From positions 1-29,443 of the IMG/VR virus record IMGVR_UViG_3300036766_002278: a stretch of 29,443 nucleotides of DNA. The stretch is one strand, 5' to 3'. Position numbers and translations under genes: made by a program. Numbering within the stretch: position 1 is the stretch's first letter; every line of letters starts with the position of its first letter. The notes below the pieces were generated by a model that did no database searches, was not told the origin of the DNA, and was given only the letters and a program-made list of their open reading frames with translations. This document shows positions 1-29,443 of this stretch, one piece after another. The stretch comes from a virus.

Positions 1-1035
1 ATGACATCCTGTACCCGCCGCCTGTCATTTCTTGACCGCTATCTGACGCTTTGGATCTTTCTAGCTATGGCCGCAGGCGTTGCTATCGGCTCGGTTTTTA
101 AAGGTGCGCCTGAATTTCTGAACAGCCTGTCTGTCGGTACAACGAGCATTCCCATCGCTATTGGTCTGATCCTGATGATGTATCCGCCGCTGGCGCGGGT
201 GAAGTACGAAGAATTACCCCTGATTTTCAGGGACTGGAAAATCCTGCTGCTGTCCTTGGTGCAAAACTGGCTGATCGGTCCATTCCTGATGTTTGGCCTC
301 GCGGTTTTGTTTCTGCATGACTATCCTGAATACATGACGGGCCTGATACTGATCGGCCTTGCTCGTTGTATCGCGATGGTCATTGTCTGGAATCAGTTGG
401 CGGAAGGCGATAACCAATATGTCGCCGCACTCGTGGCGTTTAACAGCATCTTCCAGCTTTTGTTTTTCAGCGTTTATGCCTGGTTCTTCCTATCAGTGTT
501 GCCGCCGATATTTGGGCTGGACGGACAGATCGTTGATGTCAGCTTCATCACTATTGCCGAAAGTGTTTTTATCTATCTCGGCATTCCCTTCCTTGCAGGA
601 TTTCTGACACGCAAAATGCTGCTTAAGTATAAAGGTCAGGACTGGTATGAGAACCGCTTCCTGCCGAAAATAGGTCCGGTCACGCTCATCGCGCTGTTAG
701 CCACAATCGTTGCCATGTTTAGCCTCAAGGGGCATATGGTTCTGGAATTGCCTCTGGATGTGATCCGTATCGCTATCCCGCTGGGCATCTATTTTGTCAT
801 CATGTTCTTTGTCAGCTTTATCATGGGCAAAGTTATCGGCGCTGATTACGGCAAGACGACCGCCGCCGCCTTTACCGCAGCCAGCAATAACTTTGAGCTA
901 GCCATTGCCGTGGCGATTGCAGCCTTCGGGCTGGGGTCGTCTGTCGCTTTTGCTACCGTCATTGGCCCGCTGGTAGAAGTTCCCGTGCTGATTGCGATGG
1001 TGAGTGTCGCGCTCTGGTTTAAACGAAAGTTCTAA
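1..1035 (+). CDS. ACR3-family arsenite efflux permease
   Basis: This 344-residue protein is almost entirely hydrophobic, with about ten membrane segments, and matches the ACR3 (arsenical resistance-3) family of inner-membrane arsenite exporters. The N-terminus ([17 protein letters not shown]) is typical of the family. The conserved cysteine needed for As(III) transport is visible as Cys123 in [13 protein letters not shown]. The C-terminal helix [13 protein letters not shown] carries the conserved acidic residue. The length is normal, so the ATG at base 1 is plausible, although upstream sequence cannot be seen. Other ars genes (arsR, arsC) would be expected to the left. Whether it belongs to the host chromosome or is phage cargo cannot be decided here. 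The family assignment is firm. The symbol arsB or acr3 is left out because naming varies. Confidence 0.92.
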
Positions 1036-1137
1036 AAATAAAAAACGTCCGAACAAAAAAGATGCGGACACGGCGAACATTTTTTGGCACTCTGATCACT
1101 AGCATCGCGATACGTCCCCCGTTGTTCATCTGTCCTT

Positions 1138-1170
1138 AAGGCCGCGCCCACAAAGCGTGGCCTTTTGTTT
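1138..1170 (+). terminator. Rho-independent terminator after the permease
   Basis: AAGGCCGCGC (1138-1147) pairs with GCGTGGCCTT (1155-1164) as a 10-bp stem with one G-U pair and a 7-base loop. It is followed by TTTTGTTTT, a nearly continuous U tract. It lies about 100 bases past the permease stop and would insulate the phage operon from the arsenic genes. Confidence 0.75.
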
Positions 1171-1261
1171 TGATCCCCTCATCTCAAAAAAGGTACTTCC
1201 GGCGATTGAAACCAATGCGGCGGGCAAAGGCGCAGGACTTTGTTAGTTACAGATATTTTTT

Positions 1262-1357
1262 CTGGGTGCGCAGTGAATGCCCGTTTGTGGCCGAAACGGC
1301 GGCTTTACAGGGGCCTTTGCCGCGCACCCGCCCGCGCGCACTTATCTGCGCACCCAG
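1262..1357. repeat. Perfect 12-bp inverted repeat with 72-base spacer
   Basis: CTGGGTGCGCAG at 1262-1273 is the exact reverse complement of CTGCGCACCCAG at 1346-1357. The arms lie 60-155 bases upstream of the methyltransferase start. They could be paired operator sites for a regulator, or a large stem in RNA. No known element is recognised. Confidence 0.6.
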
Positions 1358-1378
1358 CCGCCTGAACGGCGCGCACCC
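1322..1378 (+). repeat. Iterated octamer GCGCACCC upstream of the operon
   Basis: Three direct copies of GCGCACCC occur at 1322-1329, 1348-1355 and 1371-1378, with start-to-start spacing of 26 and 23 bases. An inverted copy (GGGTGCGC) lies at 1264-1271. The clustering just upstream of the operon suggests protein-binding sites, but high local G+C makes chance copies easier. Confidence 0.45.
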
Positions 1379-1416
1379 TGAAATAAAACTTTGAAAAACG
1401 ATCAAGGAAATCCCGT

Positions 1417-2754
1417 GTGGATCCACGTCCCTTTACCATTTTGTCCCTGTGCTCCGGCGTCGGGGGACTCGACCTTGGACTCCGCGTGGCGCAGCCAAAT
1501 GCTCGCACCATCTGTTTTGTCGAGATCGAAGCCTTTGCCTGTGCCATCCTGGCAGCGCGCATGGCAGAAAACGCCCTGGATCCGGCGCCTATTTGGACAA
1601 ATCTTAAAACCTTCGACGGCAAACCATGGCGTGGCGTTGTGGATTGCATCACTGCGGGCTATCCCTGCCAGCCCTTTAGTGTTGCAGGAAAACAAAGAGG
1701 AAGCGAAGACCCACGACACCTCTGGCCAGATGTGTTTCGCGTGGTTCGAGAAATCAACCCACCATTCTGCTTCTTCGAAAACGTCGGTGGACATTTACGA
1801 TTGGGATTTGAACAAGTCCACGATGACCTTCGATCAGTGGGTTACCGCGTTAAGGCAGGCTTGTTCACGGCGCAGGAAGTTGGGGCCCCCCATAAGCGAG
1901 AGCGATTATTCATCTTGGCTTACGCCGAGGGCACAGGAGAGCGGCGAGAAACAGGAAACATTCCTGAAACGCATGGGCGACCGGACAGATCGTTGTTCCA
2001 GTTCACTGGCAGCGCAAGTGACGTTATGGCCGACGGCTCGTGTCTCGTCAGCGAACGGGCCGGCACAGAGCGAGATAGCAGCGGGCAATCCCAAGAGTCG
2101 ATTGGAAGTGTCCGTGATGTACTGGCCGACACCGACGGCGCAGGATTTCAAGAAACGAGGCCCGAACTCCAGCCAGCATGGACTGGCCGAGAGCACGGTC
2201 AACTGGGCAACGCCCAACACGATGGATCATATGCCGCCACGCTCGTCGGAAGCGATGGAGAAAATGCTGGGGCCAGAGGGACAGCGGGCGGGCAGATCCC
2301 GCCCCAGCAATCTGCGCGAACAGATTGTCTGGCCAACACCGCGGGCACAGAAAACATCTTCCGAGAATCCAGAAAGCTGGAAGGCGCGAAGGCAGGCGGG
2401 ACAAGTTTCAACACCGCCACTGGCGATGGCGGCGATCATGTGGCCGACCGTGACGACCCAGGATGCCAAGAACAATGCGGGGCCGAGCCAGTTCGAGCGC
2501 AACACGAAGCCTTTGAATGTGGAAGCGACATTACACGCGGGACGTCCCTTTGGCCGCCAGGGCCGACAGGAAACTGGGACGGGATCCCAAAAAGTCTTGA
2601 ACCCGCGATTTGTCGAATGGCTGATGGGCTGGCCCATCGGGTGGACAGAATTCGTGCGTGCGGAAATGGTGTCGTGCCGCTGGCTGCCGCATATGCGTGG
2701 CGCACTCTCATATCTCATGCACGCGCAACAACAGATGGAGAATACTCAGAATGA
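1417..2754 (+). CDS. Dcm-type DNA (cytosine-5) methyltransferase
   Basis: This 445-residue protein would transfer a methyl group from S-adenosylmethionine to cytosine C5. The family motifs are in order. Motif I is LCSGVGGLDLG (about 11-21). Motif IV is AGYPCQPFSVAGKQRG with catalytic Cys84. Motif VI is FFENV (119-123), motif VIII is PHKRERLFILAYA, and motif X is ACGNGVVPLAAAYAWRTL near the C-terminus. The stretch between VIII and X (about 170-400), where target recognition lies, is built of short LADTDG/LANTAG/VADRDD-like repeats. The start chosen is GTG at 1417, with AAGGA about 8 bases upstream. Its stop overlaps the next start (ATGA). In a phage it most likely protects DNA from host restriction. 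Recognition sequence unknown. Confidence 0.88.
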   Translation: MDPRPFTILSLCSGVGGLDLGLRVAQPNARTICFVEIEAFACAILAARMAENALDPAPIWTNLKTFDGKPWRGVVDCITAGYPCQPFSVAGKQRGSEDPRHLWPDVFRVVREINPPFCFFENVGGHLRLGFEQVHDDLRSVGYRVKAGLFTAQEVGAPHKRERLFILAYAEGTGERRETGNIPETHGRPDRSLFQFTGSASDVMADGSCLVSERAGTERDSSGQSQESIGSVRDVLADTDGAGFQETRPELQPAWTGREHGQLGNAQHDGSYAATLVGSDGENAGARGTAGGQIPPQQSARTDCLANTAGTENIFRESRKLEGAKAGGTSFNTATGDGGDHVADRDDPGCQEQCGAEPVRAQHEAFECGSDITRGTSLWPPGPTGNWDGIPKSLEPAICRMADGLAHRVDRIRACGNGVVPLAAAYAWRTLISHARATTDGEYSE

Positions 2755-2767
2755 CCAATACGCTTGA
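1823..2767 (+). CDS. Alternative-frame W-P-T-P repeat protein overlapping the Dcm gene (putative)
   Basis: The +2 frame inside the Dcm gene stays open from 1391 to 2767. From about 1823 (ATG, MTFDQWVTALRQACSRR) it reads as an organised protein of 314 residues. It has six repeats of the form W-P-T-P-x-A-Q-D, each usually preceded by Leu six or seven residues before the Trp, and it ends with NPRFVEWLMGWPIGWTEF and a WLPHMRGAL tail. From memory, similar W-P-T-P and VEWLMG(F/W)PxGW proteins are annotated in many phages. No strong ribosome binding site precedes 1823, and GTG/ATG starts further upstream (for example 1730) are possible. It may be a real overlapping gene or only the regular shadow of repeats in the Dcm frame. 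Confidence 0.35.
   Translation: MTFDQWVTALRQACSRRRKLGPPISESDYSSWLTPRAQESGEKQETFLKRMGDRTDRCSSSLAAQVTLWPTARVSSANGPAQSEIAAGNPKSRLEVSVMYWPTPTAQDFKKRGPNSSQHGLAESTVNWATPNTMDHMPPRSSEAMEKMLGPEGQRAGRSRPSNLREQIVWPTPRAQKTSSENPESWKARRQAGQVSTPPLAMAAIMWPTVTTQDAKNNAGPSQFERNTKPLNVEATLHAGRPFGRQGRQETGTGSQKVLNPRFVEWLMGWPIGWTEFVRAEMVSCRWLPHMRGALSYLMHAQQQMENTQNDQYA
1916..2467 (+). repeat. Six-copy degenerate repeat readable in two frames
   Basis: Degenerate copies of a repeat close to tGGCCnACnCCnnnnGCnCAgGA begin at 1916, 2027, 2123, 2204, 2330 and 2441. In the Dcm frame they read L-A-D/N-T-x-G. In the +2 frame they read W-P-T-P-x-A-Q-D. The start-to-start distances are 111, 96, 81, 126 and 111 bases. Confidence 0.7.
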
Positions 2768-4007
2768 TTTGCATGTCGAATATCTATCCGTCGATCATTT
2801 GATCCCTTATACACATAATGCCCGCACACATTCGGATGATCAGGTGGCACAGATTGCGGGATCGATGACTGAGTTTGGATTTGTGAACCCGATCCTGATT
2901 GGTGATGATGGTGGGATTATCGCGGGTCATGGCCGTGTGATAGCGGCGCGCATGCTGGGCGTTAAGGAAGTCCCTGTCATTCGGCTTAAACATCTAAACG
3001 ATGTCCAACGCCGCGCCTTGATTATCGCCGATAATAAAATCACTGAAAATGCAGGATGGGATGAAAATCTGCTGCGGCAGGAGTTACAGACCCTTGAAGG
3101 GGAAGATTTCAATCTTGCTCTCCTGGGATTTAATGAGGATGAGCTGGACGAATTACTGGACGACGGATCGGGGGCTGAAGGCCTGACCGATGAAAATGCT
3201 GCTCCCGCAGTTCCCGAAAACCCTGTCAGTGTCTTGGGTGATGTTTGGATTTGCGGTGATCATAAAATCCTGTGTGGAGATTCTACGCTGATTGATAGCT
3301 ATCAAACCCTTTTGGGAGAAGAATTGGCGGACATGGTCTTTACCGATCCGCCCTATAATGTGAATTACGCCAACTCGGCCAAAGACAAGATGCGCGGTAA
3401 ATCCAGACCCATTCAGAATGACAATCTGGGCGAAGATTTCGGGGCGTTTTTGTATGACGTTTGCACCAACCTGATGATGGTGTGCAAAGGCGCGATGTAT
3501 ATCTGTATGTCGTCATCGGAATTGCATACGCTTCATGGTGCTTTCACCAATGCAGGTGGCAAATGGTCAACTTTTATCATCTGGGCCAAGAACACCTTCA
3601 CGCTGGGGCGTGCTGATTATCAACGCCAGTACGAACCCATCCTTTATGGTTGGAAACAGGGCCATGAACATTTCTGGTGCGGCGCGCGCGATCAGAGCGA
3701 TATCTGGTTTGTGAATAAGCCTGTGAAAAATGATTTGCATCCAACCATGAAGCCCGTTGAGCTGGTGGAACGCGCCCTGCATAATTCCAGCAAGACCAAA
3801 GATATTGTGCTGGATGCGTTTGGTGGTTCTGGCACCACTATGATTGCCTGCGAAAAAACAGGTCGTCGTGCCCGTCTAATTGAGCTTGAACCCAGATATG
3901 CCGATGTGATTGTTAAACGCTGGCAGGAATTCACAGGTAAGAAAGCCAAACTCGCAGCGACGGGGCAGAGTTTTGCAGAACTTGAATCCGAACGTATCGT
4001 GAAGTGA
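2751..4007 (+). CDS. ParB-domain DNA methyltransferase (N6-adenine or N4-cytosine)
   Basis: This 418-residue fusion begins with a ParB/Srx-like domain (about 1-110: VDHLIPYTHNARTH, GGIIAGHGRVIAARMLG, ADNKITENAGWD). A methyltransferase follows, with motif IV as DMVFTDPPYNVNY and motif I as VLDAFGGSGTTMIACEKTG near the C-terminus. Motif IV before motif I indicates the beta-type order. The DPPY tetrapeptide is the catalytic motif of amino methyltransferases; it does not tell N6-adenine from N4-cytosine. The ATG at 2751 overlaps the Dcm stop as ATGA, pointing to coupled translation, so I rejected the longer upstream extension. Together with Dcm it forms a modification pair beside the packaging genes, likely for restriction evasion. 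No restriction endonuclease is nearby. Confidence 0.9.
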   Translation: MTNTLDLHVEYLSVDHLIPYTHNARTHSDDQVAQIAGSMTEFGFVNPILIGDDGGIIAGHGRVIAARMLGVKEVPVIRLKHLNDVQRRALIIADNKITENAGWDENLLRQELQTLEGEDFNLALLGFNEDELDELLDDGSGAEGLTDENAAPAVPENPVSVLGDVWICGDHKILCGDSTLIDSYQTLLGEELADMVFTDPPYNVNYANSAKDKMRGKSRPIQNDNLGEDFGAFLYDVCTNLMMVCKGAMYICMSSSELHTLHGAFTNAGGKWSTFIIWAKNTFTLGRADYQRQYEPILYGWKQGHEHFWCGARDQSDIWFVNKPVKNDLHPTMKPVELVERALHNSSKTKDIVLDAFGGSGTTMIACEKTGRRARLIELEPRYADVIVKRWQEFTGKKAKLAATGQSFAELESERIVK

Positions 4008-4013
4008 GGATAA

Positions 4014-4559
4014 ATGGGTGTTTCCATTCGTGCTTATGCCCGCCATCGCGGCATTGCGGATAATGCGGTACGCAAAGCAATCAAGGCGGGGCGCATTACA
4101 GCAGAAGCTGATGGCTCAATTGATATTGCTAAAGCCGATGCAGCCTGGGATGCCAACACCGATCATACTAAACGCCATATACCTTCTGAAATCCGTGAGG
4201 TGGATCCGGCGGTGGCCATGGAATCCGTACGTCAAACCTTAGCCGAGAATGGCCGCCCGCCACAGGGCATGAACAGCTTTACCCAAGCCCGCACCGCGCA
4301 TGAAATTGCCAAGGCCCATCTGGCGCGACTGCGGCTACAGGAAAAGAAAGGGCAATTGATCAATAAAGACATGGTCAAGGCGCAGGTTTTTCGGCTGGGA
4401 CGAGAATTCAGGGATGCATGGGTGAACTGGCCAGCCCGTGTGTCGTCACAAATGGCCGCAGAACTGCAGGTGGATGAACATGGCTTACACATGATTTTGG
4501 AGCGCTATGTGCGGGAGCATCTGAATGAAATTGGAGATGCCAAACTCGACACAGCATGA
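4014..4559 (+). CDS. Terminase small subunit-like protein
   Basis: This 181-residue protein sits directly before the large terminase, where lambda-like phages encode the DNA-recognition subunit. The first 35 residues (SIRAYARHRGIADNAVRKAIKAGRI) look like a winged or MerR-like helix-turn-helix similar to lambda Nu1. The middle (about 85-125) is a charged helical stretch (AHEIAKAHLARLRLQEKKGQ). The C-terminus resembles the region that contacts the large subunit. The ATG at 4014 follows a GAGGA-type site that overlaps the end of the methyltransferase gene. Its last 35 bases overlap the terminase start. The role is inferred from position, HTH and size. Confidence 0.75.
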   Translation: MGVSIRAYARHRGIADNAVRKAIKAGRITAEADGSIDIAKADAAWDANTDHTKRHIPSEIREVDPAVAMESVRQTLAENGRPPQGMNSFTQARTAHEIAKAHLARLRLQEKKGQLINKDMVKAQVFRLGREFRDAWVNWPARVSSQMAAELQVDEHGLHMILERYVREHLNEIGDAKLDTA

Positions 4560-6546
4560 TGGAGCCTATGACAGTTTAGAAATTGCAACTTTATGGCAGC
4601 GGGCGGTTACGCCCGACCCATTTCTGCTGGTCTCGGAATGGGCGGATCAATACCGCTTGCTGTCAGCCAAATCGGCAGCCGAACCTGGACGGTGGCGCAC
4701 CGCGCGTACGCCGTATTTGAAAGATATCATGGATCAGTTGGCACCTGCCTCGGCGGTGCAGCGGATTGTGTTCATGAAAGGATCGCAGGTTGGCGGAACG
4801 GAATGCGGCAATAACTGGATTGGCTATGTGATTCACATCGCCCCAGGGCCGATGATGGCGGTGGCACCCACCGTGGAACTGGCCAAGCGTCATTCTAAGC
4901 AGCGGATTGATCCGCTGCTTCAGGATGTGCCGGAACTCAGGGAGCGTGTGAAGCCCGCCCGTTCACGGGACAGCGGCAATACGATCTTGAGCAAAGATTT
5001 TCTGGGGGGCCTGCTGATCATGACGGGCGCGAATTCGGCGGTGGGTTTGCGTTCAATGCCTGCCCGTTACCTGTTTATGGATGAAATTGATGCATACCCT
5101 GGCGATGTCGATGGTGAAGGCGATCCGATTTTGCTGGCCGAACGGCGATCTGCCACTTTTAAACGCCGTAGGAAAGTGTTCATGGTCAGCACACCGACCG
5201 TTAAAGGATTATCGCGCATTCAGCGTGAGTTTGAGAAAAGCGATCAGCGCTTTTTTCATGTACCGTGTCCTGAATGTGAACATTTTCAGCCCTTGCGCTT
5301 TGTGCAGTTACGTTGGCCAGAAAACGAGCCACAACAGGCAAAATACGCATGCGAAGAATGCGGGCACTTGATTGAGGAGCATTATAAAACCGCGATGCTG
5401 GCCAAAGGTGAATGGCGAGCAACTGATGAAAGTCAGGACGGCACAATTGGATATCACCTATCCTCACTTTATAGCCCTATCGGCTGGTTTTCGTGGGGAG
5501 ATGCGGCGGCGATGTTTGAGGATGCCAAGCGCAACCCCGATTTGATGAAGGGGTTCGTGAACACGGTACTTGGGGAGCCTTATGAGGAGTCCTCAGAAGC
5601 ACCCGAATGGCAACGCCTCTATGAACGGCGGGATGTTTACGCCCAAGGTATTGTGCCGCTAGGTGGTCTGTTCCTCACCGCTGGTGTGGACGTGCAGAAA
5701 GATCGCCTTGAATGTGAGGTGGTCGCCTGGGGTCGCAACAAGGAAAGCTGGTCGGTTGATTATATCGTTCTGGACGGTGATACCGCACGACCTGATGTGT
5801 GGCGACGGCTGGATACGGAAGTTCTTCAGCGTGACTGGCCGCACAGCACGGGCCATACCATGCCGATCCGCGTCATGGCGGTGGATAGTGGTTATGCCAC
5901 ACAGGATGTTTACGGGTTTGTTCGCAACCATCCGCAGGCCGTATGGGGTGGGAATGGCGCGCGCGCCAGTCAGCCCCGCACGGTGGTGGCGGTTAAAGGG
6001 CAAGACCGCGACACGGCTCTGATTTTAAGCGTCGGTAAGGCGGATACGGGCGGCAAACGCCGTGGCCTCAGGGTCTGGAATGTCTCTGGCCCCGTGGCCA
6101 AGATGGAACTGTACCGATGGCTAAAACTGGAATGGCCAACCGATAAAGATATTGAAGCTGGTGTTGTCTTCCCGCCTGGCAGTTGTCACTTCCCGCAATA
6201 TGGCGAGGAGTATTTCAAACAGCTGACAGCTGAACGGCGGGTTATTCGGATTCACAAAGGTTTCCCCCATGCGACATGGGAGAAAGACCCAAGTCGTAAC
6301 AACGAAGCACTGGATTGCCGTGTCTATGCCCGTGCCGCCGCCACGATTTACGGGATCGACCGGATGAGTGAATTCAAATGGCGCGGGTTGGAGCAGACGC
6401 TGGGGGTGGAGATTGAGATTCCAACGCGCGGGATAGAAAGCCCTGTCACGGAGGAAACCAAGTCTTCGCCGCCAAAACCACAAAGCAAAAAACGGATGAA
6501 TATCACACCGCGCAAAATTGTTCGGGCGGATGATCCGTACTTATGA
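4525..6546 (+). CDS. Terminase large subunit, GpA family
   Basis: This 673-residue protein is the ATP-driven packaging motor and nuclease that cuts and loads the phage genome. The N-terminal ATPase has a Walker A-like loop (MKGSQVGGTE, about 84-93) and Walker B YLFMDEIDAY (about 182-191). Two CxxC pairs (CPEC 246-249 and CEEC 274-277) suggest a zinc site. The C-terminal nuclease domain shows TAGVDVQKDRLE (Asp387), MAVDSGYAT (Asp452) and NEALDCRVYARAA, as in lambda gpA relatives. ATG 4525 has a GGGAG site 7 bases upstream and overlaps the small-subunit gene. A start at 4537 is possible. The length is normal for GpA. Confidence 0.93.
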   Translation: MKLEMPNSTQHDGAYDSLEIATLWQRAVTPDPFLLVSEWADQYRLLSAKSAAEPGRWRTARTPYLKDIMDQLAPASAVQRIVFMKGSQVGGTECGNNWIGYVIHIAPGPMMAVAPTVELAKRHSKQRIDPLLQDVPELRERVKPARSRDSGNTILSKDFLGGLLIMTGANSAVGLRSMPARYLFMDEIDAYPGDVDGEGDPILLAERRSATFKRRRKVFMVSTPTVKGLSRIQREFEKSDQRFFHVPCPECEHFQPLRFVQLRWPENEPQQAKYACEECGHLIEEHYKTAMLAKGEWRATDESQDGTIGYHLSSLYSPIGWFSWGDAAAMFEDAKRNPDLMKGFVNTVLGEPYEESSEAPEWQRLYERRDVYAQGIVPLGGLFLTAGVDVQKDRLECEVVAWGRNKESWSVDYIVLDGDTARPDVWRRLDTEVLQRDWPHSTGHTMPIRVMAVDSGYATQDVYGFVRNHPQAVWGGNGARASQPRTVVAVKGQDRDTALILSVGKADTGGKRRGLRVWNVSGPVAKMELYRWLKLEWPTDKDIEAGVVFPPGSCHFPQYGEEYFKQLTAERRVIRIHKGFPHATWEKDPSRNNEALDCRVYARAAATIYGIDRMSEFKWRGLEQTLGVEIEIPTRGIESPVTEETKSSPPKPQSKKRMNITPRKIVRADDPYL

Positions 6547-6555
6547 GGATAGACC

Positions 6556-6786
6556 ATGACAGAGACACTGCTCGAACTTGAAACCCGATTGGTGCAGGCC
6601 AAGGAGGCACGCCACCGTCTGCTGACGGGCACACAGGAAGTATCGGTCAGCCTGCAAGGTTACGGCAGCACGACTTATACCGCTGCCAATGTTGAAGCGC
6701 TGGAGCGGTACATCAATGAACTGGAATTGCAGATTTCCCGTGCCAAAGGCGGCACACGGCGCGGGATTATCCGCACAAGTTTTTAA
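6556..6786 (+). CDS. gpW-like head-tail joining protein
   Basis: This 76-residue protein lies between the terminase and portal, the place of lambda gene W. It resembles the gpW family: a helical N-terminus (LLELETRLVQAKEARHRLLTG), a beta hairpin (SVSLQGYGSTTYTAANVEA) and a second helix (LERYINELELQISRAK). gpW adds to filled heads and prepares the portal for tail attachment. Size, position and pattern agree. Confidence 0.82.
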   Translation: MTETLLELETRLVQAKEARHRLLTGTQEVSVSLQGYGSTTYTAANVEALERYINELELQISRAKGGTRRGIIRTSF

Positions 6787-6795
6787 GGCAGGAAC

Positions 6796-8370
6796 ATGGT
6801 GCAATTATTGGATTCATCAGGACAGCCGATGAAAGCGTCGACGCGCTTTCGGGTAAGTGATACGGCGCATCGGGCCGCCTCAGTTAAAGCTCGGGAGCTG
6901 GCCAGTTGGATGCCGCTGCTTGGGTCAGCCGATAGCGATCTATTATCAGAGCTGCCAACGCTGGTCTCACGTTCACGGGATTTAACGCGCAATCACGGTG
7001 TGGCGGCGGGTGCTATTCAGACGCTGGTCGATAATGTCATTGGTACGGGATTGCGGCTGGCCGCCATTCCTGATTATCGCTCTTTGGGGCAATCCAAAGA
7101 ATGGGCGGATGATTGGGCACGGGTTGTTGAAAGCGAATGGCGTGCTTGGGCGGAAAGCACGGCGTGCGATGCCGCGAATGCGCTGACGTTTGCGGGCATG
7201 ACGGCTTTGGTGTTTCGCTCTAGCTTGATTAATGGTGAATCCTTGGCTTTGCCCCTTTGGTTAGATGGGCGGCTTGATCAGCGCGGAGCCTCTTATGCCA
7301 CCACTATTCAACTGGTGGAATCGGACAGGTTATCAAACCCTGCAGGTGTGCAGGATAGTAAAAATTTGCGCTCAGGCATTGAAATTGATGCCTACGGTGC
7401 GGCGGTAGCGTACCACATCCGCAAAACGCATCCAGGCGATAGCTATATCGGCTACGGAATGGAGAGTGATGATTGGCTGCGTGTGCCCGTGCGCACGGCT
7501 TTTGGCCGCATGCGTGTGCTGCATATTCATGACAAAGAGCGCACGGGGCAGCATCGCGGCAAACCACTACTGACTTCCATTATGTCGATGTTCAAGATGC
7601 TGGATCATTATGAACGCTCGGAATTACAGGCGGCGGTGGTCAATGCCATGATTGCGGCCTTTATCGAAACGCCGCTCGACGGCGAAGCGATTGGCGAGAT
7701 GTTCGGTGGGTCGGTTGAGGATTATCTGGCCGCGCGTAATGAATGGGATATTCGCCTGCAGGGTGGATCCATCATTCCTGTATTTCCAGGGGATAAGGTT
7801 TCCCCCTTTACGCCCAGCCGTCCGAACAGTGGTTACGGCCAGTTTGTGGAGAATGTCCTACGCCATATCGGTGCAGGTCTGAATATCCCGTTTGAATTGT
7901 TGATGAAGGATTTTTCCAAAACCAACTACTCAAGCGCGCGGGCAGCATTGCTGGAGGCATGGCGTTATTTCAACGCGCGGCGGCAATGGATGGCAACCTA
8001 TTGGGCCAAGCCCATTTATGAGCTGTGGCTGGAAGAAGCGATCAATAAAGGCATCATTGATGCACCAGATTTCTATGAACGTCGCGCCGCCTGGACACGC
8101 TGCAAATGGATTGGCCCTGGACGTGGCTGGGTGGATCCCGTCAAAGAGGCAAAGGCTGCACAATTGCGAATGCAAATTGGACTTTCAACTCTTGAGGATG
8201 AATGTGCCAGCCAAGGTCTGGATTGGGAAGAAGTGTTGGAACAGCTGGCGCGTGAAAAAGCCAAAATTACCGAGTTGGGTCTGACCATTAACGACACCAA
8301 CAGCATTATGAACACGAGTGAAGACAATCAGGAGGAAAATGATGAGAATTTGGAACCGCCTCGCCGGTGA
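6796..8370 (+). CDS. Phage portal protein, lambda gpB family
   Basis: This 524-residue protein, close to the 533 residues of lambda gpB, should form the dodecameric ring at the capsid vertex through which DNA enters. Family signatures include SRDLTRNHGVAAGAIQTLVDNVIGTGLRL near residue 60, LVESDRLSNPAG, RMRVLHIHDKERTGQHRGKP, and SKTNYSSARAALLEAWRYFNARRQW in the C-terminal half. The ATG at 6796 follows AAGGCAGG. The gene's last 29 bases overlap the protease gene, as is common for the lambda B-C pair. The acidic tail after about residue 500 is probably disordered. Confidence 0.93.
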   Translation: MVQLLDSSGQPMKASTRFRVSDTAHRAASVKARELASWMPLLGSADSDLLSELPTLVSRSRDLTRNHGVAAGAIQTLVDNVIGTGLRLAAIPDYRSLGQSKEWADDWARVVESEWRAWAESTACDAANALTFAGMTALVFRSSLINGESLALPLWLDGRLDQRGASYATTIQLVESDRLSNPAGVQDSKNLRSGIEIDAYGAAVAYHIRKTHPGDSYIGYGMESDDWLRVPVRTAFGRMRVLHIHDKERTGQHRGKPLLTSIMSMFKMLDHYERSELQAAVVNAMIAAFIETPLDGEAIGEMFGGSVEDYLAARNEWDIRLQGGSIIPVFPGDKVSPFTPSRPNSGYGQFVENVLRHIGAGLNIPFELLMKDFSKTNYSSARAALLEAWRYFNARRQWMATYWAKPIYELWLEEAINKGIIDAPDFYERRAAWTRCKWIGPGRGWVDPVKEAKAAQLRMQIGLSTLEDECASQGLDWEEVLEQLAREKAKITELGLTINDTNSIMNTSEDNQEENDENLEPPRR

Positions 8371-9544
8371 GCCGTGGGCCATCACGGAAACAGCATTACA
8401 AACCATTTTAGAAATTGCTGCCCGCGAAAATGAAAGCCCGCAGGCGGTGGCCGCCAAGCTCGGTCGGGATTTACAAAATACCTATACGGCCACCGAACGA
8501 GATGGGGTTGCGATTATCCCTGTGACAGGGCCGCTTTTCCGCTATGCCAATCTCTTCACTGCTGTCAGCGGTGCATCGAGCTATGAACTAATCGCCCGTG
8601 ATTTTACCGCTGCGCTGGAAAACCCGCAGATCAAAGGAATCATTCTCGATATCGATTCCCCAGGCGGGGAAGTCAACGGCGTGTCGGAACTCTCCAATAT
8701 GGTCTATGCCGCACGGGGTAAAAAGCCAGTGGTGGCCTATGCCTCTGGCGATGCGGCATCGGGCGCTTACTGGATTGCCTCAGCCGCTGATGAAATTGTG
8801 GTCTCGGATACTTCGGCGCTGGGATCGATTGGCGTCGTTGGCATGTATCGTGGCAAATCAGGAAAACAAGGCGAAGATGTCGAGATTGTTTCTTCGCAAA
8901 GTCCTCATAAACGGCTTGACCCATCAAGTGACGAAGGGCGGGCGCGACTGCAGATGCGCATTGATAGCATGGCTGATGTGTTCATTGAAAGCATTGCACG
9001 TAATCGCAAGGTCAGTATGGATATTGTTCAAACGCATTATGGCGGCGGCGATGTGCTCATCGGCGCAAAAGCCGTACAAGCTGGTCTAGCTGACAGGGTC
9101 GGCAGTCTAGAACAGCTAATACAAGAACTCTCTGGCCTTTCTAAAAGCCCTCCACTGGAGGGCTTTTTTGTAACCAAAACCCCCACCGTAAAACAGGAGA
9201 AAAAACCAATGGATCTTGAAACCCTTACCAAAGAACATCCAGTTCTCGTGACGCAGATCAAGCAGGATGGTGTACGTGCTGAACGTAAGCGCCTAGACGA
9301 TATTCTAAGTTGTCCAGAAGCAAAAGACCGTCAGAAGCTGGCCATAGAAATTGCGCTGCACACGGATATCAGTGCTGTGGAAGCCCAGCATTTATTAGCC
9401 TGCGCCACGCCAGAAAAAGTGACTGCAACCAGTTCGTTTGATCGGGTCATGGCGAGTATCCCAAATCCCGCCATCACGCCAGCAAGCGATGATGCAGCAA
9501 ACGATATCGATGCGGTGGCAAGCCGCATCGCTGCTGCCGTTTAA
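8342..9544 (+). CDS. S49 (SppA-like) head maturation protease with C-terminal scaffold domain
   Basis: This 400-residue protein corresponds to lambda gpC, the prohead protease, fused to a scaffold-like C-terminus. The S49 core has LDIDSPGGEVNG (about 102-113), AYASGDAASGAYWIASAADEI with probable nucleophile Ser140, and SALGSIGVVG. Lys190 in SPHKRLDP is a candidate catalytic lysine. The C-terminal 111 residues (from Met290) form a separate acidic helical part that can be made alone from 9209. ATG 8342 was chosen because AGGAGG lies 6 bases upstream; ATG 8339 would be too close. A terminator-like hairpin lies inside the gene at 9143-9169, exactly between the two parts. Confidence 0.9.
   Translation: MRIWNRLAGEPWAITETALQTILEIAARENESPQAVAAKLGRDLQNTYTATERDGVAIIPVTGPLFRYANLFTAVSGASSYELIARDFTAALENPQIKGIILDIDSPGGEVNGVSELSNMVYAARGKKPVVAYASGDAASGAYWIASAADEIVVSDTSALGSIGVVGMYRGKSGKQGEDVEIVSSQSPHKRLDPSSDEGRARLQMRIDSMADVFIESIARNRKVSMDIVQTHYGGGDVLIGAKAVQAGLADRVGSLEQLIQELSGLSKSPPLEGFFVTKTPTVKQEKKPMDLETLTKEHPVLVTQIKQDGVRAERKRLDDILSCPEAKDRQKLAIEIALHTDISAVEAQHLLACATPEKVTATSSFDRVMASIPNPAITPASDDAANDIDAVASRIAAAV
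9143..9169 (+). terminator. Intrinsic-terminator-like hairpin inside the protease/scaffold gene
   Basis: AAAAGCCCTCC (9143-9153) and GGAGGGCTTTT (9157-9167) form a perfect 11-bp stem with a 3-base loop, continuing into a run of six T (9164-9169). The form is that of a strong rho-independent terminator, yet it lies in the middle of an open reading frame (codons reading SPPLEGFF). It could act as an attenuator, an RNA-stability element or a slippage signal. Confidence 0.7.
9209..9544 (+). CDS. Nested in-frame scaffold protein (Nu3-like)
   Basis: An in-frame ATG at 9209 inside the protease gene is preceded by AGGAG 9 bases upstream (9195-9199), a good internal initiation site. It would give a free 111-residue product (MDLETLTKEHPVLVTQIK...) sharing the protease C-terminus. 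This copies the lambda C/Nu3 arrangement, in which the scaffold starts inside the protease gene. The product is rich in charged and helix-forming residues (RAERKRLDDILSCPEAKDRQ), as expected for scaffolds. The function is inferred from architecture. It may also exist only as part of the full-length protein. Confidence 0.65.
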   Translation: MDLETLTKEHPVLVTQIKQDGVRAERKRLDDILSCPEAKDRQKLAIEIALHTDISAVEAQHLLACATPEKVTATSSFDRVMASIPNPAITPASDDAANDIDAVASRIAAAV

Positions 9545-9568
9545 CCACACACCTATAAGGAGACAAAC

Positions 9569-9943
9569 ATGACACGCGCAGAAGGTTTTACCAATCAGGG
9601 CGAATACAAGCCCGATAATTTACTGGCGGGAGAGTATCCCCGCATTGAAAGGCTGGTGACGATTGCGGCTGGCGCTGATCTTGCCAAAGGAGCTATTCTT
9701 GGACGAATTACCGCAAGTGGGAAATTCAAACTCAGCGCTTCGGCCAGTTCCGACGGTTCGCAAACGCCAGATGCCATTCTGGCCGAAAAGGCCAGTGCGG
9801 CGGGAGCCGATGTACAGGCAGTGGTCTATTTCAGCGGCGAGTTTAATGAGAACGCTCTGACGCTGGGCGCTGGTCACACACTGGATGCCGTGCGCCTCAC
9901 GCTGAAAGCGAAAAGCATCTATCTACGCGCCAATCAAAAATAA
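9569..9943 (+). CDS. Capsid decoration protein, gpD-like
   Basis: This 124-residue protein lies between the protease/scaffold and the major capsid protein, exactly where lambda encodes gpD, the trimeric cement protein that stabilises the expanded capsid. The sequence fits the family: an N-terminal strand region (LLAGEYPRIERLVTIAAGADLAKGAILG), then DAILAEKASAAGADVQAVVYFSGEFNENAL and a C-terminal small domain. The start at 9569 has AAGGAG about 7 bases upstream. Confidence 0.87.
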   Translation: MTRAEGFTNQGEYKPDNLLAGEYPRIERLVTIAAGADLAKGAILGRITASGKFKLSASASSDGSQTPDAILAEKASAAGADVQAVVYFSGEFNENALTLGAGHTLDAVRLTLKAKSIYLRANQK

Positions 9944-9981
9944 CACCCTCTCATCTTTAAACCCTCATAAGGAGAAACATC

Positions 9982-11022
9982 ATGTCTATCGATATTTTCA
10001 ATACCCACGTTCTGACCAAGGTCGTGGAAAAACTGGAGCGTCCTAGCTCCTTCCTGCTCGATGTGTTTTTCGGTCAGGAACAAACCGAAGAATCCGAAGA
10101 AATCCACTTTGATATTGATAAATCTAAACCGCGCCTGACACCTTTTGTGTCGCCGCTGGTGGCTGGAAAAGTAGTGGATGATGAAGGCTTCACGACCAAG
10201 AGCTTCAAACCCGCTTACGCCAAAGACAAGCGTCGTTTCGATCCAAGCCGTCCGCTCAAGCGTTCGATTGGGGAGCGTATTGGCGGCACGTTGTCACCGC
10301 AGCAACGCCTGGAAGCCAATGTCAACCGCACGCTTATTAAGCAGCTTGAAAATCTGACGCGCCGCGAAGAAGTGATGGCCTCCGAAGCCTTGCGCACGGG
10401 TAAAGTGACCGTGAGCGGTGATAATTACCCGACCGTAGTGGTTGATTTTCAGCGTGATGCCGCTTTAAGCGTGGCATTGGCAGGCTCCAGTCGCTGGGGT
10501 GAAACGGGTGTGAGTGCCCTGGATAATCTCGAAGACTGGGTTGGTCTCATTCAAGAAAAGTCAGGCGCCGTTGGGCGTACGGTTATCATGGACGCGCTGG
10601 CATGGCGGGTGTTCAAGTCTGATCCCAAGGTCGAAAAGCTGCTGGATATTCGCCGCATTGCTGACACTACCAATCTGACGCTGGGGCCGATTGCCTTTGG
10701 TCAGGGTAATGAGCTGGCGCGTTATGTTGGCACCATCGGAGATCTGGATTTCTGGGTCTATAATGACCGTTATGTCGATGATAACGATGTCGTTCAGAAA
10801 CTGCTACCCGATTATACGGTGCTGGTCGGCAGTACCAGTCAGCTTGAAGGCACACGTTGTTACGGTGCCATTCAGGATGAAAAAGCAGGCTATCGGGCGC
10901 AGCGTTTCTTTTCAAAATCGTGGCTCGAAGAAGATCCTGCCGTACGCTGGTTGTTGTTGCAATCGGCGCCGCTGATTGTGCCGTATCGTCCGAATGCGTC
11001 TTTCTGTGCCACGGTTCGTTAA
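9982..11022 (+). CDS. Major capsid protein, lambda gpE family
   Basis: This 346-residue protein is about the size of lambda gpE (341) and has the family pattern: an N-terminal arm with FLLDVFFG, then EEIHFDIDKSKPRLTPFVSPLVAGK, and a middle stretch RLEANVNRTLIKQLENLTRREEVMASEALRTGKV. It would build the HK97-fold shell. The start has a strong AAGGAG site and follows a short gap after the decoration gene, consistent with high expression. Confidence 0.93.
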   Translation: MSIDIFNTHVLTKVVEKLERPSSFLLDVFFGQEQTEESEEIHFDIDKSKPRLTPFVSPLVAGKVVDDEGFTTKSFKPAYAKDKRRFDPSRPLKRSIGERIGGTLSPQQRLEANVNRTLIKQLENLTRREEVMASEALRTGKVTVSGDNYPTVVVDFQRDAALSVALAGSSRWGETGVSALDNLEDWVGLIQEKSGAVGRTVIMDALAWRVFKSDPKVEKLLDIRRIADTTNLTLGPIAFGQGNELARYVGTIGDLDFWVYNDRYVDDNDVVQKLLPDYTVLVGSTSQLEGTRCYGAIQDEKAGYRAQRFFSKSWLEEDPAVRWLLLQSAPLIVPYRPNASFCATVR

Positions 11023-11033
11023 GGAGGAATGAC

Positions 11034-11408
11034 ATGAAAATCAAAGCAAACATTTCCCTTCATGCGAATGGCAAAGTTTACGCTCCTGGCAGTCTTGTCG
11101 ACCTAGCGGATGAAGAAGCACAGCGTCTTTTGTCCCGTGGTTTTGCTGAAAGTGAGGAACAGGAGATCCTTCCTCATTCACCTACGGCACAGGGTCAGTC
11201 CTCACCACATAAAGCAGTACCGACAATTGAAGATATTGTTGATGCGATTTCGGCGCTGGATCCTACCAAAGACTTCGGCAAGAACGGCAAGCCGAATGTT
11301 GATGCTCTTGAAGATCTGCTCGATGCCAATATCACCGCTGCCCAGCGTGATGAGGCATGGGAGATTTATCAAAAAGAACAGTCTGAGGAGAATGGCGGCG
11401 CAGAATGA
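11034..11408 (+). CDS. Small head-associated protein with two short domains
   Basis: This 124-residue protein starts at ATG 11034 behind a near-consensus AAGGAGG. The first 45 residues (KIKANISLHANGKVYAPGSLVDLADEEAQRLLSRGFAE) resemble a short DUF7210-like module common next to capsid genes. The last 55 (IVDAISALDPTKDFGKNGKPNVDALEDLLDANITAAQRDEAW) resemble a small helical module seen in many phage head genes. Position after the capsid gene matches lambda FI, a DNA packaging accessory, but similarity to FI itself is not evident. It overlaps the next gene by 4 bases. Confidence 0.6.
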   Translation: MKIKANISLHANGKVYAPGSLVDLADEEAQRLLSRGFAESEEQEILPHSPTAQGQSSPHKAVPTIEDIVDAISALDPTKDFGKNGKPNVDALEDLLDANITAAQRDEAWEIYQKEQSEENGGAE

Positions 11409-11719
11409 GCTTTCAAGACGCATCCTTAAAAGCGGTCAATGTGCTGTTTGCCACCTTCGGGCAGACGGCACAGCTGGTTTTTGACGATAGCACAACGCTG
11501 GAGGCAGTGGTTGTGCATCGTTTTCCTGACAAGGTTGTCGATTTTCTGGATTCAAAAATACAAACAGCGACCAATCTCTTCGAGGTTCGTTTGAGTATTC
11601 TCGATCCTGCCAAGAAAATCGTTCAGATTATCAAGAACGGCAAGACCTATATCGTTCAAGGTGAACCAGTGAAAGATCAGCATGGGCTTGTGCTGAGCGT
11701 GGATGCCTATGCGTCTTAA
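11405..11719 (+). CDS. Head-tail joining protein, gpFII-like
   Basis: This 104-residue, beta-rich protein begins in an ATGA overlap with the previous gene. It has the layout of FII-type connectors: a helical start (FQDASLKAVNVLFATFG), then strands (QLVFDDSTTLEAVVVHRFPDKV; FEVRLSILDP; KNGKTYIVQGEPVKDQHGLVLSVDAYA). The last two segments are typical of the family that caps the portal and offers the tail-binding surface. Family assignment is from pattern and position. Confidence 0.7.
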   Translation: MSFQDASLKAVNVLFATFGQTAQLVFDDSTTLEAVVVHRFPDKVVDFLDSKIQTATNLFEVRLSILDPAKKIVQIIKNGKTYIVQGEPVKDQHGLVLSVDAYAS

Positions 11720-12356
11720 TGCTGCCATTCAAGGCAATTTAAAAGCCATGATGGCAGCCGAGGTCAAGGCGGCGGAAAAGGCAGTGGGTAGCGGTGTGCG
11801 CCAAGCCACCGATGGTTTGAAGAGCGAATTGCGCGGTCAAGTCACAGGCGCTGGCCTTGGTGATCGTCTTGCCAAAACATGGCGCGGCGATCTTTATCCC
11901 AAGGGCGGCATGAGTATGAATGCCGCTGGTTTTGTTTATACCAAGGCACCGGAAATTATCGGCGCTTTTGCTTACGGGACGACCATCCGCAGCAAGCGCG
12001 GACGGTTTCTGGCAATCCCCACGCAATACGTTACGCGGCGCGAAAATAAAAAACTCTCGCCTGCCGATTTTGCGGAAGCAGGAATTCCGCTTCGCTACGT
12101 TCCGCCGAAAGGCGCGCGGCGCGTGGGATTGCTGGTCGTCGATGATTTTCGCGTCACCAGCAAAGGCAAAGCGCGGGTTGCAAGCGACCGAGCCAAAAAG
12201 ACAGGAAGCGGTTTAACGACCGTCGTCATGTTTATCCTCGTGCCGCAGACCACCTTAAAAAAACGCTTCGATATCGACAGCGTTGCCAAGAAATGGATCG
12301 ACCGTTTGCCGTCACTCGTCACGACAAGCTGGCCAGATGAAAAGGAAGAGAAATGA
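11709..12356 (+). CDS. DUF6441-like neck or tail protein
   Basis: This 215-residue protein resembles the uncharacterised DUF6441 family of alphaproteobacterial phages: a helical, Ala-rich N-terminus (KAAEKAVGSGVRQATDGLKSELRGQVTGAGLGDRLAKTWRG), then AAGFVYTKAPEIIGAFAYGTTIRSKRGRFLAIPT, and a basic C-terminal half. Similar genes lie between head-tail joining and tail terminator genes, where lambda has gpZ and other phages have tail-completion proteins. ATG 11709 is preferred because homologues begin M-(K/R)-L; 11703 is possible. It overlaps the genes on both sides. The function is not known. Confidence 0.72.
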   Translation: MRLNAAIQGNLKAMMAAEVKAAEKAVGSGVRQATDGLKSELRGQVTGAGLGDRLAKTWRGDLYPKGGMSMNAAGFVYTKAPEIIGAFAYGTTIRSKRGRFLAIPTQYVTRRENKKLSPADFAEAGIPLRYVPPKGARRVGLLVVDDFRVTSKGKARVASDRAKKTGSGLTTVVMFILVPQTTLKKRFDIDSVAKKWIDRLPSLVTTSWPDEKEEK

Positions 12357-12781
12357 CCGATAGAGAAGCCATTCTGCAGGCGCTGTTCACGCTTTTGCAG
12401 ACCATCGCGGATGTTACCGTTCTGCGGAATGAAGCCGTGCCTGAAAAAATACCAAGTGGCGGCTTGATTATCTTACGCGACGGCGATCCAGGCGAACCTG
12501 AAACGCTGTTGTCGCCGCTTTCTTATTACTGGCAGCACCGCGCGCTGGCAGAAGCTATTGTGCAAAAAGGCGATCAAGCCGCCCGCGATCTCGCGCTGGA
12601 TGGATTGTTCCGCAAGATTTCACTTGCCATCGCGGACGACCGAACGCTTGGCGGACTTTGCGACCGCATCACACCGCAAGCGGCGGATACCAACGTGCTG
12701 GCGGTCGAAGGATCGCCGCAGATCAAAGGTGCAATCATTCCAATAGAGCTTATCTACGTCACTGCCGATCCACTCGGTTGA
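12353..12781 (+). CDS. Putative tail terminator protein
   Basis: This 142-residue protein begins in an ATGA overlap with the DUF6441-like gene and lies directly before the tail tube gene, the usual place of the tail terminator (lambda gpU). The pattern RNEAVPEKIPSGGLIILRDGDPGEPE followed by LSYYWQHRALAEAIVQ and IPIELIYVTADPLG is common in alphaproteobacterial phages, where it is often mislabelled acyl-CoA transferase. Nothing here suggests an enzyme. The role is inferred from position, size and alpha/beta pattern. Confidence 0.68.
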   Translation: MTDREAILQALFTLLQTIADVTVLRNEAVPEKIPSGGLIILRDGDPGEPETLLSPLSYYWQHRALAEAIVQKGDQAARDLALDGLFRKISLAIADDRTLGGLCDRITPQAADTNVLAVEGSPQIKGAIIPIELIYVTADPLG

Positions 12782-12813
12782 TTTTTCTTTAACACTAAAC
12801 ATAGGAGGTAAAC

Positions 12814-13755
12814 ATGGCTCGTGCATACGGCGCCAATGCCCAGCTATTGGGCAAATTCGAAACGGTGTATGGCACACCGCCATCGGGCAATTATATCAAA
12901 TTCCCGTTCGTCTCATCCGATCTTGGATCTGAACAGGGTTTGATTGCATCCGATCTTCTTGGCCAAGGTCGTGACCCATCGCAGCCCATCCGCGATATTA
13001 TCCGCGTGGAAGGCAACGTGGTGGTGCCCGTCGATCTGCGCAACTTCGGCCATTGGCTGAAGGCGCTTTTGGGTGCGCCGACGACCACAGGTACGGGGCC
13101 TTACACCCATAGTTTTGTGTCAGGTGCGGCCAGCCTGCCCAGCCTTGCGCTGGAAGTCGGTATGCCGGAAGTACCGATCTTCTTCACGGAGTCTGGTGTG
13201 CGGGTCAATTCCGCCCAGCTAAGTTTTGCCCGTTCGGGCGCGGCCAACGCGACACTCAATTGCATTGCCCAAGGCGAAACCGATGCAGGCGTGACAGGCG
13301 GAGGCACACCCACGACCCCAACACTCACGCGCTTTAATCAATTCCAAGGATCCATCAAAAAAGATGGTTTGCAGCTTGGCAATGTCACAGGTGCGCAGCT
13401 TACCTATACGAATAATCTGGAGAGGATCGAAACCATCCGTTCGGACGGTAAAATCGACGGCGCGGATCCCACCATCGCGGCGCTTACTGGCAATATCGAG
13501 GTGCGCTTTGCTGATACTGCGTTGATCGATGCTGCCACCGACAACACGCCGATGGAATTGGCTTTCGCCTATATCATCGACGCTGATAAATCGCTGACCT
13601 TCACGGCGCACGAGGTTTATCTGCCGAAACCAAAACTGGCGATCTCTGGCCCTGGCGGTGTGCAAGCCACCTTTGACTGGCAGGCGGCGAAGGCGACAAG
13701 CCCCGCGCGCATGCTGACTGTTGTCCTCAAAAACGATGTAGCGAGTTACGCATGA
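12814..13755 (+). CDS. Phage tail tube protein
   Basis: This 313-residue protein should polymerise into the inner tube of the non-contractile tail. It starts MARAYGANAQLLGKFETVYGTPP, typical of alphaproteobacterial tail tube proteins, and continues with beta-rich sequence of two related halves (roughly 20-150 and 170-310). A Gly/Thr-rich linker (GVTGGGTPTTPTLTRF) lies near 165. ATG 12814 has AGGAGG 7 bases upstream, one of the strongest sites in the window, as fits an abundant structural protein. Confidence 0.85.
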   Translation: MARAYGANAQLLGKFETVYGTPPSGNYIKFPFVSSDLGSEQGLIASDLLGQGRDPSQPIRDIIRVEGNVVVPVDLRNFGHWLKALLGAPTTTGTGPYTHSFVSGAASLPSLALEVGMPEVPIFFTESGVRVNSAQLSFARSGAANATLNCIAQGETDAGVTGGGTPTTPTLTRFNQFQGSIKKDGLQLGNVTGAQLTYTNNLERIETIRSDGKIDGADPTIAALTGNIEVRFADTALIDAATDNTPMELAFAYIIDADKSLTFTAHEVYLPKPKLAISGPGGVQATFDWQAAKATSPARMLTVVLKNDVASYA

Positions 13756-14090
13756 TTACCTTGAACCTAAAACGTGAAAACTACTGGCTGGATCTGATTT
13801 CTGGTGTGCGCGTGCATGTCCGTCCAGCATCCACCGCTCTTGTCATGGCGGCGCGCGTCGAAGCTTTAAAAGAAGAAGCCGAACCGGCATTGCGCAGCAC
13901 GGCGCTGATCAAGCGATTGGCACAACTGGCAATCATCGAGTGGGAGGGTGTCGGCGGTGAAGATGGCGAAGCCTTACCTGTCACGCCAGAAGGTATTTAT
14001 GCCTTGATGGATTTGTGGCCGATTGCCGAAGCCTTCGAGCGTCTTTATCTCGGCCCTGCCTTATTGTTGGAACAGGAAAAAAACGCCTAA
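13752..14090 (+). CDS. Tail assembly chaperone, G-type
   Basis: This 112-residue protein lies between tail tube and tape measure, where siphoviruses encode tail assembly chaperones. It is an alpha-helical, acidic protein (VMAARVEALKEEAEPALRSTALIKRLAQLAIIEWEG; PEGIYALMDLWPIAEAFERLYLGPALLLEQ). It begins in an ATGA overlap with the tail tube gene. Near its end the codons GAA AAA AAC form an A-AAA-AAC slippery heptamer, so a fraction of ribosomes should continue into the T frame to make a longer fusion, as in lambda G/GT. Confidence 0.8.
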   Translation: MITLNLKRENYWLDLISGVRVHVRPASTALVMAARVEALKEEAEPALRSTALIKRLAQLAIIEWEGVGGEDGEALPVTPEGIYALMDLWPIAEAFERLYLGPALLLEQEKNA

Positions 14091-14125
14091 CGGCTCGTTG
14101 TCGCTGGCATTTTGGCGGCGGGCCG
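14078..14125 (+). promoter_or_regulatory. Programmed -1 ribosomal frameshift signal
   Basis: The heptamer A-AAA-AAC occupies 14078-14084 in the zero frame of the G-type gene. Six bases further, CGGCTCG (14091-14097) can pair with CGGGCCG (14119-14125), one G-U pair included, giving a stem at the right distance for stimulating slippage. The zero-frame stop TAA is at 14088-14090, so slippage must happen just before it. Confidence 0.75.
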
Positions 14126-14446
14126 GATTACTGCGCATCTTGTGAGGATGCTGGCTTGCCCTGTGCGCGGGGTGAGCTGAATGCGGAAGGTGAGCTTTGC
14201 CCGTACCGCGCGCATGAGCCGGAAAGCATGGAGGCGTGGCAAGCGTGGGATTTAGCTCTTCGCTGCGGCGGGCAATTACGCCTCAGTCAAATGGTCGCGA
14301 TCGGCATGGATTTTTCGGCGGCGCTGCAAGTTGCTGCATCGCTCGGTCATGATGCGTGCGCCACAGCAGAATTCTTATCCGCCATCGAAGCGGGCATGAC
14401 CAGTGCCTTTAATGAGAAACTATCAAGTGAGATGAAAAACCGATGA
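14084..14446 (+). CDS. Tail assembly chaperone T-frame extension (made as a G-T fusion)
   Basis: This frame is entered by a -1 shift at 14084 and adds 120 residues to the first 111 of the upstream protein, a fusion of about 231. The extension has a cysteine cluster (YCASCEDAGLPC, then ELCPYRAHEPESMEAW) that could bind metal. A helical part follows (AWQAWDLALRCGGQLRLSQMVAIGMDFSAALQVAASLGHD). It resembles small proteins found at this position in alphaproteobacterial phages. The GT form would bind the tape measure and recruit tube subunits. Independent initiation from GTG 14015 is possible but lacks a clear ribosome site. It overlaps the tape measure start by 4 bases. Confidence 0.7.
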   Translation, partial: RLTARCRWHFGGGPDYCASCEDAGLPCARGELNAEGELCPYRAHEPESMEAWQAWDLALRCGGQLRLSQMVAIGMDFSAALQVAASLGHDACATAEFLSAIEAGMTSAFNEKLSSEMKNR

Positions 14447-16989
14447 CCGTGCGCAACCTTGCCATTCGCTTAAGCGTGACCGAGGGCGGTAAGGTCAAGG
14501 CCGAGCTGCGCGATATTGGCGAAAGCGGTGAAAAATCACTCAAGAAAATTGAGCTGGCGGGCAAACCTGCCTCGCGCTCACTGCTCGCAATCAATGCCGC
14601 CGCCAATGATGTCAAAGGCTCCGTCTCTGGCTTAACCAATAATCTGGGGCCGCTTGGCTCGGCTTTATCCGCGATTGGCCCCACGGGTCTGGCTGTCGGG
14701 GCAGCTTTAGCCGTTATCACGCTAGGATTAAAAGCCGCTCTGCAAAATGCGGCAGAGGCCGAGCAGTCCTTTAACCGGCTTTCGGCGGTGCTAAAAGCCA
14801 CGGGCAATTCATCGGGGCTATCGGGCAAACAAATTGCTGGTTTTGCCGATGAGATTGAAGCATCCACTTTGGTTACCGCCGAACAGGTACAAAATGCGGC
14901 GGGCGTGCTGGCAACCTTTCGCTCAGTCGCAGGCGATACCTTCACCCGCACCTTAACGCTGGCGCAGGATATGTCTGCCGTGTTTGGGCAGGATTTAAGC
15001 TCCTCTGTCACCCAGCTTGGTAAAGCCCTTGAAAACCCGACTGAGGGGTTATCGGCGCTGCGCCGTGTTGGGATCAGCTTTACCCAAACCCAGCGGGACT
15101 TGATTGACGGGTTTGTTGAAACAGGACAGCAAGCCGAAGCCCAGCGGGTTATTCTCGATGCGCTGGAACAGCAAGTGGGCGGCGCTGGGGCGGCAGAGGC
15201 CACAGGGCTGATTGGCGCCACCAATCGTTTATCTGATGCCTGGGGTAATCTGCTCGAAGATATCGGCCAGACGGGAATTGTCGCAGGTACAGCCCAAGGG
15301 GCTTTGAACGGCCTGTCATCGGTGCTGGAAGGCATGCGCAATCTTCTCAAAGAAGATCCTGTGGGTAAGCAGCTGGTGGATGCACGACTTGCATTGCAGG
15401 AACAAGAAGAGCGGCTTACGCGCCTGCAAAACTTCAAAACCATTCCAGGCGGCGGGGTCAATCTTGGCCGTATGATTGAACGGCAAGAAGGCCGCGTGGG
15501 GGAGATGCGCCGTGAGGTTGAAAAACTCATCGGCCAAGCGCGCGCGGAAGCGCAGGCCTTTGAAGCCGAGCAGAAAAAACTCCAAGCCGCGCAAGAGCAA
15601 GTGGCACGCGACCGCCGCGCCGAACTTTTAAGTGGTGAGCGTAAAAAACTCGATCAGGCGGTTGATAAACTCGCAACCGAACCCGCTGAGCGTATTGCCA
15701 AGGTCAATAAAGAGCTGGAGGTCACCAAATCCCGCCTGAATGCTTTGCGTGAAAATGACGGCAGCAATGCGGGTGCCCTCGATACTGCCTTTAAACAGGC
15801 CGAAAACATTGCCCGTCGCCAAATTGAAGCGATTGAAAAACCCGCCCGCGATGCCGCCACCCGTGTCATGGAAGCCAATAGTAAAGTGGTCGATGATCTG
15901 CAGCGGCAAATGCTGGGCGTGGGGAATAAACGCCAGGCCTTTATGGATCAGGCGGTGGGGCGTTTATCCAAAGATCCGAGTGAAGCGCAGCGTACGCAGA
16001 CCCGTAAATTGGCGGCGCAGATTTTTGATAGTCAGGCTTATTCCGAAGCGCAAAAAGTGGTTGAGGATCTGAACAATCAACTCGGTCGCCTTACGGATAA
16101 ACGGGCAGCGTTTATTCAAGATGCTGTTGGCCGCTTATCGGATAATTCAACTTCGGCGCAGCGCGCTGAAGTTGAAAAACTGGCAGCTGCACTCTATGAT
16201 CAAGGCGAAGCTCAGCAGAAGCTGAATAAACTTCAACAAGACGGCGAACAGGTCACCAACGCCACACGTTCGGCAACAGAATCTTATAACGCCGAGCTGG
16301 AGCGGTTGAAGAGCCTTCTCGATGCAGGTGCCATCAGCCAGGAAACCTATAACCGCGCCGTTGCCAATGCTGAAAAACAGCAGCTTGATGCACGTAAAGA
16401 TGCTGAAGCCGGTGCCTTGCGGGCCTTCCGCAACTACCGTGAACAAGCAGAGGATGCAGCGTCGGCGGTTGAGCGTGCTTTTACGGACGGAATGAAGGCG
16501 ACCGAGGACGCGATTGTCGATTTTGTCACCTCCGGTGGTAAAAGTCTCAAGAGCTTAGGTGACATGGCAAATTCTATTGTCGCCGACATCACGCGCATGG
16601 CCGTGCAGAAATCCATCACGGGGCCGCTCTTTAATATGATTGGCGGCAGTATTGGCGGTGGCGGTTTTCTGGATAGTATTCTGGGCAGTATTTTTCATGA
16701 GGGTGGTGAAGTTGGCGGACCCGCGCCGCAGCGCCGTGTGCCTGCATATGTCTATACAAACGCGCCGCGCTATCACTCAGGCGGTGTGGCTGGTCTTAAG
16801 CCTGGGGAGATCCCTGCAATTTTAGAGCGCGGTGAAGTGGTGCTGCCCAAAGACGGCACGCGTATGGGATCAAACGTCAATGTCGTCATGAATATTACCA
16901 CGCCGGATGCCAGTAGTTTCCGCATGAGCCAGTCGCAAATATCTGCTGAAGCTGCGCGCGGCATTCAACGCGCCAAGAGGAACTTATAA
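14443..16989 (+). CDS. Tail tape measure protein
   Basis: At 848 residues this is the tail length ruler, equivalent to lambda gpH (853). The N-terminal third has the family part with a hydrophobic segment (IGPTGLAVGAALAVITLGLKAAL, about 75-97) and AAGVLATFRSVAGDTF. The middle (about 300-650) is long coiled coil rich in Glu, Lys, Gln and Ala. The C-terminus has DAIVDFVTSGGKSLKSLGDMANSIV, a Gly-rich stretch, and YHSGGVAGLKPGEIPAILERGEVVLP, a signature of the lambda-type tape measure C-terminus. Two 48-residue repeats lie at 15886-16200. The start overlaps the T frame (ATGA). Confidence 0.93.
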   Translation: MTVRNLAIRLSVTEGGKVKAELRDIGESGEKSLKKIELAGKPASRSLLAINAAANDVKGSVSGLTNNLGPLGSALSAIGPTGLAVGAALAVITLGLKAALQNAAEAEQSFNRLSAVLKATGNSSGLSGKQIAGFADEIEASTLVTAEQVQNAAGVLATFRSVAGDTFTRTLTLAQDMSAVFGQDLSSSVTQLGKALENPTEGLSALRRVGISFTQTQRDLIDGFVETGQQAEAQRVILDALEQQVGGAGAAEATGLIGATNRLSDAWGNLLEDIGQTGIVAGTAQGALNGLSSVLEGMRNLLKEDPVGKQLVDARLALQEQEERLTRLQNFKTIPGGGVNLGRMIERQEGRVGEMRREVEKLIGQARAEAQAFEAEQKKLQAAQEQVARDRRAELLSGERKKLDQAVDKLATEPAERIAKVNKELEVTKSRLNALRENDGSNAGALDTAFKQAENIARRQIEAIEKPARDAATRVMEANSKVVDDLQRQMLGVGNKRQAFMDQAVGRLSKDPSEAQRTQTRKLAAQIFDSQAYSEAQKVVEDLNNQLGRLTDKRAAFIQDAVGRLSDNSTSAQRAEVEKLAAALYDQGEAQQKLNKLQQDGEQVTNATRSATESYNAELERLKSLLDAGAISQETYNRAVANAEKQQLDARKDAEAGALRAFRNYREQAEDAASAVERAFTDGMKATEDAIVDFVTSGGKSLKSLGDMANSIVADITRMAVQKSITGPLFNMIGGSIGGGGFLDSILGSIFHEGGEVGGPAPQRRVPAYVYTNAPRYHSGGVAGLKPGEIPAILERGEVVLPKDGTRMGSNVNVVMNITTPDASSFRMSQSQISAEAARGIQRAKRNL
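15886..16200 (+). repeat. Two 48-residue repeats in the tape measure gene
   Basis: Copies lie at 15886-16029 and 16057-16200, each 144 bases, offset by 171. Both read V-V-x-D-L, then KR-x-AF, xxAVGRLS, and AQR...KLAA, and end in an aromatic residue plus Asp. They are similar at protein level and diverged at DNA level, so the duplication is old. Confidence 0.85.
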
Positions 16990-17588
16990 TGGCTTTCCAT
17001 GAAATCCAGTTCCCGAACGATATCGCTTACGGTGCGACAGGCGGGCCAGAATTTGCAACAAGTGTCGTTGCCACGGCCTCTGGCTTTGAGCAACGCAATA
17101 TCAACTGGTCTGCGGCGCGTGGGCGCTGGGATGTAGCTTCAGGGTTAAAGAAGCAAACGCAACTTGATGCGCTGATCGCATTCTTCCGCGCTCGCAAAGG
17201 CCGCGCGCATGGGTTTCGGTTCAAAGACTGGACGGATTTTAAGGCAACGGGTCAGGCGCTGGGCAGCGGTAATGGCGCGATCAAAACCTTCCAGCTAATC
17301 CGCACCTATTCGTCGGGTGGCAACACGGATGTGCGCACAATCACTAAGCCTGTTGCCGGAACGGTTAAGGTCTATCTGGCGGGCGTCCAACAGACATCTG
17401 GTTGGACAGTCAACACAGCCACGGGTGTGATCACCTTTACCAATGCCCCCGCGAACGGCGTGTCGGTATCTGCCGATTATGAATTCGACGTGCCGGTTCG
17501 GTTTGATACTGACCGCATGGCCGTGACGATTGAACAAATCAACCTTCATCAATGGTCGGGCATTCCGATTATCGAGATCCGCGTATGA
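16989..17588 (+). CDS. DUF2460 distal tail protein
   Basis: This 199-residue protein matches the DUF2460 (TIGR02217) family, which includes the gene transfer agent distal tail protein. Signatures are FPNDIAYGATGGPEF at the start, RRNINW-like EQRNINWSAARGRWDVASGL, FFRARKGRAHGFRFKDWTDF, and VRFDTDRMAVTIEQINLHQW near the end. It should form the hexameric ring between tail tube and baseplate hub. ATG 16989 shares a base with the tape measure stop (TAATG). Confidence 0.9.
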   Translation: MAFHEIQFPNDIAYGATGGPEFATSVVATASGFEQRNINWSAARGRWDVASGLKKQTQLDALIAFFRARKGRAHGFRFKDWTDFKATGQALGSGNGAIKTFQLIRTYSSGGNTDVRTITKPVAGTVKVYLAGVQQTSGWTVNTATGVITFTNAPANGVSVSADYEFDVPVRFDTDRMAVTIEQINLHQWSGIPIIEIRV

Positions 17589-18430
17589 AAACAGCATCCT
17601 CACAACTTGCCACGCATATTAGTGGCGGGACAACCACGCTTGCCACCTGCTGGAAAGTCACGCGCCGCGATGGGGCGGTGTTTGGCTTCACGGATTTTGA
17701 TAAGGATCTGACCGTAGAAAGCCTGCTTTACAATGCGCGCTCTGGCTATACGCGCTCGGCCATTCATACGATTGCCAATCTGGCAGTGGACAATCTCGAT
17801 ATTGAAAGCGCGATTGATAGTGAAACTTTAAGTGCTGCTGATTTACGCGCTGGGGTGTGGGACGGCGCGATGGTTGAGATATTCCTTGTGAATTGGAGTA
17901 ATCTGGCCAACGGCAAGATTATCCTGAAGCGCGGCACCATTGGCGAAGTGGAATTGAAAGATACAGTGTTCCGCGCCGAATTGCGCGGGCTTTCGCAAGC
18001 CTTATCGCAGCAGATCGTTGAGCTTTACACACCGGATTGCCGCGCTGATCTCGGTGATACGCGCTGCAAGGTCAATCTGGCCGCGCTTACTGTCACAGGT
18101 ACTATCACCGCCGTCATCGACAGACGAGGTTTTACAGACACATCGCGCGCCGAAGCCGTAAATTACTGGAACGGTGGTTTGCTGACGTGGATAGGCGGCG
18201 CAAATTTGGGACGCAAGATGGAGGTAAAAGCCTTCGCCAGTGGCGGAATATTTACACTGTTCTTGCCCATGCCGAGTGATGTTGCGGTGGGTGATACCTA
18301 TAGCTTGCGCCCAGGCTGCGACAAGAAATTCTCGACCTGCAAAGACAGGTACAACAACGTACGTAACTTCAGGGGCGAACCGAACGTCCCTGGCAACGAT
18401 CAGGTTCTGGCATATCCCGATGGCAAATAA
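17585..18430 (+). CDS. DUF2163 baseplate hub protein
   Basis: This 281-residue protein fits the DUF2163 / Phage_BR0599 (TIGR02218) family. The N-terminal part reads HISGGTTTLATCWKVTRRDGAVFGFTDFDKDL. The C-terminal part has cysteines at LYTPDCRADLGDTRCKVNL and RPGCDKKFSTCKDRYNNVRNFRGEPNVPG, which in the gene transfer agent relative hold an iron-sulfur cluster. ATG 17585 overlaps the DUF2460 stop (ATGA), so the slightly longer upstream extension was rejected. It would sit in the hub between distal tail ring and tail tip. Confidence 0.9.
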   Translation: MKTASSQLATHISGGTTTLATCWKVTRRDGAVFGFTDFDKDLTVESLLYNARSGYTRSAIHTIANLAVDNLDIESAIDSETLSAADLRAGVWDGAMVEIFLVNWSNLANGKIILKRGTIGEVELKDTVFRAELRGLSQALSQQIVELYTPDCRADLGDTRCKVNLAALTVTGTITAVIDRRGFTDTSRAEAVNYWNGGLLTWIGGANLGRKMEVKAFASGGIFTLFLPMPSDVAVGDTYSLRPGCDKKFSTCKDRYNNVRNFRGEPNVPGNDQVLAYPDGK

Positions 18431-18872
18431 ATTAACTCGCATGGACGTGGTGCTTGAAGCCCGCGAATGGCTCGGCACGCCTTTCAAGCACCAAGGGGCG
18501 CTCAAAGGCGTGGCGTGTGATTGCATTGGCCTCATCAAAGCTATCGGCATGCAGCATGGGTTGATGGAGTATGATCCGAATTCTTCCGAAGCCGTGTCTT
18601 ACGCCAATTATTCGATGATGCCGGATAGCCGCCGTATGCGCGAAGCCCTGAGCCGCTGGTTTATCTCTATTCCAGTGGCGGAAGCACAAATCGCCGATTT
18701 TTATTTCATGGCGTGGGGGCGTGAGCCACAGCATGTAGCCCTCATTACTGATCTTGGTATCATTCATAGTTATTCCGGCGTGGGCAAGGTCGTGGAACAC
18801 AGCCTTGATGAACGCTGGCAGCAACGCATCGCTGCCGCTTACCGCTTTCCCTATTTTGTGGAGGGCGCGTAA
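18420..18872 (+). CDS. NlpC/P60 tail peptidase
   Basis: This 150-residue protein belongs to the NlpC/P60 peptidoglycan endopeptidases found in phage tails (TIGR02219). The catalytic cysteine is in GVACDCIGLIKAIG (Cys34 or Cys36, the second being usual), and the histidine in EPQHVALITDLGIIHSY. It begins VLEAREWLGTPFKHQGA, the family's standard opening. ATG 18420 lies inside the end of the DUF2163 gene (11-base overlap). It likely clears the cell wall locally during DNA injection. Confidence 0.9.
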   Translation: MANKLTRMDVVLEAREWLGTPFKHQGALKGVACDCIGLIKAIGMQHGLMEYDPNSSEAVSYANYSMMPDSRRMREALSRWFISIPVAEAQIADFYFMAWGREPQHVALITDLGIIHSYSGVGKVVEHSLDERWQQRIAAAYRFPYFVEGA

Positions 18873-21800
18873 TGGCTGTTTTGGCTTTAGGGGTGGTGGG
18901 ATCGGCTCTTGGGTCTGCCATTGGGATTGGTGCATCCGCTGGATGGCTGGGCGGCGTCATGCTCGGCAATCTCTTGTTCGGTGGCGGCAAAGGCCAGAAT
19001 ATCGAAGGCCCACGCATAGATGATCTCTCGGTACAGACCTCGACTTACGGTGCGCCGATCCCGCTAGTCTATGGCACGATGCGGATTTCAGGAAATGTCA
19101 TCTGGTCAACGCCGCTTAAAGAAACCCGCAGCGTCAAGCGTAGCAGCGGGGGTAAAGGCGGTGGTAAGAAATCATCGCAAACCACCTATAGCTATTCCGT
19201 GTCCTTCGCGGTGGGATTATGCGTTGGCCCCGTGGCAACCGTGCGCCGGATCTGGGCGGATACCAAGGTGATTTATGATGCGACCGCCGGCAACACGCAG
19301 GCCACAGAAAAATATCCTGGCATTATCCGCATTCATCGCGGTGAGGAAACACAGGAGCCTGACAGCACGCTTGAAATGCATCTTGGCGCTGGCAACGTGC
19401 CTGCCTTTCGGGGGCTTTGTTATCTCGTCTTTACCGATTTACAGCTGAAAGACTTTGCCAACCGTATCCCCAATATCAGCGCAGAGGTGGTGGCGAACGG
19501 CGATATGGTGAGTGATGCGCTGATTTTAACGCCCGCCACCACCATGACCAAGGAAGGTGGTGTACTGGATCAAGCGCGGGGCACGCTGATCGGGACAGGT
19601 TCTGCCCATGTTTACAAATATGATGTGGTCAATAACCGCCTTGTTCTGCAGCGCGGGTTGGCAGATCCAAACTGGTCTGGTGCCTTTCCTGGTGCGAATG
19701 ATGTTTACGGCGATGTCTGCGGGATTGATAGCCAAGGGTATTATTATCATGCCGCCGATGCCTATGCGGTCAGTATGCGCCTTATTAAACGCCATCCTGA
19801 AACGCTGGGAATTGTGGCCCTCACCAGCCCCAAAGTGCCGTTCAGCGTGAACGGGATTGTGCGGCGGGATAAGATATTCTGCTATGGCTCGCGCCGTGTG
19901 TATAACACCAGCCTGCAGGAGATTGCTGATCTTTCGGATTATTTTCCCTCCGTCACTTTTGGCGGACCACTATGCGATGATCCGAATGGCAATTACTGGC
20001 AGGTGACAGGGAATTTTGTCCGCCGCTACACGCCAAGTGCCTTCGGTGCGGGCAGTGTGACGGAATGGAGCAGTACACTCTGGACGGGCGGTCAGCTACC
20101 GCGCACTGTCTTCTGGGATGATTTTACGGGGCATATTTACTTCACGCTGGGCCTGGACAAGCGCGTCATTAAATGGCACCCCGAAAACGGCTATGTGGCG
20201 CATGTGGATGGTGTCGCCATTCCAGCAGGCTTTGGGTATCAGTCCGATTCCAACCTGCCGATTAATGGCAAATTCTGGTCGGCGGCCAGCTTTGAAGCAA
20301 CGCTCGTTGATCTGGTTTCGATGCGGCTGGAGCGGTCAATCGACCTCATCCCGTTTCGCCCCAGCAGCACCACGCATTTTGGCGGCGCGTATGAGAAATT
20401 CACCCATTCCGCCGTGATCATGACCAATGACGGGCAAATTAAATACCCGCTCGAACGCTACGGCAATGATGCGGTGGTTTTATCAGGCGTGCTCTCGGAT
20501 ATCTGTCAAAAAGCGGGTATGGCACCCACCAGCCTGATCACCAGTGCGGTCAGCCAGTCTTTGCGCGGCTATGTGGTGAGCCGCCGTATGGCCGCGCGGG
20601 AAGCGCTGGAGCCACTGCTTGGTACCTATTTTATTGATGCGGTCGAAACGGATGGGATTTTGCGTTTCGTCCCGCGCGGGGGTGCGGCAGTTGCCAGCAT
20701 TGCGTATGATGATCTAGGGGCAAGCGATAACGGGCAAGAAGAACCGCTGCGTTTATCTGAAAGCCGTGTGCAGGATGTGGAACTACCGCAGCGACTTGAT
20801 ATCGTGCATGTCGATCCAACCCGTGATCACCAGCCGAACACCCAGCATGCCTCGCGTATCAATGATGCGATCATCACACGTGAAAAGCAGACACGGGAAA
20901 TCTCGATCTCGCTCACGCCGGATGAAGCCAAACAAATCGCCGAGCGCACGCTTTATAACGCCTGGGTGGAGCGCAACCAGTATAAGTTCTCGCTGCCGCC
21001 CAAATGGCTGCGGCTGGATCCGACCGATATCATCACGCTGAACACGGAAGACGCCACGCTCAAAGTCCGCCTGAACAGGGTGGATTTTGGCGGGAATAAT
21101 GTTCTCTCCTGTGAAGCGGTGGCGGAGGATGAGATTGTCTATCTCTCAACCGCCGCTGGTGCCGGTGGTGGCCTGCCCGCTATTCCGATTGCCATCACTG
21201 GTCCAACGCCGCTGTTCCTCATGGATCTGCCGATGCTGCGCTATGAGGATGATACGCTGGGGGTTTATTACGCCTTTGGTTTTCGGGATAACACAGTATC
21301 GGGCGCCTCAATGTACCGCTCACCCGATGAGCTGGCATGGGAAGTTCTCGGCACGGGTAATGACGGCCCGACCTTTGGCTGGGCGGCGACGGTGCTGCCC
21401 AATGTTGTCAGCCCCTATGTTTGGGATGAAGCGGGTAAAGTGCAGATTGCGCTCACGCAAGGCACGCTGGATAGTAAAACCGCGCTGGAGGTATTGAACT
21501 GGACGAATATTGCGCTTCTGGGTGATGAGGTTATTCAATGGCGCAATGCCGATGTTCTTGCGAGCGGCCTTTATGAGTTATCAGGATTGTTGCGCGGGCG
21601 GCGCGGCACCGAATGGGCCACCGGATCCCATGTGATTGGCGAGCGGTTTATCTTGCTCTCCGATGATGGCGTCTATCGTGCGCCGCTGCCAATGACCGAG
21701 ATTAATCGCACGACCTATTACAAAGGCATCGCCGATGGCGGGAATTGGGATGATGCGCCGTCCAATATTCTAGTCTTCAAAGGCAATAGTCTGCGCTGCT

Positions 21801-22117
21801 TTGCGCCCGTACAGGTCAAGGGCGCACGCGATGGCGCGGGAAATCTGACGATATCCTGGAAACGCCGCACGCGCTGGTACGGCGAGTGGCAAGACGGCGT
21901 AGACGCACCGCTTTTTGAAGCCGCTGAGAATTACGAGATTGAAATCTTAAGTGGCAGTAGCATCAAACGCACACTCACAAGTACCGCGCCGAATATTGTT
22001 TATCTTGCCGCCGATCAGGTGGTGGATTTTGGCGTGGCACAAGGAAACGTAAGCGTCACCATCTATCAAATGAATTCTGTTATCGGGCGCGGGCGCGGTA
22101 CACCCGTCACAATTTAA
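18872..22117 (+). CDS. Large tail tip / host-specificity protein with inserted repeat domain
   Basis: This 1081-residue protein is the last hub gene, equivalent to gene transfer agent g15 or lambda J in position. The N-terminus is Gly/Ala-rich and hydrophobic (1-45). A conserved tip domain follows (about 50-210: STYGAPIPLVYGTMRISGNVIW; FANRIPNISAEVV). Residues about 212-530 are an unusual block of beta-rich repeats with a propeller look. The usual tip sequence resumes at LSDICQKAGM (about 541) and runs through REALEPLLGTYFIDAVETDGILRFVPRGG to a C-terminal region with LSGLLRGRRGTEWATGSH, typical of these proteins. It shares a base with the NlpC stop. Confidence 0.87.
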   Translation: MAVLALGVVGSALGSAIGIGASAGWLGGVMLGNLLFGGGKGQNIEGPRIDDLSVQTSTYGAPIPLVYGTMRISGNVIWSTPLKETRSVKRSSGGKGGGKKSSQTTYSYSVSFAVGLCVGPVATVRRIWADTKVIYDATAGNTQATEKYPGIIRIHRGEETQEPDSTLEMHLGAGNVPAFRGLCYLVFTDLQLKDFANRIPNISAEVVANGDMVSDALILTPATTMTKEGGVLDQARGTLIGTGSAHVYKYDVVNNRLVLQRGLADPNWSGAFPGANDVYGDVCGIDSQGYYYHAADAYAVSMRLIKRHPETLGIVALTSPKVPFSVNGIVRRDKIFCYGSRRVYNTSLQEIADLSDYFPSVTFGGPLCDDPNGNYWQVTGNFVRRYTPSAFGAGSVTEWSSTLWTGGQLPRTVFWDDFTGHIYFTLGLDKRVIKWHPENGYVAHVDGVAIPAGFGYQSDSNLPINGKFWSAASFEATLVDLVSMRLERSIDLIPFRPSSTTHFGGAYEKFTHSAVIMTNDGQIKYPLERYGNDAVVLSGVLSDICQKAGMAPTSLITSAVSQSLRGYVVSRRMAAREALEPLLGTYFIDAVETDGILRFVPRGGAAVASIAYDDLGASDNGQEEPLRLSESRVQDVELPQRLDIVHVDPTRDHQPNTQHASRINDAIITREKQTREISISLTPDEAKQIAERTLYNAWVERNQYKFSLPPKWLRLDPTDIITLNTEDATLKVRLNRVDFGGNNVLSCEAVAEDEIVYLSTAAGAGGGLPAIPIAITGPTPLFLMDLPMLRYEDDTLGVYYAFGFRDNTVSGASMYRSPDELAWEVLGTGNDGPTFGWAATVLPNVVSPYVWDEAGKVQIALTQGTLDSKTALEVLNWTNIALLGDEVIQWRNADVLASGLYELSGLLRGRRGTEWATGSHVIGERFILLSDDGVYRAPLPMTEINRTTYYKGIADGGNWDDAPSNILVFKGNSLRCFAPVQVKGARDGAGNLTISWKRRTRWYGEWQDGVDAPLFEAAENYEIEILSGSSIKRTLTSTAPNIVYLAADQVVDFGVAQGNVSVTIYQMNSVIGRGRGTPVTI
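19505..20461 (+). other. Probable beta-propeller insertion within the tail tip gene
   Basis: These bases encode residues about 212-530 of the tip protein. Three or more blocks share a strand-turn-strand look: GIDSQGYYYHAADAYAVSMR, DDPNGNYWQVTGNFVRRYTP and DDFTGHIYFTLGLDKRVIKW. Each has an Asp-x-x-Gly turn followed by aromatic strands, as in NHL or YVTN-type propellers. In standard relatives the flanking parts are, as far as I recall, close together. Confidence 0.5.
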
Positions 22118-22126
22118 GGAACAAAC

Positions 22127-22858
22127 ATGACCACCACACCCAATCTTTTGATTGATCATATCGCTGCTAATCAGGCGCAAAAAGAAGTCACGGCCAATGC
22201 CGCTTTCGATGCCCTGGATAAAGCTTTGTGTCAGCAGACGAATATTGCGCTCGCTGATGCCAACCTCACCGTGACTGATGCGCAAATGCTGGGTGCGATA
22301 GTGCTGCGCTTTACAGGGGCGTTAACAGCAATTCGCACCATCACCATTCCCACTCGCAATAAATTGATTGTGATTGAAAATGCCACGACTGGAGGCTTTG
22401 CGCTGGCGGTCAAAACTCCTGCGGGGGTTGCCATCAATTTTAATGTCGGGGATCGCAAGCTGCTTTATTGTGATGGAACGACCTTGCAAATTGTCTCTGA
22501 AGCTGCGGCATCATCGAGCATCCCATACGATATTGGCGGCACGCTGGGCGGCATTCCTGTCGGCGGTTCGGTCATCCTGCGTTATCCATTACCCCGCGCG
22601 GTGCGGTTTCCGGTTGCACTTGCAGGCAGTCAAGGTGTGGCAGGTACGGCCTCAGGGGCAACAGCCACATTTTCTATTCGCAAGAACGGTACGCAATTCG
22701 CCACCATGCAATTTGCCGCTGGTATTAGCACGGCAACATTTACGGCAGCTACCGCCACAGATTTTGCGGCGGGCGATATTTTGACAATTTTAGCACCCAA
22801 TCCAGCTGACAGCACTTTGGCCGATATCGGTTTTTCACTCGCCGCCAGCAGACTTTAA
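22127..22858 (+). CDS. Tail appendage protein with DUF2793-like N-terminus
   Basis: This 243-residue protein starts TTTPNLLIDHIAANQAQKEVTANAAFDALDKAL, the pattern of DUF2793-type tail proteins, which attach fibres to the tip in alphaproteobacterial phages. The next part (about 60-120) is beta-rich (RTITIPTRNKLIVIENATTGGFALAVKTPAG). The C-terminal 110 residues (GGTLGGIPVGGSVILRYPLPRAVRFP...) look like a carbohydrate- or receptor-facing beta domain. It lies 9 bases after the tip gene. Confidence 0.7.
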   Translation: MTTTPNLLIDHIAANQAQKEVTANAAFDALDKALCQQTNIALADANLTVTDAQMLGAIVLRFTGALTAIRTITIPTRNKLIVIENATTGGFALAVKTPAGVAINFNVGDRKLLYCDGTTLQIVSEAAASSSIPYDIGGTLGGIPVGGSVILRYPLPRAVRFPVALAGSQGVAGTASGATATFSIRKNGTQFATMQFAAGISTATFTAATATDFAAGDILTILAPNPADSTLADIGFSLAASRL

Positions 22859-22868
22859 GGAGGATATC

Positions 22869-23882
22869 ATGGCACTACGCTTTATCGACGGGTTTGAGCA
22901 TTACACTATCCCCGCTGACCTTACACAAAAATGGACAAGTTATAATCAGGCCACAACATCAATTCCATTTGGAAGTACGACAGGGCGGCGGGCAGATTCA
23001 AATGCGCTGCGTATCCGCAACGATCAGGATTGGGTATCGATTACGCTTGATAACCAAAGCACCTGGATTTTCGGTTTTGCCATGTATCTCTTTGGTAATG
23101 AGACAGGGGATGTGGCGCGGTTTTTTGATAGTGATAGTGCTTTGCAATGTTATGTGAGCCTGACATCGGGCGGCATTATTCAGCTTTATCGCGGCACCAC
23201 GCTCATTGCATCCAGCAGCAACGCCATTCCGAATGGTAGCTGGAATTACATTGAAATCCGACTCAGCATTGCTAATTCAGGCGGCGTGTTTGAAGTGCGG
23301 GTAAATGAACAAGTCTGGGTATCCTTCACAGGTGATACCCAGCAGTCGACCACGCTCTCGAGCGCCAACCGCATCATCTTGTATGGGCGGGATGTGCATG
23401 TGGCTTATGATGATCTGTATATCTGCGATGGCACGGGTAGCACCAACAACACCTATCTCGGCGATGTACGAATTGACACGGTGCGCCCGAACGCTCCAGG
23501 GGCTGCTGCGAATTTCAGCCGTCAAGGTGGTGCTGCCAATTGGGAGAATGTCGATGACACACTGACCGATGCGGACAGCAGTTATAATTTCAGTAATACG
23601 GTGGGGCATAAAGACTGTTTTGATTGCGCCAACCTTCCCAGCATCACGGGCACGATTTTTGGCGTGCAGGTGTCACTCGCCGCCCGTAAGGATGATGCAG
23701 GTTCTCGCACGCTGCGCGCTCTAACCCGTGTTGCCAGCACCGATTATGAAGGCGGCGATCTGGCGCCTGGCACGGATTACCGTTTCTTTCGCCAGATCTG
23801 GGAACAAAACCCCAATACTGCCGCCGCCTGGACTGAAACCCAAATCAACGCCGCTGAATTCGGCTATAAGGTACAAGCCTAA
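22869..23882 (+). CDS. LamG/concanavalin-like tail appendage protein
   Basis: This 337-residue protein begins RFIDGFEHYTIPADLTQKWTSY and has a beta-sandwich pattern up to about residue 190 (WIFGFAMYLF, NGSWNYIEIRLSIANSGGVFEVRVNEQ, VHVAYDDLYICDGTGSTNNTYLGDVRID). This is typical of LamG/concanavalin A-like phage tail proteins that bind glycans. The remainder (about 200-337) is a second beta domain with FGVQVSLAARKDDAGSRTLRAL. A strong AAGGAGG site precedes the start. Its position after the tip gene suggests a receptor-binding or decorating role. The exact function is not known. Confidence 0.72.
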   Translation: MALRFIDGFEHYTIPADLTQKWTSYNQATTSIPFGSTTGRRADSNALRIRNDQDWVSITLDNQSTWIFGFAMYLFGNETGDVARFFDSDSALQCYVSLTSGGIIQLYRGTTLIASSSNAIPNGSWNYIEIRLSIANSGGVFEVRVNEQVWVSFTGDTQQSTTLSSANRIILYGRDVHVAYDDLYICDGTGSTNNTYLGDVRIDTVRPNAPGAAANFSRQGGAANWENVDDTLTDADSSYNFSNTVGHKDCFDCANLPSITGTIFGVQVSLAARKDDAGSRTLRALTRVASTDYEGGDLAPGTDYRFFRQIWEQNPNTAAAWTETQINAAEFGYKVQA

Positions 23883-24715
23883 TGCCCAAGCTCTATCTTT
23901 CCAAAACGGGCAGCGGTTACACACCCGCCACCATTCGTGGCACTTGGGATAAAACATCTGATCATGTCCTGCGGGGCATGCACAGCCTGCAAGATTTGCC
24001 AGGACTGGGCGCACCGATTGCGGTCTCCTCAGTTGAGACGTCCGCCACGACAGATTACGAGAATTTACTCCTGCGCGGGGTATCGGCACCGCTTGCGGCC
24101 AATCATAATTTTGCAGGCACGCTCAACCTGATGCTGGGCGTGCAGGAATCGGCAGCCGATGCCGATATGGCGTATTTTATTCATGTGTTTCTCACGCAAG
24201 GTGATACCGACAATCTGCGCGGCACGCTGCTCGCCAATTACGCCGATCCGAATACGAATGAGTGGAGCACGACGGCGGGTGGCCGCGCGCTATCCTCCAC
24301 CCGCACGCTCACTGCTGTATCGGCCTTCGCGGGGGATCGCATCGTCATAGAAATCGGCTACCGCGCCCGTAACACCGTCAGCTCCAGCCGCACGGGTACG
24401 CTCTGGCATGGCGGCAATGGGGCTGATCTGACAAGCGGCGGTAACCCCGCAACCGGCATCGGGTTTCTGGATTTTTCTGACGCTTTTACGCTGGTCAATA
24501 ACCCAACTGCACGCCTTAGCCAGCTTGTGGTTGAAAGCCTGCGCAGGCCATCGGCGCCCAATGCGCTGGTCACGCAAATGCCCGTGGAAGTGGTACGCCG
24601 CCCCACCTCTGCCAATCTTCGCCTTGGTCAAATGGCGGTGGAGGTCATTCGCCGTAACGGCACACCGCAGGCAAGCGGTAGCCAGGGCGGCATGCTGATC
24701 ATCGTCGCTGGATAG
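23882..24715 (+). CDS. Tail appendage protein with C-terminal 18-residue repeats
   Basis: This 277-residue protein starts in a TAATG overlap with the previous gene. The first 200 residues form a beta-rich domain (LYLSKTGSGYTPATIRGTWD; HNFAGTLNLMLGVQES; ADMAYFIHVFLTQGDTDNLRGTLL; GDRIVIEIGYRARN) similar in kind to phage appendage proteins that read structural surfaces. The C-terminus has three 18-residue repeats with VEV(L/V/I)RR cores (residues 210-263). It ends in a short hydrophobic tail (GGMLIIVAG). No enzyme motif is visible. Confidence 0.62.
   Translation: MPKLYLSKTGSGYTPATIRGTWDKTSDHVLRGMHSLQDLPGLGAPIAVSSVETSATTDYENLLLRGVSAPLAANHNFAGTLNLMLGVQESAADADMAYFIHVFLTQGDTDNLRGTLLANYADPNTNEWSTTAGGRALSSTRTLTAVSAFAGDRIVIEIGYRARNTVSSSRTGTLWHGGNGADLTSGGNPATGIGFLDFSDAFTLVNNPTARLSQLVVESLRRPSAPNALVTQMPVEVVRRPTSANLRLGQMAVEVIRRNGTPQASGSQGGMLIIVAG
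24509..24670 (+). repeat. Three 54-base repeats (18 residues each)
   Basis: Units at 24509-24562, 24563-24616 and 24617-24670 encode ARLSQLVVESLRRPSAPN, ALVTQMPVEVVRRPTSAN and LRLGQMAVEVIRRNGTPQ. Each has Gln-hydrophobic-x-VE-hydrophobic-hydrophobic-RR. Similar short VEVL repeats are frequent at the ends of phage tail proteins. Confidence 0.85.
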
Positions 24716-24780
24716 AGAAATTCATGAACCCCAAGAATTTTCAACCTGCTTTCACAGAGCGGGAACAGGAGAAAACGCCC

Positions 24781-25014
24781 ATGACCGAGCCAGAATATTT
24801 TCGCGCCATCGGCAGGCTAGAAGCGCAGGTGCAAGCCTTAACCAATGCCATCACCGAGATGAAAACCAAGGTCGATAGCATGGATACCAAGTTGGCCGAT
24901 CTCGACCGCATGGCGCATCGATGGAAGGGCGGCTTTGCAGTGGTGCTCGCGCTGGGCGCGATGATCGGCGTGATTTTGGATCAGATTACACGCCTCTTCA
25001 TCATTCGCCCCTGA
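24781..25014 (+). CDS. XhlA-like coiled-coil membrane protein (putative holin component)
   Basis: This 77-residue protein has an N-terminal coiled coil (IGRLEAQVQALTNAITEMKTKVDSMDTKLADLDR) followed by a single membrane segment (GGFAVVLALGAMIGVILDQIT) and a short basic end. That layout matches XhlA-type holin-associated proteins. ATG 24781 was chosen over 24724 because AGGAG lies 9 bases upstream, while 24724 has no clear site. It opens the lysis cassette. Holin function is inferred from layout and position. Confidence 0.65.
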   Translation: MTEPEYFRAIGRLEAQVQALTNAITEMKTKVDSMDTKLADLDRMAHRWKGGFAVVLALGAMIGVILDQITRLFIIRP

Positions 25015-25039
25015 TTTTTAACCCAAAAAGGAGAAGACC

Positions 25040-25711
25040 ATGACGACCACACAAACTGGCCGCACACCGCGCGGCATTCGTAATCACAACCCTGGCAATA
25101 TCCGCCGCAGCTCTGACCCATGGCAGGGCTTGGCCGAACGCCAAAGCGATGTTGAATTCTTTACCTTCAAATCGCCCATCTATGGCATTCGTGCTTTAGC
25201 GCGCACACTGATTACCTATCAGGATAAGCATGGTCTTCGTACCATTCGCCAGATTATCGGGCGCTGGGCGCCGCCTGTTGAGAACAATACTAATGCCTAT
25301 GTGCGGGCGGTGGCAGAAGAAACAGATCTGGATGCCGATCAGATGCTTGATCTACATAATTTCGAATATCTTTTTCCGCTCACCAAAGCCATCATCAAAC
25401 ATGAAAACGGCCAGCAGCCTTATACCGATGCGCAAATCACTAAAGCGCTGGTGCTGGCGGGTGTTGAGCCAGAGGCGCCAAGCCTGCAGAAAACCCGCAC
25501 CGTAAAAGGTGGACAGGCCGCCACAGCCGCTACCGCAGGGGTGGGTGTAATCGAGGTGGTTCAGCAAACCATCAATCCCGCTCGTGATGCCCTTATGGGG
25601 TTGGTGCCATATCTGGAAGTTGCCAAATGGCTGCTGCTGGTTATCACGCTGGTCGGTATCGTCGTGATGCTGTGGGCGCGGATCGATGATCACCGCAAAG
25701 GCCTGCGCTGA
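25040..25711 (+). CDS. Putative peptidoglycan-degrading protein with C-terminal membrane anchor
   Basis: The N-terminal part of this 223-residue protein (about 10-130) has the phage virion/lytic pattern RGIRNHNPGNIRRSSDPWQG, FKSPIYGIRALARTLITYQ, IIGRWAPPVENNTNAYV, resembling P5-like putative transglycosylases. Residues about 150-180 are a Gly/Ala-rich linker, followed by a membrane segment near the C-terminus (WLLLVITLVGIVVMLWA, about 195-212) and a basic tail. Its place between the XhlA-like gene and the spanins makes it the endolysin candidate, but a C-terminal anchor is unusual for one. Catalytic residues cannot be fixed by eye. Confidence 0.65.
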   Translation: MTTTQTGRTPRGIRNHNPGNIRRSSDPWQGLAERQSDVEFFTFKSPIYGIRALARTLITYQDKHGLRTIRQIIGRWAPPVENNTNAYVRAVAEETDLDADQMLDLHNFEYLFPLTKAIIKHENGQQPYTDAQITKALVLAGVEPEAPSLQKTRTVKGGQAATAATAGVGVIEVVQQTINPARDALMGLVPYLEVAKWLLLVITLVGIVVMLWARIDDHRKGLR

Positions 25712-25950
25712 TGTGGCTGATCGTCAAAAACTGGCTTTCCGGCAATGCGCTGCGTCTCGCTGGTTGGGGCGTAGCAGGGCTTTCTGTTCTAACCGTCCTG
25801 CTTGGCGCACGGCAGGCCGGGAGGAATGCCGAACGTGTCGATCAACTTAAAAATATATTGGAGGTAAAAGATGTCCAACTTCGTGCCACGCTGGATGCTC
25901 CCCGTACTCGCGGTGAGCTTGTTGACCGCCTGCGCAGGGGTAAATTCTAA
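25711..25950 (+). CDS. Inner-membrane spanin, Rz-like
   Basis: This 79-residue protein has one membrane segment (about 14-33, LRLAGWGVAGLSVLTVLLGA) and then a helical periplasmic part (AERVDQLKNILEVKDVQLRATL) with coiled-coil character. The next gene, a lipoprotein, starts inside it in another frame, as in Rz/Rz1 pairs. It begins by sharing a base with the previous stop (TGATG). It is shorter than most Rz proteins (usually over 100 residues), so the periplasmic reach may depend on its partner. Confidence 0.65.
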   Translation: MWLIVKNWLSGNALRLAGWGVAGLSVLTVLLGARQAGRNAERVDQLKNILEVKDVQLRATLDAPRTRGELVDRLRRGKF

Positions 25951-26107
25951 CCCCATTACAGCCTGCCCGCCGATCAAGGAATATAGCCGAGAGTTTCAGC
26001 GTAAGTTGGCGGACGAAATTGAATCCGCACCCGCAGGCGCAGTGTTTCCCCTGGCATTGCAAGATTATTTAGTGCTGAGGCAGCAGATTAGAATCTATCC
26101 AAAATAG
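25871..26107 (+). CDS. Outer-membrane spanin lipoprotein, Rz1-like
   Basis: This 78-residue protein carries a signal peptide ending in the lipobox LTAC, with lipidated Cys21 followed by Ala, favouring outer-membrane sorting. It starts inside the Rz-like gene in the +1 frame, behind GGAGG with a 6-base spacer, and runs past its end. The mature part (SREFQRKLADEIESAPAG) is short and not Pro-rich, unlike lambda Rz1. With the Rz-like protein it would join the two membranes and disrupt the outer membrane at lysis. Confidence 0.78.
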   Translation: MSNFVPRWMLPVLAVSLLTACAGVNSNPITACPPIKEYSREFQRKLADEIESAPAGAVFPLALQDYLVLRQQIRIYPK

Positions 26108-26119
26108 CAAATCCATGTC

Positions 26120-29100
26120 TTATTCTAGTAGCTCTGACCACTTTGCTTTTCCCTGCCCATATCTGTGAATATGTGCGCGGGAATCCCCCTCCTGAAAATC
26201 GGCATAATAAAGACTGATTTCTGTGTCTTCTAAGGTACGTTTTAGATAGATAAGACGTTCATAGTCTGGGTTGCATATCCAAACTGTCCCCCCATCTGCT
26301 GAATTAATCTCAACACGATAGGGAATGCCCACTGCAGGTTTAAAATCATCGAACAAAGTTTTATCTAACTGCCGAGGAATAGAAGTAGATTTCCATTTTT
26401 GATTTCTTTCTCCTCGCAACATATCCTCTCGGAAATTTTTCCACAGATCTGAGGTTTTTATGGTCGGCCAGTCTTCTCCATTTGTTAAAGCGGTTATTTG
26501 ATCTGATTCAAGCCACTCTCGCATATCAGACATATCAAGAAATGTTGGATTTGTATCCATGACAGATTTTATTGCAGCTATTCTGGAAGATAGACCCGCC
26601 CTTATTAATAATGCCATCATGTATGATGAAACCCCCGTTTCTAGCGCAGCAGCGGCTCCGCCAGTGATGATTTCAGAACTCCAGCCCAGAGATGTTCTAC
26701 GTTGGCGCAGGGCTTCCAATGCCCAAACCAACCGATAGGTGAAAACGTCTTCAATAAATTCCATGTTATTAGAGCCGATAGTCGATACATCTGCGCCAGA
26801 AACCCACATGAGCAAAAGATTTTTCCAATCTAAAGGCAGGGCTTTGTTTGGTTTAAAGGGACGTATCAAAAGTAACCTTTCAGCAATAGCGGTAAGGGAA
26901 ATTACAAGCTGTCCAACATTCCCCTGGAGTACCGCCAGATCCGCCGTGTCTAGATGCGTAGAAAGCTCATCGGCCATCGCATCAATTGAAAGACCCGTTT
27001 TTAATCCAACACCCATTGCGAAGTGGCTTTTTCGTGACTCTGGTGTGGTGTTATTCCAAATCAGTTTCGCGCGAGCCTGCAAAATGAACCGATGGTTGTT
27101 TTCGGTCTGCGCTCCTGCTTCGGCGATGCTTCTTACCCAGAGCGAGCCGTTGAGGGCCTCATCCAGCAAGCGAGGGAGATCCTCTGCATCGGCATCAAGG
27201 GTATTTATTAGCCCAATGACCATAGCGTCTAATTTTTCAATTAGGTTTTCAAACGGCTCTCTGGCATCATTCTGTGGTTCCGTGATAGTCCATGAATCAC
27301 GGGAGTTAACGAGGTAATCGAAAGCATCGGCGCGCGAAAAAGTACCTGTTGCCGCCATACGATTAAGTATTTCATTGATGACCTGATATAGACCGCTTTG
27401 AATATGGCGCGCTCGGGCAGAGGCTAAGAGATTCTCCCAGTTTTGTACACTGTTGTACTTAAGTTCAAAAATAGGGTGAATGATGGTTCCTTCAACGTCG
27501 ACAAAAGCACGGCCAGCTCTTCCAGCTACATTGGCAAACTCCTCTCCTTTAAGAGGTTCGCCATTGCGAACTAAATAAGGCACAAGGAGAACTGCCGCAT
27601 TTATATTTAGCCCCTGAGACAATGTCGGAGAGGCCGCAATGACTTTTATAGTTCCGCTTGCAAGAAGGAGTTCTAACTCTCTTAAAAAGGGATTTGGTAA
27701 TTGCCCATGATGAATCGCAACACCAGTTTTTAAAGCCTGAACGGCGGGGTGATCTACCCCGAGCCATTCCTCTCCAACGGTCAAGGCGCGTTGGATATCG
27801 TCAGGATTATCAAGCAAAGAATGCAAGTATCCCTCTTTAACCAATTCAATCGCTCGTTTCCCATACCCAGAAACCCAGCTTGCTGTGCTGATAAAAATAA
27901 GGGTCTTTTTTCCTTGCTCTGCAAACTTCCATGCAGCAAGGAGAGTTAAATCCCGCACATCCTTTGGTGGGGGGTTTTTTCGCCCTGTTTTAGCGGGTTT
28001 TTCTACAAAATTTGGAAAAAACGCCCCCTCTTTATATTCCAGTCTCGCACGGTCATTACTCCAGATCAGCGTCCCGTAGCGTTGCCTTGTCGGCCTCCAA
28101 GGGGACTTAATGGGAGTGCCATCCACATCGCTTCTCATCCATGCCGTAAGGTCATTAAGCTCTTTACCATCTGGAAGAATAGCCGACAGACAGACTAATC
28201 TACGGTTATCTGCGTCTGCTCTACGAAGCAGTTTCTGCACGAGAATTTCATACCGAATCTCGCGCTCGGATGTTCCGATCATATGCCCTTCATCAAGGAC
28301 GATAAGTCCAATATCGTCAATAAGGGACGCATCATTACGCAGCGCAAAATCTAGTTTTTCTGGGGTCGTGATGACGATGTTTTTTGAACGTAATGCGTCC
28401 ACATCGTTTGATGAACCGCTTGCACCATACAGCGATGAAACACTATATCCCAACGGCGCGAAGGTTCTGCGGAAAGAGCGTTCTGTTTGGGCAGATAAGG
28501 CGCGCAAAGGAGTAACAATCAATACGCGCTTTTCTGATGAAAGGGTTATAAGGGCGGCAATTTCTGCTATTCTGGTCTTTCCTGCGCTGGTGGGGAGCGC
28601 AACTACCAGATCGTCGCCTAGATTTCCGGCGCGTTTGGCCGCTTCCAACTGCGAAGGCCAAAGTTCAACTTCTGCTGTTTTTCGTGCATAGAGAGACAAA
28701 ATAAATTTCTCCCTCATTTCAGAATAAGCTGTAGCCGTGACTTCTTGCGTCGTGGGCAGGGTCATATGAAGGGAATGTACCCAAAGGTCATCTATAAGAT
28801 TTAGAGATAAGCGAATAACCCACCATAGGGGGACGATGCCCGTGTCTCTGGCGAGTGCCAATGTATCTTTTAGTATCCCTCTAGCCCCATTAAGTGGCTC
28901 AAGCTTTCCTGTTTGTAACGCGAAATCAAAATAGAGGAGCGCGCGGCAAACAGATGAATTCAGGATAATGCTATAAGCATCATCTTCGCTATATTCAATG
29001 TCTTTCGCCAGAAGATTCTTTTTGATTTCATCATCTCTATGGCTTTTATCCCTTAGCCATGCGCGGGATAGATCATGCAGCCTTCTAAAGTCACGAAGAA

Positions 29101-29443
29101 TAAGGCATGAAAGGGCTTGTTCTGCAATATTCAAGTTTTGGCCATGTTGGGAATGGCTAAGTAGAGAATATGCTACCGCAGAATAATTAGCCAAATGGTA
29201 AGCGCTAGCCGCCATTATACGATAGAAGTCAGTTTCATGGTCATTGGGCGCATTGTTCTTAACGAGTGCCTCAAATGCCTTTCCTGCAAATTCGAATCCT
29301 CTTTTTGCGATAGAAAGGTTACCTTGCTTTTCTTTCAGTGAAAGAGCAGATAGCAAAAGACTAAAGGCATAATCCGCTAAATCATCCTGAATCGTATCGC
29401 CGAATTTTGGGGCGTATAAGGGTAACTCCCCTTCACGCCGCAT
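26120..29443 (-). CDS. Ski2-like SF2 helicase, possible defence gene (start at or beyond the edge)
   Basis: This protein of at least 1107 residues runs opposite to the phage genes. Residues 1-240 are helical and TPR-like. The helicase core follows, with LWPSQ (Q motif, Gln265), ALPTSAGKT (motif I, 282-290), TPLRALSAQ (Ia), DEGH (II, 384-387), SAI (III), TLIFIST (IV), SPTLSQGLNI (V) and NVAGRAGRA (VI, 638-646). The C-terminal 440 residues are of unknown role. The core matches Ski2/Hel308-type helicases such as those in defence systems (for example Hachiman HamB), but a partner nuclease would lie outside the window. The AUG at the last base position may not be the true start. Base use looks more A+T-rich than the phage genes, suggesting separate origin. 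Confidence 0.8.
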   Translation of the reverse strand: MRREGELPLYAPKFGDTIQDDLADYAFSLLLSALSLKEKQGNLSIAKRGFEFAGKAFEALVKNNAPNDHETDFYRIMAASAYHLANYSAVAYSLLSHSQHGQNLNIAEQALSCLILRDFRRLHDLSRAWLRDKSHRDDEIKKNLLAKDIEYSEDDAYSIILNSSVCRALLYFDFALQTGKLEPLNGARGILKDTLALARDTGIVPLWWVIRLSLNLIDDLWVHSLHMTLPTTQEVTATAYSEMREKFILSLYARKTAEVELWPSQLEAAKRAGNLGDDLVVALPTSAGKTRIAEIAALITLSSEKRVLIVTPLRALSAQTERSFRRTFAPLGYSVSSLYGASGSSNDVDALRSKNIVITTPEKLDFALRNDASLIDDIGLIVLDEGHMIGTSEREIRYEILVQKLLRRADADNRRLVCLSAILPDGKELNDLTAWMRSDVDGTPIKSPWRPTRQRYGTLIWSNDRARLEYKEGAFFPNFVEKPAKTGRKNPPPKDVRDLTLLAAWKFAEQGKKTLIFISTASWVSGYGKRAIELVKEGYLHSLLDNPDDIQRALTVGEEWLGVDHPAVQALKTGVAIHHGQLPNPFLRELELLLASGTIKVIAASPTLSQGLNINAAVLLVPYLVRNGEPLKGEEFANVAGRAGRAFVDVEGTIIHPIFELKYNSVQNWENLLASARARHIQSGLYQVINEILNRMAATGTFSRADAFDYLVNSRDSWTITEPQNDAREPFENLIEKLDAMVIGLINTLDADAEDLPRLLDEALNGSLWVRSIAEAGAQTENNHRFILQARAKLIWNNTTPESRKSHFAMGVGLKTGLSIDAMADELSTHLDTADLAVLQGNVGQLVISLTAIAERLLLIRPFKPNKALPLDWKNLLLMWVSGADVSTIGSNNMEFIEDVFTYRLVWALEALRQRRTSLGWSSEIITGGAAAALETGVSSYMMALLIRAGLSSRIAAIKSVMDTNPTFLDMSDMREWLESDQITALTNGEDWPTIKTSDLWKNFREDMLRGERNQKWKSTSIPRQLDKTLFDDFKPAVGIPYRVEINSADGGTVWICNPDYERLIYLKRTLEDTEISLYYADFQEGDSRAHIHRYGQGKAKWSELLE

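Follow-up and report, generated by a model that had tools for sequence, protein, structure and literature searches.

A probable two-polypeptide cytosine-5 DNA methyltransferase of phages, with subunits overlapping in two reading frames and a shuffled array of candidate recognition units

In the M.EcoHK31I system, of which M.EaeI is an isoschizomer, the gene of the β polypeptide lies within the α gene in another reading frame. M.EcoHK31I (YGGCCR) is a two-polypeptide m5C methyltransferase in which α holds motifs I–VIII and X and β holds motif IX, while the target-recognition domain (TRD) is predicted to reside in α (PMC3404938). The α and β chains of M.AquI are encoded separately, the break between them falling after motif VIII and before the TRD ends. 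In the multispecific methyltransferases of Bacillus phages, tandem recognition domains are found between motifs VIII and IX, and their size resembles that of the modules described below. A single gene of this kind encodes a tandem series of target-recognition domains (PMC8936443). Finally, circularly permuted and split forms of M.SssI and M.MpeI have been engineered, in which helix X is kept with the large domain and the split precedes the TRD, so that the two chains correspond to the two domains (PMC5944983).

The locus considered here belongs to a 29.4-kb stretch of viral DNA (29,443 nucleotides, IMG/VR virus record IMGVR_UViG_3300036766_002278), hereafter the window. As in M.EcoHK31I, the α chain of the window and its relatives contains motifs I–VIII and X, motif IX is located in a second polypeptide, and the β gene is nested in another frame. 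The differences concern the β chain, which is small in M.EcoHK31I, and the TRD, which is predicted in α there, whereas here its place is taken by the module array of β: in this region selection acts on the β frame, and residues 179–380 of α are predicted to be disordered. Furthermore, the present family is phage-borne and widespread. The analogy with M.AquI is clearest for the un-nested relatives (loci L030, L131 and L183, and Arthrobacter phages Jamun and KHumphrey), in which modules, motif IX and motif X belong to the second protein; in contrast, the window and most of its relatives keep motif X in α and have fully overlapping genes. The putative recognition domains, arranged in tandem in one gene, recall SPR, phi3T, rho11, H2 and M.phiBssHII, but those enzymes are single in-frame proteins, while here the array occupies the other frame, consists of other module sequences and reaches up to about nine modules. 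The partition is the same as in split M.SssI and M.MpeI and occurs here in nature, whereas those are engineered, with separate genes and one TRD. Judging from the sequence comparisons described below, it is highly probable that the product of the locus is a cytosine-5 DNA methyltransferase made of two polypeptides with overlapping genes in different frames, β carrying a shuffled array of candidate recognition units.

A previous sequence-only reading described the Dcm frame as uninterrupted from 1417 to 2754, and this is confirmed: the open reading frame starts with GTG and its product matches PF00145 (E = 6e-36; 6.2e-36), although only over residues 6–179. The second frame, labelled "+2" in that reading, is in fact shifted by +1 relative to Dcm; it extends to the stop at 2767, as had been stated, and is free of stops from 1382 onward. 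The β start is probably GTG 1415, two bases ahead of the Dcm start GTG 1417, and the AAGGA at 1404–1408 is proposed to be common to both subunits. The main features of the locus are the following.

1404–1408, plus strand: Shine-Dalgarno-like AAGGA, 6 nt upstream of GTG 1415 and 8 nt upstream of GTG 1417
1415–2767, plus strand: putative β subunit in the +1 frame, probably initiating at GTG 1415; carries the W-x-T-P modules followed by motif IX
1417–2754, plus strand: putative α subunit (annotated Dcm), frame 0; GTG start; motifs I–VIII, disordered passenger stretch, motif X
1441–1917, plus strand: α motifs I–VIII (LSLCSGVGG ... PCQPFS ... ENV ... RERLFIL); M.HhaI profile match and Foldseek
1951–2556, plus strand: α passenger stretch with LADT-type repeats; pLDDT below 50 for residues 179–380, wobble of the β frame
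2548–2754, plus strand: α C-terminal part (WPPGP ... GLAHRVDR ... CGNGVVP motif X helix), doubly coded with β
2597–2653, plus strand: motif IX in the β frame (LNPRFVEWLMGWPIGWTEF); the L047 counterpart aligns with M.HhaI 268–308

M.HhaI residues 11–174 match the α profile (5e-34), and the AlphaFold model of α matches M.HhaI in Foldseek (5.6e-15), with pLDDT values above 90 for residues 1–178, about 90 for the motif X helix and below 50 for residues 179–380. Motifs I–VIII of the C5-cytosine methyltransferases are present, PCQ and E121 being invariant in the alignment, and W387, R408, G416, N417 and P421 are near-invariant. The motif X and C-terminal helix of PF00145 methyltransferases are also recognized, with CGNGVVP (GNxV) at 2659–2679. 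The Dcm frame had been credited with all catalytic motifs; this does not hold, as it contains I–VIII and X only. Motif IX, expected by the PF00145 criterion in the same polypeptide as the catalytic motifs, is absent from α and lies in the other frame. The α chain is without a structured TRD, and the place of the TRD is filled by the β modules.

In the case of β, a Pfam search matched no family. Among phage families, it matches phrog_1008 (2.9e-28) and phrog_27243 (8.5e-15); PHROG 1008 and 27243 include β under the label "DNA methyltransferase" or as unknown, and are silent on a partner subunit overlapping α. The AlphaFold model is poor (mean pLDDT 57.7), Foldseek with this model gave no structural match, and PDB searches with β alone and with the β profile returned nothing relevant. 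The β motif LNPxWVEWLMGxPxGW, which reads LNPRFVEWLMGWPIGW in the +1 frame of the window and precedes the C-terminal end LNPRFVEWLMGWPIGWT, fits motif IX in sequence. Since the PDB and fold searches are empty, this identity rests on L047 and on the un-nested copies. L047 represents a third partition, in which the modules alone are in the +1 frame and motifs IX and X are both back in the α frame (2796–3989). Here PF00145 spans residues 1–390 and is matched over positions 1–320 of 324, and in the HMMER alignment RRLNPRFVEWMMGLPDGW of L047 faces RKLHPRECARVMGYPDSY of M.HhaI (268–308), a segment that is weak when taken alone (4.4 bits) and is colinear with the catalytic match.

The missing structural match, together with database matches confined to methyltransferase-labelled phage families, would also suit an unrelated overprinted protein, such as a nuclease, an inhibitor or an anti-restriction protein, standing outside the methyltransferase. 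This is, however, a very improbable explanation: α lacks both motif IX and the TRD and β brings a motif-IX-like segment at the right place, β runs in frame into motif X in L039, L030 and L131, and the same motif IX stands in frame within α in L047. The two proteins, which the sequence-only reading had not connected, look like two halves of one enzyme. As α folds like M.HhaI except for residues 179–380, and β has motif IX, α would be the large domain and β the small domain (TRD plus motif IX).

A second open frame could nevertheless be a mere shadow of Dcm, open because of base composition and conserved through Dcm conservation. The absence of a Pfam match for β would agree with this, as would the fact that, on inspection, VEWLMGxPxGWT can be read as the +1 frame of the Dcm stretch R-x-A-D/H-G-x-x-x-R-V-D-R beside motif X. 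The substitution pattern, however, argues against it. Counted by α (Dcm) codon position 1/2/3 over 29 pairs of related loci, which are partly related to one another, substitutions occur at rates of.109/.058/.229 in motifs IV–VIII,.230/.070/.076 in the modules,.176/.050/.070 in motif IX and.139/.047/.321 in motif X. Over motifs I–VIII and X the most-changing site is the third Dcm position, like in an ordinary Dcm gene, while over the modules and the VEWLMG motif it is the first Dcm position, a site that serves as wobble in the +1 frame but not in Dcm. The signal persists when lineages are taken separately, and the pairs that include the window itself agree, with counts of 12/2/2, 17/8/8 and 13/4/3 over the modules and of 17/5/33, 14/4/34 and 16/6/38 over motifs IV–VIII. 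This shift of the wobble position between regions indicates that the selected frame goes 0, +1, 0 along the gene. Consequently, it is the annotated Dcm frame that is the passenger, or shadow, in mid-gene, a point absent from the sequence-only reading; this includes the LADT repeats, the LADTDG-type repeats of α being a shifted reading of WPTPTA. Purifying selection on both frames, as expected of overlapping genes, is observed.

The open-frame tests lead in the same direction. From Dcm-synonymous codon shuffles, 3.9 stops would be expected in the +1 frame of the window's gene, which contains none (P = 0.004, taking this gene by itself), and scores of relatives likewise exhibit +1 openness beyond chance. 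In most loci, from contigs of 36–64% G+C, hardly any shuffle attains an open +1 run as long as the longest one observed, low-GC contigs included, which is difficult to reconcile with a compositional shadow. By β-synonymous shuffles, 1.6 of the 72 loci picked by motif IX alone and 0.4 of the 61 picked by module T0 alone would be expected to keep α open across the array; the numbers observed are 67 and 60, whereas stops in the third frame are near expectation in the two locus sets (606 vs 586 and 588 vs 520 expected). Although a passenger there, α is thus constrained to remain open. Loci picked by β are biased to an open β; the 18 loci picked by α alone are free of that bias, and β is open in all of them (6 expected). 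Motif IX lies in the +1 frame relative to α in 77 of 78 loci. L143 and L213, which are apparent single-base frameshifts, were left out of the evidence. The α frame is broken over the array in L089, L090, L105, L113 and L131, and also in L183, and loci without the constraint (e.g., L089, L105 and L183) show stops at about the expected number. In L089, L090 and L105, 8–17 α stops are found over the array, with motif X still conserved in frame 0 and β intact. A local compositional effect was observed in L020–L024, where the dual-coded gene has about 50% G+C in contigs of 37–41% G+C, as if double coding raised the G+C content locally.

The β frame also possesses its own start signals. Of 66 loci in which β is open back to the α start, 56 have a β start codon at −2, +4 or −5 nt from it, and in the other class, where the first internal ATG or GTG after β opens was taken, a Shine-Dalgarno of at least 5 nt precedes 84 of 111 starts (76%), against 23 of 296 control starts (8%); the choice of start was automatic and is unsure in some loci, and the figures for the coupled and the internal class are plain tallies that do not stand for independent events. 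Coupled starts comprise GTGTG at 1415/1417 in the window, ATGTG and RTGAATG, and apparently a single Shine-Dalgarno, where one is seen, serves both frames. These starts argue that β is very likely translated as its own, separate chain. With both frames selected and provided with start signals, two polypeptides would be produced from one stretch of DNA.

The un-nested forms provide a further point of comparison. In L039, a 175-kb phage contig with 33% G+C, the α N-terminal part is followed by an HNH-like gene (2001–2849) and then by a separate β gene, in which eight modules, IX and X are in one frame; the other two frames of this array contain 35 and 47 stops. In L030, L131, L183, Jamun and KHumphrey the modules, IX and X are located in a second ORF. 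On the tree of the α N-domain, a quick tree with many weak forks, the non-nested forms are scattered and require 7 changes, so that the organisation probably changed repeatedly while the proteins persisted. The existence of these copies, L039 not even overlapping, bears directly on the shadow explanation, as does the position of motif IX in Paenibacillus and Bacillus-type loci, where it precedes motif X by about 50–65 codons and so is not that shadow there. Taken with the substitution pattern, the shuffles and the start signals, they leave the shadow-only explanation with almost no probability, and it was rejected. The second frame is real. Between the true dual-coded gene and the annotation artefact that the sequence-only reading had offered as alternatives, substitutions, shuffles and start signals decide for dual coding and against the artefact. 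The two observations by which that reading would have recognized a shadow, namely neutral substitutions in the overlap and no W-P-T-P protein outside Dcm overlaps, are both contradicted: substitutions are strongly non-neutral for the second frame, and such proteins exist in the un-nested loci listed above.

The arrangement in L131 and L030, in which the modules, IX and X follow motifs I–VIII in the +1 frame, also means that a single +1 shift would yield a conventional monomer. One polypeptide made by programmed +1 (and back) frameshifting, instead of two subunits, is nevertheless quite unlikely, because β has its own starts, either internal with a Shine-Dalgarno or located 2–5 nt from the α start, because the fusion in the nested form would be without motif X unless the ribosome shifted back, and because in L039 a separate gene stands between the two parts. 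Two separate subunits are thus preferred.

The β array itself was analyzed by cutting 593 units of about 41 residues, beginning with W/L/F-x-T-P, by pattern from 133 arrays; in some arrays the leading one or two units so obtained correspond to the stretch overlapping motifs IV–VIII and are not true modules. The units fall into 57 types (491 of 593), with 102 in no type, and the number of modules per array varies from about 1 to 9. Both orders are represented for 25 of the 84 type pairs that were encountered at least three times. The commonest type, T0 (TPNTMDHM...NLREQV), occurs in 75 of the 133 arrays, at positions 1 to 7. The same types are found in nested and un-nested forms and are kept across distant phages. 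As in the multispecific phage m5C methyltransferases, the tandem modules lie between motifs VIII and IX; unlike in those enzymes, they are not in one chain with the catalytic domain, T0 being +1 to α in 72 of 72 loci. The array of the window consists of six modules.

1916–2026, plus strand: β module 1, type T18 (WLTPRAQESGEKQETFLKRMGDRT), starts WLTP
2027–2122, plus strand: β module 2, type T30 (WPTARVSSANGPAQSEI), starts WPTA
2123–2203, plus strand: β module 3, type T1 (WPTPTAQDFKKRGPNSSQHG), starts WPTP
2204–2329, plus strand: β module 4, type T0 (WATPNTMDHM...NLREQI), starts WATP
2330–2440, plus strand: β module 5, type T37 (WPTPRAQKTSSENPESWKARRQ), starts WPTP
2441–2596, plus strand: β module 6, type T4 (WPTVTTQDAKNNAGPSQFERNTKPLN), starts WPTV; type also present in Arthrobacter phages Jamun and KHumphrey

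Six W-P-T-P-x-A-Q-D units had been announced, and six units are present, of which just one reads exactly WPTPTAQD. What had been described as repeats are in fact typed and shuffled modules.

From their position, size and modularity, and by analogy with the Bacillus phage enzymes, each module may be a DNA-recognition domain. The variable number of modules and the 102 untyped units would also be consistent with a two-subunit methyltransferase in which a single module recognises DNA and the others are spacers or remnants. This is rather unlikely, given that module types are kept across distant phages, that purifying selection extends over the whole array in the β frame, and that Bacillus phage enzymes offer a precedent for recognition domains arranged in tandem (PMC8936443). 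The following picture is reasonably likely: phages would share a pool of dozens of swappable W-x-T-P recognition modules of about 40 residues, which differ from phage to phage in how many there are and how they are arranged, and which make up a specificity subunit read in the shifted frame from the gene of its catalytic partner. Each array would then be a natural, readable record of the restriction sites that each phage protects, and the dual-frame gene would keep the subunits together.

Collectively, these findings are consistent with a mechanism in which α, in frame 0, would provide the catalytic large domain, with motifs I–VIII and X linked through a passenger segment for which disorder is predicted, and β, in the +1 frame, would provide motif IX preceded by typed W-x-T-P modules and so stand where the small DNA-recognising domain belongs. 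The sequences suggest that α and β may assemble into one active enzyme. If each module is a separate target-recognition domain, one β could direct methylation to a number of sequences and let the phage escape more than one restriction enzyme, and the exchange of modules between phages may re-set specificity. The arrangement probably originated from frameshifts on either side of the small domain. The enzyme would have survived the transfer of this domain to another frame, since the large and small domains are able to complement one another when made as two chains.

The genes surrounding the locus deserve a brief description. The ATG of the next gene (2751–4007), an N6_N4 methyltransferase (PF01555) with an N-terminal part that is ParB-like by eye, overlaps the α stop (ATGA), which suggests translational coupling of the two methyltransferases. 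An SBF-family transporter, ACR3-like by eye, is located at 1–1035 directly before the phage genes and is possibly the host flank of a prophage. At 26120–29443, on the minus strand, a DEAD-box helicase of 1107 aa matches PADLOC HamB of the Hachiman defence over its full length (E 0); it adjoins the lysis-like end of the prophage, and its partner HamA would fall beyond the end of the record.

Relatives in IMG/VR number at least 461 by motif IX and at least 550 by module T0, and T0 has 4 matches in 84,980 bacterial genomes, while a plasmid collection gave 5 β matches. The nested methyltransferase is thus essentially a phage system, carried by hundreds of phage contigs. GenBank phages annotate the arrangement inconsistently, and databases usually hold only one half: in Synechococcus phages JY39 and M2-251 (L004/L008) the same locus is a +1 "hypothetical protein" in one and Dcm in the other, and in Paenibacillus larvae phage Diva the +1 ORF is entered as "g49 internal gene". 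Our literature search found no paper describing the nested arrangement in phages, and in a comparison of Paenibacillus larvae phages the methyltransferase genes are present only as list entries.

If this interpretation is correct, what was a curiosity of a few enzymes would become a widespread gene organisation of phages, in which more than 1 kb is double-coded and each of the two products corresponds to one domain of the same enzyme. A systematic annotation error would also be corrected, since the central ~200 residues of many "Dcm" proteins would be a passenger, and the recognition subunit is missing or listed as "hypothetical". Furthermore, a protein that exists in nested, split and separate form would offer a test bed for the evolution of overlapping genes. 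Finally, if the modules are recognition domains, a catalogue tying module types to methylated sequences may be compiled, from which the restriction enzymes that a phage can escape would be predicted.

Follow-up and report, generated by a model that had tools for sequence, protein, structure and literature searches.

A conserved terminator-like hairpin upstream of the predicted internal scaffold start in a lambda-like protease/scaffold gene

The nested protease/scaffold gene and its hairpin

The window, that is, the whole stretch of 29,443 bases analysed here, is a virus record with a lambda-like structural operon in the order terminase, portal, S49 protease/scaffold, decoration protein D and major capsid protein E. 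The flanks of the window (1–1035, 1417–4007 and 26120–29443) carry a bile-acid-symporter-family transporter, a C5-cytosine methylase and a ParB-like N6/N4 methylase, and also a large DEAD-box helicase on the minus strand; these genes flanking the structural operon are likely host or cargo/defence genes. The protease/scaffold locus has the following features.

8342–9544, plus strand: lambda C-type gene, an in-frame fusion of an N-terminal S49 head maturation protease and a C-terminal scaffold domain (ORF, Pfam and phrog matches)
9143–9167, plus strand: hairpin with a perfect 11-bp stem, a 3-nt loop and the GC-rich core GCCCTCC/GGAGGGC (sequence, fold, covariation)
9164–9169, plus strand: U tract (T6) abutting the GC core and forming with the hairpin the shape of an intrinsic terminator, d = 35.4 (terminator score, codon bias)
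9195–9211, plus strand: internal ribosome-binding site AGGAG (9195–9199) and predicted scaffold start ATG (9209–9211) (sequence)
9209–9544, plus strand: nested Nu3-like scaffold frame of 111 amino acids (phrog_8399, phrog_17040)

The protease domain is recognized as Pfam PF01343 (E 7e-26, residues 126–265 of the ORF), and the ORF matches phrog_53, head maturation protease, with E 6e-97. Its C-terminus yields scaffold-type family matches, and the nested frame matches phrog_8399, head scaffolding protein, with E 7e-7 and phrog_17040 with E 1e-13. The gene is of the lambda C/Nu3 type: its reading frame runs on from the S49 domain into a scaffold domain that has an SD and an ATG of its own. Almost every relative has an SD and an ATG 3' of the hairpin, usually at a distance of 25–60 nt, and from this conservation we predict internal initiation at ATG 9209. 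No internal promoter directly 3' of the hairpin was found among the promoter-like matches in the window, and the stretch 8900–9544 has no matches among plasmid sequences.

The sequence-only reading of this DNA had pointed to a perfect 11-bp hairpin with a 3-base loop and six T within the S49 gene. It is indeed present at 9143–9169 and stands, as had been said, 40 nt ahead of the internal scaffold ATG with its AGGAG. The 5' arm is AAAAGCCCTCC (9143–9153), the loop is ACT (9154–9156), and the 3' arm is GGAGGGCTTTT (9157–9167). Folded alone, the hairpin RNA has an energy of −17.2 kcal/mol (z = −4.7), and none of 200 shuffled sequences was equally stable. The stem is retained when folded in a 181-nt context, where the hairpin pairs with itself; the scaffold SD lies outside it and is not masked by it.

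Terminators were scored by a d'Aubenton-Carafa-type score, d > 0 defining the terminator class. Only two plus-strand sites in the 29.4-kb window have d > 0. The hairpin (core dG −12.4 kcal/mol, nT 4.5) scores the higher; the second site, 1140–1162, lies 3' of the first, host-like gene. Within the phage part of the window, no other strong terminator-class signal occurs on the plus strand, and the hairpin has the composition of an intrinsic terminator, a stable GC-rich hairpin with a U tract at once after it. A simple terminator scanner overlooked it, probably because the scanner prolongs the stem into the Ts. The Rfam search of the element gave sub-threshold matches, none of them above the gathering score.

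Selection on the hairpin in relatives

We collected 22 close relatives from IMG/VR and afterwards added 80 loci from viruses and 52 from genomes. At the corresponding place, most near relatives have a hairpin followed by a T-rich tail, while the residues encoded by the linker vary: SPPLEGFF in the window, APQTEGLF in L011, NPALQRGFLL in L037, NPAKLRGSSF in L016 and NPANRPGSSF in L013.

Chance and protein constraint as the source of the hairpin are ruled out by synonymous recoding, the position profile and covariation. When the linker of the window was redrawn with synonymous codons from the same ORF, none of 1000 versions reached the real score, and four exceeded d = 0; in the relatives with d above 0 the real score was reached in 0–18 of 1000 trials. 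A sense site with d > 0 falls within the 100-nt linker tile in 50 of 103 distinct loci, as against at most 10 in every other tile. In the same 103 loci, there are 120 sense and 34 antisense terminator-class sites, and half of the latter are mirror images of the linker hairpin. The phenylalanine codons in the T tract of the relatives are TTT in 71 cases and TTC in none, compared to 317:155 in the rest of the same ORFs; since the sequences are related, the p-value of this bias (7e-12) is merely indicative. Judging by this codon choice, the U tract is itself under selection.

Covariation was assessed in a loop-anchored alignment of 41 distinct hairpins, which replaced an unstructured alignment that had mixed two pairing registers. 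In this alignment, 99.4% of cells are paired, a percentage inflated because the rows were chosen for having a hairpin, so that the tree is the safer measure. Double-sided changes are seen in four of the eight stem pairs (51 cells), and the covariation score is 0.439, compared to at most 0.078 in slid-partner controls. Covariation, the sense–antisense bias and the codon bias of the T tract all agree on conservation of an RNA structure in the sense direction.

In the tree of the protease domain (106 rows; a quick tree, some branches of which are weakly supported), every one of the 36 rows in the clade that includes the window (support 95) has the hairpin. In six of these rows, which belong to the L028 and L030 groups, a long-loop form was assigned by eye; L028 and L030 exemplify longer-loop or weaker hairpins below the reach of the score. 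The hairpin is present in 64 of the 77 rows of a larger clade of alpha- and gammaproteobacterial phages. The tree requires four changes of hairpin presence or absence and at least seven changes of the stem type, both sides of the stem changing together. The hairpin is absent in the groups of gut Alphaproteobacteria, Pseudovibrio, Bartonella and Marinobacter, which retain the internal scaffold start; since many distinct relatives do without the hairpin in this way, it is not essential to the design of the gene. Among prophages, L102 (Microbulbifer) and L105 (Aliikangiella) have the hairpin, and L101 (Pseudovibrio) and L098 (Marinobacterium) lack it.

Conservation in related phages had been proposed as a check, and the comparison bears it out: the stem is kept beyond the needs of the protein and rebuilt by compensatory changes over long divergence, while the amino acids of the linker change almost completely. 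Such upkeep is direct evidence that an in-gene hairpin of the terminator class has a function, and because the stem is rebuilt with new letters whenever the sequence drifts, the hairpin very probably has one. Comparative sequence evidence thus supports a terminator-like RNA element under its own selection, directly upstream of the internal scaffold start.

Slippage at the T6 run, or +1/−1 frameshifting, might yield a short protease, as had also been suggested, and in the window the loss of one T does lead to an immediate stop (GGC TTT TTG TAA). This part of the suggestion holds in the window and fails in the nearest relatives, L002 and L083: in L002, L003 and L083 (about 86% identical), the frame entered after deletion of a T stays open for 67 codons. 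The T run starts at codon phase 0 in the window group, 1 in the L011 group and 2 in the L037 and L016 groups; in one clade, the L013 and L016 groups, it is broken, TTCTTCTTTT. A shared slip device is contradicted by the varying phase, the broken run and the non-conserved shifted stops. Hence a programmed frameshift or slippage site, for which neither the slip sequence nor the shifted stop is conserved in phase, was rejected, and we consider this reading highly improbable.

Three gut alphaproteobacterial relatives (L117, positions 5770–6060; L120; L127) have an extra stretch exactly at the protease/scaffold linker. Its length is about 270 nt in L117, and it is in frame in L117 and L120. The stretch has no Pfam matches in L117 and no Rfam matches in L117 and L127.

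Hairpins elsewhere and candidate roles

The junction of C and Nu3 in lambda has no terminator-like hairpin, and terminator-class sites at the protease/scaffold junction were found in none of ten published relatives examined; Pseudomonas phage ZRG1 (L140) has a weak linker hairpin with d = −11.2. The late operon of lambda, transcribed by antiterminated polymerase, has six sense and no antisense terminator-class sites within 1–20 kb (4487–4502, 6101–6114, 7164–7179, 15466–15479, 18920–18935 and 19613–19632 in L146). Five of the six end 18–30 nt before a start codon, those of E, FI, J, lom and orf-401, the last taken at its annotated position 19650. The earlier statement that lambda lacks such a device is thus right for the C/Nu3 junction, but such hairpins do occur at other places in the late operon. 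Judging by lambda, hairpins resembling terminators occur more widely at the cistron boundaries of lambda-like late operons; the hairpin of the window is one whose cistron boundary falls inside an ORF.

Other hairpins were observed in the operons of the relatives. In 19 of about 72 relatives, the tail terminator gene U has a conserved terminator-like hairpin of its own, GGCCTTAGCGGGCC or GGCCCTGCAGGGCC followed by T7, at about codons 6–13, within the first approximately 45 nt (L007, 6367–6380; L011, 7033–7045; L046; L085, 9033–9046; L101, 8979–8992; and others); it is absent from the window. The protein constraint there is strong (EQALxGLFLCL), yet synonymous recoding seldom recreates this hairpin. 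In some relatives, strong and nearly identical hairpins GCCGCCTTCGGGCGGC followed by T6 occur in the portal–protease gap or before portal, roughly 20–40 nt before the start codon (L007, 2277–2292; L010, 2955–2970; L086, 4957–4972; L093, 4955–4970; L006, 1187–1202; L085, 3189–3204). Finally, Micavibrio-type relatives have an in-gene hairpin GCCCCCGCTTCGGGGGC with a TTTT tail close to the beginning of the tail protein gene that directly follows U (L085, 9523–9539; L089, 9586–9603; L093, 10054–10070).

One candidate role of the linker hairpin, in our estimate a fairly unlikely one, is segmentation of the message. The hairpin would block 3' exonucleases and the U-rich tract would be an RNase E-type cleavage site, so that, by analogy with intercistronic hairpins of other operons, the late mRNA would be cut into protease and scaffold–capsid segments of unequal stability. 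The location at a cistron boundary, mainly on the sense strand, the conservation of the stem by shape and the similar lambda hairpins before E, FI, J, lom and orf-401 are consistent with this role. However, it leaves unexplained the strong selection on T abutting the GC stem, and protection by the hairpin would lengthen the life of the protease segment, for which demand is lowest.

The position of the hairpin, nearly always just 5' of the scaffold SD and ATG, and its stability in the sequence context could also fit an insulator of translation, slowing the ribosomes that arrive from the protease or freeing the scaffold RBS from upstream pairing, and thus raising internal initiation. Such a role would not require the U tract, which is nevertheless conserved, the relatives without the hairpin keep their internal start, and in the fold the hairpin pairs on itself and leaves the SD unmasked; we rate it as improbable.

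The sequence-only reading had proposed partial termination, setting the ratio of protease to scaffold and capsid. A terminator-class element does stand at the right boundary, but lambda has no hairpin at the same junction, and the direction of the effect makes the proposal doubtful. The mRNA for scaffold, decoration and capsid proteins would be lowered relative to that for protease, the opposite of what assembly needs; in particular, scaffold, needed in excess, would drop. As the transcripts in greatest demand would be cut and the protease messages would lack a stop codon, such non-stop mRNAs being subject to trans-translation (PMC4824070), we hold this role to be quite unlikely.

The role that we propose, with confidence somewhat short of even, is that of a sense-strand intrinsic (Rho-independent) terminator that would gate the capsid genes and be silenced by trailing ribosomes. 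A trailing ribosome largely or partly suppresses the intrinsic terminators of translated ORFs; they become active again on uncoupling, and those late in an ORF may be suppressed incompletely (PMC4824070). Given this suppression, a terminator about 800 nt into the protease should be mostly silent if the protease is translated and active if it is not, and silencing of this kind would make the element a gate for scaffold, D and E. An in-frame terminator module would thus mark the cistron boundary between protease and scaffold, here inside one ORF. A polymerase closely followed by a ribosome translating the protease would read through, presumably because the ribosome prevents folding of the hairpin, whereas a polymerase without a close ribosome would stop or pause at it, as might happen in stray read-through in a lysogen or in starved or uncoupled late transcription. 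The scaffold, decoration and major capsid genes would then be transcribed mainly from messages whose protease is under translation, and the hairpin would act on the capsid genes as an attenuator or polarity switch gated by translation, rather than as a maker of extra protease.

The loops differ in sequence and length among the relatives. This would be expected if RNA polymerase recognised a shape, and less so if a specific RNA-binding protein were involved, and it makes a sequence-specific protein operator at the hairpin unlikely. Neither of the Q-type antiterminator families PF06530 and PF03589 was found in 12 genomes carrying relatives.

Terminator-like sites within genes are usually dismissed as chance or suppressed noise, and among open-licence papers we found none that describes a phage protease/scaffold gene with a conserved intrinsic terminator in it. 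As a tentative generalization, in this clade of lambda-like phages the linker terminator may permit transcription of the scaffold and capsid genes only with a protease-translating ribosome behind the polymerase, and similar intragenic elements, for instance at codons 6–11 in the tail terminator gene of relatives, may be wider checkpoints of late operons. The hairpin is a clean, small and testable element for control of capsid gene expression by transcription–translation coupling.

Comparison with known systems

The window shares with lambda C/Nu3 the S49 protease with an in-frame internal scaffold start and the order portal, protease/scaffold, D, E. The difference is in the position of the hairpins, which in lambda lie close to the beginning of C, in the D–E gap and at other boundaries; the hairpin of the window would add to the nested gene a layer of control absent from lambda at that junction.

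As in intrinsic terminators generally, there is a GC-rich stem, a short loop, an immediate U tract, an upstream A tract and a sense-strand bias. Unlike them, the hairpin of the window sits midway in a translated ORF, about 800 nt downstream of its start; no stop codon precedes it, and an RBS comes about 25 nt later.

In translation-controlled attenuators of the pyrBI and trp type, folding of the terminator likewise depends on the distance between ribosome and polymerase, as would be the case here. However, the window has no leader peptide and no known signal, and a full structural gene stands in place of the leader.

The central terminator of filamentous phages and Tphi of T7 are terminators in structural operons, placed between genes. 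The element of the window is similarly situated within a structural operon, but it is also protein-coding and has been rewritten under both constraints.
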